From assembly GCA_903875445.1 (NCBI GenBank), contig CAIQWD010000090.1:31616-95615 (forward strand): DNA of 64,000 nucleotides, in the 5' to 3' direction. The translations under genes were made by a program, and so were the position numbers. Below the pieces are notes generated by a model. That model made no database searches. It had not been told where the DNA came from and saw only the letters and a program-made list of their open reading frames with translations. Source of the stretch: an uncultured delta proteobacterium (lineage in GTDB: Bacteria; Desulfobacterota; Desulfobulbia; Desulfobulbales; Desulfocapsaceae). Positions 1 to 64,000 of this stretch are shown here, one piece after another. Numbering within the stretch: position 1 is the stretch's first letter; every line of letters begins with the position of its first letter.

Positions 1-691
1 TTGTTCATCTTTTGCCTCTGGATGCTCCTTGTTTTTTTTCAGACCGCTAGACCTTTTTCATAAAAGTGGTATCTCACCGTCAGGGAAGATTATCCTTCGC
101 CTGTTTTTATGGTGAGACACTATTTTTTTTGAGCGACCACGAATTGAATGGAAGTAACAATTTAATTGAGTATACGGTTTCGCCAAATTACATGCAATTT
201 GGTTTCGACAAATATCCGCGATCGTATTTTTTCGTATCGGAAGGCCACCATATCTTCCATAGACCAAGAGAAAACCAGACGTTGCGATGTCTTCGTGATC
301 ATATGCCAAAAACAGATAAGCGGAAGTGATTGCGATAAAATTAGGTGCCCCAAAGAAATGAATGACGAATGTCAAAGGTGAGCATTTTTATGTTGAGAAT
401 TATAGTTTAATAGGATAATTAAAACTGATATACAGTCTATCCAGTTTCCAAATAGAATCTGTAATTACAAAAATGCATGTGAAGCAGAGTACAAAAAATC
501 TTACGCCGTCCATAAATTCTAACCCAAAAAAGGAGGTGTTGCAGAAGCAAGAGTGAACAATGAATGGCAATCCTTGATGATCCTTTAAGTTACCCGCTGC
601 AGAACTACTTTGTTGAGAGTTTTTGTGATGGGCTGGTGTAAGGGTGGGTAGCTAATAATGTCATTATCACTATTCTTAGAAGGAGAAACAG

Positions 692-2005
692 ATGTCTCAA
701 CCGAATCAAACAGTCCCGACCCAGGCATGGATTACGGTTTTTGCTGGTACGGCAATAAACCTCTGTCTTGGAATTTTGTATGCCTGGAGTATTTGGAGTT
801 CTGCTTTAATCAATGTTGACAAGGCCGGTCAAGAGATGACCGGAATGAACGCCGGGTGGGTTTACTTGACCAATGCCCAGGCGGCAACTCCGTTTTCTCT
901 GTGTGTCATAATCTTTGCTTTCCTGATGATCCCGGGAGGGCGTATCCAGGATAAAATCAGCCCGCGTTTCGGGGCAACTCTCGGTGGTCTTACACTGGCT
1001 GCAGGCTGTCTCCTGGCCGGCTATATGAAGAGCTATACCGGAATCATGATCGGTTTTGGTGTCCTCGGCGGAATCGGCATGGGTATCGGCTATGCTGCAC
1101 CGACTCCGGCAGCTCTGAAATGGTTCGGTCCGCATAAGCGTGGTCTGATCGCCGGCATAGTCGTCGGTGGCTATGGTGGTGCTGCACTGTATATCGGTTT
1201 TCTTGGTCAATACCTTATTAAGCAATACGGGATTACCGGAAGCTTCTATGGCTTGGGTACCCTCTTCGCGCTGGTTGTTGTTATCGCCGGACAAATGCTG
1301 AAGACACCGCCGGCCGGATACAAACCCCCGGTGCTTTCAGGTGGCAATCTGGCGACCGCCAATTCGACCATCACCAACTGGGAACCTGGTGATGTGGTGA
1401 AAACCTGGCAATTTTATGCACTGGTATTCATGTTTATTATTACCACTCAGTCCGGTCTCCTGATCATTGCCAACGCCAACGGTATGATGATGACCGCAGC
1501 TAAAAACATGCCGTTTTTTGCGGCTAATGCCTGGCTGCTCGTCTCCTACGGTGGGTTCGTTAACGCCGCCGGTCGGGTAGGCACCGGTTTCTATTCGGAC
1601 AAAATCGGACGGTTGAATGCCTATTGCCTCAACTGCTCAGTGTCGGCCTTATGTCTCTTCTCTTTGCCTTATGTAATGGGTAGCGGCAATCTCTTACTGC
1701 TCTTCTTGGCTGTCGGCGTAGCTTACTGGCAGTACGGTGGCGGTCTTTCTTTGATGCCTTCTTTTGCCGCCGATTTTTACGGGCCGAAGAATCTCGGAAT
1801 GAACTACGGATTGATCTTCTTTGGTTGGGGCCTCGGCTTCTTTATGGCCAGGCTCGGTGGCACCATTAAAGATCTCACGGGAAGTCTGAACTACGCCTTT
1901 TACATTTCCGGAGCACTGCTGGTAGTCGGTGTTATTCTTGCCAAGATGACTACGCGTCCAATGCATTTGGATGAAGCTCAAGGCAGTAATAAGGTCACTG
2001 CTTAG
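692..2005 (+). CDS. OFA-family MFS transporter (oxalate/formate antiporter-like; monocarboxylate transport)
   Basis: 437 aa polytopic protein; N-terminus WITVFAGTAINLCLGILYAWSIW and internal GWGLGFFMARLGGTIKDLTGSLNYAFYISG are typical of OFA MFS proteins; located directly upstream of acs. Confidence 0.85.
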   Translation: MSQPNQTVPTQAWITVFAGTAINLCLGILYAWSIWSSALINVDKAGQEMTGMNAGWVYLTNAQAATPFSLCVIIFAFLMIPGGRIQDKISPRFGATLGGLTLAAGCLLAGYMKSYTGIMIGFGVLGGIGMGIGYAAPTPAALKWFGPHKRGLIAGIVVGGYGGAALYIGFLGQYLIKQYGITGSFYGLGTLFALVVVIAGQMLKTPPAGYKPPVLSGGNLATANSTITNWEPGDVVKTWQFYALVFMFIITTQSGLLIIANANGMMMTAAKNMPFFAANAWLLVSYGGFVNAAGRVGTGFYSDKIGRLNAYCLNCSVSALCLFSLPYVMGSGNLLLLFLAVGVAYWQYGGGLSLMPSFAADFYGPKNLGMNYGLIFFGWGLGFFMARLGGTIKDLTGSLNYAFYISGALLVVGVILAKMTTRPMHLDEAQGSNKVTA

Positions 2006-2036
2006 CCAGTATTAAAACGGGATATGCCTCTTCGTG

Positions 2037-2071
2037 AAAAATTCTTTGCAAAACAAATGCAGAGAATTTTT
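2037..2071 (+). terminator. hairpin downstream of OFA transporter
   Basis: AAAAATTCTTTGC-AAAACAAAT-GCAGAGAATTTTT inverted repeat with one mismatch, ending in T5. Confidence 0.5.
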
Positions 2072-2185
2072 CCGATGGGTTCAGCACCATCACCTTCTCC
2101 TCAGTCAGGTGACAAAGGTCCAAACATGGGTTTAGACCTTTGTTGAGTAATAATCTTATTAAGCCATGTACAAGGAGTGAATTTC

Positions 2186-4228
2186 ATGAGTGAACAAAAT
2201 ATCGTTGAGACTTCGGAAGCTGAAATTGCGGTTCATTGGCAGGAAGAAAAATATTATCACCCAAACTCAAAATTCGTTGGCCAGGCAAACCTTACCGATC
2301 CAGCCATTTACGAACGTATGAGCCTGAAAAATTTTCCCGACTATTACACTGAGTTTGCCGATATGCTGACTTGGTATAAGTCTTGGGACCAAGTGCTCGA
2401 TACAAGCGATGCACCCTGTTTCAAATGGTTTAAGGGCGGCAAGCTCAATGCCAGTTATAACTGCATAGACAGGCATCTGGCCAAGAATAAAAATAAAACC
2501 GCCATCCATTTTGTTTCCGAGATAGAAGAAGAAGCAATTGTGCATGTCACCTATCAAGAGCTCTACGTGCGTGTCAACGAGTTTGCTGCACTCCTCAGAG
2601 ATACCGCGGGCCTAAAGAGAGGCGACCGGGTGACGATTCACATGCCGATGTCGGCAGAATTGCCCATCGCCATGTTGGCTTGTGCTCGCCTGGGGATTAT
2701 TCACTCCGTGGTCTTCGGTGGATTTTCTTCGAGTGCCTGTGCCGACAGGGTTGTCGATTCAAACAGCCGGGTGCTCATCACCATGGATGCCTACTACCGC
2801 GCCGGCAAGCTTTTGAACCATAAAGCGGTTGATGACGAGGCCTGTCTACTTGCCGCCAAAGATGGGCAAAAAGTTGACATGCTTCTCATCTGGCAGCGCT
2901 ATCCAGGGAAGATGTCTTCCGACTCGCCGCTGGTTGCAGGGCGTGATATCGTGGTGAACAACGAACTTAAAAAATATTATGGAGCAAGGGTCGAACCCGA
3001 GCAAATGCTCTCGGAGGATCCGCTCTTTTTGATGTATACCAGCGGTACAACTGGTAAACCTAAAGGTGCACAACACGGCACCGGCGGATATCTTGCGTAT
3101 GTGACGGCGATGTCCAAATACATCCAGGATATACATCCCGAGGATGTTTACTGGTGTATGGCTGATATCGGCTGGATTACCGGCCATTCCTTCATTGTTT
3201 ACGGCCCGCTGGCGCTGTGTGCTTCTTCGGTTATTTATGAAGGCGTGCCGACCTATCCGGATGCCGGTCGTTCCTGGCGGATAGCGCAGGATCTCGATAT
3301 CAATATCTTCCATACCGCTCCGACGACTATACGGGCCTTGAGAAAGGTTGGCCCGGATGAACCGGCCAAGTACAATTATAATTTCAAGCATATGACCACG
3401 GTTGGCGAACCGATTGAGCCTGCAGTATGGAAGTGGTACGAAGAGAAAGTTGGAAAAGGCAAGGCAGTCATTGTTGATACCTATTGGCAGACTGAGACCG
3501 GTGGTTTCCTCTGTTCAACCGTTCCTGGTATCCAGCCTATGAAACCGGGCAGTGCCGGACCTGGTGTTCCCGGTATCCATCCTGTTATCTTTGATGTGGA
3601 TGGTAATGAACTCCCCGCGGGTGCGGGAAAAGCCGGCAACATCTGTATTCGAAATCCATGGCCGGGTTGCTTCATGACCATATGGGGCAACAGACAGCGT
3701 TATGTCGATACCTACTTCGGCATGTACAACAAAAATCCGAACAGTAAGGATTGGCGGGATTGGCCATATCTGACTGGTGACGCTGCTGTGATGGCTGAAG
3801 ACGGGTATATTCGTATCCTTGGTCGGACAGATGATGTTATCAATGTATCCGGCCATCGTCTCGGCACCAAGGAAATTGAGTCGGCTTGCCTGAACGTTAC
3901 GGAAGTTGCCGAAGCAGCCGTCGTTCCGGTAAATCATGAGATCAAAGGCAAAGAACCAGAGGTGTATATTGCCCTTAAGCCTGGATACACAGCGTCACCG
4001 GAAATTGTCCAGAAAGTTGCCGATGCCATCAACTTTTCAATCGGCAAGATTGCCAAGTGCAGAAACATCTGGATAGTGCCTGATATGCCGAAAACGCGTT
4101 CCGGTAAGATCATGCGCAGGGTCCTTGGGGCAATCTCCAACAAAGGGGATGTCGGCAATGTCATGACTCTTGCTAATCCCGAGATAGTCGAGCAGATCCA
4201 AAAGATGGTCAACGATAAACTGAAGTAG
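2186..4228 (+). CDS. acs: acetate--CoA ligase (AMP-forming acetyl-CoA synthetase)
   Basis: YTSGTTGKPKG, TYWQTETGG and C-terminal PKTRSGKIMRR motifs; ATG at 2186 has an AAGGAG upstream. Confidence 0.93.
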   Translation: MSEQNIVETSEAEIAVHWQEEKYYHPNSKFVGQANLTDPAIYERMSLKNFPDYYTEFADMLTWYKSWDQVLDTSDAPCFKWFKGGKLNASYNCIDRHLAKNKNKTAIHFVSEIEEEAIVHVTYQELYVRVNEFAALLRDTAGLKRGDRVTIHMPMSAELPIAMLACARLGIIHSVVFGGFSSSACADRVVDSNSRVLITMDAYYRAGKLLNHKAVDDEACLLAAKDGQKVDMLLIWQRYPGKMSSDSPLVAGRDIVVNNELKKYYGARVEPEQMLSEDPLFLMYTSGTTGKPKGAQHGTGGYLAYVTAMSKYIQDIHPEDVYWCMADIGWITGHSFIVYGPLALCASSVIYEGVPTYPDAGRSWRIAQDLDINIFHTAPTTIRALRKVGPDEPAKYNYNFKHMTTVGEPIEPAVWKWYEEKVGKGKAVIVDTYWQTETGGFLCSTVPGIQPMKPGSAGPGVPGIHPVIFDVDGNELPAGAGKAGNICIRNPWPGCFMTIWGNRQRYVDTYFGMYNKNPNSKDWRDWPYLTGDAAVMAEDGYIRILGRTDDVINVSGHRLGTKEIESACLNVTEVAEAAVVPVNHEIKGKEPEVYIALKPGYTASPEIVQKVADAINFSIGKIAKCRNIWIVPDMPKTRSGKIMRRVLGAISNKGDVGNVMTLANPEIVEQIQKMVNDKLK

Positions 4229-4249
4229 AACCGTTTTGTACGGTTGAAA

Positions 4250-4290
4250 AAAAGGTGAGATCCCTTCTCGGGGGCCTCACCTTTTTTTTT
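4250..4290 (+). terminator. Rho-independent terminator after acs
   Basis: AAGGTGAG...CTCACCTT stem followed by T9. Confidence 0.8.
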
Positions 4291-4303
4291 GGAATTATGT
4301 GCA

Positions 4304-4364
4304 GTTTCAGTTAAAGAGAAGCAACAATTCTACGTTTCAGTTAAAGAGTATGCAACAATCCTGC
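4304..4364. repeat. 30-bp imperfect tandem repeat
   Basis: GTTTCAGTTAAAGAG-AAGCAACAATTCTAC followed directly by GTTTCAGTTAAAGAG-TATGCAACAATCCTGC. Confidence 0.8.
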
Positions 4365-4388
4365 AAATATTAATAAAGGGGGCTGGTT

Positions 4389-5042
4389 TTGGATTTTCAT
4401 CTACCGTATCTCATTGATTATTCCCATCTTGCAGTTGATGATGCGGCGATCTTTTGTGTAGCCGCTCTTGTGGGGATCATGGTCAGCGCGGAGGGGCAGG
4501 CCTTTGTGGCAACCCTGCTTGGTGATGCTCGGGCAGGCGCCAAAGACCGGTTTCACTACAATGTTTTTTTGCATATGAGTGTGCTCGGCACCTTGAATTT
4601 TTTGGTGGCCGGATTTGGCTGGGCCAAGGAAATGGATATAGATCCGAAGAAGTTAAAAAGCCATCCTCAACTTTTCCTGATAATTGCCAGATTGTCCGGT
4701 CCGTTAGCCAACCTGCTTTTAGCCAACATTGCAGCAAGTTTGAACTGGCTTATCGGTAGTTACGGATATGAAGATAAGGTTTTTTCAACGGTAGCGGTAG
4801 TCAATGTCACCATGGCCGTCTATAGCTTGTTGGTGATACCGCCGCTCCCCGGTGCGGTCTTGCTCTTTGCTTTTTTCCCTGATAATGATTTTTTTGCCAA
4901 GGTAAAAAAGAAGCTTAATTTCTTAGGGCCATTTATAATTGTCGGCATTTTTGCCGCAATCAGGTTCAGTGGATGGAATGGCCTCAATGCAGTAATCACT
5001 CCGATTGTTGCCGCTATTACCAAAACCATCCTTGGCCAATAA
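4389..5042 (+). CDS. membrane protein, predicted inactive site-2 protease (M50)-like
   Basis: 217 aa; ...FVATLLGD...LGTLNFLVAGFGWAKEMDIDPKKLK...LSGPLANLLLANI...LLVIPPLPG matches the S2P/M50 scaffold, but HExxH is replaced by SAEGQ and LDG by LPG. Confidence 0.65.
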   Translation: MDFHLPYLIDYSHLAVDDAAIFCVAALVGIMVSAEGQAFVATLLGDARAGAKDRFHYNVFLHMSVLGTLNFLVAGFGWAKEMDIDPKKLKSHPQLFLIIARLSGPLANLLLANIAASLNWLIGSYGYEDKVFSTVAVVNVTMAVYSLLVIPPLPGAVLLFAFFPDNDFFAKVKKKLNFLGPFIIVGIFAAIRFSGWNGLNAVITPIVAAITKTILGQ

Positions 5043-5129
5043 GTCCAGGAGACCGTGGTGAGGTTGTGTCGATTCTGAGGTTGCGGGACCTGTCTGCAGA
5101 AAAGCTGTGGTCCCGTATCGATTTATTTA

Positions 5130-5180
5130 GGGGCCGTTAAGAAATAACTCCTACTATTTTCACCATTTCTTTACGGCCCC
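5130..5180. terminator. 16-bp inverted repeat between convergent genes
   Basis: GGGGCCGTTAAGAAAT...ATTTCTTTACGGCCCC with one mismatch and a 19-nt loop; no clear T tract. Confidence 0.45.
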
Positions 5181-5242
5181 TTATGCCGTTCATGACATTG
5201 AAACGGATTACTTATTGTTGAACGGCGGCTTACATAGTTTGA

Positions 5243-7129
5243 TCAGGACGCCAATTCATTAAAACGGCAACTGAGGATCAGGTCACCGTCTTCGTATTGA
5301 GTCTTCACCTTATACGGCAAAGTTTTGAAGAGGCTGATCATTGCCTTATTGCTTGGAAAAGTATAAGCCATTAACCCACTTATGCCATTTTCTCGAGCAA
5401 CCGCCGCCAATTTTTTCAGGAAAAAAGTACCAAGCCCTTTACCTTGGTATTCCGCACTGACGGAAAATGCCACTTCGGCCAGATTTTTATCCGGCAGTTT
5501 CATGCTCTCCGCTACCGCTACCACCCGACCAAAACCAAATTCTCCGACTACGGCAACAATGGTCAGATCATTGACATAATCGACATGGGAGCGGGTTTCC
5601 ATTTCGGCTCTGGCAAAAATGGTTTTTTGACAGAAAAATCTCGTCAGAACGTCCTCTTTCGGCAGGCTATAGTAGTGCTCCTGGATGCGTCGTTCATCGA
5701 CCGGTTTCGCAGGCCGGACGGTAACCTTTGTGCCATTGATGGTGAGAGTCTCTTCCAGTTGGACCGGATATACGGCTCTCGCCGCCTCGCCCAGAGTCCT
5801 TTCCGCACCGATAAAGCCACGTTGTTTAGCAGCCTCAAAGAGTTCTTCCCGGAACATCGGATGAGCGATACTGATCATCGCGATAACCCGTTCCTGAAGG
5901 CTTTTGCCAAAAAGATTGACCGAGCCGTATTCGGATACCACGTAGTGGACATCGCCACGCGGGACGACAACGACCTGTTCTTTCATATACGGGACAATGT
6001 TTGATTGAATGCCGTTTTCCGTCTCATTCGTTGAAAAGATTGTGAGGATGGATTTGCCGCCAGGTGATCGACGTGCGCCCCTGACAAAGTCGGGGATACC
6101 CGATACCCCCGCAAAACGAGTTACCGAGGAGGCCTCCGCCGAGACCTGTCCGGTAAGATCAATGGTCTTTGCGACATTTAAGGAGACCATGCGGTTATGC
6201 TGGGAGATGACAAACGGATCATTTACATAGTCGGAGGGGTGAAAATCAATAGCAGGGTTGTCGTTGAGGAATTCATACAGGTTATGGCTGCCTATGGCCA
6301 TGGAGGCCACCATTTTTCCCTCGTTCAGGCCCTTTTTCTTGTTGTTGATGTTGCCCGTGGCATAAAGATGCATGATGTCGTCAGTAAGAAACTGCGAATG
6401 GACACCCAGATCATTTTTATTGGAGAGCCCCTGCACGGTAGCCTGAGAAGCGGAGTCAAGGCCTATCTGCAGGGTTGAGCCGTCTTCTATCAAATTGGCA
6501 ATATGCCGGCCGATACTGATCGCCGCTTCGGAAGTTATTCTTGAAATAGGAATCGAAAGAAGTTCCTCCTCGTATTCCACCAGGAGATCGACGTCATTGA
6601 CATGAATAAAGCTTTGTCCCATGACCCTCGGCATTCTCGGGTTGACCTGAGCGATGACTAAATCGGCTGATCGGGCAGCTGCCATGGTCACATCAACGGA
6701 GATGCCAAGGCTCATCCAGCCAAAATCATCAATGGTGGAGACCTGGATCAGAGCTACATTCAAAGGCAGTTTGCGCTTTGTGAACAAGCTGGGGACATCC
6801 GACATGTTCATCGGCGTAATAAATCTTCTTTGCTGGGCGATGGTCAGGTTGGTGGTGGATCCAAGGTAGATCGAACGAATGTTCAGGTTGGTGTCCTTGG
6901 TCTTGTCGGCTATGGCGGCCAGGGAGACAGTTTCCCTGCCGAGGAGGCGGACTATTTCCAAGCCACTGAATTTGTTAGTGTTCTCAACAAGTGTTTTGAC
7001 AAGGATCTGGGGCTCGCCGCAACCGGATCCAATAAAAACCCTATGCCCGGATTTGATGTGGCCGATGGCCTTCTCCGGAGTTACCGTTTTTTCTAAATAA
7101 CCATCAGCCCAATATTGAGAATTCGGCAT
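5243..7129 (-). CDS. acetyl-CoA hydrolase/CoA-transferase family protein with C-terminal GNAT acetyltransferase domain
   Basis: 628 aa; N-terminal CoA-transferase fold (IKSGHRVFIGSGCGEPQ, GFAGVSGIPDFVRGA-type segment); C-terminal VRPAKPVDERRIQEHYYSL...VSAEYQGKGLGTFFLKKLAAVARENG GNAT signature. Confidence 0.85.
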   Translation of the reverse strand: MPNSQYWADGYLEKTVTPEKAIGHIKSGHRVFIGSGCGEPQILVKTLVENTNKFSGLEIVRLLGRETVSLAAIADKTKDTNLNIRSIYLGSTTNLTIAQQRRFITPMNMSDVPSLFTKRKLPLNVALIQVSTIDDFGWMSLGISVDVTMAAARSADLVIAQVNPRMPRVMGQSFIHVNDVDLLVEYEEELLSIPISRITSEAAISIGRHIANLIEDGSTLQIGLDSASQATVQGLSNKNDLGVHSQFLTDDIMHLYATGNINNKKKGLNEGKMVASMAIGSHNLYEFLNDNPAIDFHPSDYVNDPFVISQHNRMVSLNVAKTIDLTGQVSAEASSVTRFAGVSGIPDFVRGARRSPGGKSILTIFSTNETENGIQSNIVPYMKEQVVVVPRGDVHYVVSEYGSVNLFGKSLQERVIAMISIAHPMFREELFEAAKQRGFIGAERTLGEAARAVYPVQLEETLTINGTKVTVRPAKPVDERRIQEHYYSLPKEDVLTRFFCQKTIFARAEMETRSHVDYVNDLTIVAVVGEFGFGRVVAVAESMKLPDKNLAEVAFSVSAEYQGKGLGTFFLKKLAAVARENGISGLMAYTFPSNKAMISLFKTLPYKVKTQYEDGDLILSCRFNELAS

Positions 7130-7345
7130 ATTTCATCTCCTCTTAATATATCGATCGCAAATGCTTTTGAAGTTGTCCAAAGGGGTGGTGATCGGCTCTC
7201 GGCTCGAATCTTAGGAAGATCTTATCTCACCAGAGAGGCAATCACAATACATTTTGCTACACCGCGGTCGGCGCCCTATAAAAGCGATTTGAACACTCAA
7301 AAAATGCAATAATGGTAAAACTCGAGCAGCGGAGTTTGTAATTGA

Positions 7346-7356
7346 GTAACAATGTT
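7346..7356 (+). promoter_or_regulatory. putative TetR operator, site 1 (GTAACAATGTT)
   Basis: 11-mer repeated at 7561 and (reverse strand) at the tetR start codon. Confidence 0.5.
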
Positions 7357-7539
7357 CTTTTTTATCTTGCAACGGTTAGTGTGTTTAAATAAAAATAATA
7401 AAAACAATTAGATAAATATATATATAAGCAATTCATCAACTCTATATGGTTTTAAAATGGGAGGAACAGGTGCTCTGCAGGATTTGCCCAAAAAATATTA
7501 TAACTAACAGTAATCAAAATATAAAAAATATTTTCAATC

Positions 7540-7555
7540 AAAATTGATCAATTTT
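7540..7555. promoter_or_regulatory. 16-bp perfect palindrome AAAATTGATCAATTTT upstream of prpE
   Basis: read directly; AT-rich dyad 107 bp upstream of the prpE start codon. Confidence 0.4.
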
Positions 7556-7560
7556 TAAGT

Positions 7561-7573
7561 GTAACAATGTTAA
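7561..7573 (+). promoter_or_regulatory. putative TetR operator, site 2 (GTAACAATGTTAA)
   Basis: shares the 12-mer GTAACAATGTTA with the tetR start region. Confidence 0.55.
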
Positions 7574-7661
7574 ATTTCTTCTTGAAGTGTCGGTAGGTTT
7601 GCAGTATACATTCCTTTGGAAACTGACGGATGGACTAAAATTCATACCTAAAGGAGCAAGT

Positions 7662-9557
7662 ATGGCGAATTATGATGCAGTGTTTCAGCGGAGTTTGAAG
7701 AATCCTGAAGAATTTTGGGGGGAAGCAGCGCAAAGCATTACTTGGTTTAAGAAATATGACAAGGTTTTAGATTCCTCAAATCCACCGTTTTACAAGTGGT
7801 TTCCCGGTGGCAAAATGAATACCTGCTATAACGCCATCGACCGTCATGTCGAAGGTGGCAGGGCAGATCAAGTTGCAATCATTTATGACAGTCCGGTTAC
7901 CAACACACTTAAAAAAATCACCTATAAAGAACTGCTGGAGCAAGTGTCCACCTTCGCCGGTGCGTTGGCAAGTCAGGGCGTCGTCAAGGGAGACACCGTA
8001 GTTATTTATATGCCGATGATTCCTGAAGCCGCAATAGCCATGTTGGCATGTGCAAGGCTCGGGGCCATTCATTCCGTGGTTTTTGGTGGTTTTGCGCCGC
8101 ATGAGCTGGCAATTCGCATTGATCATGCACAGCCGAAATTATTGATTACTGCTTCCGGAGCGGTTGAAGGCAAAAAAATACTTTCCTATAAGCCGCTTGT
8201 CGATAGTGCAATCGAGCAGTCTACCCATGAAGTGAAGAAGGTAATCCTCTTCCAGCGTGATATCGTCAAGTCCGAGATGATCCCCGGGCGTGATCTTGAC
8301 TGGGCCGACTTGGTAAGCAAGAGTTCGCCTGTCGGTTGCACCGAGGTTGATGCCACCGATCCCTTATACATTCTCTATACTTCCGGCACGACCGGGATGC
8401 CCAAGGGCGTTATTCGTGATAATGGCGGGCATGCCGTAGCACTTTACTGGACCATGAAAAACCTCTACAACATTAATCCCGGCGATGTATGGTGGTCTGC
8501 TTCCGATGTTGGCTGGGTTGTCGGCCATTCCTATATCGTTTATGCGCCCCTTCTGCAAGGTTCAACCACCGTATTTTATGAGGGCAAACCGGTTGGAACT
8601 CCCGATGCAGGTGCTTTCTGGCGGGTCATTTCCCAGCATAAAGTAAAATCGCTGTTTACTGCCCCTACGGCCTTTCGGGCAATCAAAAAAGAGGATCCGC
8701 TGGGAGTTCATTTTGCAAAATATGATACCTCTTGCTTCGAGTGTTTGTATCTTGCCGGTGAACGAACGGATCCCGACACATTACACTGGGCGGAGAAACT
8801 GATCGGTGTTCCGGTCATCGATCATTGGTGGCAGACCGAGACCGGTTGGGCGATCGTCGGCAATTGTCGAGGCATTGAACTGTTACCGATTAAGGAAGGC
8901 TCGCCGACCAAACCCTTGGTAGGTTACGACGTGCGTGTCGTAAACGACGAAGGTGAGGCAGTGCCCAAAGGAACTAATGGAAATATTGTCATCAAGCTGC
9001 CGTTGCCACCAGGCAACCTGACCACTCTCTGGCGAAATGACGAGCGTTTCATAAAATCCTACATGAGCAAGTTTCCCGGGTATTATGAAACCAGCGACGG
9101 CGGGTTCATTGATGCTGATGGCTATGTATATGTAATGGGCCGAATGGATGATGTCATCAATATCGCCGGTCATAGGTTGTCAACCGGCGCCATGGAGGAG
9201 ATTATCTCCAATCATCCCGATATCGCCGAATGTGCCGTGTTCGGTGCCGATGATCAAATGAAAGGCCAATTACCGGTTGGTCTGTTCGTCGTCAAGGCTG
9301 GTGTCACAAGGGATGGCGAGGAAATCAAGAAAGAATTGGTGAAAATGGTTCGAGAAACCATTGGCCCCATCGCCTGCTTCAAGGATGCTATGCAGGTTGT
9401 CCGACTGCCGAAAACCAGATCCGGCAAGATTCTCCGAGGCACCATGCGCTCCATTGCCAATAATCAAGAGTATAGAACCCCATCGACCATTGATGATCCG
9501 GCGATACTTACCGAGATCACTGAAGCTCTGGCAAAAATGGGATATGTGAAAAAATAG
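7662..9557 (+). CDS. prpE: propionyl-CoA synthetase-type AMP-forming ligase
   Basis: YTSGTTGMPKG, HWWQTETGW, PKTRSGKILRGTMR; ATG 7662 preceded by AAAGGAG. Confidence 0.85.
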   Translation: MANYDAVFQRSLKNPEEFWGEAAQSITWFKKYDKVLDSSNPPFYKWFPGGKMNTCYNAIDRHVEGGRADQVAIIYDSPVTNTLKKITYKELLEQVSTFAGALASQGVVKGDTVVIYMPMIPEAAIAMLACARLGAIHSVVFGGFAPHELAIRIDHAQPKLLITASGAVEGKKILSYKPLVDSAIEQSTHEVKKVILFQRDIVKSEMIPGRDLDWADLVSKSSPVGCTEVDATDPLYILYTSGTTGMPKGVIRDNGGHAVALYWTMKNLYNINPGDVWWSASDVGWVVGHSYIVYAPLLQGSTTVFYEGKPVGTPDAGAFWRVISQHKVKSLFTAPTAFRAIKKEDPLGVHFAKYDTSCFECLYLAGERTDPDTLHWAEKLIGVPVIDHWWQTETGWAIVGNCRGIELLPIKEGSPTKPLVGYDVRVVNDEGEAVPKGTNGNIVIKLPLPPGNLTTLWRNDERFIKSYMSKFPGYYETSDGGFIDADGYVYVMGRMDDVINIAGHRLSTGAMEEIISNHPDIAECAVFGADDQMKGQLPVGLFVVKAGVTRDGEEIKKELVKMVRETIGPIACFKDAMQVVRLPKTRSGKILRGTMRSIANNQEYRTPSTIDDPAILTEITEALAKMGYVKK

Positions 9558-9570
9558 TGGTTTTTAAACC

Positions 9571-9603
9571 GGGCAGCTGCACTTGATGCAGCTGCCCTTT
9601 TTT
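9571..9603 (+). terminator. Rho-independent terminator after prpE
   Basis: GGGCAGCTGCA-CTTGA-TGCAGCTGCCC-T6. Confidence 0.85.
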
Positions 9604-9658
9604 CATTTCCAAAAGGGGCGAGAGTAATTTTGAGCCCCGTTTTCCTAGGACGGCTTTT

Positions 9659-10816
9659 ATGAAGATTCATGAATACCAGGCGAAAGAACTTTTTCGTAAG
9701 TACAAGGTGCCGACTCCCGAGGGTGGTGTAAGCAACACGGTTCAGGGGATCGAGAAGATTGCCGCAGGTCTTGGCCTGCCCGTGGCTGTCAAGGCTCAGA
9801 TTCATGCCGGAGGCAGAGGCAAGGGTGGTGGTGTTAAGCTGGCTAGAACCAATGAGGATGTTACCCAGGCCGCCAAAGCAATCCTTGGAATGACCCTGGT
9901 GACTAAACAAACGGGTCCGGAAGGGCGGGTTGTAAAGACCATCCTGGTGGAAAAAGGGGTAGCGATCAAGAAAGAGATGTACCTCTCGCTGGTTCCTGAT
10001 CGCAGTACCGCAACGGTGACAATTATTGCCAGCCAGGATGGTGGCATGGATATAGAAGAAGTTGCAGCCAAGACCCCGGAACGGATAATTAAGGTTGCGG
10101 TTAATCCGATCACCGGTATTCGCAGCTATCATGTCGGCCGGGTGATGTTTGGCCTGGAGCTTGAAAAGGAGCTGATGAAAGAGTTTTCGGCGATTCTGAA
10201 AAGCCTCTATACGCTCTTTGTCGACTATGATTGCTCCTTGGTGGAGATTAATCCGCTCATCATTACCGAAGATAACAGAATTATCGCACTCGATGCGAAG
10301 ATGGATATTGATTCGAACGCCCTGTACCGTCACCCCGATGTCCTGGCAATGCATGATCCTAATGAGGATGATCCGACCGAGGCTGAGGCCGCAAAATTTA
10401 ACCTCAATTATATAAATCTCGGCGGTAATGTCGGGAATATGGTCAATGGCGCCGGACTGGCCATGGCAACCATGGATATCATTAAACAGGCAGGGGCTGA
10501 ACCCGCCAATTTCCTTGATGTCGGCGGCGGTGCCAATGCCGAAATGGTGGAAAACGGCTTTCGCATCATCCTCAGTGATTCGAAGGTGAAAGGGATTTTG
10601 ATCAACATTTTTGGGGGGATCCTTCGCTGTGACGTTCTGGCGCAGGGTGTCGTCCAGGCGGCCAAGAAGATAAAATTGTCGGTACCGGTAGTAGTGAGAA
10701 TGGAAGGAACCAATGTTGAAGAAGGCCGAAGAATTCTCAGTGAATCCGGGTTGAAATTGATTAATGCCACTGATCTATCCGATGCCGCAAGAAAAGTTGC
10801 GGAAATTGTCGCCTAG
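9659..10816 (+). CDS. sucC: succinyl-CoA ligase, beta subunit
   Basis: MKIHEYQAKELFRKYKVPTPEGGV, AQIHAGGRGKGGGVKLA, NIFGGILRCDVLAQGV. Confidence 0.95.
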   Translation: MKIHEYQAKELFRKYKVPTPEGGVSNTVQGIEKIAAGLGLPVAVKAQIHAGGRGKGGGVKLARTNEDVTQAAKAILGMTLVTKQTGPEGRVVKTILVEKGVAIKKEMYLSLVPDRSTATVTIIASQDGGMDIEEVAAKTPERIIKVAVNPITGIRSYHVGRVMFGLELEKELMKEFSAILKSLYTLFVDYDCSLVEINPLIITEDNRIIALDAKMDIDSNALYRHPDVLAMHDPNEDDPTEAEAAKFNLNYINLGGNVGNMVNGAGLAMATMDIIKQAGAEPANFLDVGGGANAEMVENGFRIILSDSKVKGILINIFGGILRCDVLAQGVVQAAKKIKLSVPVVVRMEGTNVEEGRRILSESGLKLINATDLSDAARKVAEIVA

Positions 10817-10852
10817 GCAAACGCATTAGAAAATATACTTTGGAAGGAAAAA

Positions 10853-11728
10853 ATGAGCATTTTAATCAACTCAGAAACGCGTGTGCTTGTCCAGGGAATT
10901 ACAGGCAAAGAAGGGCAGTTCCATACCCAGCAGTGTATTGCATATGGCACCAAGGTCGTCGCTGGGGTTACCCCGGGAAAAGGCGGTCAGAAGATGGATG
11001 GGGTGCCGGTTTTCAATACCGTACAGGACGCTCGGGACAAGACCGGAGCCAATGCCTCAATGATTCTCGTCCCCCCTCCTTTTGCCGCCGATGCCATTCT
11101 CGAGGCGATAGATGCCGGAGTGGAGGTAATTGTCTGCATAACTGAAGGTGTGCCGGTGATGGATATGCTCAGGGTAAAAAATTACCTTGCTACCAAGCCG
11201 ACAATAAGGCTGATCGGCCCCAATTGTCCCGGTATAATCACACCCGGTGAATGCAAGATAGGAATTATGCCCGGAGCCATTCACACCCCCGGCGGACCGG
11301 TTGGCGTCGTGTCCCGTTCAGGAACCCTTACCTATGAAGTCGTGCACCAGTTAACCCAAGTCGGGCTCGGCCAGACGACATGTGTCGGCATTGGTGGCGA
11401 TCCGGTAAATGGTACGGGGTTCATTGACTGTCTGAAGGCTTTCAATGAAGACCCGGCAACCAAGGCGGTGGTCATGGTCGGAGAAATCGGCGGTAATGCC
11501 GAGGAGCAAGCTTCGGCATGGATAAAAGCAAATATGAAAAAACCAGTGGTTGGTTTTATCGCCGGACTCACTGCGCCTCCCGGTAGACGGATGGGACATG
11601 CCGGTGCCATTGTCAGTGGTGGGCAGGGGACTGCTTCCGCCAAAATCGAAGCCATGCAGCAATGCGGTATTTACGTCTGTAAAGATCTTGGTTCCCTGGG
11701 GCGACTGTGCAAGGAAGTTTTTACCTGA
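10853..11728 (+). CDS. sucD: succinyl-CoA ligase, alpha subunit
   Basis: [63 protein letters not shown]. Confidence 0.95.
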
Positions 11729-11863
11729 TCCCGATTAACGGAATTAATCTCCTTGCAGCAATTCTTGACACACCATAGGAAGAGTTGTGTGAAGAGGGAT
11801 TAAAAACCAGCCTCAGATGGTGACATGCCGGAAACACAAGGATTTTTCTTTCAAGGAGAAACT

Positions 11864-13414
11864 ATGAAGACTGATGACCAACTGGAACATCTAAGAAAAC
11901 TGAGAGATGAAGCCCGCTTGGGCGGTGGTCAAAAAAGAATCGATAAGCAGCATGAAAAAGGTCTGATGACCGCCAGGGAGCGCATTGATCTGCTTTTGGA
12001 TAAGGGTTCTTTCGAAGAATTCGATATGTTCAAGACCCATAGATGCAGGGATTTTGGCATGGATCAACAGGTCTTTTTGGGAGACGGTGTAGTTACCGGG
12101 CATGGCACGGTCGATGGTCGTATTGTCTATGTTTTTGCCCAGGATTTCACGGTACTTGGAGGTTCCCTGTCGGAAACCTTTGCCGAAAAAATCTGCAAGA
12201 TAATGGATCTCGCCATGAAAAATGGCGCTCCCGTGGTCGGCTTGAATGATTCCGGCGGGGCGCGCATTCAGGAAGGAATTGAGAGTCTTGCCGGTTATTC
12301 GGAAATTTTTCAACGCAATGTTATGGCCTCTGGGGTTGTTCCGCAGATCTCGGCGATTTTTGGCCCCTGTGCCGGTGGGGCGGTATATTCGCCGGCCCTC
12401 ACCGACTTTGTTATCATGGTCCAGAAGAAATCCTATATGTTTCTCACCGGCCCGAAGGTCGTCAAGTCGGTGACCCATGAAGATGTCAGCGAAGAAACTT
12501 TGGGCGGGGCGGCGATGCATGCCAGTCGCAGCGGGGTTGTTGATTATCCTGCTGGGTCAGGTGCCGATGCTATTGCCTATGTTCGCCGGCTGCTTTCCTT
12601 TCTGCCGCAGAATAATATGGAAAATCCTCCCCTTTTACCCTGCACCGATCCGCCCGATCGGGAGATTGTTGCACTCAACCAGATTATTCCTGAAAATCCC
12701 AATGCTGCCTACGACATGAAGGAAGTTATCCTGCAAACAGTAGATAACAATGATTTTTTTGAGGTTAAGGAAAACTTCGCACCGAATCTTTTAGTCGGGT
12801 TTGCCAGGTATAACGGGATGAGTGTCGGGATAGTTGCCAACCAACCGGCCCATCTCTCCGGCGTTCTTGATATCGACTCCTCAATAAAGGGCGCTCGTTT
12901 TGTCAGGTTCTGCGATTGTTTCAATATTCCGGTTGTTACCTTTGTCGATGTTCCGGGCTTTTTGCCGGGAACGGCTCAAGAATTTGGCGGAGTTATCCGT
13001 AACGGTGCCAAAATTCTCTATGCCTTTGCCGAGGCGACTATCCCTAAGGTAACTGTTATCACGAGAAAGGCGTATGGCGGAGCTTATTGCGTTATGTCTT
13101 CCAAGCATTTGCGCGGCGATATTAACTACGCCTGGCCCACAGCCGAAATTGCGGTAATGGGAGCAAGGGGCGCTGCTGGAGTATTGTATGGCAAGGATGC
13201 CCAAAAAGCCCCGGATCCAAGGGCATTTTTGGCAGAAAAGGAGAAGGAGTACCAGGATGCTGTTGCCAATCCCTACGTCGCTGCCCAACGCGGTTATATC
13301 GATGATATAATCGAGCCGTCGAAAACCCGGGCACGAATCATCAAGTCGCTGGGCCTTCTCCAGAATAAGCGAGATACAAATCCGATGAAAAAGCATGGCA
13401 ATATACCACTATAA
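11864..13414 (+). CDS. acyl-CoA (propionyl/methylmalonyl-CoA) carboxylase/carboxyltransferase beta (12S-type) subunit
   Basis: [56 protein letters not shown] 11864 with AAGGAG. Confidence 0.92.
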
Positions 13415-13452
13415 CAGTCGCAAACAAGCCTGAGTATCATTAGGAGATCCAC

Positions 13453-13737
13453 ATGACAGTGAAGATTTTTATTAGACGCAAGGTGCAGGTTAATAATTCT
13501 GCAGAACTGACCCTTCTCCTCAAAAAATTGCGGGCTCTCGCTCTAGGACAACCCGGCTATCTTTCAGGAGAGACCTTCAATAGGATAGATAAAAAGGACG
13601 AATGCATGGTGATTGGTACCTGGCGTTCGGTGGAAGACTGGAACAACTGGGTGAACAATCCGAAACGCATCGAAGTTCAGGCGGAGATAGACAGACTCCT
13701 TGGCGAGGAAACAGAATACGCCATGTACAGCGTCTAA
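13453..13737 (+). CDS. antibiotic biosynthesis monooxygenase (ABM)-like domain protein
   Basis: 94 aa; IFIRRKVQVNNSAELTLLLKKLRALALGQPGYLSGETF...WRSVEDWNNWVNNPKR. Confidence 0.7.
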   Translation: MTVKIFIRRKVQVNNSAELTLLLKKLRALALGQPGYLSGETFNRIDKKDECMVIGTWRSVEDWNNWVNNPKRIEVQAEIDRLLGEETEYAMYSV

Positions 13738-13826
13738 GATTGAGGTGTTCAAGACAAACAGTCGGGATTTTCATGCCGCCCATGGTACTGCTTTTTGCGT
13801 ATCGGGTAGTGGAGGTAATAAAAATT

Positions 13827-14045
13827 ATGGGTGATGTGATGGCAGGTCAAAGAAAGAAAATGGCTGCCGCCCTGGCGGCCGTCAGTCTCTATCTGCAACA
13901 GGAGGAGGCTATGGCAACCCAAGAGCAGCATGCACTTCCGAAGACACCGCAGAGTTTTGAGTTCAGCCAGTGGGGACAGAGTGGGCGGCAGGAAATGATG
14001 GCCATGCGGAAATTAATTCAGCTGAGAGCGTTTACGCGCTTTTAA
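13827..14045 (+). CDS. small OadG/methylmalonyl-CoA decarboxylase delta-like protein lacking a membrane anchor
   Basis: 72 aa from ATG 13827 (GGAGG upstream); MAAALAAVSLYLQQEE followed by QWGQSGRQEMM resembles the C-terminal half of OadG-type subunits; alternative ATG at 13773. Confidence 0.55.
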   Translation: MGDVMAGQRKKMAAALAAVSLYLQQEEAMATQEQHALPKTPQSFEFSQWGQSGRQEMMAMRKLIQLRAFTRF

Positions 14046-14087
14046 TAGCATCAATAGCTAATGATGAGGAAAGAGGAGACACATATA

Positions 14088-16055
14088 ATGAGCGATCAAG
14101 TGAAGATGACCCCGTTGAACTATTCCGCAGATCGGCCTAAGGCAAAGAATCCTGTGAAGATCATGGATCTGTCGTTGCGTGACGGCCATCAGTCCCTTTT
14201 CGCTACCCGTGGGCGTACGGAGGATATGATCCCGGTAGCCGAGTTGATGGACGAGGTTGGGTTCTGGGCAATCGAAACCTGGGGTGGCGCTACCTTCGAT
14301 ACCATGCACCGTTTTCTCAACGAGGATCCTTGGGAGCGTTTGCGCACCTTGAAACGCTATATCAAAAAAACCCCTTTCTCCATGCTGCTGCGGGCGCAGA
14401 ACCTTGTCGGTTATCGGAACTATGCCGACGACCTGGCCTTTGCTTTTGTTGAGCGAGCAGCGGAAAACGGTATGGATATCTTCAGGACCTTTGATGCCTT
14501 AAACGATTATCGCAACTTTGAGACGGTGGTCAAACAGATTAAAAAAAGCGGCAAACATTTTCAAGGCTGCATCTGTTACACCCTCACCGAACCACGTCTT
14601 GGTGGGGAAGTTTACAATCTCGAGTATTATACGGATAGGGCAAAAACCCTGGAATCGATGGGGGCCGATTCCGTGTGTGTCAAGGATATGGCCGGGTTGC
14701 TGGCTCCCTACGATGCCTATCCACTCATCAAGGCCCTGAAAAAGGCGGTGAAGATACCCATTCACCTGCACAGCCATTTTACCTCCGGCATGTCGCCGAT
14801 GACCCACCTCAAGGCCATCGAGGCGGGCGTCGATATTATCGATACCTGCATGACTCCCTACGCTTACAGAACCTCCCATGCGGCTGTTGAGCCGTTGGTT
14901 ATGGCCCTTTTGGGGACAAATCGCGATACCGGCTTTGATATTAAGAAACTTGCCGAAATTAATGATATTTTCGAGAAACAGGTGATGCCGAAATACAAGC
15001 ACCTGCTCGATGACTCGAAGGTTTCCATTATCGATATCAATGTACTGCTGCATCAGACCCCGGGCGGCATGTTGTCGAACCTGGTCAATCAATTGCGGGA
15101 GATGGACGCCCTCGATAAGATTGATGAGGTGTACAAAGAACTGCCAAGGGTGCGCAAAGACCTCGGTCAGATCCCCCTTGTTACCCCGACAAGCCAGATC
15201 GTCGGAGTGCAGACCGTCAACAATGTCCTGCATGACACTCCCGGTGAACGATACAAGATGATTACCGGTCAGGTGAAAGATCTCTGTTTCGGATTGTATG
15301 GCAAGACGGCTGTGCCTATTAATGCGGAATTGCAAGCAAAGGCTCTGAAAGGCTATCCCCGTGGAGAAAAACCGATCACCTGCCGTCCAGCCGAGGTTCT
15401 AGAACCGGAACTGGCCAAGGCGAAAGCCGAGATCGGTGATTTGGCAGCAGATATGGATGACCTCATTTTGTATGCCCAGTTCCCGGTCACCGGTAAGAAA
15501 TTCCTTGAATGGAAGTATGGTAAAGCCGAGGTGCCCGCCAGTGTGCTGCCGATTACTATTGAAGATGTGAAGAAAAAAGATGAACTTGTGAAAAAGGCTT
15601 TGGCCGGTAAACTCGTTGAGGTGAAGCAGGTCGAAAAACCACTGAAGACTCAATCGGTCAGAACCTTTAACGTTTTCATCGATGATGAATTCTATGCGGT
15701 CGAGGTTGATCCCGTAGGAAACACCCATCTTGTGTCTCCTCCCCAGCCAGCTGTCGCCGCCCCTGCCGCGGCCCCGGTCGCCGCTGCCCCATTGAAGGCC
15801 CCGGCTCCCGCCCCGGCCCCGGAACCGGCACATCTAGGGGAGGGAACGGTTCTTCTGGCGCCTATGCCTGGAATGATCGTTAAATATATGGTAAAAGCTG
15901 GAGATCAGGTAAAACAAGGCGACCCCATTGTTATCCTTGAAGCCATGAAGATGGAAAATGCCCTTACCGCACCCTGTGCGGGGAAGGTTCAGGGTATCAA
16001 ATTTTCCAGTGGTGACACTGTGGCAAAAGGTGCCGTTCTCTGTGTGATCGATTAA
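14088..16055 (+). CDS. transcarboxylase 5S / oxaloacetate decarboxylase alpha-type subunit fused to biotinyl carrier domain
   Basis: MDLSLRDGHQSLFATRGRTEDM..., WGGATFDTMHRFLNEDPWERL, C-terminal Ala/Pro linker and EAMKMENAL biotinylation motif. Confidence 0.92.
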   Translation: MSDQVKMTPLNYSADRPKAKNPVKIMDLSLRDGHQSLFATRGRTEDMIPVAELMDEVGFWAIETWGGATFDTMHRFLNEDPWERLRTLKRYIKKTPFSMLLRAQNLVGYRNYADDLAFAFVERAAENGMDIFRTFDALNDYRNFETVVKQIKKSGKHFQGCICYTLTEPRLGGEVYNLEYYTDRAKTLESMGADSVCVKDMAGLLAPYDAYPLIKALKKAVKIPIHLHSHFTSGMSPMTHLKAIEAGVDIIDTCMTPYAYRTSHAAVEPLVMALLGTNRDTGFDIKKLAEINDIFEKQVMPKYKHLLDDSKVSIIDINVLLHQTPGGMLSNLVNQLREMDALDKIDEVYKELPRVRKDLGQIPLVTPTSQIVGVQTVNNVLHDTPGERYKMITGQVKDLCFGLYGKTAVPINAELQAKALKGYPRGEKPITCRPAEVLEPELAKAKAEIGDLAADMDDLILYAQFPVTGKKFLEWKYGKAEVPASVLPITIEDVKKKDELVKKALAGKLVEVKQVEKPLKTQSVRTFNVFIDDEFYAVEVDPVGNTHLVSPPQPAVAAPAAAPVAAAPLKAPAPAPAPEPAHLGEGTVLLAPMPGMIVKYMVKAGDQVKQGDPIVILEAMKMENALTAPCAGKVQGIKFSSGDTVAKGAVLCVID

Positions 16056-16059
16056 CCTT

Positions 16060-16092
16060 GATGGGGCACGGGACTAAATCTTGTGCCCCATC
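16060..16092 (+). terminator. hairpin after biotin-dependent carboxyltransferase gene
   Basis: GATGGGGCAC...GTGCCCCATC inverted repeat; weak T tract. Confidence 0.5.
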
Positions 16093-16115
16093 AGTCTTTC
16101 GTTTTTGGGGTGTTT

Positions 16116-16625
16116 ATGATAATAAAAGAGCTGAATGGACATACCCCGAAGTTCGGTAAGGATTGTTTTTTGGCCGAGAATGCCGTCATCGTTGGTGATG
16201 TGGTGATGGGTGATCAGTGCAGTATCTGGTACAATGCCGTGATTCGTGGCGATGTTCACTATATTCGCATGGGTAACAAGGTGAACATACAGGATGGCGC
16301 CGTAGTTCACTGTACCTATCAGAAATCGCCGACCACTATCGGCAATAACGTCTCGGTTGGCCACAATGCCATCGTGCACGGCTGCACTATTCAGGATAAT
16401 GTGCTGGTGGGAATGGGGGCGATTGTCATGGATGATTGTGTCGTCGAAAGCAATTCAATTGTAGCTGCCGGTGCCGTGGTCACCCAAGGTACACGTGTAG
16501 AGGCGGGGACGATCTATGCCGGTGTACCGGCCAGGAAGGTGAAAGATATCAGCCGCGAGCTGATCTCCGGTGAAATTGAAAGGATAGCCAACAACTATAT
16601 CAAATACGCCGGCTGGTACAAATAG
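16116..16625 (+). CDS. gamma carbonic anhydrase family protein (left-handed beta-helix hexapeptide repeats)
   Basis: FLAENAVIVGDVVMGDQCSIWYNAVIRGDVHYIRMGNKVNIQDGAVVH. Confidence 0.9.
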   Translation: MIIKELNGHTPKFGKDCFLAENAVIVGDVVMGDQCSIWYNAVIRGDVHYIRMGNKVNIQDGAVVHCTYQKSPTTIGNNVSVGHNAIVHGCTIQDNVLVGMGAIVMDDCVVESNSIVAAGAVVTQGTRVEAGTIYAGVPARKVKDISRELISGEIERIANNYIKYAGWYK

Positions 16626-16654
16626 CAGCTTTGCAGTCAGCCCTGCAACCGTTT

Positions 16655-17644
16655 TTATTTATCGACCTGCTTATATAAAAAGGCAAGCAGTGCGTCGGCT
16701 GCCGCAGTCGGCGATGTCTTTTTTTCTTCCACGTTCTTTCGTAACGCCGCCAAGGTCTGGCGCACATGCGGGGTATTGTAGAACCACTGACGCAATCCCT
16801 CGTCAAGGAGAAAGGCCATCCAGTCGAGGGCCTGGGTTTTTCTCTTTTCCTCCATCTCGCCGCTTACGGTCAGTTTGTCCCGATGTTCCAGAATAGTTTT
16901 CCAGATTGTATTGATACCTTTGCCCTCGATAGCGCTGCAGGTAAGCACCGGGGGGCTCCAATTCGGGCTGTTGGGCATGAGCATGTGCAAGGCGGTCTGA
17001 TATTCCTTCCTGGCTATCTCTGCCCGTAACAGGTTGTCGCCATCGGCCTTATTGATGACAATGGCGTCAGCTACTTCCAGAACCCCTTTTTTTATTCCTT
17101 GCAGTTCGTCTCCCGCCCCGGCAATCATCAGTACCAGGAAAAAATCGACCATGGAGGCGACGGTGGTCTCAGATTGACCGACGCCAACCGTTTCTATTAT
17201 CACCACATCATATCCTGCCGCTTCGCAGGCGAGCATGGTCTCGCGGGTTTTTCTGCCGACGCCGCCGAGGGTTCCACTCGATGGCGATGGGCGGATAAAG
17301 GCGTTCGGATCGACCGCCAGTTGTTCCATGCGAGTCTTGTCGCCGAGGATACTGCCGCCGCTACGGCTGCTGCTAGGGTCAATGGCAAGGACGGCGACGC
17401 GGTGGCCGAGTTTGGTGAGCATCGTCCCGAAACTTTCGATATAGGTGCTTTTCCCCGCACCCGGAACGCCGGTTATACCAATACGGGTGCCACGACCGGT
17501 AAAAGGCAGGAGCTTATCGACAATAATTCTGGCCAGTTCCTGATGGGCCGGGAGTGTGCTTTCGATGAGGGTGATGGTTCTGGCAAGTGTCAGGCGATCA
17601 CGATTGAGAACGCCTGACACATAATGTTGGGGATCGTTTACCAT
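16655..17644 (-). CDS. meaB: methylmalonyl-CoA mutase-associated GTPase MeaB
   Basis: GITGVPGAGKSTYIESFG, VLAIDPSSSRSGGSILGDKTRM, ETVGVGQSE, NKADGDN. Confidence 0.92.
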   Translation of the reverse strand: MVNDPQHYVSGVLNRDRLTLARTITLIESTLPAHQELARIIVDKLLPFTGRGTRIGITGVPGAGKSTYIESFGTMLTKLGHRVAVLAIDPSSSRSGGSILGDKTRMEQLAVDPNAFIRPSPSSGTLGGVGRKTRETMLACEAAGYDVVIIETVGVGQSETTVASMVDFFLVLMIAGAGDELQGIKKGVLEVADAIVINKADGDNLLRAEIARKEYQTALHMLMPNSPNWSPPVLTCSAIEGKGINTIWKTILEHRDKLTVSGEMEEKRKTQALDWMAFLLDEGLRQWFYNTPHVRQTLAALRKNVEEKKTSPTAAADALLAFLYKQVDK

Positions 17645-17753
17645 TGAACAAGAGGTGTTTGCTGGGCCCATTGGCTCAGATTGCTGAAAACCGGCGGGGC
17701 AGACTTGGCGGGGCAGGGGAGGCCCGCCAAGTCTGCAGCCGGAAGATGACATA

Positions 17754-19895
17754 CTATTTGAGATATTTTTCTTCCAGCAAAGTAAGAGTTTTGTCGGCAG
17801 ATTCGGGGATCGGTGTGCCCGGCCCAAAAACCGCTTTAACTCCGGCTTGGTAGAGGAAGTCATAATCCCCAGGGGGGATAACTCCGCCGGCTACGACGAG
17901 AATTTCACCGCCGCCGATTTTTTTCAGCTCTTCAATGAGGGCCGGGATGAGTGATTTGTGCCCGGCCGCAAGACTTGAGGCGCCAACGACGTGGACGTCG
18001 TTTTCAATGGCCATTTTTGCAGCCTCTTCAGGGGTCTGGAACATCGGGCTGATGTCAACATCGAAACCGAGGTCGGCATAGGCGCTGGCAACAACCTTGA
18101 ACCCCCGATCATGGCCGTCCTGACCCATTTTGGTTACCAAGAGGCGTGGGCGTCGCCCCTGTTTTTCAAGGAACGTATTGGTTCGCTGTTTGATTGCGGC
18201 GATGACCTTGTTGTCGCCCGTGTATTCCGACGAATAGGCACCGGAGATGCAGCGGGTAGTGGCGACAAAGCGGCCAAATACCGCTTCGATGGCATTGGAA
18301 ATTTCACCTACCGTGGCCCTTGATCGAACCGCCGGGAGTGCGGCTTCCAGGATGTTTCCGCCGTTTTTCGCGGCATTGGTAAGATCCGTCAGCGCTCTTT
18401 CGACAGCAGCCTTGTCGCGGCTGGCTTTTATTTCCTTGATGCGGGCAATCTGTTCATCGCGAACCGAAGCCGGTACCTCGCGCACCTCGAAATCGATTTT
18501 TTCGTTGGCCAGTTTGTATTTGTTGACCCCGACTATGACATCCAAGCCCTGGTCGATGCGGGCCTGCTTTCTGGCAGCGGATTCCTCGATACGCAGCTTT
18601 GGCATGCCGCTTTCGATGGCCTTGGCCATTCCGCCCAGTTCTTCAATCTCGTTAATTATTTTCTGAGATTCGTTGATGATGCTGTTGGTCAATGATTCGA
18701 GATAGTAGGAACCGCCCAAGGGGTCGATGACATGACAGATCTGCGATTCTTCCTGGATGATTATCTGGGTATTGCGGGCAATGCGGGCGGAAAAATCGGT
18801 CGGCAAGCCAATGGCCTCATCGAAAGAATTGGTATGCAGGGACTGGGTTCCGCCAAGTGCCGCCGTCATGGCCTCAAGGGTTGTGCGAATGACGTTGTTG
18901 TACGGATCCTGCTCGGTGAGACTCCACCCCGAGGTTTGGCAATGGGTGCGGAGCATGGAGGATTTGGCGTTTTTCGGGTTAAACTGGCTCATCAGCCGGT
19001 ACCAGAGGAATCTGGCGGCACGCAGCATGGCGATATCCATAAAGAAATTCATGCCGATGCCGAAAAAGAAAGAGAGCCGCGGGGCGAAGGTATCGACATC
19101 CATGCCGCTCTTCAATGCCGCCTTTACGTATTCGACGCCATCGGCCAAGGTAAAGGCAGTCTGCAGAACGCTATTGGCACCCGCTTCCATCATGTGGTAA
19201 CCGCTGATACTGATGGTATTGTATTTGGGCATCTCCTTGGAACAGTAGGCCATGATATCGGAGATGATGCGCATTGATGGGGTGGGCGGGTAGATGTAGG
19301 TGTTTCTGGTAAGGTACTCTTTGAGAATGTCATTCTGGATAGTACCTTCCAGTTTGTCGTGGGCAACACCCTGTTCTTCAGCGGCGACAATGTATCCTGC
19401 AAGAATCGGAATAACGGCGCCGTTCATGGTCATCGAGACTGACATCTGATCAAGAGGGATACCGTTGAAAAGGATTTTCATATCCTCAACGGAATCTATG
19501 GCCACACCCGCCTTGCCGATATCGCCGGCAACCCGCGGATGATCGGAATCATAACCTCGATGGGTAGCCAGGTCGAAGGCGACCGACAGGCCTTTTTGGC
19601 CGGCGGCCAGGGCCTTGTGATAAAAGGCATTCGATTCCTTGGCGGTTGAAAAACCGGCATATTGGCGAATGGTCCACGGTCGACCGGTATACATAGTGGC
19701 CATGGGCCCCCGGACATAAGGAGCCATGCCGGGGAGAGTGTTGACCGACTCCATTCCTTCCAGGTCTTCGGCGGTATAGAGAGGTTTGACTTTAATACCT
19801 TCCGGGGTCATCCATGAAAGTGTTTCGACGGATTTACCCTTCATCTGTTTTTCAGCTATCTCTGTCCATTTCGGCAGTTTTGGATGGTGTGCCAT
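17754..19895 (-). CDS. methylmalonyl-CoA mutase (catalytic and B12-binding domains in one chain)
   Basis: [29 protein letters not shown]-terminal [11 protein letters not shown]...[11 protein letters not shown] cobalamin-binding DxHxxG. Confidence 0.95.
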
Positions 19896-19956
19896 GGTGT
19901 AACTCCTAGTTAACGGTGTTCAAGCCCAAGAAGGGCGGATAGTGGGGGAGAGGGAA

Positions 19957-20358
19957 TCAACGCTCACAAAGTTCAACAAGCACACCTCCGGTGGCTTTGG
20001 GGTGCAGGAAGGCAATCTTTGCCCCACCCGCACCGATTCGCGGTTGCTGGTCGATAAGCTGGATGCCTTTTTCCTTCAGTTCCTGCAGGGCCGCTTCGAT
20101 ATTGGCGACGCGAAATGCCACATGCTGGAAGCCGGTCCCCTTTTTTTCAATGAATTTAGCAACCGGACCGTCCGGGGAGGTTGATTCAAGAAGCTCCACC
20201 TCACTTTCTCCGATCGGGAAAAATGCCGTTGTAACTTTCTGGGTTTCCACTGTTTCCGCGCCCTCGAATTTAAGACCGAGAACATCGGACCAGAAGTTTT
20301 TTCCATCTTCAATGCTGTTGACAGCTATTCCCAGGTGGTCAATCTTAAGTATCTCCAT
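19957..20358 (-). CDS. mce: methylmalonyl-CoA epimerase
   Basis: IDHLGIAVNSIEDGKNFWSDVLGL...IEKKGTGFQHVAFRVANI...IAFLHPKATGGVLVELCE glyoxalase fold. Confidence 0.92.
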   Translation of the reverse strand: MEILKIDHLGIAVNSIEDGKNFWSDVLGLKFEGAETVETQKVTTAFFPIGESEVELLESTSPDGPVAKFIEKKGTGFQHVAFRVANIEAALQELKEKGIQLIDQQPRIGAGGAKIAFLHPKATGGVLVELCER

Positions 20359-20430
20359 GGTATGCCTCCAATGAGTCAAAGTTGTTGCCCGCAGGGCGTT
20401 ATTGAGCGGTTTTATCGGTTTTATCGAAAG

Positions 20431-21042
20431 TTAAAGGGTGGTTCCCGGCAAATTTTTCTGCGGATTGGCCATCCCTTGCCAGACCATTTCGAACATGATG
20501 TTGGCCTGTTCGGACAGACTGCCTTTTTTGCCACGGAGGATCCACATGAAAAAACTCCGCTGCACAAATCCCATAAAAAAATCAAGGAGGGTCCCGGCTC
20601 GTACATGGGGGTTGAGAATGCCCTCCTTCTGCCCCTGGCGGAGGACATCGATCATCAGCGACATCATCCGCGGCTGGGCAAAGGTTTCATCGGCCATCCA
20701 GGTCTTCATCGGCAGGGTCATGAAAACTATTCTGCCGAGGCCTTCGTGTCTTTCATAGTAGTCAAGCTGGAGCCAGAACACCTTGCGGAGCTTTTCCTTC
20801 ATGTTTTCTATGCCTTGAAGGTGGTCGACAATGCGGTCGGTCAGCTTACCCATCCAGATATCGACAAAGGCGAAAACCAATCGCTCCTTGCTGCCATAAT
20901 GTTTGTAGATAGTGGTGAAACTCACTCCAGCTTTGGCGGCAATGTCGCGGATGGAGGCCCGGTGAAAGTCGGATTGGGAAAAAATTTCCAAAACGGCTTT
21001 TTCAAGTCTTGCATGGATGTCGCCGCTTAATTCATCTAACAT
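20431..21042 (-). CDS. TetR/AcrR family transcriptional regulator
   Basis: N-terminal HTH FHRASIRDIAAKAGVSFTTIYKHYGSKERLVFAFV; probably co-transcribed with mce-mcm-meaB. Confidence 0.9.
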   Translation of the reverse strand: MLDELSGDIHARLEKAVLEIFSQSDFHRASIRDIAAKAGVSFTTIYKHYGSKERLVFAFVDIWMGKLTDRIVDHLQGIENMKEKLRKVFWLQLDYYERHEGLGRIVFMTLPMKTWMADETFAQPRMMSLMIDVLRQGQKEGILNPHVRAGTLLDFFMGFVQRSFFMWILRGKKGSLSEQANIMFEMVWQGMANPQKNLPGTTL

Positions 21043-21048
21043 TGTTAC
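21036..21048 (-). promoter_or_regulatory. putative autoregulatory TetR operator overlapping the tetR start codon
   Basis: minus strand GTAACAATGTTAG; ATG of tetR lies within the motif. Confidence 0.5.
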
Positions 21049-21224
21049 TTGCCTATGGTTATGTGGTTTTTCTCTTGAGAATGTTGTGGCACCTGCCGAA
21101 GATCACCAATCAAGTCATGAAGGATAGGTGTCATGCGGAGTAGTGTTTTCTTCTTTGTTATTATTTAACTATGTGGTTTATAAAATGAAAAATAATTCAA
21201 TGCCAATATTCTCGGGTTTTATGG

Positions 21225-21237
21225 GTAACAACGTTAC
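21225..21237. promoter_or_regulatory. putative TetR operator GTAACAACGTTAC (perfect dyad)
   Basis: GTAAC-AAC-GTTAC between divergent tetR and acuC-like gene. Confidence 0.5.
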
Positions 21238-21328
21238 TGTTATCTGTTTTAATGTATTGGTTCGGACTTTTCAAGGGAAAAAACGCTCAATGATGGCGGT
21301 GGCTCCCCCTATCCTTACCCCCTAGAAG

Positions 21329-21370
21329 CGCCGCTGCCGAATTTAAGTTAAAGGGTGCAGCGGCTTTTGC
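21329..21370 (+). terminator. orphan terminator-like hairpin in divergent intergenic region
   Basis: GCCGCTGC...GCAGCGGC-TTTT; no convincing upstream gene on + strand. Confidence 0.5.
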
Positions 21371-21497
21371 AAAATAGATTGAAAGTTTTATCGAAAAAAT
21401 GCTAGGTTGGATGCACTGTGACAGGGTGCAGGTGCAGATAAGGGATGTCGGGCTGGGTCGATCTCGGAAGATTGTAATCGAAAAACAGGAAAATCTT

Positions 21498-22451
21498 ATG
21501 AAAAGAACTGGTTTTGTTTATGATGAAAGATATTTGTTGCACGATACGGGCATATATCATCCTGAATCTCCGGAACGGTTGAAGACGATCTTCAAGTGGC
21601 TTGAAGATTCCGGAATGCTCTCGCAACTGACGCGGATAGAGGCCACAAAGGCTAATCAACGATGGATAGAAACAGTGCATAATATTCACTATATTATGCG
21701 CTTCGATGAAGCCTGCATCTCCGGATTAAACGAGTTCGAGCACCCGGACAACGGCATATGCAGAGACAGCTATGATACGGCGTTTCTCGCTGTCGGCGGT
21801 GTACTCAAAGCGATTGATGCCGTTATGAAAGGCGAAATTGATAATGCTTTTTGTGCGGTACGCCCCCCGGGGCATCATGCCGAAGCAGACAAGCCCATGG
21901 GCTTTTGCTATTTCAACAACGTGGCGATTGGGGCACGGTATCTCCAGAAGGAATATGGCATCGAAAGAGTGGGGATAATCGATTTTGACGTGCATCACGG
22001 TAACGGTACCCAACACATCTTTGACCGTGATCCATCGGTATTTTATTATTCGATTCATGAACATCCATCATTCGCCTACCCGGGCACCGGCAGGGAGTTT
22101 GAGGCGGGACTCGGCGAAGGCGAGGGGTATACGGTCAACTCCCCGGTCCTCCCAGGAAGAGGAGATGATGAGTACAAGCGATTGATCATGCAGGATCTGG
22201 TTCCCGCCTTTAAGAAATTTAACCCGGAATTCATATTGCTCTCGGCAGGCTTTGATGCCCATGAAAGTGATATGATGTCCGGAACCAATCTTTCCACCGA
22301 GGGCTACGATTTTATTTCCGAGGTGATAATGAATCTGGTCAATCGTTGTTCGGGCGGGCGCGTGGTTTCTGTTCTTGAAGGCGGCTATAATCTTGATATA
22401 TTGCCACTTTTGGTGGAGAATCATATCAGGTTTCTGGCGGATCTGAAGTAA
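21498..22451 (+). CDS. histone deacetylase family / AcuC-like deacetylase
   Basis: RPPGHHAEADKPMGFCYFNNVAIGARYLQ, IIDFDVHHGNGTQHIF, LSAGFDAHESD. Confidence 0.9.
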   Translation: MKRTGFVYDERYLLHDTGIYHPESPERLKTIFKWLEDSGMLSQLTRIEATKANQRWIETVHNIHYIMRFDEACISGLNEFEHPDNGICRDSYDTAFLAVGGVLKAIDAVMKGEIDNAFCAVRPPGHHAEADKPMGFCYFNNVAIGARYLQKEYGIERVGIIDFDVHHGNGTQHIFDRDPSVFYYSIHEHPSFAYPGTGREFEAGLGEGEGYTVNSPVLPGRGDDEYKRLIMQDLVPAFKKFNPEFILLSAGFDAHESDMMSGTNLSTEGYDFISEVIMNLVNRCSGGRVVSVLEGGYNLDILPLLVENHIRFLADLK

Positions 22452-22514
22452 CACTCCCAAGCTTCGCCAGTGATCCTGTAAGGTATGAACTATTAAAGAA
22501 ATATTGGAGGTTAT

Positions 22515-23204
22515 ATGTTTGTAAGTGAGAGAATGGCGAAAAACCTGATTACGGCTGGGCCGGACATGACGATTTTCGAGGCCAAAACTATAATGGCAGA
22601 AAAAGGCTTTCGCCATTTACCGATTGTCGATAGTGCGGGAAAACTCATTGGTATCGTCAGCGATCGTGATATTCGCGCCGCCATGCCTTCAACCCTTTTG
22701 AAGAAAGCCGATTATGAAATCACCCTGGCGAAGATCATGAATTTTCCTGTCGAGGATATCATGACCAAGGATCCCCTGACCATTTATGCCTACTATACCA
22801 TTCAGGATACCTTGTTGGTAATGCAGAAAAAAAAGGTTGGGGCTTTGCCGGTAATCGACCAGGAAGGTTATCTGAAGGGCCTTCTTTCAGTCCGCGATCT
22901 GCTGCGATCTTTTGTCAGTGTCTTGAATATCGATGAGCCTGGTTGCCTGTTGTGCATTGTTGTCAATGCCAAAGAAAAGACGGGCCAGATGAAAAAAATA
23001 GTCGATATTATTACGGAAGAAAGGATTGCTCTGGGTAGTATACTGGTCGCCAGAGCCTGGGACAATAATAAGCGAGCGATTTTTCCCTATCTCCTGACCA
23101 ACAATATCATAAATGTGAAAAAGAAACTCATTGCGAATGGCTTTGAGTTGATAGATCCGATGCAATGGTATCTCGATCATCAACAGCCCCAAAAGGCCGA
23201 ATAA
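22515..23204 (+). CDS. tandem CBS domain protein (AcuB-like)
   Basis: two CBS repeats (MTIFEAKTIMAEKGFRHLPIVDSAGKLIGIVSDRDIR; VEDIMTKDPLTIYAYYTIQDTLLVMQKKKVGALPVID) plus ACT-like C-terminus. Confidence 0.85.
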   Translation: MFVSERMAKNLITAGPDMTIFEAKTIMAEKGFRHLPIVDSAGKLIGIVSDRDIRAAMPSTLLKKADYEITLAKIMNFPVEDIMTKDPLTIYAYYTIQDTLLVMQKKKVGALPVIDQEGYLKGLLSVRDLLRSFVSVLNIDEPGCLLCIVVNAKEKTGQMKKIVDIITEERIALGSILVARAWDNNKRAIFPYLLTNNIINVKKKLIANGFELIDPMQWYLDHQQPQKAE

Positions 23205-23291
23205 TTCCAGCCAAACGGCGCAATGGCTGTGCAGATTTGCGGTGGGTCGTGGGCTGCGGGGGCAATGGACGGTCGGGAGCCCACCGAAGGG

Positions 23292-24689
23292 CTACAATCT
23301 AGCCATTTTGCTTACCGCCGACGAGACTGCGATGTCGCCGCTTTCCGTATAGCTTTCATGGTGTTTCTCGATGTGAGAAAGCTGGTAAAGATAATTCACC
23401 ATCATTCCCGCCGATTGTCCGATTCCTTTCTCGGAAAGATCCGCCGCCCAATTGATCCGCTCTATTTTCGCACCATTCGATAGATGGAAATGGCTGACTC
23501 TGTCAAACGCCTGACGACCTTTCTTGGCGGACAGAAGATACCTGGCGCAAAGCCTGAGAAGGATCGGCTTCAAGGGAGACGGAGTATCCTCTTTCAGGTG
23601 TTCTCCCAGGTTGTCTAGGGCAGCAAGGAAGAATTCTTTTGCATCGGTTTCTCCGGCCATTTTCTTGAGGGCTTTCAACTCTCGCTCGGAGAAGACCACC
23701 TCCTCGGGATGGTTTCGGAAATAGGCTAAGAATCCGGGAATTGGTGAGAGTGTCGAAAAGGTTTTGAGGTTAGGCAGCTTGGCACTGAGATCTTTGACTA
23801 CATTTTTAATCAGGAAATTACCGAAACCAACGCCGGCAAGACCTGCCTGGCAATTGGAGATGGAGTAAAATATTGCACAATCGGCCTGGCGCGGTGCTAA
23901 TGTCGGTTTGCTTTCATCGAGCAGGTCGTGAATGTTGGCGGCGATGCCGTTAACCAGTGCGACTTCGACAAAGATAAGCGGCTCTTGCGGCATACGCGGA
24001 TGAAAATAGGCGAAGCAACGTCTATCCTCCCGCAGCCGATTCTTTAAATCCTGCCACGATCTGATGGCATGGACTGCCTCGTATTTTATCAATTTTTCAA
24101 GGAGTGCCGCTGGAGTTTCCCAGGTGATGCGCTGTAGATCGAGGAAACCGACATCAAACCAGGAAGAAAGCAGGCCGAGGATATCCTGATCAAGGGACTT
24201 CAGTGCCGGGTCGCCGGCGGTAAGCGGTAAGAGTTCCGCCCGGAGATCGACCAGGAACTTCACTCCCTCCTGCAGCCCATTGAATTGTCGCAGCAGTTGG
24301 GTCCGGGGAGAAATAAAAAGATTACGCAGCGCATGGTTCTTCTGTCGCTTATCCTCCGGGTCCGAATTTTGCAAGCGCGCTGCAATTGCCGTTTCAACGG
24401 CCTCGTTGTCGACATCGTATTCCCTGGCCAGCAGTTCGAGAAAACGTTTTCGGCCTTCGGAGTTGAGGACGAGATAGGTTTCGCCCAGCTCTGCGGCTCT
24501 GGTCCTGGCGGAAACCTCACCGCCCCGGCCCTCCAGGCAGGCATCGATCCTTGCCCGCAGTTTTTGCAAGTCCCCGTCCGGCAGATCGGCCTCGACGGAA
24601 TTTTTCAGGGTCGCCTGGTCACCCAGAGGCCAGATCAGGCGAATCCGGCGTAAGGTCCTGTCCCATAAGGGCTCATCGCGATCAAACAT
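23292..24689 (-). CDS. malonyl-CoA decarboxylase
   Basis: RCFAYFHPRMPQEPLIFVEVALVNGIAANIHDLLDE, FYSISNCQAGLAGVGFGNFLIKNVV, FSTLSPIPGF are MCD signatures; start chosen at MFDRDEPLWD. Confidence 0.9.
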   Translation of the reverse strand: MFDRDEPLWDRTLRRIRLIWPLGDQATLKNSVEADLPDGDLQKLRARIDACLEGRGGEVSARTRAAELGETYLVLNSEGRKRFLELLAREYDVDNEAVETAIAARLQNSDPEDKRQKNHALRNLFISPRTQLLRQFNGLQEGVKFLVDLRAELLPLTAGDPALKSLDQDILGLLSSWFDVGFLDLQRITWETPAALLEKLIKYEAVHAIRSWQDLKNRLREDRRCFAYFHPRMPQEPLIFVEVALVNGIAANIHDLLDESKPTLAPRQADCAIFYSISNCQAGLAGVGFGNFLIKNVVKDLSAKLPNLKTFSTLSPIPGFLAYFRNHPEEVVFSERELKALKKMAGETDAKEFFLAALDNLGEHLKEDTPSPLKPILLRLCARYLLSAKKGRQAFDRVSHFHLSNGAKIERINWAADLSEKGIGQSAGMMVNYLYQLSHIEKHHESYTESGDIAVSSAVSKMARL

Positions 24690-24741
24690 GAAATCACCTG
24701 AAGTGAAAACGAATAAGAAGGTCTTGTTGACTGGAGAAAAA

Positions 24742-25878
24742 TTATCTTTTCCAATTCTGTCTGAAAAAATCTTCAAGGAAACTCTTTCGCCAGCCATCGG
24801 TTTGGCGGAGTTGCTGCGATGCCTCGGCTTTTTTGGCGTTAAGCGTCGTTATGAGCAATTTCAACTCCGAGGTATTGCCGATCAATCCCGGTGCAATACC
24901 CAGCAATCCGGCCTTGAGGTTTACCAGGTTATTGAGTTTTTCCAGGGCCTCCCGGTCGGTTTGGCTGAGCCTGATAGGCCGCTCAAGAGCGGGGTAAGTG
25001 TCTACAGGTTGGCCGAGGGTGGTTTCGATAACGGCGGCGATAATCTTCCCGTATTTTGTGGTGGCATTGTCGGAGAGACCGCACCGCAACTTTTGCTCCT
25101 CAAGGGTTGCCGGTTTTTGTTTGGCAAGCTCGATCAGGAGAGCGTCCTTTATCACATGCCCACGGGGGCGGTTGATTTTTCTGGCCATGCCGTCACGCCA
25201 CGTCGAAAGGTTTTTGAGGATGGCAAGCCCCGTCCGGTCAAGGGAGCTGCTGCCCCTGATTTTCAGATAGCGTTCATCGGCTGGTGGTCCGCAATAGGCG
25301 GCAGGGTTGTTGAGAAGATTCAACTCTTCCTGCAGCCAGGATTTAATTTTCGGGCCGATGATCCGGGTGAGAAGGAGAATTCTCACGGCTCGCAGATAGC
25401 GGACATCATCAAGGGCATAGCGCACCTGCTCATCGGTCAGAGGGCGCTGACACCAGTTGGTGCGGGTTTCGTCCTTAGCCAGGTCAATGTCCAACAACTC
25501 TTTCACCAGATTGCCGAGGGAGAGAGTTGCCGGAAGATTGGAAAAACCGGCGGCGAGCCGGGTATCAAAGATATTCTGGGGAGTGGCACCGGTGGCCCTC
25601 TGGAGGATTGCCAGGTCTTGGGGGGCGTCGTGCAGGATTTTAATAACTCCTCGGTCGGAAAGGAGTTGCCCGAGAGCCTGGAGGTTTTTAATGGCGAGTG
25701 GGTCGATGAGATAACAATCTTCATCCGACAAGGCTATTTGAATGAGGCCAAGCTGCGGATAATAGGTGCGTTCCCAGACAAACTCGGTATCCAATGCAAC
25801 GGCATCTGTTTGTTTAGCCCGGGCAACCAGAATTTCTAGATCGGTCTCGTTTTCAATAAGGGTGTTGAGCTTTTCCAT
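24742..25878 (-). CDS. rnd: ribonuclease D
   Basis: AVALDTEFVWERTYYPQLGLIQIA (DEDD exonuclease), YALDDVRYL, HRDC-like C-terminus. Confidence 0.88.
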   Translation of the reverse strand: MEKLNTLIENETDLEILVARAKQTDAVALDTEFVWERTYYPQLGLIQIALSDEDCYLIDPLAIKNLQALGQLLSDRGVIKILHDAPQDLAILQRATGATPQNIFDTRLAAGFSNLPATLSLGNLVKELLDIDLAKDETRTNWCQRPLTDEQVRYALDDVRYLRAVRILLLTRIIGPKIKSWLQEELNLLNNPAAYCGPPADERYLKIRGSSSLDRTGLAILKNLSTWRDGMARKINRPRGHVIKDALLIELAKQKPATLEEQKLRCGLSDNATTKYGKIIAAVIETTLGQPVDTYPALERPIRLSQTDREALEKLNNLVNLKAGLLGIAPGLIGNTSELKLLITTLNAKKAEASQQLRQTDGWRKSFLEDFFRQNWKR

Positions 25879-26113
25879 GGTAGTCTATGAGTGATGGTGA
25901 GAGCGAAGGAAAACCGTTATGACTCAAGTTTGCTATCGCAATTTTTAATGATATGGTCGCTTGCGGGCGTATGATTTGATGATCCCACTAATGCATAAAA
26001 AGACACAATGGACAGGAAAAAACAAGAAATATTCTTCTTTTAGGATGTTTATTTAAATTATTTTTTATATTATTGCCGGGAAGCTGCTGTCTCATGCCGA
26101 CCTTGGAGGGAGA

Positions 26114-27169
26114 ATGTTGGTCTATATCTTAAAACGGGTTGTTTTGATGATTCCCACCCTCTTCGGGGTAATGGTGATCACCTTCACGATCACCCAATTC
26201 GTGCCGGGCGGTCCGGTCGAAAAGATGATTGCCCAAATTGAGGGATTCAATAAAGCCGGTGGTGAAGTGCGAACCGAGTCATCGGGAATGTATCGAGGGG
26301 ATTCGGGCCTTGATAGTGAGAAAATTGACCAGCTGAAAAGGCTCTATGGCTTTGATCAGCCGCCGATTAAGCGGTTTTTTGCCATGATGAGAAGCTACGT
26401 GGTTTTCGATTTCGGCACCTCCTATTATTATCACCAAAGTGTTTTTGACCTGGTTGTTTCGCGAATGCCGGTTTCCATGTCCCTCGGCTTGTGGAGTTTT
26501 TTCATTGTCTATGGAGTTTGTATTCCTCTAGGGATCCGGAAGGCGATCACCGATGGCTCGCGCTTTGACCTTGTCAGTTCATCGGTTATTCTTGTAGGCT
26601 ATGCCATTCCAGGGTTTGTTTTGGGGGTTCTGTTGGTGGTCCTGTTTGGCGGGGGCAGTTTCTGGTCGGTGTTTCCTCTTAGGGGTCTTGTTTCCGACAA
26701 TTTTCACGAGCTGAGCGTCGGGATGCAGATACTTGACTATCTTTGGCATATGGTACTACCGGTTACGTCGGGTGCAGTAGGCAGTCTTGCCGTAATGACT
26801 ATGCTTACCAAGAATTCCTTTCTTGAAGAGATCCGCAAACAGTATGTGCTGACCGCTCGTGCCAAGGGCCTTTCGGAACAGCAGGTTCTGTATAAACATG
26901 TGTTCAAGAATGGCATTATCCCTATAATCACGGGTTTTCCAGGGTATTTTATCGCTTCTTTTTTTACCGGCAGTCTTTTGATCGAAACGATCTTTTCGTT
27001 GCAGGGCATGGGCTTGCTTGCCTATGAATCGGTTTTGAATCGCGATTATCCGGTGGTTCTCGGCACCCTCTATTTCTTTACCATTATTGGCCTGATCTGC
27101 AGATTACTGTCGGATTTGAGTTATGTGGTTGTTGATCCACGCATTAGTTTTGAGAGTGTAGATGCCTAG
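26114..27169 (+). CDS. ABC transporter permease (YejB-like, peptide/microcin C type)
   Basis: LVYILKRVVLMIPTLFGVMVITFTITQFVPGGPVEKMI; EEIRKQYVLTARAKGLSEQQVLYKHVFKNG EAA motif. Confidence 0.9.
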   Translation: MLVYILKRVVLMIPTLFGVMVITFTITQFVPGGPVEKMIAQIEGFNKAGGEVRTESSGMYRGDSGLDSEKIDQLKRLYGFDQPPIKRFFAMMRSYVVFDFGTSYYYHQSVFDLVVSRMPVSMSLGLWSFFIVYGVCIPLGIRKAITDGSRFDLVSSSVILVGYAIPGFVLGVLLVVLFGGGSFWSVFPLRGLVSDNFHELSVGMQILDYLWHMVLPVTSGAVGSLAVMTMLTKNSFLEEIRKQYVLTARAKGLSEQQVLYKHVFKNGIIPIITGFPGYFIASFFTGSLLIETIFSLQGMGLLAYESVLNRDYPVVLGTLYFFTIIGLICRLLSDLSYVVVDPRISFESVDA

Positions 27170-28217
27170 GTCACTCCCGGGAGGAAGACTGCAAGCAGCC
27201 GTGCTTAAACGCCGGGCCAAAACCTGGCAGCGCTTCAAAAGAAACAAGAGAGGCTTTTTCAGCCTCATCATCTTTTTAATTTTCTTCGCTCTCTGCCTGG
27301 CGGCGGAGATTATCAGTAACGATGTGCCTCTGATCATCGGCTATGCAGGGAAGATCTATTTCCCTATTTTTATTTCCTATCCGGAAACCACGTTCGGCGG
27401 GGATTTCGAAACAGAGACCGATTATAAGGATCCATTTATTATGGAAAGATTGAGGCGGCCCGGCAATTGGCTTGTCTTTCCCTTGAATAAACACAGTTAT
27501 AATACCATTAATCAGGAGATTTCCGGACCGGTGCCTTCGCCGCCGACCTGGGACAATCTGCTCGGCACCGACGACCGAGGTCGTGACGTACTGGCGCGAA
27601 TTATTTATGGTTTTCGCTTGAGTGTCGTTTTTGGCCTGGCCCTTACTCTGGTGGGAACAACGGTGGGTATTATCGCCGGTGCCGTTCAAGGTTATTTCGG
27701 TGGCCGTACCGACCTCTTGATGCAGAGGTTTATAGAGATCTGGGGCGCCATGCCGGAGCTCTATCTCCTGATAATTTTTGCCTCAATTTTCAAACCCAGC
27801 TTTTTATTGTTATTGCTGCTGCTGTCGTTGTTCAGTTGGATGGGCTTGTCGGACTATGTGCGTGCCGAATTTTTGAAGGGCAGGAACCTTGATTACGTTA
27901 AAGCCGCCAAGGCCCTGGGGGTGGGGAATGTGACGATCATGTGGCGGCATCTCCTGCCGAACGGTATGACCCCGGTTATCACCTTCCTGCCGTTCCGGGT
28001 TTCTGCGGCGATACTTGCCCTCACCAGCCTGGATTTTCTGGGATTGGGGGTTCCTCCGTCTACCCCGAGTCTCGGGGAACTGCTCGCCCAGGGAAAAGCC
28101 AACCTTGAGGCCTGGTGGCTTTCGCTTGCCGCTTTTTCGGTTCTTGTCGGAACCCTGCTGTTGCTTATTTTTATTGGTGAGGCCTTACGCGAAACCTTGG
28201 ACCCGCGAAGAAATTGA
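27162..28217 (+). CDS. ABC transporter permease (YejE-like)
   Basis: RNKRGFFSLIIFLIFFALCLAAEIISND; LLGTDDRGRDVLARIIYGFRLSVVFG; overlaps preceding gene by 8 nt. Confidence 0.9.
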   Translation: MPRSLPGGRLQAAVLKRRAKTWQRFKRNKRGFFSLIIFLIFFALCLAAEIISNDVPLIIGYAGKIYFPIFISYPETTFGGDFETETDYKDPFIMERLRRPGNWLVFPLNKHSYNTINQEISGPVPSPPTWDNLLGTDDRGRDVLARIIYGFRLSVVFGLALTLVGTTVGIIAGAVQGYFGGRTDLLMQRFIEIWGAMPELYLLIIFASIFKPSFLLLLLLLSLFSWMGLSDYVRAEFLKGRNLDYVKAAKALGVGNVTIMWRHLLPNGMTPVITFLPFRVSAAILALTSLDFLGLGVPPSTPSLGELLAQGKANLEAWWLSLAAFSVLVGTLLLLIFIGEALRETLDPRRN

Positions 28218-28301
28218 TGCCTCGTGGCGCAACAGCTGTATGTGAACGGCAGGATCCTGTTTATTCTGTTGTTCTCTCATCTGGTTACAAATTTCCAGGC
28301 A

Positions 28302-28330
28302 TTGACTTATTGAAAACGAGAGAATATGGT
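28302..28330 (+). promoter_or_regulatory. predicted sigma70-like promoter upstream of mla operon
   Basis: TTGACT-N17-TATGGT. Confidence 0.4.
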
Positions 28331-28404
28331 AAGATCCATCTGTTGGGGTGCTGCGCTTTCCCCGGCTCATTTCATTTTTTCAGGCGTTGCGGAACGCCAC
28401 CGCT

Positions 28405-29196
28405 ATGAATGGTAATCCCATAGTAAACCTTGGCAATACTGGCTTGTACATTGTCACCGATATCGGGAAGATGGCGATATTTCTTATGAAGTCCCTTCGA
28501 GGAGTATTCCGGCATCCTTTCAGGTTGCAGGAACTTATCCGCCAGGTGCACTTCGTAGGCGTCGGTTCCTTGGCGGTTATCTTTTTCACCGCCGCCTCTA
28601 CCGGCATGGTGCTCGGATTGCAAGGATATTATTCGTTGAATAAGTTCGGAGCCGAGGGAATGCTTGGGTCCGCTGTTTCTCTCACCCTTATCATGGAACT
28701 TGGACCGGTTCTTACTGCCCTCATGGTGGCCGGCAGGGCCGGTTCCGCCATGTGTGCTGAACTGGGAATAATGCGAATTTCCGAACAGATCGACGCTTTG
28801 GATTGCATGGCAATCGACCCTTTTCGTTATCTTATAACCCCCAAGTTTCTGGCCACTCTTATTGCAGTCCCCCTGCTGACGGCGGTGTTTGATGTGGTTG
28901 GTATCGCCGGCGGTTATGTGGCCGGGGTCGGGCTCATGCATGTCAATCCAGGCAGCTTTATTCAGGGAATGCAGACCAGTGTGACCAATCATGACATTCA
29001 GTTGGGGATAATCAAATCCTTTGCCTTTGCCCTGCTCGTTGTCTGGATCTGCACCGGGAGAGGCTTTTTTGTCCGGGAAATTCGTGGTGCCGGGTTTGGT
29101 GCGGAGAGTGTCAGCCGGGTAACGACCCAGGCGGTTGTCTTGTCGTCGATTTCCGTCTTGGTATTTGATTATCTCCTGACTGCGGTGCTGCTCTAA
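28405..29196 (+). CDS. mlaE: MlaE family lipid ABC transporter permease
   Basis: LRGVFRHPFRLQELIRQVHFVGVGSLAVIFFTAASTGMVLGLQGYYSLNKFGAEGMLGSAVSLTLIMELGPVLTALMVAGRAGSA. Confidence 0.9.
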   Translation: MNGNPIVNLGNTGLYIVTDIGKMAIFLMKSLRGVFRHPFRLQELIRQVHFVGVGSLAVIFFTAASTGMVLGLQGYYSLNKFGAEGMLGSAVSLTLIMELGPVLTALMVAGRAGSAMCAELGIMRISEQIDALDCMAIDPFRYLITPKFLATLIAVPLLTAVFDVVGIAGGYVAGVGLMHVNPGSFIQGMQTSVTNHDIQLGIIKSFAFALLVVWICTGRGFFVREIRGAGFGAESVSRVTTQAVVLSSISVLVFDYLLTAVLL

Positions 29197-29978
29197 TGCC
29201 ATCAGCAATTGAATTTCGTGATGTCGTCAAGACCTTTGCCAAGAGCAGCGGTGGACTGCAAACTGTTCTCAAGCGGGTGAGTTTTTCCATTCCCGCCGGA
29301 AAGACCACGGTCATAGCCGGTGGCAGCGGTCAGGGTAAAAGCGTAACCTTAAAACTTATCCTCGGCTTGATGCAGGCCGATGCGGGGCAGGTGTTCGTCC
29401 ATGATCAGGACATTACTCGGGCCCGCGGTCGGGAGTTGGAACGACTTCGCACTCAGTTTGGGGTATTATTTCAGGGCTCGGCCCTCTTTGATTCCCTGAC
29501 GGTTTTTGAAAATGTTGCTTTACCCTTGCGGGAGCGGACCGAGAAGAGCGAAGTGGAGATTCGAACTCTGGTTGAAGCTTCTCTTGGGCAATTTGAACTT
29601 GCCGGGCATGAGGAGAAATATCCGGCCCAGTTAAGCGGCGGCATGCAGAAAAGGGTGGGGTTGGCGAGGGCCATGCAGCTCAAACCGAGTATTATGCTCT
29701 TTGATGAACCGACCACCGGTCTTGATCCGGTGATGACGCGGGAAATATATCATCTCTTCGCCAGAACTCAGGCCGAGTTCGGGTTTACTTCAGTAATTGT
29801 CAGTCACGATATTCCCAAGATTTTCAACCTGGCGGATCAGGTAATCATACTCAACAAAGGGGAAATGGATGTTTTTGCCAGCCCTGAAGCAATTCAATGG
29901 TCGGAAAAACCGCATATTCAGGAGTTTGTAAAAATGACGATGGGAGACATCTATCAAAGTCACCTGGTGGAAAAATGA
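29196..29978 (+). CDS. mlaF: MlaF family ABC transporter ATP-binding protein
   Basis: Walker A GGSGQGKS, LSGGMQKRVGLARAM, LFDEPTTGLDPV. Confidence 0.92.
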   Translation: MPSAIEFRDVVKTFAKSSGGLQTVLKRVSFSIPAGKTTVIAGGSGQGKSVTLKLILGLMQADAGQVFVHDQDITRARGRELERLRTQFGVLFQGSALFDSLTVFENVALPLRERTEKSEVEIRTLVEASLGQFELAGHEEKYPAQLSGGMQKRVGLARAMQLKPSIMLFDEPTTGLDPVMTREIYHLFARTQAEFGFTSVIVSHDIPKIFNLADQVIILNKGEMDVFASPEAIQWSEKPHIQEFVKMTMGDIYQSHLVEK

Positions 29979-30424
29979 AACAAAACACATTAGAGTTGGC
30001 AGTTGGTTTATTCATGCTTATCGGTTTTGCAGCCTTTGTTTATCTGGCCCTGCAATTGGGGGAGGTTTCTTTTCTCCGTCAGGGCAGCACCTATGTTCTT
30101 AAGGCTGAATTCGACAATGTTGCCGGTATCAAAAAAGGCGCGGCGGTACAGGTCGCCGGAGTCACGGTTGGGGAGGTTGCCGAGGTTGCCTTGAGTGCCA
30201 CGGAAGCCGCCTTACTGTCTCTCCGCATTGAAAAGACCTTGAAAGTACCCGTTGATTCGATTGCCTCGGTTAAATCCCAGGGTATAATCGGTGACAAATA
30301 CATCCAGTTGAATCTTGGCGGTAATGAGAAAAAGTTTAACCCCGGAGAAGTCATAAAGGAAACAGAGTCTTCCGTTGACATAGAATCACTCATTAGTAAA
30401 TTCGCCTTCGGCAGTGCTAAATAA
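29975..30424 (+). CDS. mlaD: MlaD (MCE domain) lipid transport protein
   Basis: MKQNTLELAVGLFMLIGFAAFVYLALQ; YVLKAEFDNVAGIKKGAAVQVAGVTVGEV; ATGA overlap with mlaF. Confidence 0.9.
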   Translation: MKQNTLELAVGLFMLIGFAAFVYLALQLGEVSFLRQGSTYVLKAEFDNVAGIKKGAAVQVAGVTVGEVAEVALSATEAALLSLRIEKTLKVPVDSIASVKSQGIIGDKYIQLNLGGNEKKFNPGEVIKETESSVDIESLISKFAFGSAK

Positions 30425-30463
30425 AGGACTCTGGTTTTTGATCTTCTTTAAACAAATTCATCT

Positions 30464-31087
30464 ATGGTCAATGTCATTATGAAAAATACATATCTTCTGT
30501 TGCTTACGGTGCTCTTTTTGCTTGGTAGTAATTTGCAGGCGGCCGAGAAGGGGCCAACAGCCGACTTAAAACCGATTCTTCAGGATTTAACAGCCGTTTT
30601 GGCAGACAAAAGTCTGAAAGGCGACGAGCATCGCACCGAGAGGCGGGAGAAAATAATGTCGCTTATCAAACATGGTTTTGATTTTCGCGAGATGTCAAAA
30701 AGAGTTCTCGGAAAAACATGGCAAGATATTAGCGATAAGGAACGCGATAATTTCACCACTCTCATGACGAAACTCTTGGAAAATGTCTATATCGGCAAAC
30801 TTGAAAGCTATTCGGGACAGACTCTTGAATATGCCGGAGAGGTCATTAAAGAGGAAAGAGGACAGGTGTCGGTTCTTTTGGACAATGCCGGGGTGAAAAT
30901 TCCCATTCACTACATCATGCAGAAAACCGATATAAGGTGGATGGTATATGATATCAATATCGAAGGGGTAAGCCTGGTGCGAAACTATCAGGAGCAGTTT
31001 AAGGCTATCCTCCGAAAAGATAATTACCAAGGATTGGTCAAGGTCTTGGAAGAAAAAATCAGTACCTTTTCCACGGACCTGAAGTAG
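30464..31087 (+). CDS. mlaC: MlaC/Ttg2D family phospholipid-binding protein
   Basis: signal peptide; HGFDFREMSKRVLGKTWQDISDKERDNFTTLMTKLLENVYIGKLE. Confidence 0.88.
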   Translation: MVNVIMKNTYLLLLTVLFLLGSNLQAAEKGPTADLKPILQDLTAVLADKSLKGDEHRTERREKIMSLIKHGFDFREMSKRVLGKTWQDISDKERDNFTTLMTKLLENVYIGKLESYSGQTLEYAGEVIKEERGQVSVLLDNAGVKIPIHYIMQKTDIRWMVYDINIEGVSLVRNYQEQFKAILRKDNYQGLVKVLEEKISTFSTDLK

Positions 31088-31093
31088 GCAGTT

Positions 31094-31543
31094 ATGGTGG
31101 AATATAGCTCTCAGCTGCACGAGGGGTGTTTCCCTTTTCTGCATAAAGCAGAGGCCTCAGCTTTATTTTCTGCCATGGAACTTGCCGAAATCAAAGCCGG
31201 AACTACCCTCTATACTGCAAACGATTCTGCAGACTGTCTGTATGTGCTTGTTTCCGGGAGAATAGCAGTGCAGAAACAAACAGGGTTTGCTGATCGGATG
31301 CAGGTGGTCGCCTTGCTCGATCCCGGCGCGCCCCTTGGTGAAAGCGGCATGTTGGATGGCCAGTCGCGGGGGGCAACGCTTACGGCTGTTGCCGATTCGC
31401 GTCTGCTGGTATTGTCCCGGCAAGCATTTGCCGAAATCACTTCAAGTACCCCCGCTCTTGCCGTCAAAGTACTCACATGGGTGCTGGGCAGAATTGCCTT
31501 GAGATTGCAGAAAAGTTCCGAACGTCTCGCGCATGTGCTGTGA
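31094..31543 (+). CDS. cyclic nucleotide-binding domain protein (no HTH)
   Basis: LYVLVSGRIAVQKQTGFADRMQVVALLDPGAPLGESGMLDGQSRGATLTAVADSRLLVLSRQAF. Confidence 0.8.
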   Translation: MVEYSSQLHEGCFPFLHKAEASALFSAMELAEIKAGTTLYTANDSADCLYVLVSGRIAVQKQTGFADRMQVVALLDPGAPLGESGMLDGQSRGATLTAVADSRLLVLSRQAFAEITSSTPALAVKVLTWVLGRIALRLQKSSERLAHVL

Positions 31544-31737
31544 AATGACTGCAAATGAAGGGGCAATGAGTCGGTTGTGGTTTCTTGCGGGTGTGCTGGA
31601 AATGTTTGCATTTCTGCATTCCTCCGGATAGATTTTCTCTGCTTCTCCATTTTTTCTCTAGCCAATCTTGGAGAAATTGTTTATTTTTCCTTTCTTTTAT
31701 TTTTACCAGTTGTCGATTTCGATTGTGATTTTCTGCT

Positions 31738-32253
31738 ATGAGATTGCTTTTTGACGAAATTACCGGAAAAACCGACCGGTATTCCATCCACGACAGCCAC
31801 TGGTTTCCATCTGCCCGGGAATATTCAGTCATTGCTGCAACTGCCACTTTCAGTGTTTCCCGGCAAGACCATGAAACGGTATTTCTTAAGGGGGAAATAC
31901 AAGGCAGATGCAAGGTGGTATGCGACAGGTGTGGTGAATCGTATGAAGAGAACCTGCAAAGTGCCTTTGTCTATCTGGCTACGACCAGAGAAGAAGATAC
32001 CGTAACGGTGGCCGAACAGGAATGCAGTGATGAGGACGCCCTTATCCTCTACCTTACGGAGCCGATAATAGAAGTTGATGAAATCTTAAGAGAACAGGCA
32101 TTATTGGCTGTTCCGCAGAAGAATGTGTGCAGTGAGGATTGCGAAGGTATCTGTGCCGGTTGCGGTGTTGTTTTAAAGAAAGAACCCTGCCGCTGTGAAC
32201 CGGACATACGTAATTCGCCCTTTGCCGTTCTTAAAAAAATGAAGAACCTATAA
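31738..32253 (+). CDS. DUF177 (YceD) family protein
   Basis: CDRCGESYEENLQ...CSEDCEGICAGCGV; immediately upstream of rpmF as is typical. Confidence 0.85.
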   Translation: MRLLFDEITGKTDRYSIHDSHWFPSAREYSVIAATATFSVSRQDHETVFLKGEIQGRCKVVCDRCGESYEENLQSAFVYLATTREEDTVTVAEQECSDEDALILYLTEPIIEVDEILREQALLAVPQKNVCSEDCEGICAGCGVVLKKEPCRCEPDIRNSPFAVLKKMKNL

Positions 32254-32297
32254 AAAACTTTTCAATGGTATGATACATACCTGTTTTGGAGGATACA

Positions 32298-32486
32298 ATG
32301 GCTTTACCCAAAAGACGACATTCACATTCTCGCACTCGGCTTCGACGTTCCCACGATGCTCTGACAGCGCCCGGCCTCTCAATTTGCAGTGATTGCGGTG
32401 AGCCGAAAGAGCCACATCGTTTGTGCGGCAGTTGCGGCAAATATAAGGGCAGAACTGTTTTTGTTCTCGATACGGAAATAGCGTAG
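32298..32486 (+). CDS. rpmF: 50S ribosomal protein L32
   Basis: MALPKRRHSHSRTRLRRSHDAL...CSDCGEPKEPHRLCGSCGKYKGR. Confidence 0.95.
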   Translation: MALPKRRHSHSRTRLRRSHDALTAPGLSICSDCGEPKEPHRLCGSCGKYKGRTVFVLDTEIA

Positions 32487-32495
32487 GAGAAAGCT

Positions 32496-33515
32496 GTGCA
32501 AATAGCCCTGGATGCCATGGCTGGGGATTATGGCCATGAGGAATTGATTGCCGGGGCACTGCTGGCCGTCGAACAGGCGGGTCTTGGCGTAACTTTGGTT
32601 GGAGACGAAAATCTTCTCCACAAACACCTCGGAACCCTCGCCCCAGATAAAAAAACCGCAGAGTTGCTTAAAATCGTTCATTCATCACAAGTAATTGAAA
32701 TGAATGAACATCCAGTTGATGCGGTGCGAAAAAAAAAGGACGCTTCGGTGATGGTCGCTTTCGACTTGATCCGTCGCGGAGAAGCCGCTGCCGCAGTGAG
32801 TGCAGGGAATTCCGGTGCGACTATGGCTGCGGCGATGCGAAAACTTGGCCGCTTAGGTTCCATATCCCGTCCCGGGATCGCATCTATTTTTCCTACTCTG
32901 AAAAAGCCGGTAGTGCTCATGGATATCGGCGCCAATGTGGATTGCCGACCTCAGCATCTTCTTCAGTTTGCGATTATGGCTTCGGCCTTTTCGAGAATTA
33001 TTGACATTGCCAACCCGCGAGTAGGTCTTTTGACAATTGGCGAAGAGACCGGCAAGGGCAACAGTCTGATTAAGGAAACATATCCTCTTCTGGAAAAGAG
33101 TTCCTTGAATTTTATCGGCAATGTCGAAGGTCGTGATGTCTTTCAGGGTAATGTTGACGTTATTGTCTGTGACGGTTTTGTCGGCAATATTTGCCTGAAA
33201 GTCAGTGAAGGGTTGGCAGAGGCCGCCATGTTGATGCTTCGGGATGAGATTCTTAAATCTTTTTCTGCAAAAATTGGCTATTTCCTCGCGAGACACGCTT
33301 TTAAAGCCTTTAGAAAACGTGTCGATTATGCGGAATATGGCGGGGCACCGCTACTCGGCGTTGACGGAATCGGCATAATCTGCCACGGCAAGTCAAGCTC
33401 ACAAGCTATCAAAAATGCTATTCTTGAAGCAGCAAAAATGGTCAAATGCAATATTAATCAGGATATTCTCGAAAGCCTGGCTGCCAGTAAGAATGTTGTA
33501 GAACTGGAGAACTGA
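32496..33515 (+). CDS. plsX: phosphate acyltransferase PlsX
   Basis: IALDAMAGDYGHEELIAGA...AAAVSAGNSGATMAAAM...VICDGFVGNI; GTG or upstream-type start. Confidence 0.93.
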   Translation: MQIALDAMAGDYGHEELIAGALLAVEQAGLGVTLVGDENLLHKHLGTLAPDKKTAELLKIVHSSQVIEMNEHPVDAVRKKKDASVMVAFDLIRRGEAAAAVSAGNSGATMAAAMRKLGRLGSISRPGIASIFPTLKKPVVLMDIGANVDCRPQHLLQFAIMASAFSRIIDIANPRVGLLTIGEETGKGNSLIKETYPLLEKSSLNFIGNVEGRDVFQGNVDVIVCDGFVGNICLKVSEGLAEAAMLMLRDEILKSFSAKIGYFLARHAFKAFRKRVDYAEYGGAPLLGVDGIGIICHGKSSSQAIKNAILEAAKMVKCNINQDILESLAASKNVVELEN

Positions 33516-34489
33516 TGGGAACTGTTGTATTAGGCACCGGATCTTGTTTGCCGGAGAGGGTCCTCACCAATAGAGAACTTGAAACCATTGTCGATACAAG
33601 TGCCGAGTGGATTAAAACCAGGACCGGCATTGAAAGTCGACATATCGGGGGCCAGGGAGAACAAACCTATCAATTAGCAACCAATGCAGCGAAAAAGGCT
33701 TTGGCCGCGGCCGGGGTATCGGCGAAGGAGTTGGGTCTTATTGTTGTAGGCACCATCAGCTCGCACATGCTCATGCCGTCCAGTGCTTGCTTCGTGCAGA
33801 GTGAACTTGGGGCGGAAAATGCCTTTGCCTATGATCTCAATGCTGCCTGCTCAGGTTTTCTTTATGGTATGGATCTCGCAGATAAATATATTCGTGCAGA
33901 TCACTCCATGAAGATCCTGGTGATCGGTGCGGAAACCCTGTCGAGCCGGCTGAACTGGCAGGATAGAAACACCTGCATCCTCTTTGGCGACGGTGCAGGA
34001 GCGGCAGTCTTCGGTCACTCCGATTCCGAGCGTGGTGTTATAGGCTCCAACCTCCGGTCGGATGGCAGTCTGTGGAAACTGCTCTATATGCATGCCCCCG
34101 AAAGCCTCAATCCCGATCTTTTGGTTGCCGACAACAGCGGCGCATATATTCAAATGGAAGGACGTGAGGTCTTTAAACATGCGGTGCGGGCTATGGAGGA
34201 TGCCGTACGCGGACTTCTTCTCAAGCAAGGTTGTGATATAAATGCCATCAACTATGTTATTCCGCACCAGGCAAATATGCGGATCCTCAACAAGCTCATC
34301 GAGCGCTTAGACATTCCACCGCGTAAGGTATTTCTAAACGTATCCAAGTATGGTAATACATCTGCTGCATCGATCCCCATCGCTCTTGATGAAGCAAATC
34401 GCAATGGCTTGATTGCCGAAGGTGACACGGTTTTGTTGTGTTCCTTCGGCGGCGGTTTCACTTGGGGAGCAACCTTGATTAAGTGGTAA
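33515..34489 (+). CDS. fabH: beta-ketoacyl-ACP synthase III
   Basis: VVLGTGSCLPERVLTNRELE, catalytic C in DLNAACSGFLYG, YVIPHQANMRI, KYGNTSAASIPIAL. Confidence 0.95.
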   Translation: MGTVVLGTGSCLPERVLTNRELETIVDTSAEWIKTRTGIESRHIGGQGEQTYQLATNAAKKALAAAGVSAKELGLIVVGTISSHMLMPSSACFVQSELGAENAFAYDLNAACSGFLYGMDLADKYIRADHSMKILVIGAETLSSRLNWQDRNTCILFGDGAGAAVFGHSDSERGVIGSNLRSDGSLWKLLYMHAPESLNPDLLVADNSGAYIQMEGREVFKHAVRAMEDAVRGLLLKQGCDINAINYVIPHQANMRILNKLIERLDIPPRKVFLNVSKYGNTSAASIPIALDEANRNGLIAEGDTVLLCSFGGGFTWGATLIKW

Positions 34490-34498
34490 CCTGGAGAT

Positions 34499-35653
34499 AT
34501 GAGTATGGATTATTTTTTATCTGAAGAACAACAGATGATCGTCGATACTGCGCGACAGATCACTGACGAACGAATTATTCCCAATCGTGCGGAGCTTGAT
34601 GAAAAACATCAATTCCCGCGGCAGATTCTCAACGAAATGGCTCGTGCCGACCTCTTCGGAGTACCGATCCCTGAGGAATATGGCGGTTTTGGCGGCGGGT
34701 GTTTTGATATTGTTTTGACGGTCGAACAATTAGGGCGAGGGTGTATTGGGGTCGGAACGGCCTTTTCCGCCAATTTCCTTGGCGTTTATCCGATCATTCT
34801 CGCCGGGTCGCCGGAGATGAAAGCCAAGTACCTGCCCGATGTCGCCACCGGAAAAAAATTTGGCGCCTTCGGCTTGACCGAGGCAAATGCCGGATCGGAT
34901 GCCTCGGGCATCCAGACCACCGCTGTCCTTGATGGCGACGAGTGGGTTCTCAATGGTACGAAACAGTGGATCACCAACGGCGGCGAAGCGCAGATTTATA
35001 CGGTGGTAGCGATCACCGACCGGAGTCGCGGTCCCCGCGGTGCCTCCTTGTTTGTTGTCGAAGAAGGGGATCCAGGTTTTAGCTGTGGCCCCAAGGAAAA
35101 GAAAATGGGCATAAGGGCGTCCTCTACCACCGAACTCATCTTCAAAGATTGCCGGATTCCCAAGGATCGAATAATCGGTCGTCCCGGAACCGGGTTCATT
35201 ACTGTGATGAAAACCCTTGATCTGTCACGTCCGGGCATCGCCGCCTTAGGAGTGGGACTGGCGCAGGGCGCTCTTGATGTGGCTGTTACATACGCCAAGC
35301 AACGAAACCAGTTCGGCAAACCGATCATCGCCTTCCAGGCGGTACAGCATATGCTTGCGGATATGGCTATTGGTATTGAATCGGCGCGTGCTCTTGTCTA
35401 TGCCGCAGCCAAACATATCCAGGAACATCCGAAAGATATGTCGAAAGCATCGTCAATGTGCAAGGTATATGCCACGGATGTTGCAATGAAAGTCACCACC
35501 GATGCCGTACAGGTACTGGGCGGCTATGGTTATATGTGTGAATATCCTGTCGAGAAGATGATGCGGGACGCCAAAATTCTCCAGATCTATGAGGGTACCA
35601 ACCAGATACAGAGAAATGTCATCGGTCAGGAGCTGAATAAAGAATATTCATAA
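34499..35653 (+). CDS. acyl-CoA dehydrogenase (short-chain type)
   Basis: FGLTEANAGSDASGIQT, WITNGGEAQIYTVVA, catalytic Glu in LQIYEGTNQIQRNVIG. Confidence 0.93.
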   Translation: MSMDYFLSEEQQMIVDTARQITDERIIPNRAELDEKHQFPRQILNEMARADLFGVPIPEEYGGFGGGCFDIVLTVEQLGRGCIGVGTAFSANFLGVYPIILAGSPEMKAKYLPDVATGKKFGAFGLTEANAGSDASGIQTTAVLDGDEWVLNGTKQWITNGGEAQIYTVVAITDRSRGPRGASLFVVEEGDPGFSCGPKEKKMGIRASSTTELIFKDCRIPKDRIIGRPGTGFITVMKTLDLSRPGIAALGVGLAQGALDVAVTYAKQRNQFGKPIIAFQAVQHMLADMAIGIESARALVYAAAKHIQEHPKDMSKASSMCKVYATDVAMKVTTDAVQVLGGYGYMCEYPVEKMMRDAKILQIYEGTNQIQRNVIGQELNKEYS

Positions 35654-35730
35654 TGAATTCGGTTTATTTTCCAGGCAATGCAGTAGGCAGAAGGAAAAAA
35701 TCCGAGGTTGAGAAAAATGCAGGTTGTTGA

Positions 35731-36510
35731 ATGAAGATCATTGTATGTATTAAACAGGTCCCGGACGCCAAGGATGTACGCCTTGATCCGATTACCAATA
35801 CCTTGGCGCGTGAGGGCGTGCAGTCGATCATGAACCCCTACGACCAATATGCCTTGGAAGAGGCGGTGCGGCTGAAGGAAAAGTGTGGTGGTGAAGTTAC
35901 CGTGATTTCCATGGGCCCGCCGCAGGCGGAAGAGGTACTACGTCAGGCCATAAGCTGCGGTGCCGACAGCGCCGTCCTTATTTCCGACCGTGCGTTCGCC
36001 GGTGCCGACACCTGGGCGACCGCCTATACACTCGAACATGCCATAAAAAAAATCGGCAATTTCGATCTGATATTATGCGGCAAGCAGGCGATTGATGGCG
36101 ATACGGCGCAGGTAGGTCCGGGCCTTGCCACCCGCCATGGTATTCCTTATATAACATGTGTGCAGAGGATACGGGCGACAACCGAGACCGGACTGATTGC
36201 CGAAAGGATGATGGATGATGGCTTTGATGTTGTGGCCGTTGATTACCCTGCACTGCTCTCGGTCGTGAAAGACATTAATGAACCTCGGGTTCCCTCGATT
36301 AAAGGGAAAATGAAAGCAAAAAAGGCGGAAATCGTAAGGCTCAATGCCCAAACCATTGAGGCTGATCCGGCCTGCATTGGTCTACCCGGTTCACCTACTA
36401 AAGTTGTCAATGTATTCCCCCCGCAAGCCAGGGGAGTGCGATCAGTGTTGACAGGCACTCTTGATGAGCAGATAGACCAGCTTGTAGAAAAGCTGTTGCC
36501 GTATTTGTAA
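35731..36510 (+). CDS. etfB: electron transfer flavoprotein beta subunit
   Basis: MKIIVCIKQVPDAKDVRLDPITNTLAREGVQSIMNPYDQYALEEAVRLKE; GKQAIDGDTAQVGP. Confidence 0.94.
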   Translation: MKIIVCIKQVPDAKDVRLDPITNTLAREGVQSIMNPYDQYALEEAVRLKEKCGGEVTVISMGPPQAEEVLRQAISCGADSAVLISDRAFAGADTWATAYTLEHAIKKIGNFDLILCGKQAIDGDTAQVGPGLATRHGIPYITCVQRIRATTETGLIAERMMDDGFDVVAVDYPALLSVVKDINEPRVPSIKGKMKAKKAEIVRLNAQTIEADPACIGLPGSPTKVVNVFPPQARGVRSVLTGTLDEQIDQLVEKLLPYL

Positions 36511-36527
36511 TGGAGCAGGGAAGTTCT

Positions 36528-37721
36528 ATGTTGAAAGTAAGTAAAGAGCTGTGCATTGGCTGTGGAATATGCGCTGACAATTGTCCTTTTGCCGCAATAA
36601 CCATCGAGGATGGCTTGGCGGTGGTGGGTGAGTCCTGTAACCTCTGCGGAGCCTGTGTAGAAAATTGTGATGTCGGTGCCCTTACCCTCACGGTCAGCGG
36701 CAGGAAAGCACAAGAGGATTTAGCTGGATGGTCCGGGGTTTCAGTGTTCTGTGAGTATCGAGGCGGAGAGCTTGCACCCGTTTCTCTGGAACTTTTGGGC
36801 ATAGGGCGAAAACTCGCCGATCAAAGAGGGGTAAAGTTGAGCGCCATTCTTCTTGGCTTTGAAACCCGAGAGACTGCCAGCCTTCTCATTGGTCATGGCG
36901 CTGACGCCGTCATCCTGGTTGATCATGAAGCCTTAAGAGATTTTAGAGACGACTGTTACGCAGCGGTGTTCACCCATCTGGTCCGGCAGTATCGTCCGGA
37001 AATAGTCTTGGCCGGCGCCACCGCCATAGGTCGGTCTTTTATCCCGGCTGTAGCAACGACTCTCAACACCGGCCTTACCGCCGACTGCACGAAACTGGAA
37101 ATTCGTGACCAAGACGGGATGCTTTTACAGACACGGCCTGCTTTTGGCGGCAATATTATGGCGACGATTGTCTGCGAAGCCTCAAGACCTCAGATGGCAA
37201 CAGTAAGGCCGAAGGTTATGAAGGCGTTGGACTTCAATGCGGATCGCAAAGGCGAAGTGATTGTTGTAAAGCCACCGGTCAATCTCCTGCAAAGCAAGAT
37301 GAAAGTGATCGAGTCGGTTGTCGGTCAGGCGTCTACGGTAAATATTCAAGATGCCGATATCCTGGTGTCCGGCGGACGCGGCCTTGAAACGGCCAAGGGT
37401 TTCGAACTCATCAAAAAGCTTGCCGACACCTTGGGGGCCAAGGTGTCCGCCTCCAGAGCGGTAGTCGATGCGGGATGGATTCCCTATCCTCATCAAGTGG
37501 GGCAGACAGGAAAGACGGTTGCCCCCAAACTGTATATCGCCTGCGGAATTTCCGGTGCTGTACAACATGTAGCCGGGATGCAGTCTGCCGAAACCATCGT
37601 GGCCATCAACCGTGACGAGCATGCCACTATTTTTAACGTTGCCGACTATGGATTGGTAGGAGACCTGTACGAAATTATTCCTAAACTCATTGCCAAGCTT
37701 GAGGAGCGTAGAAGACTATGA
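36528..37721 (+). CDS. etfA: electron transfer flavoprotein alpha subunit with N-terminal 2x[4Fe-4S] ferredoxin domain
   Basis: [16 protein letters not shown] and [16 protein letters not shown] clusters followed by Etf[39 protein letters not shown]. Confidence 0.93.
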
Positions 37722-38461
37722 ACCTCGCAGGAAGAGTTGCCGTCGTGACCGGTGGAAGCCGTGGAATTGGTCGAGCGATCTGCATCCGTCTCGCCTCGAT
37801 GGGGGCCTTGGTGTATGTCAATTATGTCAGTCGTTCCTCTGCTGCGGAAGAAACTGCAACCCTGATTCGGCAAGCAGGTGGACGTGCCGAAATCATGAGT
37901 TTTGATGTAGCGGAAAGTACTGCCGTACAGAATTCCTTTAAAAAGATAGTCGGTGAGGCCGGGTCGATCGATATCCTGGTAAATAATGCCGGAATAACCA
38001 GAGATGGTCTCATGGCTAGAATGAAAGAGGATGACTGGGATGCGGTTATTGACACCAATCTTAAGGGTGCATTCTTATGTGCCAAGGCAGCATCGAGGGA
38101 GATGATGAAGAAAAAGTGGGGACGTATCGTCAATATTTCTTCAGTCTCCGGGTTTGCCGGCAATCCCGGACAGGTCAATTATTCGGCGGCCAAAGCCGGG
38201 ATGGTCGGGCTGACCAAGGCCATGGCCCGGGAATATGCCTCCCGCAATATCACCGTCAACAGTGTGGCTCCCGGCTATATTGAGACGGAAATGACCGAGC
38301 AACTGTCGGAAGAGGGACGGGAGCAAATCAAAAAAGAAATTCTTCTTGCCTCTTTCGGCAAGGTTGAGGATGTGGCTGGGGCTGTGGCGTATCTGGTCTC
38401 TGATGATGGACGTTATGTCACCGGCCAGACACTCCATGTCAATGGTGGGATGTATATGTAA
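37718..38461 (+). CDS. fabG: 3-oxoacyl-ACP reductase FabG
   Basis: VAVVTGGSRGIGRAI, NNAGITRDGLM, YSAAKAGM SDR signatures. Confidence 0.95.
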   Translation: MNLAGRVAVVTGGSRGIGRAICIRLASMGALVYVNYVSRSSAAEETATLIRQAGGRAEIMSFDVAESTAVQNSFKKIVGEAGSIDILVNNAGITRDGLMARMKEDDWDAVIDTNLKGAFLCAKAASREMMKKKWGRIVNISSVSGFAGNPGQVNYSAAKAGMVGLTKAMAREYASRNITVNSVAPGYIETEMTEQLSEEGREQIKKEILLASFGKVEDVAGAVAYLVSDDGRYVTGQTLHVNGGMYM

Positions 38462-38551
38462 CAGGGCAAGCGGAAAAGTTCGTATTAACAAATTTCAACA
38501 ATGCACACAGTTGACAAAGACTGTGCCTACTTTCCAGAAGGGAGACTAAAA

Positions 38552-38782
38552 ATGGCAATCGAACAAGAAATGATAGATATAATCGTTGAGCAATTAAGCG
38601 TTGAAAAGGAAAAAGTCGTACCCAATGCTTCTTTTGTCGATGATCTTGGTGCCGATTCACTCGATCTCGTCGAGCTGATTATGGCAATGGAAGAGGGTTT
38701 TGATATTGAGATTCCCGATGAGGATGCCGAGGGAATTACCACGGTCCAGGATGCTATTGACTATGTAAAGAAGAAGAAATAG
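38552..38782 (+). CDS. acpP: acyl carrier protein
   Basis: [29 protein letters not shown]. Confidence 0.95.
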
Positions 38783-38871
38783 CGCTCAGCCATGGCAAAA
38801 AGCAGCAATTATTTGCCCCCCGTTTGCACTGTGTTACTGATAAAAAGAAACGAAAAGGAGCAACTATCGTG

Positions 38872-40110
38872 ATGCGAAGGGTAGTAGTTACAGGTGTGGG
38901 CTTGGTGACCCCACTTGGTACCGGAGTTGAGAAAACCTGGCAGAATATCTGCTCGGGAGTCAGTGGTGTTGATCTCATTACTCGCTTTGATACCAGTGAT
39001 TACGCTGTGAAAATTGCTGCTGAAGTAAAGGATTTCATTGCCGAGGATTTTTTTGACAAGAAGGCAATCAAGCATCTTGACCTCTTCGTCCAGTACGGCC
39101 TTGCGGCGGCACAAATGGCTATGAAAGACAGCGGTCTTATCGTAACCGATGGCAATAGTGCGAGGGTGGGCGTTATCACCGGATGTGGTATGGGAGGCTT
39201 GCCGACCATCGAAAAATACCATCAGATATGTGTGGAAAAGGGTCCGAAAAAAATCACCCCTTTTTTTATACCTATGGTTATTCCTAATATGCCTTCCGGA
39301 CAAATCTCCATGGCTTTGAATGCCAAAGGACCGAACCTTTGTATGACAACGGCCTGTGCCGCCGGAACGCATGCTGTCGGTGAAGCCTACCGGCATATCA
39401 AGTATGGAATGTGTGATGTGGTTGTCAGCGGCGGGACAGAGGCAGTCATTTGCGGCCTTGGGGTTGCAGGCTTTTCAGCGATGAAAGCCCTTTCGACTCG
39501 CAACGAAGAGCCAAAGGCTGCATCCCGGCCGTTTGACATTGATCGTGACGGTTTTGTAATGTCCGAGGGTGCGGGGATCATTATCCTTGAGGAATATGGT
39601 CACGCCCTGGCCAGAGGGGCGAAAATTTATGCGGAGATTTGTGGTTATGGCTTAAGCAGTGACGCGTATCACATTGCAGCCCCACCGGAAAACGGAGAGG
39701 GCGGGATGCGGGCGATGCGGATGGCGGTTGAAGATTCGGGGATGGCAGCGGATAATTTTGATTATATCAACGCCCATGGTACTTCAACTCCGCTTAATGA
39801 CAAATGTGAAACGCAGGCAATAAAGACTGTTTTTGGTGAGCATGCCAAAAAATTGGCAATCAGTTCCACAAAATCGATGACCGGCCATATGTTGGGTGCC
39901 GCGGGGGGAATTGAAGCAGCTTTTACAGCCCTGAGTGTATATGAACAGATTGCCCCTCCGACCATCAATCTTAGTCACCCTGACCCCGATTGTGATCTCG
40001 ATTATGTGCCGAACGTAGCGAGAAAAATGAATATTCGTGCTGCACTTTCAAATTCTTTCGGATTCGGTGGCACGAATGCCGTTATCGCTATGAAAAGATT
40101 CACCGATTGA
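38872..40110 (+). CDS. fabF: beta-ketoacyl-ACP synthase II
   Basis: MRRVVVTGVGLVTPLG, TTACAAGTHAVGEA, NAHGTSTPLND, SFGFGGTNAV. Confidence 0.95.
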   Translation: MRRVVVTGVGLVTPLGTGVEKTWQNICSGVSGVDLITRFDTSDYAVKIAAEVKDFIAEDFFDKKAIKHLDLFVQYGLAAAQMAMKDSGLIVTDGNSARVGVITGCGMGGLPTIEKYHQICVEKGPKKITPFFIPMVIPNMPSGQISMALNAKGPNLCMTTACAAGTHAVGEAYRHIKYGMCDVVVSGGTEAVICGLGVAGFSAMKALSTRNEEPKAASRPFDIDRDGFVMSEGAGIIILEEYGHALARGAKIYAEICGYGLSSDAYHIAAPPENGEGGMRAMRMAVEDSGMAADNFDYINAHGTSTPLNDKCETQAIKTVFGEHAKKLAISSTKSMTGHMLGAAGGIEAAFTALSVYEQIAPPTINLSHPDPDCDLDYVPNVARKMNIRAALSNSFGFGGTNAVIAMKRFTD

Positions 40111-40130
40111 CAGGAAATTGGGAGGACGGA

Positions 40131-40559
40131 GTGAAGATAGTCGTTGCTGCTGATCATGGAGGCGTGGAATTAAAAGAGCTGATCAAAAGGTCGCTGGTTG
40201 CATTCGGCTACGAGGTTGAGGATGTTGGCTGTTTCTCCAAAGATGCGGTTGATTATCCTGATTTTGCCGAGAAAGCTGTCCAGTTCATTTTGAAAAACGA
40301 ATGTCAAATGGGAATACTGATTTGCGGAACAGGGATCGGTATGTCCATCGCGGCAAACAGATACAGGAGCATCAGAGCCGCCAATTGCTCAAATGTATAT
40401 ACGGCGAGAATGAGCCGCGAGCATAATAATGCCAACGTTCTGTGCCTTGGCGCGAGGGTGCTTGAGGCGGATACGGCTATTGAAATGGTTCGTGTATGGC
40501 TGGATACGACCTTTTCCGGAGGGAGACACCAGAGAAGGATTGCAAAATTCAGTGATTGA
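40131..40559 (+). CDS. rpiB: ribose 5-phosphate isomerase B
   Basis: VKIVVAADHGGVELKELIK, GILICGTGIGMSIAANR; GTG start with GGAGG upstream. Confidence 0.92.
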   Translation: MKIVVAADHGGVELKELIKRSLVAFGYEVEDVGCFSKDAVDYPDFAEKAVQFILKNECQMGILICGTGIGMSIAANRYRSIRAANCSNVYTARMSREHNNANVLCLGARVLEADTAIEMVRVWLDTTFSGGRHQRRIAKFSD

Positions 40560-40584
40560 TGTGAGATAAAAGAGTTTGAATGAT

Positions 40585-40620
40585 AAAGCCGATTTTGCAT
40601 CAGCAAAATCGGCTTTATTT
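40585..40620 (+). terminator. Rho-independent terminator after rpiB
   Basis: AAAGCCGATTTTGC-ATCA-GCAAAATCGGCTTT perfect 14-bp stem. Confidence 0.85.
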
Positions 40621-40645
40621 GTATTGACTCATAGGGGGTTGCCAT

Positions 40646-41113
40646 ATGAAATGCCCGTATTGTGGACATCTTGATAACAGGGTAATTGACTCGCGTCTTA
40701 ACAAAGATGCGACAATTACCAGAAGAAGAAGGGAGTGTCTGGCATGCAATCAGCGATTCACCACCTACGAACGGCTTGAGGTGATGCTGCCTGTGCTGGT
40801 CAAAAAAGACGGTCGCAGAGAGCCATGGGATCGGCACAAGCTCATAGCGGGCTTGGAAAAGGCCTGTGAAAAGAGGACGGTTAGTCGAGATAAAATTGAC
40901 GAATTTGCCGATGAGATCGAACACAAATTGCAAGATTATGGGGCAAAAGAGATTCATTCCCAGGTAGTCGGTCAGTGGGTGATGGAAGGCTTGCCGCGTC
41001 TTGACGAAGTGGCTTACGTACGGTTTGCATCTGTATATCGTCAGTTTAAGGATGTGAATGAATTTATGGAGGAACTCAAGACCCTTCTTGATTCGAGAAG
41101 AACCAATGAATAG
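40646..41113 (+). CDS. nrdR: transcriptional regulator NrdR
   Basis: MKCPYCGHLDNRVIDSRLNKDATITRRRRECLACNQRFTTYERLE. Confidence 0.96.
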   Translation: MKCPYCGHLDNRVIDSRLNKDATITRRRRECLACNQRFTTYERLEVMLPVLVKKDGRREPWDRHKLIAGLEKACEKRTVSRDKIDEFADEIEHKLQDYGAKEIHSQVVGQWVMEGLPRLDEVAYVRFASVYRQFKDVNEFMEELKTLLDSRRTNE

Positions 41114-42215
41114 CCAAGAAGATGTGCGTTTCATGCGCCTGGCCCTGAAGGAAGCTACAAGAGGTTTGGGGCGGACCTCGCCAAATCCTTGCGTCGGAGC
41201 AATCATAGTCAAAGATGGCCGGATTATCGCCAAGGGTTATCATAAAAAAGCCGGAACCCCGCATGCCGAGATTAATGCAATACGGCAGGCGACCGAAACT
41301 GTTGCCGGGGCAACTATGTATGTAACGCTTGAACCCTGCAATCATACAGGAAAAACCCCGCCTTGCACTCGTGCCTTGGTCGAGAGTGGAATTTCCCGGG
41401 TCGTGGTCGGAATGAAGGATCCCAACCCGCTTGTCAACGGAACAGGCATAGCTTTTCTCAAAGGTTGCGGGGTGGCCGTTACCAGTGGCATCCTCGAAAA
41501 AGAGTGTGAAGAAATAAATGCCCCGTTTCTCAAATATATTACCACCGGTCTTCCTTGGATGATAATGAAGGCGGGAGTGAGTCTCGATGGTCGATTAAAT
41601 TATCAAGAAGGAAAATCCGGTTGGATTACCGGGCAAGAATCGGTGATTGAGGCACATAAACTCAGGGACAGGGTCGATGCCGTTCTTCTCGGAGGTCGAA
41701 CAATACTCATAGATAATCCGTCACTTACCACAAGACTTCCTCAAGGACGAACAAAAGATCCGGTGCGGATTATTGTCGATAGCAAGTTGTCCACGCACCC
41801 CAATGCCAAGGTGTATCACCTTGATTCTCCGGCACCGACATGGGTGTTCCATTCAGAGGATGCTCCTCCGGCAAAGATTGCCGATTTTCAGGTTCAGGGC
41901 ATTCGGCTTTTCCCGATGTTAGGCGAAAACGGTGGCTTAGACCTTTGGGGAATCATCAAGACATTGGGGCGAGAGGGGCTTTGTTCGGTTATGGTCGAAG
42001 GCGGGGCAAAATTGCATGGAGCATTCTTAAAGGCGCAGCTCTTCGATTACGCTTATCTGTTTTATGCGCCTCTTTTTGCAGGGGATAAAGGGGTGGGTTT
42101 GACTGCAGGGCTTCATGTGCAGGATCGGCTGAATGCCCCAAAACTGGTGTCGGTTCGCTATAAAAAGCTCGGAGATGATATGCTAATTTCCGGTCGGATA
42201 ACCTATTACAACTAG
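41106..42215 (+). CDS. ribD: bifunctional riboflavin deaminase/reductase RibD
   Basis: MRLALKEATRGLGRTSPNPCVGAIIVKDG, HAEINAI, PCNHTGKTPPCT. Confidence 0.95.
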   Translation: MNSQEDVRFMRLALKEATRGLGRTSPNPCVGAIIVKDGRIIAKGYHKKAGTPHAEINAIRQATETVAGATMYVTLEPCNHTGKTPPCTRALVESGISRVVVGMKDPNPLVNGTGIAFLKGCGVAVTSGILEKECEEINAPFLKYITTGLPWMIMKAGVSLDGRLNYQEGKSGWITGQESVIEAHKLRDRVDAVLLGGRTILIDNPSLTTRLPQGRTKDPVRIIVDSKLSTHPNAKVYHLDSPAPTWVFHSEDAPPAKIADFQVQGIRLFPMLGENGGLDLWGIIKTLGREGLCSVMVEGGAKLHGAFLKAQLFDYAYLFYAPLFAGDKGVGLTAGLHVQDRLNAPKLVSVRYKKLGDDMLISGRITYYN

Positions 42216-43171
42216 TTGTTGTTCATTAACAAGGTGTTGATTTTTGGCGCCATTCTTGCGCAGTCGGCAAAATTGCCAAAAGTGATTGAAAGGGTGACGT
42301 CGTCTTTTTCAAATGATGGGCTGTGTGAAACGGTGCATTGTGCTGGCAAACGCAGAGCTTGCACCTGTCGTGCGAAATTCTCCTCGGCCTCCCTAGACAG
42401 AGGACAAAACTGGTGCTGTAGATACGTGTTGAGATGTTGCAACTTCTGCGGAACATTCAACACAGGATGTTTGAGAATTTCAGAGATTGTCGGGTTTTTA
42501 AGGAACGCCGAGATGGAAGAGTTTTGGCGAAATGCAAGATCGCGAATGAGAGTGAAGAACCTCTTTTGTTTACCATCTCCCATGGCAAGATCTCTAAAAA
42601 GCAGTACCAAGGCAAGTCGATCGGAACTTTCAGGCAATCTTAAGAGTTCTGCAACCATTTTCTCCTGGAGTCGACCGGCATGTATCTCGGTGATCATGAT
42701 CGGATCTTGCTGCAGAATGTTGTTGAGTTCCTTGATGGTTGAAGCTTGTTTCCTCAACTGCAATCTTTCCAGATACATTAAAATAATATCTTGCTGATTG
42801 AGGTAGCAGGTGCAAATCTCAATAAACTTGGCCTTTTCAGCAAGAGATAACGGATGGTAAAGATTTTGATCGGTCAGCAAAGTATCGAGTAGAACAGTTA
42901 CTTTAGTGTCCTTTGCAAAGACCAGACATTCTATGTTTTCCACTTGCGCATTTGCCAAGGCAAATTGCAGACGCTTGAAGCCGCAAAGAATATCAAAACG
43001 GCCATCTTCTTTAGCAAGAAGGATAGGTTTATGGATAATGCCTGTCCGATAAAAAGATTGGAGCAGGGCATCGGAAATGGTTTGCGAGTCCCAGGGATGA
43101 AGACTCCATTCTTTGGTAAAAATAATTGCCTTTAATGATAATGTACAGTACGAGAGATTTGTTGCGGACAT
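42212..43171 (-). CDS. ParB N-terminal domain-like protein (orphan)
   Basis: 319 aa; SFYRTGIIHKPILLAKEDGRFDILCGFKRLQFALANAQVENIECLVF resembles ParB/Srx domain; LSLAEKAKFIEI...; no ParA neighbour. Confidence 0.6.
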   Translation of the reverse strand: MSATNLSYCTLSLKAIIFTKEWSLHPWDSQTISDALLQSFYRTGIIHKPILLAKEDGRFDILCGFKRLQFALANAQVENIECLVFAKDTKVTVLLDTLLTDQNLYHPLSLAEKAKFIEICTCYLNQQDIILMYLERLQLRKQASTIKELNNILQQDPIMITEIHAGRLQEKMVAELLRLPESSDRLALVLLFRDLAMGDGKQKRFFTLIRDLAFRQNSSISAFLKNPTISEILKHPVLNVPQKLQHLNTYLQHQFCPLSREAEENFARQVQALRLPAQCTVSHSPSFEKDDVTLSITFGNFADCARMAPKINTLLMNNN

Positions 43172-43297
43172 GTTCGGTCAGTTGAGAGACCAATGCTTAA
43201 AAGATAAAAATACCCTGAGAATGACAACGGCAAACCCAGGGTGATTTTAAATGAAGGTGCGAGATGTGTGCTTCAGCTGCGCTAACTGTTTTAGCTA

Positions 43298-43585
43298 TTA
43301 GGAAGCGTTTATCTTCTCTCGCAATATTCCGGATGGCTTAAATGTAACAACCCGCCTGGCATCCAAAGTGAGTTCGTTGCCTGTTTGCGGATTTCGTCCT
43401 CTCCGGGCATTTTTGCGTTTCACATTAAATTTCCCGAAACCACTCAAGAGAAGGTCGGAACCATTTATTAAAGAATCTTTTGATATTCGCAAAAATGCTT
43501 CAACCGAATCAGTCGCTTGGGCCTTCGTCAAGCCTTCATGATTTTTATATACCTGCTGGACCAAATCAGCTTTTGTAAGTGTCAT
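43298..43585 (-). CDS. ihfA: integration host factor alpha / HU family DNA-binding protein
   Basis: MTLTKADLVQQVYKNHEGLTKAQATDSVEAFL...LSGFGKFNVKRKNARRGRNPQTG. Confidence 0.88.
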   Translation of the reverse strand: MTLTKADLVQQVYKNHEGLTKAQATDSVEAFLRISKDSLINGSDLLLSGFGKFNVKRKNARRGRNPQTGNELTLDARRVVTFKPSGILREKINAS

Positions 43586-43773
43586 AATTCCTCCTGATTT
43601 TACTGTATGAGTTAACTATTTTTTACAATGATATACTTTTAGAATAGAAAGTCAAATCTAATGCTAAAGAAAAAACACCATAACATTTAATCGATAATCA
43701 CTCGATGGAACCTATTATGGTAGTAAATGGATTAAACGGGTATGGAACCCTTTATTTAAACTTGGAAGCCGCA

Positions 43774-44982
43774 TCACATCATAACGCTTGAAAGTTTGAA
43801 GATCGGCAGATACATGGCAACGACAATACCGCCTATCATTCCACCGAGAAAAACCATCATAAAAGGTTCTATCATTGCGGTTAAATTGTCAACCGCCTGA
43901 TCGACCTCCTCATCATAAAAATCGGCAATTTTTTCTAACATAACATCGAGAGCACCAACAGACTCTCCGACATTTATCATCTGGACAACCATGTTGGGAA
44001 AAACGCCGCTTTCTTCGAGTGGTTCAGCTATTGGTCGTCCTTCAGCGATTGAATCGCCGACTCGGAAGACCGCCTTTTCGATGACCTTGTTGCCGGAAGT
44101 TCTCGCGACAACCTGCAGTGCCTCCAAAATTGGAACACCAGCGCTGAGCATAGTGCTCAGGGTACGGGTAAATTTAGCAACCGCTACTTTGCGTAGCAAA
44201 ATACCAAAAATCGGAGCCTTAAGTAAAGTTCTGTCGAAAAATGTCCTGCCTTTTTCTGTCGCATAGGTTTTCTTTACTGCCATCACTATTATGAAAAAAG
44301 CAATTATGATGTAAAGAAAATTGGATTTAAAAAATTCGCTCAAATTAACAACTATTTGCGTGGGAAGAGGGAGGCTGTGCCCAAATCCTTCAAACATGGT
44401 CTTGAAAACGGGAACAACAAACACCAAAATAACAATGAGAATGACAATTGAAATTCCCAGGCAAACTGTTGGGTAGGTCATTGCGCCTTTGATTTTCTTT
44501 TTCAGCGACATGGATTTTTCCATGAAAGTGGCCAGTCTTGTGAGAATGGTGTCAAGAATACCACCCGTTTCACCGGCCTCAATCATGTTGGTGAAAAGGT
44601 TGTCGAATATTTTCGGCTTTTTTCGCATAGAATCAGCAAGAGTCGATCCTGCCTCAACATCAGAGCGAATTTCATTTAAAGTCTTTTTGAAGGTTGGATT
44701 TTCCTGTTGTTTCTCAAGTATTTCAAGTCCTTGCACTAGGGGTAGTCCGGCATTGATCATAGTTGAGAGTTGCCGGGTAAAAACGACAATGTCTTTTCCG
44801 GTAACTTTCGGTTTAAAAAAAGCAATATTATCGAAAAGGCCTTTTGGCTTTTCCTTAATGACCAGATCGTTGATTCGCAATCGTTTTAATTGTGCCAGCG
44901 CACCGGCCTGATCGGGGGCCTCAACCTCTCCTTTTCGTTTTTCACCTGCAGAATTTTTCCCCTTCCAGACATAAACAGGCAT
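43774..44982 (-). CDS. pilC: type IV pilus / type II secretion inner membrane protein PilC
   Basis: YVWKGKNSAGEKRKGEVEAPD, VFTRQLSTMINAGLPLVQGLEIL, FTRTLSTMLSAGVPILEALQVV, GESVGALDVMLEKIADFYDEEVD. Confidence 0.93.
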   Translation of the reverse strand: MPVYVWKGKNSAGEKRKGEVEAPDQAGALAQLKRLRINDLVIKEKPKGLFDNIAFFKPKVTGKDIVVFTRQLSTMINAGLPLVQGLEILEKQQENPTFKKTLNEIRSDVEAGSTLADSMRKKPKIFDNLFTNMIEAGETGGILDTILTRLATFMEKSMSLKKKIKGAMTYPTVCLGISIVILIVILVFVVPVFKTMFEGFGHSLPLPTQIVVNLSEFFKSNFLYIIIAFFIIVMAVKKTYATEKGRTFFDRTLLKAPIFGILLRKVAVAKFTRTLSTMLSAGVPILEALQVVARTSGNKVIEKAVFRVGDSIAEGRPIAEPLEESGVFPNMVVQMINVGESVGALDVMLEKIADFYDEEVDQAVDNLTAMIEPFMMVFLGGMIGGIVVAMYLPIFKLSSVMM

Positions 44983-45327
44983 CTTTGCCTCCCGTTTTTA
45001 GAGAGCATATAAGGAGGAAATAGGGAATCTCCTCCATTCATTTCAAACAGCAAGTAATATCGATTATATATCAAGATTCTTCTTATTACAAGTCCCGGAG
45101 TTCTACCACCCTTTTTAATCTTTTCATCGGCCAGGATGAAAAGAATCGTAAAGAAGCTCGCGGTTGGATGATGTTTCTCAAAAAAAGCTTGTCTCAGGGA
45201 CGTCTGTTTGGTATATAGAAAAATTCTATTTTTGATTTATAAAGTCAGTTTGTGGTTCGCCACGGCTGTTTCCCTGGTGTGAAAATGTGAGCACCAGTAA
45301 GAGTTTGACGGATTGGAGGACAAATAT

Positions 45328-45573
45328 ATGGAGAGTCAGGCGACTGTAAATTATGCTGATGGTCGTTTTCAGCCTATCATTGATAAATGCGAAGGATGTG
45401 GACGTATCGTAGAGAACGAAACAACTAAATTTTGTCGAAGTTATGTGAATCCTGCGGCCAAATGGAAACTGGGGTTTTGCAATTTTGCTACCCATGCAAA
45501 GCCGGAGATCAGTGTTGTCAAAATTAGGGTTAACCCTTTGAAGGCTGCAAAGCGAGCTTCGAAGAGAAAGTAA
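45328..45573 (+). CDS. PxxKW-type cysteine-rich protein
   Basis: CEGCGRIVENETTKFCRSYVNPAAKWKLGFCNFATH. Confidence 0.75.
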   Translation: MESQATVNYADGRFQPIIDKCEGCGRIVENETTKFCRSYVNPAAKWKLGFCNFATHAKPEISVVKIRVNPLKAAKRASKRK

Positions 45574-45589
45574 TCTGCATGGTATGCAT

Positions 45590-45625
45590 AAAAAAGGATC
45601 TGCTGCAAGGCAGGTCCTTTTTTTA
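45590..45625. terminator. bidirectional terminator between PxxKW gene and yggS
   Basis: AAAAAAGGATCTGC-TGCAAG-GCAGGTCCTTTTTTT. Confidence 0.75.
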
Positions 45626-46309
45626 TGGCCGATGACCGAATATTGCGGTACCTATGCGGACAATAGTTGAACCCTCTTCAATGGCGATATGAAAATCGTC
45701 AGACATTCCCATGGAGAGCTCGGGGGTGGCGACATGGGGAAAAAGATTCTTTGCTGCAAATTTTTCGGACAAGATACGAAGGTTGCGAAAGTGGGGGCGA
45801 GACTGTTCCGGATCGGTGGCAAGAGGCGGCATGGTCATCAGGCCGCAGACTCTTAATCTGGTTAATTCATTTATTTTAATCAATAACGCTTCAACTTCAT
45901 CGGCAGCAACACCAGTTTTCCTTGGATCGTTGCCGATGTTTACCTGGATAAGTATATCCAGGTTCTTTTTCAGGTTTTCCAGCTGGCTGTTCAGAGTTAC
46001 CCCAAGTTTATAGCTATCCAATGTCTCAAGCATGCCGCACGTTTCGGCAGCGATTTTTGCCTTGTTGCTCTGCAGGTGTCCAATAAAATGGAAAACCGCC
46101 TCCGCTGGCACTAGTCCTCTTTTGGCCTGAACTTCCTGGATATAGTTTTCTCCAAAAATATTTTGGCCGGCGTCAACAGCCTCACGAATTGAATCCGCTG
46201 GAAAGTGTTTCGATACCGCCACCAGTTTAATATTCTCTGGCTGTCTTCCGGCTTTTTGAGCGGCTTCGGCGATCCTTTCTTTTACTATTCGAATGTTTTG
46301 GACAATCAT
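45623..46309 (-). CDS. YggS family PLP homeostasis protein
   Basis: IKLVAVSKHFPADSIREAVDAGQNIFGENYIQE, FHFIGHLQSNKAK, ELSMGMSDDFHIAIEEGSTIVRIGTAIFG. Confidence 0.94.
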   Translation of the reverse strand: MIVQNIRIVKERIAEAAQKAGRQPENIKLVAVSKHFPADSIREAVDAGQNIFGENYIQEVQAKRGLVPAEAVFHFIGHLQSNKAKIAAETCGMLETLDSYKLGVTLNSQLENLKKNLDILIQVNIGNDPRKTGVAADEVEALLIKINELTRLRVCGLMTMPPLATDPEQSRPHFRNLRILSEKFAAKNLFPHVATPELSMGMSDDFHIAIEEGSTIVRIGTAIFGHRP

Positions 46310-46318
46310 CGGAGCCTA

Positions 46319-47149
46319 TTAGTCGGTAAAGGAAAAGAGTTTTTCCGCATTGGCAGTGGTGTGCTTGGCCACAAGATTTACATCTATCTGACGAAGCTCG
46401 GCGATTTTCATAGCAGTATGGATGAGATACGCGGGCTCATTTCTTTTGCCGCGGAATGGTTGAGGAGCGAGAAAAGGTCCGTCTGTCTCCAACACCATCG
46501 AGGTAAGCGGAATCTTCCTTGCCACTTCCTGCAGGGTAATGCTATTCTTGAAGGTGACAATTCCAGGAATTGAAATAAGCATGCCAAGGTCGAGAATTTT
46601 CCGGGCGTAGGCGTAATCTCCGGAAAAGCAATGCATAATACCTCCTTGATCCAAGGGCTGGGCGTGGCGAAGTATATTTAATATATCATCCTCTGCTTCT
46701 CTATTGTGGATAATAACCGGCAGCTTAAACTCACGGGCCATGTCGAGCTGTCGGCGGAAATGGTGGCGCTGTCTGGCCGGATCTGAATATTTCTTATAAT
46801 AATCTAAGCCGATCTCGCCAAATCCGACTATGTATGGAGCGTGGTCCCCGTATAATTTTTCTAGGGCATTATAATCTTCCTCTCGCAGCATGTCTACGTC
46901 ATGGGGATGTATGCCGATCGTGGCGGAAATCTGTTTGTGCTTGCGGGCAAGTTCAATACCGCTTTTTGAACTCGCCAGATCGATACCGATAGTGATAATC
47001 CTTTTAAGGTGTTGTGAAAAGGCCCGTTCAAGTACTTTGCCCAGATCAACGGCATAGGCCGGCATGTCGAGGTGACAATGGGTATCGATGAGGAAGCTGC
47101 TGTCGAGAACAGATTTTCTTTTATCAGTAAATTCCGATTTCTTATCCAT
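46319..47149 (-). CDS. TatD family hydrolase
   Basis: LIDTHCHLDMPAY, GFGEIGLDYYK, MHCFSGDYAYARKILDLG, LETDGPFLAPQPFRGKRNEP. Confidence 0.94.
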   Translation of the reverse strand: MDKKSEFTDKRKSVLDSSFLIDTHCHLDMPAYAVDLGKVLERAFSQHLKRIITIGIDLASSKSGIELARKHKQISATIGIHPHDVDMLREEDYNALEKLYGDHAPYIVGFGEIGLDYYKKYSDPARQRHHFRRQLDMAREFKLPVIIHNREAEDDILNILRHAQPLDQGGIMHCFSGDYAYARKILDLGMLISIPGIVTFKNSITLQEVARKIPLTSMVLETDGPFLAPQPFRGKRNEPAYLIHTAMKIAELRQIDVNLVAKHTTANAEKLFSFTD

Positions 47150-47557
47150 CCCAACTCTTTAGCAGAAATGGTTGGATGACGCAATTTCATTCCCAGTAAA
47201 CAAAAAAATGGTTATGTTTTTCACTCAAAAATTCGTTTTTTTTCCTCTCCGGAGAGCTAGCGGGATGAATTTGTTATAAAAAAATAAAATAAATCTTCAT
47301 ATAGCCAAAAAACTATCGTATAGTGTGACAAGCGATATCTGGTCGGATCATCGCTAAGTTTTGTAAAAATTGATGGCTTATGAGTTTTTCCAGGCAAAGA
47401 GCATGAAGCCAATTCTTGAGAACGATTGTTTTGTGATATCGAGAATTCATCAAAAGGGCATTTTATTCAATAAGTTAGATGGTAATGGGTCGATATCGGA
47501 AAATCGCCTTAGTACCAGCTGATACCAGCAACCAACATTTACGATGAGGTTTGTGGC

Positions 47558-47956
47558 ATGAATTACGGTATTGTCAGTCAAGAACAACTCGAGCAGATTG
47601 ATCGGATTTTGGCAGAGAAGTTGATAAAACTCGGTGTTGATTGCGTAATTATCATCGATATGGCCGGTAATATTATTACCGCCAAGGATAACGGTGAAAG
47701 CAAATACGATGTCTACTCTTTTGCTGCGCTGGCGGCCGGTAATTTTGCAACAGTCGATGCCATGGCCAAGCTTGTTGGTGAACAAGAATTTTCCCTACTG
47801 TTTCATAAAGGTCAGGAATCAAATATTCATTTCAGTAAAATCGATGACGAATTGCTTCTCATCTCCATGTTTGGGCGTGATATATCCCTTGGCTTTCTTC
47901 GTCTCAATGTTGTTGATGTTATAGAAAAAATAAGAAAAGTTTGGGAGAGGAAATAA
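47558..47956 (+). CDS. roadblock/LC7 domain protein (MglB-like)
   Basis: 132 aa; VDCVIIIDMAGNIITAKDNG...SFAALAAGNFATVDAMAKLVGEQEFSLLFHKGQESNIHFSKID. Confidence 0.85.
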   Translation: MNYGIVSQEQLEQIDRILAEKLIKLGVDCVIIIDMAGNIITAKDNGESKYDVYSFAALAAGNFATVDAMAKLVGEQEFSLLFHKGQESNIHFSKIDDELLLISMFGRDISLGFLRLNVVDVIEKIRKVWERK

Positions 47957-48042
47957 GGTCGACCGGCTTCATTATATGAGTCGATTCGGCATGATGAGAA
48001 AATCACAAACCTCTGCAGCGATCATCAACAGGGAGTAGAACG

Positions 48043-48648
48043 TTGAGCTTTATCAATTTAAAAGACAAGATAGTGCAGGTAAAGATTGTGTATTACGGCC
48101 CCGGACGGTGTGGGAAAACCACCAACTTGGAGTACATTAATCGAACGTATCGTAAACAGATCGCTTCAGAGATGGTCAGTTTGAAAACTCACGGAGATCG
48201 GACGCTTTTTTTTGACTTTTTACCATTTGATATGGGGCAGATCAAGGGCTATGACATCAAAATTCAGCTTTATACCGTGCCTGGGCAGGTGAAATATAAT
48301 GCCACCCGAAAACTGGTGCTGCGAGGCGTCGATGGTATTGTCTTTGTTGCTGATGCCATGGAAAAACAGCGCGAAAAAAATATCCGATCCTTGAATCAAC
48401 TCCATGAAAATCTCCAGTCATATAAGGAGAGTATTTTCAGAATTCCGTTGGTAATGCAATATAATAAAGTTGACCTCAAGGAGCACGGGATCCCCATCCT
48501 TCCGACGTCTGTGTTGGAAAAGGACCTCAATAGCAGACTGAAAGTACCCTATTTTGAGGCAAGTGCGATTACTGGGTACAATGTCGCCGCGACATTGAAG
48601 AAAATAATTTCTTCCTCGGTGATTTCAATCCAGAAAAAATTACTCTAG
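48043..48648 (+). CDS. MglA-like small GTPase
   Basis: IVYYGPGRCGKTTNLEYI P-loop, TVPGQVKYNATRKLVLRGVDGIVFVADAM, MQYNKVDL. Confidence 0.92.
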   Translation: MSFINLKDKIVQVKIVYYGPGRCGKTTNLEYINRTYRKQIASEMVSLKTHGDRTLFFDFLPFDMGQIKGYDIKIQLYTVPGQVKYNATRKLVLRGVDGIVFVADAMEKQREKNIRSLNQLHENLQSYKESIFRIPLVMQYNKVDLKEHGIPILPTSVLEKDLNSRLKVPYFEASAITGYNVAATLKKIISSSVISIQKKLL

Positions 48649-48657
48649 AGAGAAACT

Positions 48658-51600
48658 GTGGTGAAACAGTATACCGAAAACCAATATGATGATGACTTAA
48701 CTCTTGGTAATGATGAGCATGATGAATCATATTACACTGATGCGGATGATCTCTTTGAATTTTCAACAGATGATGAGTCACCCATCAGCCGCCTGAAGAG
48801 TTTGGTCCTGTCGATAGACTGGGAGATTACCGATGAGGTCTTACTTCAGTTCAATGAGGAGTTGCTCGATCTTAAGGGCATCTGGGCAGGGGAAACAATC
48901 AATTTGGTATATGTCCAGGCCTTGGAGAAGATAAGTAAATATATTTATCAGAATAAGGCCGATTCTCACCCTAATGCGATTAAGTTACTTCTCACTTTTT
49001 ATTATAACCTTGAGAAGATAGTGTCATCTCAAGATCTTTCAGAAGAACAGAAGAAAGAAATTCTTTTGGAAGACGTAAAAAAATTTGAGAATCTGAAACG
49101 TCAGATCAAACAGAAACCATCCTCCGTACCACACCGGGAACCTGTAAGGCCACAATCTCAAAAGATTATAAAAGAAGTCTCCAGTGAAGGTCAACTGCTG
49201 AATCTCAAGGCTATTGTTCTGGGGATTGATTGGGAGATTACCGACCAGGATCTGAATGATTTGCGACGGGAAGTTTTTCGGCTTGAGGAAAAATTTTCCG
49301 AAAGCCGCCCGAAACTCATTCTTCTTCAGGGTATCGGAACCCTTGCTACTTATATCAAGGTAAAGAAAAGCAATGCCCATCCTGATGCATTTAAGGTTAT
49401 GCAGCTTTTTTTTGAAGGCCTTGAAAAGATCGTTCAGAAACCAATGAGTTTGGAGGCGGAAAAAAATATCCTTTTTCCTGCTGTTGAGAAATTCAACTCC
49501 TTCAAGGCGTTGCTCGGACCGACGATTTCGCCTGATGCGATTATCAAAAAAGATGACGAGGCCATTGAGGATTATGGTTCGAAAAATAAGGTGAATGAGA
49601 TTTCACCAGCTTTGGCCGATGTATCGGAAGAGGAGGTAGGCTTCCAGGCTGATAAGGAGGCAGTGGCTTTGGGATTGAAAGATTCCGGTGGCGTCGCCTC
49701 TCATATCGATAATTTCTTTGGAGAAAATGCAGTAAATCAATTTTTCGCAGAAGAAGTTGTTGAACAAGATGAAAAGATCGAAGAATCTCCAGACATTATT
49801 GGTTTCCAAGGAGACGAGATCGTTGTCTCGGTCGAAAGGGATTTGGCACTTCAGGGGGTTGATGTTGAAGGGGATGATGAGGAGCAGCCGGAAAGTGAAG
49901 ATACTGTAACAGGAGAAGATATTTTTGCGCCTCTTGACTCTGAAGAGCCTGTCACAGTTGAAGAGGAGGAAGCTGCATTCGTGATCGAACCGGTTGTAAC
50001 GGACAAGGTCGCTCAACAGGAAGAAGAACAGGAGAAGTCGATATTGACAGAGGAAGCAATTGTCGTGGCAGCTGAGACGATATTCCCTGTAGATGCTCAA
50101 GAATTTCCTGAATTTGAGCAAGAAATTGTCGCTTTGGATAGAGAAAAAGCTCTTCAGGGTGTCAATGTCGAGACCGATGCCGATGACGATACCGACGAAT
50201 TATCCTTGCCCATGGAGGGGGAGGAATTGGCTCCTGCTCTTGCCGCAATGGACGAGGAAAGCCTTTTTAGTGCAACCACCCTTGATCGAGCACCGATCTC
50301 CAGCAGTGTTAGTGAAGAGATTGTCGGCACCATAGATGGATTGTTTCTTGACCATGATGGCATTTCTGCTATTCCTCCTTCCGGGAGTCTCCCAAAAGAA
50401 GATCAAGGTATTGATGCCAATACTACAGAAGTTCAAGAGGAAGAACTTATCGGTTTTGAAGACTGGCTGAAAGAGGATGGCAAAGAGGAAGATCTCTTGT
50501 CTGCAGCGGTTGCGGCGGAGGGCGTCCTGGAAGCAGACCAAGAGGCGTTTGTTAACGGTGCGGAGGAGCCGCTACCGGTGGAAGACGAGGCCGAAAATGA
50601 ACTCGCGACAATGGATTTTGTTGAGGATCAAGAAGATGACCTGAGTTCCTTCTTTACGGATAACGAGCTTGAGCAGAGCACTAAAGATGGTTCTGCAATT
50701 GACGCTCTTTTTGACAGCCTGGAAACCGACCTTGTTGAAGAAGAGATTGCTCCTCCAGCAATTATCGACAACGTAGATACATTTTTCAGTTCTGCAGAGG
50801 ACCGGGAAGAACCGGATGAGGTGGTACGACCCCGAGTATCCCCGGAAAAGAGGGAAGAGGATGTCGTCGAAAAACCAATGAGTGATCTCTTCGCCGAAAC
50901 TGATAGTGTTGAAGAGGAGGTGGTTTTTGAACTCTTCAAGGAAGAAATCGAACCGGATGTTGTGGTCGGACAGGAAAGTGGTGAAGAAAGAGAGTTGCCT
51001 GCTTTGGCAACGGTGCTTGCTTCTGATGCGATTCTGGAGATCGACTTGGTTGGAGCCCCTGGCGATGAGATTGTTGAAGAATTGGCAGCCGACGGTATCG
51101 CTGCTGCTGCAGAACGAAGAAAACTTGAGCCGCTTGGTGCTTTACAAGTTTGCATTGACTCCTTGAAGCTTGAACTGAGCGATACGATTATTGCTGGTTT
51201 GTTCCAGGAAATCAACACCCTGCGTCAAAAATGGGTCGAGAAACCGCTAGAAAAGACTTTCTTGCAGCTCTTGTCGACCATCACGCAACATATTGACAGC
51301 TATCGATACGAGTCCAGTGCAGAGGCATATGGACTTCTTGTTTCCATTTGTCAAACAATGTCCAATTTGCAGGCTGATGACCCCCGTGGTAATCAGGAAA
51401 ATTTGCTGGGTGCAACACTTAACGTCTTGGAGTGGCAGCAAGGCATGCTGTCGCGACAGGCAGTAAAAAAAGGGGACCAGTTGATTTTTGCCGATCCGCT
51501 ACGGACGGAAAAAGAGGACAACTATCGATCGGATGCGCAAAAAGACTTTGATAACATTTTACATCATTATGGAGACAGTGCAACCCAAGACGTCCATGAT

Positions 51601-51813
51601 GCCTATGATTTTCCTGGCGAAATTGCAGCAGAAGCCGATGACGGACTTTCTTTTGCAGATGAAATTACTGAAGGAAAAGTGATGCTGGAGGCGGAAAATG
51701 TTGAAGGCATAGGGGAAGCCTTTGCGGATGATCTGAAAAAAGAAATTGCCGCCTTACGGCAAACCTTGCAGATGGAGATAGCCGAGCTGCGGAGGGAATT
51801 AAAAAAAGATTAG
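48658..51813 (+). CDS. large acidic repeat protein (three copies of an approx. 110-aa helical domain plus long acidic linker)
   Basis: 1051 aa; repeats at about 48781-49110, 49190-49520, 51121-51460; GTG start; adjacent to MglA-like gene. Confidence 0.85.
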   Translation: MVKQYTENQYDDDLTLGNDEHDESYYTDADDLFEFSTDDESPISRLKSLVLSIDWEITDEVLLQFNEELLDLKGIWAGETINLVYVQALEKISKYIYQNKADSHPNAIKLLLTFYYNLEKIVSSQDLSEEQKKEILLEDVKKFENLKRQIKQKPSSVPHREPVRPQSQKIIKEVSSEGQLLNLKAIVLGIDWEITDQDLNDLRREVFRLEEKFSESRPKLILLQGIGTLATYIKVKKSNAHPDAFKVMQLFFEGLEKIVQKPMSLEAEKNILFPAVEKFNSFKALLGPTISPDAIIKKDDEAIEDYGSKNKVNEISPALADVSEEEVGFQADKEAVALGLKDSGGVASHIDNFFGENAVNQFFAEEVVEQDEKIEESPDIIGFQGDEIVVSVERDLALQGVDVEGDDEEQPESEDTVTGEDIFAPLDSEEPVTVEEEEAAFVIEPVVTDKVAQQEEEQEKSILTEEAIVVAAETIFPVDAQEFPEFEQEIVALDREKALQGVNVETDADDDTDELSLPMEGEELAPALAAMDEESLFSATTLDRAPISSSVSEEIVGTIDGLFLDHDGISAIPPSGSLPKEDQGIDANTTEVQEEELIGFEDWLKEDGKEEDLLSAAVAAEGVLEADQEAFVNGAEEPLPVEDEAENELATMDFVEDQEDDLSSFFTDNELEQSTKDGSAIDALFDSLETDLVEEEIAPPAIIDNVDTFFSSAEDREEPDEVVRPRVSPEKREEDVVEKPMSDLFAETDSVEEEVVFELFKEEIEPDVVVGQESGEERELPALATVLASDAILEIDLVGAPGDEIVEELAADGIAAAAERRKLEPLGALQVCIDSLKLELSDTIIAGLFQEINTLRQKWVEKPLEKTFLQLLSTITQHIDSYRYESSAEAYGLLVSICQTMSNLQADDPRGNQENLLGATLNVLEWQQGMLSRQAVKKGDQLIFADPLRTEKEDNYRSDAQKDFDNILHHYGDSATQDVHDAYDFPGEIAAEADDGLSFADEITEGKVMLEAENVEGIGEAFADDLKKEIAALRQTLQMEIAELRRELKKD

Positions 51814-51850
51814 GAGTCGTTAAGCACTGCCCGAAAAATTTGCTGTTTGG

Positions 51851-51888
51851 AAAAGGGTTATCTCCCGTGTAGGGAGATAACCCTTTTT
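51851..51888 (+). terminator. Rho-independent terminator after acidic repeat protein
   Basis: AAAAGGGTTATCTCCC-GTGTA-GGGAGATAACCC-T7. Confidence 0.88.
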
Positions 51889-51915
51889 TTCTCTCTTACT
51901 GCCGGGTCATGATGA

Positions 51916-51959
51916 GTTGAGTTTGCCTCCAGCGGTTGCTTAACTTCTGGAGGCAAACT
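51916..51959 (-). terminator. inverted repeat at coaD 3' end
   Basis: GTTTGCCTCCAG...CTGGAGGCAAAC overlapping the coaD stop region. Confidence 0.5.
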
Positions 51960-52449
51960 TCTCTTTTAACATCTCGTTTACGTGTGGGGGAACCAAGTCG
52001 CTCACATTGCCGCCGTTTCGAGCCGCATCCTTGATAATTGAAGAACTGATATAGATCCAACGAAATCCGGGCATGAGAAAAACCGATTCAACCTCTCGCT
52101 GCAATTTTCTATTCATCAGCGCAAGCTGGAATTCGTAATCGAAGTCCGAGACCGCACGAATCCCCCGAACAATAGCTCTGGCATTTTGTCGATATGCATA
52201 ATCGACGAGGAGACCTTTTACCGAGCTGACCTGTATACGTTCCCGATCTCGAAAAGAGTCTTCAATCATTTTTATACGTTCGGCCAGGGTAAAGACGGGG
52301 TCTTTGGCTGAATTGACGGCAACGGCAACGATGACCTTGTCAAACAGGTTGAGGGCGCGATTAATGATATCAACATGACCCATGGTAATGGGGTCAAAGG
52401 TTCCCGGGTAGACTGCTATTGAAGGTCGAGGATCAATTTCTTTTGTCAT
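51940..52449 (-). CDS. coaD: phosphopantetheine adenylyltransferase
   Basis: AVYPGTFDPITMGHVDIINRAL, YISSSIIKDAARNGGNVSDLVPPHV. Confidence 0.95.
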   Translation of the reverse strand: MTKEIDPRPSIAVYPGTFDPITMGHVDIINRALNLFDKVIVAVAVNSAKDPVFTLAERIKMIEDSFRDRERIQVSSVKGLLVDYAYRQNARAIVRGIRAVSDFDYEFQLALMNRKLQREVESVFLMPGFRWIYISSSIIKDAARNGGNVSDLVPPHVNEMLKEKFASRS

Positions 52450-52511
52450 TTCTTCAGTTCTTGCGGATTGATGGGGAATATTGTGTCCTGTCGGCTTGTT
52501 ATGACTTACCA

Positions 52512-53093
52512 TCAACAGGACGATTTATAGAGCCAAAAGCCACTCTCGCCATAGACACGCTTGTCAATCAGGTGGAGGTGAGCTGCTTCGCCCGGGAGCG
52601 GTATATTAAACCTTTCTTCAATAATGAGCATGCCATTTTCGGCGAGCAGGGTGCTTTCAGCGATAGAACTGAGGACAGATAGGGAAATGTTTTTGCCGTA
52701 AGGGGGGTCGGCAAAGATGAGGTCAAAGCCTGTTTCCGTTGTCGCGAGGAAATGCATGGGTGGCACACCCTTGGCTAAATCGTGTCGGATAACTCGAAGG
52801 CGGCAACTGCCTGTATACTTTGCAAGACAAAGTCCGATGTTTTTATTGATGAGGTCGAGAGCCAGGCGACTCTTGTCAATGAAAACGACAAAACCGGCAT
52901 CCCGACTGAATGCTTCGAGTCCCATGGCCCCGGTGCCGGCAAAAAGATCGAGGACCTTTGCCCCTTGAACCGATTTGCCAAGAATACTGAACAAGGCTTC
53001 CCGCGCCCTATCGGATGTCGGTCGGATGCTCTTGTCGTGAAGAGGAGGGGTGAAAAGTTTTCGACCTTTTTCTCTCCCGCTGATAATTCTCAA
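52512..53093 (-). CDS. rsmD: 16S rRNA (guanine(966)-N(2))-methyltransferase RsmD
   Basis: MRIISGREKGRKLFTP...RPTSDRAREALFSIL, VLDLFAGTGAMGLEAFSR, DLIFADPPYGK. Confidence 0.94.
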   Translation of the reverse strand: MRIISGREKGRKLFTPPLHDKSIRPTSDRAREALFSILGKSVQGAKVLDLFAGTGAMGLEAFSRDAGFVVFIDKSRLALDLINKNIGLCLAKYTGSCRLRVIRHDLAKGVPPMHFLATTETGFDLIFADPPYGKNISLSVLSSIAESTLLAENGMLIIEERFNIPLPGEAAHLHLIDKRVYGESGFWLYKSSC

Positions 53094-53168
53094 AAGTTCA
53101 CGAGACCGAAAAGAAGGTTGACCTTGAAAAGATTGCCAAGGAGCAGGAATTGAGCATGAACCGGCAAG

Positions 53169-53813
53169 CTATTTAAGGTACCCCAAAACAGTCTCTCCGG
53201 CGCGAACATTTTGACCAGGTTTTATCGCCAGCTCAGTTTCCAGAGGAAGGTAAAGATCTACCCTTGAGCCAAATCGAATAAGCCCGAATCGTTTGCCCCT
53301 GGTCACGGCATCACCTGCTTCCAGCCAACAGATAATTCTTCTGGCAATAAGTCCGGCAATCTGGACAAAGGCGATTTTTTTCCCTTCCGGGGTGGTTATA
53401 ATGCTGGCACAGTATTCGTTTTGCAATCCGCCCTTTTGACTGTCGGCGGAGTAAAATTTCCCCGGTTTGTAGAGAATTTTCTCCACCGTGCCACTGCAGG
53501 GAATCCTGTTGACATGGACGTTGAAGACATTCATGAAGACAGAAATTTTTTGGACCTCGTTGCCGGTAAACCTATCGTCGGTAACCCGCTCGATGAGAAT
53601 AACTTTGCCGTCGGCGGGGGAAACCAGTGCGTCGGGGCGGTCCGGTCCCAGACGTTCAGGGTCTCGGAAAAAACAAAGGACAAAGATAGTGGCAACCAGC
53701 AAGAAACCGGTAGTGATTTTCATTGAAAGAATGGCCGCCAGGAGGGTGGCGAAAGCCAGCACAAATATGAAAGGATACCCTTCTTTGGCTACGGGTACTT
53801 GCGGTGTCAACAT
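53169..53813 (-). CDS. psd: phosphatidylserine decarboxylase (short, PSD-A type)
   Basis: FFRDPER...LVSPADGKV, FMNVFNVHVNRIPCSG, GLIRFGSRVDLYLP. Confidence 0.92.
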   Translation of the reverse strand: MLTPQVPVAKEGYPFIFVLAFATLLAAILSMKITTGFLLVATIFVLCFFRDPERLGPDRPDALVSPADGKVILIERVTDDRFTGNEVQKISVFMNVFNVHVNRIPCSGTVEKILYKPGKFYSADSQKGGLQNEYCASIITTPEGKKIAFVQIAGLIARRIICWLEAGDAVTRGKRFGLIRFGSRVDLYLPLETELAIKPGQNVRAGETVLGYLK

Positions 53814-53844
53814 AAGATTAATTCTCTGGGTTTTTGCAAAACAT

Positions 53845-54330
53845 TTATTTGGTTTTGGTGGCGCGAGACATGGCTATTATTCCTGTGCGAATAATCTCCT
53901 TGATGCCGATTGGTCGAAGGATGTCGATCACAGCCTGTATCTTTGATGCCGAACCGGTGAGTTCTATCGCGTAGCTTTTAGCGCTTACATCGACGACTTT
54001 GCCGCGAAAAATGTCCACGACGCGGAGGACTTCCGCCCGGGTGTGGGCTTCGGCCTTGACGCGAAGCAGCACCATTTCCCTTTCGACGTAGTCCTTGTCG
54101 TTGATTTCCGTAACCTTGATGACATCAATGAGTTTATTCAGCTGTTTGGTGATCTGTTCGATAATTGAGTCTTCACCTCTGGACACCACGGTGAGACAGG
54201 AAATCTTCGGATCAAGGGTTTCGGCGACGCAGAGACTCTCGATATTGAAGCCGCGACCGCTGAAAAGCCCGGTTACTCGGGAAAGCACTCCCGGCTTATT
54301 TTGAAGAAGCACTGAAATCGTATGTTTCAT
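53845..54330 (-). CDS. ilvN: acetolactate synthase small subunit
   Basis: MKHTISVLLQNKPGVLSRVTGLFSGRGFNIESL, KLIDVIKV, IIRTGIIAMSR. Confidence 0.95.
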   Translation of the reverse strand: MKHTISVLLQNKPGVLSRVTGLFSGRGFNIESLCVAETLDPKISCLTVVSRGEDSIIEQITKQLNKLIDVIKVTEINDKDYVEREMVLLRVKAEAHTRAEVLRVVDIFRGKVVDVSAKSYAIELTGSASKIQAVIDILRPIGIKEIIRTGIIAMSRATKTK

Positions 54331-54371
54331 CGGTATAATCCTGGTTGTCTGAGTTCAGCTATTCTTGACAT

Positions 54372-56072
54372 CTAAACAAGTAACATTTCCGTGGTTGCTT
54401 TGCCGGCCGGAACCATCGGGTAGACCCCTTCTTCACGCTCAATCTTGAAGTCCATGATAACAAGGTTGTTGGTTTGCAGGGCTTCCCTGATGACCGGTTC
54501 GACCTCGCTTTTTGTTGTTGCTCTGAGGCCAACCGCTCCATAAGCCCTGGCAAGTTCGACGAAATCCGGGACTACATCCATGGTCGTCGAGGCATAGCGT
54601 TTGTTGTAAAACAGCTCCTGCCACTGGCGCACCATGCCAAGATAGCCATTGTTGAGGATGGCAATTTTTACCGGGCAGCTATATTGCTTGGCGGTGGCCA
54701 GTTCCTGGATATTCATCTGAATTGAGCCGTCTCCGGCAATATCGATGACCGTGCGATCGGGAAAAGCCATCTGGGCACCTATGGCGGCGGGGAGGCCGAA
54801 TCCCATGGTACCCAAACCACCGGAGGTTACAAAGTGACGCGGGTAATCAAACGTGTAAAACTGGGCAGCCCACATTTGGTTTTGCCCGACCTCGGTTGTT
54901 ATGATCGCTTTACCACCGGTAAGCCGGTGCAGTGTTTCAATCACGTACTGGGGTTTGATAATGGTATTATTTTCCTTGTATGCCAGTGGATGTTTTTCTG
55001 TCCACTCGCGAGTCAGGGCAAGCCAAGGTTTCAGACGTTCAGCCTGCTCCATCGGCTGGAAGTCCGATTCGGCATCAAACCATTTGTTGATGGCCGTAAG
55101 GGCATTCTTGCAATCGGCGACAATGGGGATATCGACCCGCACATTCTTACTGATGGAGGTGGGATCGATATCGATATGGATGATGTCAGCTTTGCTAGCA
55201 AAATCGGCAAGTTTGCCGGTGACTCGGTCATCAAAGCGAGCCCCGACGGCGATCAGCAGATCGCTTTCGGCAACGGCCATATTGGCGGTGTAGGTGCCAT
55301 GCATTCCCAGCATTCCCATGGACAGTTTCTGGCTGCCGGGATAGGCTCCCAGGCCCATGAGTGTCATGGTCACCGGGATACTCAGTTTTTCGGCCAGTTC
55401 CGTGAGTTCCTTGCTGGAATTCGACAAGATAACCCCACCGCCGACGTACAGCACAGGTTGCGTTGCCTTCATAATCCGTCGGCAAGCCTTTTCGATCTGT
55501 ACCGGATGGGGATTATAGGTCGGCTGGTAGCTCGATATATGGATCGGCGTCTTTTCCGGGTAGGTGAGTTTTGTGGCGACAAGGTCCTTAGGCAGGTCGA
55601 CAAGGACCGGACCCGGCCTGCCTGTGCGGGCAATATGAAAGGCCTCTCGCAGGGTTGCAACCAGATCCTCGACGTTACTCACCAGGTAGTTGTGTTTGGT
55701 GCATGGCCTGGTAATGCCGACAATATCGACTTCCTGGAAGGCATCGTTACCGATCAATGGACGGGGTACTTGACCGGTGAGGATGACCAGGGGGATTGAG
55801 TCCATGTGGGCGGTGGCGATACCGGTAACACCATTGGTCGCACCCGGTCCGGAGGTCAAGAGGGCCACACCGACTTCGCCACTGACTCTGGCAAAGCCAT
55901 CTGCCGCATGCACTGCCCCTTGTTCATGCCGCACCAGGACGTTGGTGATGTCGGAATCCATCAAGGCGTCGAAAAGGTCAAGAACCGCCCCGCCGGGATA
56001 TCCGAATATTGTTTTTACGCCTTCTTCCTGAAGGCACCTGACGATTGCCTGGGATCCGGTAATTTTTCCCAT
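54372..56072 (-). CDS. ilvB: acetolactate synthase large subunit
   Basis: MGKITGSQAIVRCLQEEGVKTIFGYPGGAVLDLFDAL...GDGSIQMNIQELATAKQYSCPVKIAILNNGYLGMVRQWQELFY. Confidence 0.95.
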   Translation of the reverse strand: MGKITGSQAIVRCLQEEGVKTIFGYPGGAVLDLFDALMDSDITNVLVRHEQGAVHAADGFARVSGEVGVALLTSGPGATNGVTGIATAHMDSIPLVILTGQVPRPLIGNDAFQEVDIVGITRPCTKHNYLVSNVEDLVATLREAFHIARTGRPGPVLVDLPKDLVATKLTYPEKTPIHISSYQPTYNPHPVQIEKACRRIMKATQPVLYVGGGVILSNSSKELTELAEKLSIPVTMTLMGLGAYPGSQKLSMGMLGMHGTYTANMAVAESDLLIAVGARFDDRVTGKLADFASKADIIHIDIDPTSISKNVRVDIPIVADCKNALTAINKWFDAESDFQPMEQAERLKPWLALTREWTEKHPLAYKENNTIIKPQYVIETLHRLTGGKAIITTEVGQNQMWAAQFYTFDYPRHFVTSGGLGTMGFGLPAAIGAQMAFPDRTVIDIAGDGSIQMNIQELATAKQYSCPVKIAILNNGYLGMVRQWQELFYNKRYASTTMDVVPDFVELARAYGAVGLRATTKSEVEPVIREALQTNNLVIMDFKIEREEGVYPMVPAGKATTEMLLV

Positions 56073-56332
56073 GAATCCATTCCCTTGTAAAAGTTGAAAC
56101 TGTTTTGGACAATTGCAGTGTTTCTTGAAAAAACCTGTAACTATTGTAGAGGAAAGAGAAATATATCTGTGAACACCACATCTGTCAACGGGCAAAGGAT
56201 GGAGGAAGGCCATAGTGACATGAAATATTTCTCCTGCTGCGGGGAGGTTAGCATTCGGGAAACACTGTCAATATCCGGTAGATGCGGGACAGGGGCGGAC
56301 GCTCATGTTTTTGTGGCAATGGAGAAAACCCC

Positions 56333-56390
56333 TTGACAACATCCAACCGGGACGTGTAGTCTTGACAAACTTACAATTTCTTTGAATTTT
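56333..56390 (+). promoter_or_regulatory. predicted leuA promoter region with two TTGACA elements
   Basis: TTGACA at 56333-56338 and again at 56362-56367; second followed by N17-AATTTT (weak -10). Confidence 0.4.
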
Positions 56391-56404
56391 ACAAGCTGAA
56401 AAAC

Positions 56405-56485
56405 ATGGTCATCGCAAACTCGCCTCTCGCTCTGCTTCTAGGTTATCCGCCGGTTGATTCCGTGGCTGATACGGAGGGGTTGTAG
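56405..56485 (+). CDS. leucine leader peptide (MVIANSPLALLLGYPPVDSVADTEGL)
   Basis: 26-aa ORF with LALLL run between predicted promoter and terminator hairpin upstream of leuA. Confidence 0.75.
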   Translation: MVIANSPLALLLGYPPVDSVADTEGL

Positions 56486-56515
56486 TTTGTTGTAAATAAC
56501 TCTGTTACCCAAAAA

Positions 56516-56548
56516 GGCCACGGTTGAAAAACCGTGGCCTTTTTTTTT
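56516..56548 (+). terminator. attenuator terminator upstream of leuA
   Basis: GGCCACGGTT-GAAA-AACCGTGGCC followed by T9; leader CCGTGGC (56460-56466) can compete for the 5' arm. Confidence 0.85.
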
Positions 56549-56578
56549 GAGTATTGATTTTTTGAGCAAGGAGAAACA

Positions 56579-58267
56579 ATGAATCCGGAATTAGTGCAAA
56601 AATATCGGCCATATCCGCCGGTCAATTTGGCAAATAGACAATGGCCTGGGAAAACTCTTGGCAAAGCTCCCACTTGGTGCAGTGTTGATTTGCGCGATGG
56701 CAATCAGGCCCTCATTCAACCGATGAGCCTTGAGAAAAAACTGGAGATGTTTCATCTCCTGACGGACCTTGGGTTTCATGAGGTAGAGGTCGGATTTCCT
56801 TCCGCCTCCCAGGTAGAATATGATTTTACCAGGGTTCTCATTGAACAAAACCTGATCCCTGAAAACGTCTGGATCCAGGTACTTACCCAGGCGAGAGATC
56901 ATTTGATCACCAAGACCTATGCCTCTGTTGCGGGGGCGAAGAGGGCGATTGTTCATCTGTATAATTCCACTTCGACTCTGCAGCGGAAGACGGTTTTTAA
57001 AATGAGCCGCAAAGAAATCGTCATGCTTGCCGTGCAGGGGGCACGACTCCTAAAGGAAGAAGAGCAAAAATATCCGGCAACGGTATTTCGCTATGAATAT
57101 TCCCCTGAAAGCTTCACCGGTACGGAACTGGAATTTGCCCTCGAGATATGTGAAGCGGTCATGGAGATCTTGCAACCCACCCCGGACAACAAAATAATTC
57201 TCAATCTTCCGGCAACGGTGGAGATGGCCTCGCCCAATATCTACGCCGATCAGATTGAGTGGTTTTGCTCGCATATGGCTGACCGGCAGTCGGCGATCAT
57301 CAGTCTGCATGCCCACAATGACAGGGGGTGTGCTGTTGCGGCAACAGAACTCGCGCTGCTCGCCGGCGGGGAGCGAGTCGAAGGTACTTTGTTTGGCAAC
57401 GGGGAGAGGACCGGCAATGTCGATATAGTGACACTCGCCCTGAACATGTTTTCGCAGGGGATCGATCCGGGGCTCAATCTCCACGATATCAATCGCCTGG
57501 TAGAGGTTTATGAGCGGGTATGCGATCTTCCCGTGCATCCCCGTCACCCCTATGCCGGAGAGCTTGTTTACACCGCCTTTTCCGGCTCCCATCAGGATGC
57601 CATCAATAAAGGGATGCACGAATATGAGGCGGCCGGCTCGGGTTTGTGGGAAGTTCCTTATCTGCCGATTGACCCTTCCGATGTGGGCCGGACCTATGAA
57701 TCTATAATTAGAATCAACAGTCAGTCAGGAAAAGGCGGTGTGGCCTACATAATGGAAAAGGAATTCGGTTTTCGCATGCCGAAAGCCATGCACCCGGAAT
57801 TCGGAAAAATCATTCAAGGCGTTACCGACAGAGAAGGGCGGGAGCTGCATCACAGCGAGATATACAAAACCTTTGAGAAAGAGTATCTTACCGTTAGAGT
57901 TCCGTATGAACTGAAGGCCTTTAATGTCGTAAAACGCCATGTGAGTGCCAATGATGAAGCCTCACATGCAGCGGTTGAGGCCATCCTCCTCGTAAAGGGA
58001 CAAGAGGTGACCGTAGCCGCCTCCGGTAACGGTCCTCTGGACGCGTTCTGTGCTGCCCTGAAAAAGGGTGTAACCGGCGAATTCAAATTAAGCAGTTACG
58101 ACGAGCATGCGCTCAATGGAGGCTCGAGTGCCAAGGCTGCAGCTTACATCGAAATCGAAGGTCCGGATGGAGCAGTAAGCTGGGGAGCGGGGGTGGATAC
58201 CGACATCATCATTGCATCGATTAAAGCCGTACTGAGCAGTTTGAATCGACTGGAGAGAGTGAGCTGA
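56579..58267 (+). CDS. leuA: 2-isopropylmalate synthase
   Basis: YRPYPPVNLANRQWPGKTLGKAPTWCSVDLRDGNQALIQPMS, SLHAHNDRGCAVAATELALLAGGERVEGTLFGNGERTGN, C-terminal regulatory domain. Confidence 0.95.
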   Translation: MNPELVQKYRPYPPVNLANRQWPGKTLGKAPTWCSVDLRDGNQALIQPMSLEKKLEMFHLLTDLGFHEVEVGFPSASQVEYDFTRVLIEQNLIPENVWIQVLTQARDHLITKTYASVAGAKRAIVHLYNSTSTLQRKTVFKMSRKEIVMLAVQGARLLKEEEQKYPATVFRYEYSPESFTGTELEFALEICEAVMEILQPTPDNKIILNLPATVEMASPNIYADQIEWFCSHMADRQSAIISLHAHNDRGCAVAATELALLAGGERVEGTLFGNGERTGNVDIVTLALNMFSQGIDPGLNLHDINRLVEVYERVCDLPVHPRHPYAGELVYTAFSGSHQDAINKGMHEYEAAGSGLWEVPYLPIDPSDVGRTYESIIRINSQSGKGGVAYIMEKEFGFRMPKAMHPEFGKIIQGVTDREGRELHHSEIYKTFEKEYLTVRVPYELKAFNVVKRHVSANDEASHAAVEAILLVKGQEVTVAASGNGPLDAFCAALKKGVTGEFKLSSYDEHALNGGSSAKAAAYIEIEGPDGAVSWGAGVDTDIIIASIKAVLSSLNRLERVS

Positions 58268-58330
58268 GGTTCCGCAGGCGGAATGGAAGACTGCGGATTT
58301 CAAAGAATAACAATTATCCAGGGATCAGAG

Positions 58331-59047
58331 ATGGATTCGAAGCCAAGGAGTAAAATCGGCCTGTCAATAGTCATCCCAGTTTATAACGAGGCGAAGAGCC
58401 TTGAGCAGCTGGTGCGTCAGGTTCAGAGTGTCCCCCTGCCGATGACCAGAGAGATAATCCTTGTTGATGACGCTTCCACAGACTGCAGCAGGGCGGTGAT
58501 TGAAGGATTGGCCGGTGATGGAGTGATCACTGTCTTTCATGCGGTAAACCAGGGTAAAGGGGCGGCCTTGCGAACCGGTTTTGCCCGCGCCCAAGGGGAT
58601 ATCGTCCTCATTCAGGATGCCGACCTCGAATACGATCCGACAGAGTACCCCAAGCTGCTGGCCCCGATCCTCGCCGGCAAGGCCGATGTGGTCTACGGTT
58701 CCCGCTTTATCGGTTCCGAGGCGCATCGGGTTCTGTATTTCTGGCATATGGTGGGGAATCGTTTTCTGACGCTGGTTTCCAATATGGTCACCAATCTCAA
58801 TCTTTCCGATATGGAGACCTGCTACAAGGTCTTTCGCCGCGAGGTACTGGCAGAGATTGTCATCTACGAGAACCGCTTCGGCTTTGAACCGGAGATCACC
58901 GTCAAAATCGCCAAACAGAAGGTACGTATTTATGAGGTGGGTATCTCCTACAGCGGCCGGACCTATCAGGAGGGCAAGAAGATCGGTTGGCGGGATGGAT
59001 TCCGCGCCCTCTACTGCATCATCCGCTACCGTTTCTTTGCCGATTGA
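58331..59047 (+). CDS. glycosyltransferase family 2 (DPM1/polyprenyl-phosphate type)
   Basis: [72 protein letters not shown]. Confidence 0.92.
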
Positions 59048-59100
59048 ATCTTTGTACTCCTCAGCCATCTAACCCCCCACAGGGGGAAAAGTACCTTCAC

Positions 59101-59132
59101 GAAATTCTTTCTTAAACAAAGGAAAGAATTTC
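59101..59132. terminator. 11-bp perfect inverted repeat downstream of GT2
   Basis: GAAATTCTTTC-N10-GAAAGAATTTC. Confidence 0.4.
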
Positions 59133-59385
59133 TAAGACGATGATCCGGTGGGCACAAATCCGGTCCGGCATTGGACGGCTAGCAAGATCAGGTGCCATCT
59201 TTTTACCTGTGTAGCGGCTATGATCTATGTCTTAGTGATAACCGGAAAAAAGGTTAATCCGTTCACGGTAGTTGTTCATCACCTCGTGAACGATTACCGG
59301 CACTATCTCGTCTCTGAGATACATGTCCCCGCGGGCGTAGAGTTTCAGCGCTAGATTGCCGTACTCGCTGCCGAGATACATTTTG

Positions 59386-60948
59386 TTAATTAACGGAAAC
59401 TTTGTGCAGGTATTTTTCCGGTCCTTTTTCCGTATCAATGATGGTCGTCTCAGTTGAAGGCGCTACTATGGTTTTCGAATTTAACATATACGGAGAGTTG
59501 CCTCCCGCAATATAAAATGTCTTATGCGTATTTAAAAACAACTTAAATGATTCAACCTTGATCGGCACAAGTTCGGCCAGGCCGTCTAGGCTGACATCTG
59601 GTGAATTTTCACTATATTGAAATTTTAGATCATAATCGATCAAATAGAAGAGGCGGTTCTTTAACGATTCCGGCGCATAGTGTTGGGTTTGAAGATAGGA
59701 AAGGGGCGAAAGAATGACAATAGGAAGTTCGTCTCTGCTCTTTGACATAATCTTAATTATTGATCTCAAGTTCCGATCTTTCTCCATTGCCGATAGTATC
59801 AAATTAGCCTGTGATGCCAGGCATAAGATTGCTGTTATAACCAGCAACGCTGTTCCTTCTGCAATCCATGGTCGTTTTATTAGCTGCCTTGAATATGCGA
59901 GAATAATTACTGCGCCAACTGTGGCAGACACAAAATAACGGGTAGTAAAGGCATTTGTAAAATAAACAGCAATAATATAACCTAAAAAAGGGATAAGAGT
60001 GAGGCCGATTGCTGCAACAACTTCGTGTCCAGGGGGTAATTGTTTTGTAATGATTTCTGATTGAGTTGATTGACCGTGGTTACTTTTTTTTCTGAGATAT
60101 TTAACGAATATGGAAATAACAAACGCAATTAAGACCACTTTGATCTGCGCAGCATAAAGTTGGCTGCACTTAAGGAAATTCAATGAATTAGGTTTTGACC
60201 AAAAATGTGCGGACAGAGAAGTACATCTTTCAGCCAGCGGCACCAAAGGGATAATTGTTGAGGCTGCCAGCAGTAATGTTAGCCAGATAGGCCAATCAAT
60301 TCGCCTTATTTTGAAAGACCGGTAGATTTCACCGGCAACGATGGGGACGAAAAGAGGAAAAGCATAGAAATGAGAGTACAAAGCCAGGCAAAGTGATAGA
60401 AATAATCCGAAAAGCGGTAGTGTCCGACGAGTATTATCGGCAGCAACCTGCCAGCACCATAATGAAATTGTGCAGCAGGCGAGGATTAAGGGATAGGTTC
60501 TGGCATTTGTTATTAATTTTTCCGCTGCCGGTGAAAGGCATAAAAGAAGCACTCCGGTAATGGCAGTAATAGCACCACAGCGTCTATCCAGAATCAAAAA
60601 AAGAAAAAACAGGGCAATCAGAAAACTGATCAATGCCGGCAATCGTGTGGCAAACTCTCCATAACCAAAAAAAAACTGAAAAATTCTTGTAATAATATAA
60701 TACAACGGTGGAGACGGATCCATGGGGCCCAGGGTCTCCCACAACCCGGCAAGAGTAGGTATTTGCGCAATGTGCAATGTAAATAGTTCATCAAACCAGA
60801 AAGGCCGGAAATAAGAATCCACAATCCTTAATGCAGTAAAGACCACTAAAATTAAGGTAAATACCAGCCATTTGTTATTCTCAATTCGTTCTTCCAACGA
60901 AATCACAATGAACTCTTGCGTTAAATTCAATAAAAATTGATACCTCAA
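59386..60948 (-). CDS. GT-C (family 39-like) membrane glycosyltransferase
   Basis: polytopic; RIVDSYFRPFWFDELFTLHIAQIPTLAGLWETLGPMDPSPPLYYIITRIFQFFFGYGEFATRLPAL. Confidence 0.8.
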   Translation of the reverse strand: MRYQFLLNLTQEFIVISLEERIENNKWLVFTLILVVFTALRIVDSYFRPFWFDELFTLHIAQIPTLAGLWETLGPMDPSPPLYYIITRIFQFFFGYGEFATRLPALISFLIALFFLFLILDRRCGAITAITGVLLLCLSPAAEKLITNARTYPLILACCTISLWCWQVAADNTRRTLPLFGLFLSLCLALYSHFYAFPLFVPIVAGEIYRSFKIRRIDWPIWLTLLLAASTIIPLVPLAERCTSLSAHFWSKPNSLNFLKCSQLYAAQIKVVLIAFVISIFVKYLRKKSNHGQSTQSEIITKQLPPGHEVVAAIGLTLIPFLGYIIAVYFTNAFTTRYFVSATVGAVIILAYSRQLIKRPWIAEGTALLVITAILCLASQANLILSAMEKDRNLRSIIKIMSKSRDELPIVILSPLSYLQTQHYAPESLKNRLFYLIDYDLKFQYSENSPDVSLDGLAELVPIKVESFKLFLNTHKTFYIAGGNSPYMLNSKTIVAPSTETTIIDTEKGPEKYLHKVSVN

Positions 60949-61001
60949 AGACTACTCGAAAAAGTCTTCTTTTAGGAAATATATCTTACAAATTTATTCA
61001 T

Positions 61002-62558
61002 TTATTTTTTTAATTCATACACTAAATAATCGCTGTTTTCATATATGAGACTAGCCAATCCATGCTCTGACAATTCACGCATTTCTGCAATAGGTACTTG
61101 GTTGATATTTCTCTTTTCTTTTAAAGACAGACACAAATAATCCCCGCGGAAGATATCTTCAATACGGTCTATCGCAATTGACTTCCGATTGGTCAGAAGT
61201 CGCATAGCTCTGGGTTTTGGGAAAATCACTGTCTTTGTTGCATCAATATGATCTGCAATAAAAGTAAACATCCTTTGCGAAGTCTCAGAATAAGGTCCAT
61301 CCGATATTTTATTTGCGAAATATGTGTGAGATGCATCACGAGCACTGATTATAGCAAAACAAAGGATTATTACCAGGCCAGGGGTAAAGCAGATAACCTT
61401 TCGCAACCGTCTTTCACCCATTCCCATAGGCTCTTTCTTCTGAGACAGCCATTCCAGGCCCGAGAAAAGAAACGATACATAGAAGGGAAGAATAGGAAAC
61501 AGAAACCGGAGCCCTGAGGGTTCTGGCCAGCAGATATAAAGAATAATAGTCAACACCGAATATATGATTTCGGGGTATGCCGATCGGAACCTTACGATAA
61601 TGCCAACAATTACAAAAGGAATGCTTGCCATATAAACCAACTTTTCATGAGGAATACCCCAGAAAAATCTACTCAACAACAAACTGTAGTAGTTAAGGTG
61701 TTCTATGAGCATAGGCAACGATATGTGCTTCAACTGAGAAAGATAACTGCCGCCACCTTCCGGAAAAACCGAGGCAAATATCACCACCAAGGAGAAAAAT
61801 ACCAAATATGCAACTGAATGCTGCAGCAATGCTTTGATTGAGAATCTATGACCGGAGATCAGAAAGATTTGTGTATTCTCCCCCTGTTCTTTCTCCGGGA
61901 TTGATTGTTGTTTTGTGTAGCGCTCTCTCAAGACGGCAACTATCTGAGAAAAGCCGAGCGTGATGAGAAGAAGGATACCATTCGATCGAACAGAAAAAGC
62001 TATTGCAATTACTAACCCAATGAGTATTGAATCCCAAAATTTAGATATATGTTGACGTCCATCGATAATATTCGATTGAATCAGGACAATACTCAGCGTT
62101 GACAAAAACAAGAAGGGCAGGTCAGATAATATATTATTTGTATATTTCAACAAAACTGGGTTCAATGCAAAAAAACACACAAGACAAAGAAGGATAAAGG
62201 GAGGGTGGACTTTTCGGAATCCGTGCCAGAGAACTCCTAGGAAAAGTATAAATGATAGTGCTCCAACCATTTTGAAAGCGATTAAATTAAGACCAAAAAT
62301 CGAATAAAAAGGTGCAAGCAAGAGCGGGAAACCCCATGGATAAGCAATTGGCCCCAATATGTTAGAGGATTGTTCTATGGTGAAACGGTTGGATTCTATA
62401 AAATTATGAGGGGTGAAATCAACTATACTCTTTGCCTGCATAATATAGGAAGCAAAGTCATCACCCCAATTGTGGCCTTGCGTTAGGTTTGCAAATACCA
62501 AAATACCCGAACAGCCTAGAATTATTAGAAATAAAACGTAGGAGTTCTTTTGATTCAT
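61002..62558 (-). CDS. GT-C-type polytopic membrane protein, probable glycosyltransferase
   Basis: LTQGHNWGDDFASYIMQAKSI...YPWGFPLLLAPFYSIFGLNLIAFKMVGALSFILFLGVLW; ATG at 62558. Confidence 0.7.
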   Translation of the reverse strand: MNQKNSYVLFLIILGCSGILVFANLTQGHNWGDDFASYIMQAKSIVDFTPHNFIESNRFTIEQSSNILGPIAYPWGFPLLLAPFYSIFGLNLIAFKMVGALSFILFLGVLWHGFRKVHPPFILLCLVCFFALNPVLLKYTNNILSDLPFLFLSTLSIVLIQSNIIDGRQHISKFWDSILIGLVIAIAFSVRSNGILLLITLGFSQIVAVLRERYTKQQSIPEKEQGENTQIFLISGHRFSIKALLQHSVAYLVFFSLVVIFASVFPEGGGSYLSQLKHISLPMLIEHLNYYSLLLSRFFWGIPHEKLVYMASIPFVIVGIIVRFRSAYPEIIYSVLTIILYICWPEPSGLRFLFPILPFYVSFLFSGLEWLSQKKEPMGMGERRLRKVICFTPGLVIILCFAIISARDASHTYFANKISDGPYSETSQRMFTFIADHIDATKTVIFPKPRAMRLLTNRKSIAIDRIEDIFRGDYLCLSLKEKRNINQVPIAEMRELSEHGLASLIYENSDYLVYELKK

Positions 62559-62570
62559 GATATCCAACAA

Positions 62571-63581
62571 TCACTCTGAAGGTGAGGTGAGATGGGTGAG
62601 AGGTGGGGGATCCTTAAGCAGCCCAGTCTTGGCTCTATCAACGAAAGATATCCCTTTTCCCTTTATCTGATGGGCAGTTCGTTGTTTCGCCAAGACACCG
62701 ATTTTGTTTGAAGTTTTTAATTTTATGAAATATCTATTTGGGGTGATTTTTACCTTCAACCCAACCCAGAGATATCTGAGATACATGTGGATTTTTAACT
62801 GTGACTTTCCTTCGGATCGCGCCTTCCAAGAACTTGGAATTTCAATCACTTTAATGTTGAGACACAAGGGTTTAAGGATGCTTTCCAGCACGAAGGAGTG
62901 CCCCGTCTCTTCCCATTGAATTTCACGGATCAATTGTTTTGGGTAGATTCGATAACCAAAGGAAAAGTCGGTGATATTTTTCCCAAAAAGGAGCGCGAAT
63001 GCCTTTTGAAAAAAATAATTTAAAAAAGTCTTCAGAGCGGGATAACCTTCGAAAGAGTTCCTTTTTAGCCAGCGGGACGCCGAAATGATCTCGTCAGGAT
63101 GCCCTTTCGCCATCATAACGAGGTCACCGACAGTTCGTGGATCTGATTCGCCATCACTGAACATAACGATGACATGACTTCCAGTTGCAGAAATAAGGCC
63201 TTCCCTAAGTGCCCCCCCCAGAAAAGGAAGTACCTGCCAGATAATCCTTATTTTTCCGGTGTATCTTTTTCTTAATTCATTACATACAAAGAGACTTTCG
63301 GAGGTGGTTTTGTCACAGACAACAATAATAACTTCCCGAATGCTCTCTTCGGTATATTCGAAAAGGATATCTACGGTCTGTTGTAATGATCTAACTTCGT
63401 TAATTACCGGTAAAACAACCGATGCCGATTCGAAACAACCTTTTTGTTGATCATAGCCATGATTAACAGCAACTTCCCCAACTGTTTCTACCTTCATTTG
63501 TAGCCCTTTAATAAACAATCGTCCTTGCTTCTCTTGCCTTTCTTCCTCTTTTTTCTGAAACTTTACATATTTCTTTATCAT
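62571..63581 (-). CDS. glycosyltransferase family 2
   Basis: SVVLPVINEVRSLQQTVDILFEYTEESIREVIIVVCDKTT, GALREGLISATGSHVIVMFSDGESDPRTVGDLV. Confidence 0.85.
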   Translation of the reverse strand: MIKKYVKFQKKEEERQEKQGRLFIKGLQMKVETVGEVAVNHGYDQQKGCFESASVVLPVINEVRSLQQTVDILFEYTEESIREVIIVVCDKTTSESLFVCNELRKRYTGKIRIIWQVLPFLGGALREGLISATGSHVIVMFSDGESDPRTVGDLVMMAKGHPDEIISASRWLKRNSFEGYPALKTFLNYFFQKAFALLFGKNITDFSFGYRIYPKQLIREIQWEETGHSFVLESILKPLCLNIKVIEIPSSWKARSEGKSQLKIHMYLRYLWVGLKVKITPNRYFIKLKTSNKIGVLAKQRTAHQIKGKGISFVDRAKTGLLKDPPPLTHLTSPSE

Positions 63582-63664
63582 CTCTGCATCAAGTCCTACT
63601 ATAGTGGACCCCAGTTTTCAGACAGCAGTTTAAGCTGTGCGCAATCAAAAAGGAACGAGAAGCG

Positions 63665-63784
63665 ATGAGCGAATCGAAGAAGAGGAAGTTCCATAGCCCA
63701 GAGTTCAAAGCGAAGGTTGGGCTGGAGGTATATAGCCGATCCTACCGTAATAGAGACAATAAAGTATACCTACCGACAGAAGGA
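63665..63784 (+). pseudogene. truncated IS3-type transposase OrfA fragment
   Basis: MSESKKRKFHSPEFKAKVGLEV matches IS3 OrfA N-termini, then diverges and stops; upstream TGGACCCCAGTTTTCAGACAG may be an IS end. Confidence 0.6.
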
Positions 63785-64000
63785 TAAAAGAGAGGAGAAG
63801 TTCGGGAAAAAATTTCTTGTATACGCCATTAGCCAATCTCATTCATCTTCATCATCACCATTATATTTCTCTTGAAATCCGGAACGCAAAATGGGATGGA
63901 TACTATCCTGTATTTGCTTTGTTAGCAATAGATATCCTACTGGCTTCGGCGCTAACAGGAATTGAGCCACTTTTGCTAATGAAAACTGAGCCAGTGAGTG

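Follow-up and report, generated by a model that had tools for sequence, protein, structure and literature searches.

We suggest that the DNA analysed here, a stretch of 64,000 nucleotides (the window) from an uncultured member of the Desulfocapsaceae, encodes an MglAB-type polarity switch together with a dedicated new family of adaptor or effector proteins that acts on type IV pilus extension, a reading to which we lend somewhat more belief than doubt. The module comprises three genes on the forward strand: a gene for an MglB-like roadblock protein, the putative GAP of the GTPase (47558..47956; 132 aa, ATG start), one for an MglA-type small GTPase (48043..48648; 201 aa, TTG start) and one for a very large acidic protein, here termed the D-protein and regarded as a candidate adaptor or effector (48658..51813; 1051 aa, GTG start). 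All three open reading frames lie where an initial annotation of this DNA had placed them, co-directional and separated by short gaps of 86 nt between the roadblock and GTPase genes and of 9 nt, rather than the 10 nt given there, between the GTPase stop codon and the GTG of the third gene. The strong terminator reported to follow them is also real: on the forward strand, an 18-pair stem with a 5-nt loop and a T-rich tail closes the cluster at 51849..51889.

The MglAB-like pair and its linked third gene

Three nucleotide-binding motifs had been described as intact in the GTPase, and all are: GPGRCGKTTN (G1, residues 19-28), TVPGQV (G3, residues 78-83) and NKVD (residues 141-144). The protein matches M. 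xanthus MglA with 175 bits (phmmer, E 1e-50), and alignment to the solved MglA identifies Thr78 and the catalytic Q82 within the G3 TVPGQ (residues 78-82), as well as an arginine finger, R53, that adjoins the G2 threonine (R53-T54 in GDRTLFFDFLP); R53 and Q82 even carry the same numbers as in the Myxococcus protein. On these sequence features, and with a linked MglB roadblock gene, we class the GTPase as a Group-1-type MglA, and it is the sole MglA homologue found in the assembly. The roadblock protein matches the solved M. xanthus MglB with 57 bits (phmmer, E 1.6e-14), scores 52.6 bits against the NCBIfam MglB model, under the curated cut-off of 200, and 22.7 bits against Pfam Robl_LC7, where the cut-off is 23. 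It is 81-99% identical in relatives of the same family, and of the 49 relatives that have the GTPase, the window's own genome counted, 48 carry a roadblock gene beside it.

It is the linkage of the third gene that carries the argument. The D-protein is present in 42 of 57 relatives and is encoded directly 3' of the GTPase in every one of them (42/42); the same holds for all 80 named loci, in 79 of them at no more than 250 nt and in the remaining one at 282 nt; most gaps there measure 3-40 nt, or the two genes overlap slightly. Across 297 genomes of the phylum, 54 of 63 D matches sit 3' of an MglA-type GTPase, in 31 families. The order roadblock-GTPase-D is repeated in dozens of related genomes, which excludes a chance arrangement of open reading frames. 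Culturable strains with the triple include Desulforhopalus singaporensis DSM 12130 and Desulfobulbus rhabdoformis DSM 8777. According to the initial annotation, the genes form an MglAB-like module whose third component is uncharacterised, and a lack of linkage in other genomes would have refuted this. The neighbourhood analysis, now run, supports the proposal: within the order Desulfobulbales the linkage is near-total, and it extends to 31 families of the phylum. Within the window's own family the whole block yggS-tatD-[module]-coaD-rsmD is syntenic, as one would expect had the acidic gene come to lie beside mglBA by chance or been retained there passively. Outside it the flanking genes change and the three-gene order persists, which refutes that explanation, and we give it practically no credence. 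Nor do we find it at all probable that the D-protein works chiefly with the roadblock protein, as a co-GAP or a GAP scaffold tuning GTP hydrolysis. The three genes are close and co-directional, and Myxococcus has bipartite GAP complexes (PMC9481161), but the D-protein tracks the GTPase gene, at the short distances given above.

A repeated helical domain and a motif-rich linker

The third protein had been said to have no recognised counterpart; it has no significant match in Pfam, NCBIfam or PHROG. Its defining feature is D, a five-helix domain of about 115 aa, of which profile matches locate three copies: D1 (48769..49131, residues 38-158), D2 (49180..49542, residues 175-295) and a divergent D3 (51118..51474, residues 821-939), all on the forward strand. 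D1 and D2 match with E 1e-20 (phmmer, in a three-sequence comparison), D1 and D3 align with an hhalign probability of 98% (E 5e-14), and the AlphaFold2 model of D1 reaches a pLDDT of 88.7 and a pTM of 0.82. No significant match to the domain was found in Pfam, NCBIfam or the PDB, and none in a viral fold library; we take D to be a new conserved helical domain outside the curated libraries searched. A fusion of the GTPase with D1-D2, modelled as an artificial in-frame read-through with the TAG read as Gln, yielded folded D domains; the GTPase part did not fold (mostly pLDDT < 50) and no interface was obtained.

Acidity, which the initial annotation had singled out, is genuine (pI 4.07) but belongs to a fast-evolving linker, and what is conserved is the D domain together with short motifs. 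In the family, identity of the D-protein falls to 37-69%, against 85-100% for the GTPase, and its conserved islands are mainly the D domains and these motifs. Two motifs precede D1: QYDDDLT (48682..48702, residues 9-15), whose conservation among 28 long orthologues is 85% or higher, and the conserved DLF motif DDLFEF (48745..48762, residues 30-35). Phylum-wide, a motif of the form [phi][DE]x[phi]F stands before D in 40 of 56 D-proteins, where shuffling predicts 2.3. The linker itself (49555..51117, residues 300-820), marked by its net charge and presumed disordered, averages 13-46% identity in blocks of 25 residues, one motif island excepted. Motifs of an IDxLF-like class, N-terminal in most D-proteins, form arrays within the linker (86 observed against 7.4 expected, in 35 orthologues), represented in the window by IDNFF (49705..49719, residues 350-354), IDGLF (50332..50346, residues 559-563), IDALF (50698..50712, residues 681-685) and VDTFF (50773..50787, residues 706-710). 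A second linker motif, found again in nearly all same-family orthologues, occurs twice, as ALQGVDVE (49828..49881, residues 391-408) and, in a conserved island, as ALQGVNVETDAD (50131..50184, residues 492-509). The protein ends in a helix, LKKEIAALRQTLQMEIAELRRELKK (51733..51807, residues 1026-1050), recognised from the alignment and conservation of the C-termini and presumed to be a coiled coil; these features too all lie on the forward strand. In divergent D-proteins, a C-terminal domain was considered as CheW-like and rejected, the resemblance being collinear and not significant (hhalign probability 3%).

Among natural proteins, D comes closest in fold to CheA P1/HPt domains, similar five-helix bundles to which the D1 model aligns with TM 0.53-0.59 both ways (probability 0.87-1.0, E 0.12-0.92), short of significance. 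Homology to them was nevertheless rejected, since the likeness is one of fold only: profile comparison by hhalign gives a probability of 0.1-0.3%, as against the 98% between D1 and D3. The D consensus (A1/A4) lacks a phospho-accepting histidine motif of the H-x-x-K-G type, and the conserved histidine of D, in AHP, sits just before helix 4.

Type IV pilus genes around the module

The pilC gene noted earlier near the module (43774..44982, reverse strand) has the Myxococcus-type PilC as its best NCBIfam match, at 532 bits and below the cut-off of 700, and its synteny is kept in most relatives. It had been called circumstantial, and for the module it is; what now backs it is the presence of a PilB-type ATPase gene or pilM beside the module in other families. 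The PilB-type ATPase gene lies on the same strand as the module in about 20 loci, often as the very next gene, and its product joins T2SSE and MshEN to N-terminal TPR, with TIGR02538 as best NCBIfam match; this count leaves out L236, L252 and L254, where PilB-like BLAST scores of 46-64 bits probably reflect TPR matches. In one genome (G135) PilM, PilN and PilO come after the module, and in 10 further genomes PilM is encoded 1-4 kb 3' of the GTPase. PilM is present in 61 of 61 genomes with D and in 235 of 297 overall (hypergeometric 9e-8, a statistic that ignores ancestry). The argument from co-occurrence is weakened by the fact that type IV pilus genes are common in the phylum, and PilT occurs also in relatives without the module, so pili do not require it.

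A polarity or scaffold switch serving a target other than the pilus (gliding, exopolysaccharide, a chemosensory array or the placement of a cell-cycle protein) would suit the window's own family, where no PilB gene stands beside the module, and those families in which the D-protein is followed by serine/threonine kinases with TPR-like repeats and not by pilus genes. We nonetheless judge it unlikely, given the many families with a PilB-type ATPase or pilM adjoining the module and PilM in every D genome.

It is possible, though not probable, that the D-protein stands above the switch in the pathway, as a polar landmark or a GEF- or receptor-side hub responsible for recruiting or activating the GTPase, with receivers docking on the HPt-fold-like D. 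Gene order is neutral between this role and that of an effector. In Myxococcus, RomR/RomX does the job of recruitment or activation. CheA P1/HPt domains dock receivers, and response-regulator/PATAN-like genes are frequent neighbours of the module, a label assigned by BLAST against one or two proteins that in many cases indicates no more than a receiver domain. By description RomR also resembles the D-protein in its long, lineage-variable linker between conserved ends, its acidic regions, including a Glu-rich C-terminal one, and its co-occurrence with MglA/MglB and type IV pili (PMC3441718). Yet RomR has an N-terminal receiver domain, and the D-protein, with no Response_reg match, has none; the fold matches of D are not significant even at their best (E 0.12), the profiles find no HPt homology, and a PilB ATPase adjoining the D-protein favours an output role.

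A candidate effector beside its switch

Most of what is known about how an MglA-type switch reaches its pilus motor comes from Myxococcus, where the connecting proteins are encoded at a distance from mglAB. Across an entire phylum, sulfate reducers and their relatives keep a different partner in the switch's own gene cluster, in some cases with a PilB-type ATPase as the next gene. This suggests that more than one kind of adaptor has come to couple a Ras-like GTPase to pilus extension. Since a new domain stands behind the switch phylum-wide, often beside the pilus motor, the D-protein is a strong candidate for the link between polarity switch and pilus formation. We posit that the roadblock protein would restrict where the GTPase stays GTP-bound, and that the D-protein, as the switch's own partner, would bind the GTPase through its D domains, its short DxLF-type motifs or both. 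Its motif-rich acidic linker may then concentrate a client, in several copies, at a single pole. The client would most likely be the pilus extension machinery, with its PilB-type ATPase and PilM/N/O/C platform, and the GTP-bound switch and the D-protein together would thereby set the place and time of pilus extension. We infer the effector role of the D-protein, its GTPase binding, its polar localisation and its control of pili. A bolder version, which we regard as rather doubtful, would make D a new partner domain of Ras-like GTPases, an HPt-fold bundle that reads the state of MglA without a phospho-histidine, and would have a widespread DxLF docking peptide multiplied in the Desulfobulbales into an acidic multivalent linker, a polar hub clustering pilus motors. 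The module is in any case compact and testable, with a domain outside the curated libraries searched and defined short motifs.

With M. xanthus MglA/MglB and its SgmX, FrzS and SopA, the system shares a Group-1-type MglA (arginine finger, Q82) and an MglB-like roadblock protein as putative GAP. In M. xanthus, MglA-GTP binds SgmX, a 1060-aa protein required for polar PilB (PMC7519303); here too the third protein is very large, and the connection to PilB and type IV pili is one of genomic linkage only, observed in other families. The TPR protein SgmX, however, has its gene apart from mglAB, whereas the D-protein lies directly behind the GTPase, contains no TPR (no match at E up to 1) and carries instead a domain without significant library match, the TPR repeats being found in many families on the PilB-type ATPase. 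Our best reading, by analogy, is that the D-protein would play the part that SgmX plays in Myxococcus, the two being unrelated in sequence. Group 3 MglA systems and the actinobacterial conservons have partners of other kinds, receiver/winged-helix-like proteins or histidine kinase/CvnC, unlike the D-protein. Group 1 neighbourhoods are described as varying widely, with only occasional PATAN genes named (Wuichet and Sogaard-Andersen 2014).

The switch genes and their linked candidate partner

The three open reading frames described in the initial annotation are present, all on the forward strand: a roadblock gene (47558-47956), an MglA-type GTPase (48043-48648) and a gene (48658-51813) for a protein that we term the D-protein, after a helical domain (D) of about 115 residues. 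The last begins close behind the GTPase stop codon, at 9 nt rather than the 10 originally given, and an 18-pair terminator lies 3' of it at 51849-51889. Residues 1-191 of the GTPase align with solved Myxococcus MglA (175 bits). It retains the residues by which Group 1 MglA is defined (PMC4316618), with TVPGQ spanning 78-82 and R53, next to T54, as the arginine finger; the closest solved match of the roadblock protein is MglB (57 bits). This GTPase is the only one of its kind found in the assembly, whose second roadblock is distant and lies elsewhere, at G000:C64. On that contig, L110:5045-6325 (-) encodes a response-regulator protein whose C-terminus is roadblock-like; a PATAN (DUF4388) domain probably separates the two parts, and the protein may provide the GTPase with a second input.

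Linkage in other genomes had been proposed as the test of the module, and it is borne out. Among 57 relatives, 49 carry the GTPase, the roadblock gene adjoins it in 48 of these, and in all 42 that possess a D-protein its gene is directly 3' of the GTPase. A scan taking one genome per species yielded 218 relatives with D; in the best 80 of these D is directly 3' of the GTPase in 80/80, and their titles are nearly all Desulfobulbales or undetermined Deltaproteobacteria/Proteobacteria, the one Chlorobiaceae-titled genome being probably mis-binned. In a phylum-wide sample of 297 genomes, D occurs in 61 (63 proteins), and 54 of the 63, from 31 families, are encoded 3' of a GTPase of this subfamily on the same strand, three at 5-7 kb and the others within 1 kb. 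Among GTPases listed at 200 bits or more, 53 of 85 have a detectable D. Passive synteny does not account for the roadblock-GTPase-D triple, because the flanks are syntenic inside the window's family but not beyond it, while the triple persists.

A 2014 survey of prokaryotic Ras-like GTPases describes Group 1 neighbourhoods as widely variable and, as neighbours, names nothing beyond occasional PATAN genes. A full-text search on mglA in Desulfobulb- taxa, with subscription journals mostly outside its reach, returned no paper. The switch and its GAP are of a known kind, and the partner family is absent from the libraries searched.

Architecture of the D-protein

The third protein (1051 aa) had been called acidic, and its pI is indeed 4.07; the acidity nevertheless belongs to a linker (about 300-820) with 13-46% conservation outside one motif island, and the conserved parts lie elsewhere. 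These include three copies of D, at residues 38-158 (D1), 175-295 (D2) and 821-939 (D3), the kinship of D1 and D3 having an hhalign probability of 98%. Searches of Pfam, NCBIfam and solved-structure sequences give nothing significant for D. AlphaFold2 models D as a confident five-helix bundle (pLDDT 88.7, pTM 0.82). Among natural folds, CheA P1/HPt domains match it best, with TM 0.53-0.59 in both directions and E 0.12 or worse. Given those E-values, with no phospho-histidine motif found in D and no similarity in profile comparison with HPt, any likeness of the predicted domain to HPt is limited to its shape.

Short motifs accompany the domain. QYDDDLT and DLF, both N-terminal, are near-invariant across the window's family, nearly all of whose D-proteins also carry a second repeated motif, ALQGVDVETdAD; the C-terminal helix is kept in most full-length members. 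In the linker, [phi][DE]x[phi]F repeats (in shorthand, DxLF or IDxLF) number 86 in 35 orthologues against 7.4 expected by shuffling, a ratio that is only indicative because the window protein is where the motif was first noticed and the orthologues share ancestry. Phylum-wide, the class precedes D in 40 of 56 D-proteins against 2.3 expected. The D-proteins L231:9390-10580 and L272:8079-9176 (-) have duplicated N-terminal DxLF-like motifs; no related GTPase was found in the genome of L272.

Type IV pilus neighbours

Within the window, proximity to pilC (43774-44982) is still the sole hint of type IV pili, as first remarked, but stronger evidence comes from loci elsewhere. In about 20 module loci a PilB-type ATPase (TPR, MshEN and T2SSE domains in three examples scanned; closest NCBIfam match PilB, below the curated cut-off) lies on the same strand, in about 14 directly after the D-protein gene. 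In two more, L264 (8242-8841) and L265, it trails the GTPase itself by 7-24 nt, with no D-protein detectable between them. At locus L247 of genome G135 the D-protein is followed by a histidine kinase, a response regulator, pilM, pilN and pilO, and in 10 further genomes pilM is 1-4 kb 3' of the GTPase. PilM is present in 61/61 D genomes versus 235/297 overall (hypergeometric 9e-8, without ancestry correction). PilT is present in 56 of the 57 relatives, including those lacking the module, and the module is thus an add-on, not part of the pilus.

In Myxococcus, MglA-GTP binds SgmX, a 1060-aa TPR protein required for polar PilB, and MglB clears MglA-GTP from the opposite pole (PMC7519303). The module shares with that system a switch, a GAP and a third protein of similar size, and its PilB neighbour is frequent in families other than the window's. 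We propose that the D-protein is the adaptor linking the switch to the pilus motor in this phylum, in which the D domains and DxLF peptides would be the binding elements and the acidic linker would supply several docking sites. What the data show directly is the linkage, the domain, the motifs and the pilus neighbours; the protein's binding, direction, localisation and phenotype we infer. The main rival reading would make it a landmark or a GEF-side component.

Behind the D-protein, some families have a serine/threonine kinase that bears TPR-like repeats (L258:5136-7004 (-), L248:11901-13559 (+)), and L249, L260 and L261 have genes of similar size. Adjoining HU and pilC in the window is a 319-aa gene (42212-43171, -), ParB-like by eye and syntenic in most of the family.

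Divergent third proteins

In seven relatives the GTPase is more divergent (51-54%) and the third position is taken by a protein of different appearance, which in three of them gives a weak D match; those read share, by eye, an S-x-x-WE[VI]-like signature. Divergent third proteins such as L099:8934-10457, L107:6832-8406 and L100:7543-9765 carry the helical repeat I-x-PLExLFAxTPGYxKLHxI in 1-3 copies, and their C-terminal domain is collinear with CheW, though without significant profile support. D domains also occur outside the GTPase context (L275:3393-4001 (-), L274:7519-8520, L276:8089-9330), one fused to an apparent winged-helix C-terminus and the others to the CheW-collinear domain. At L266:8136-8741 (-), L268, L269 and L280 the GTPase is followed by a gene of about 390-410 aa that takes the place of a D-protein and that in L269 looks, by eye, PATAN-like at its start.
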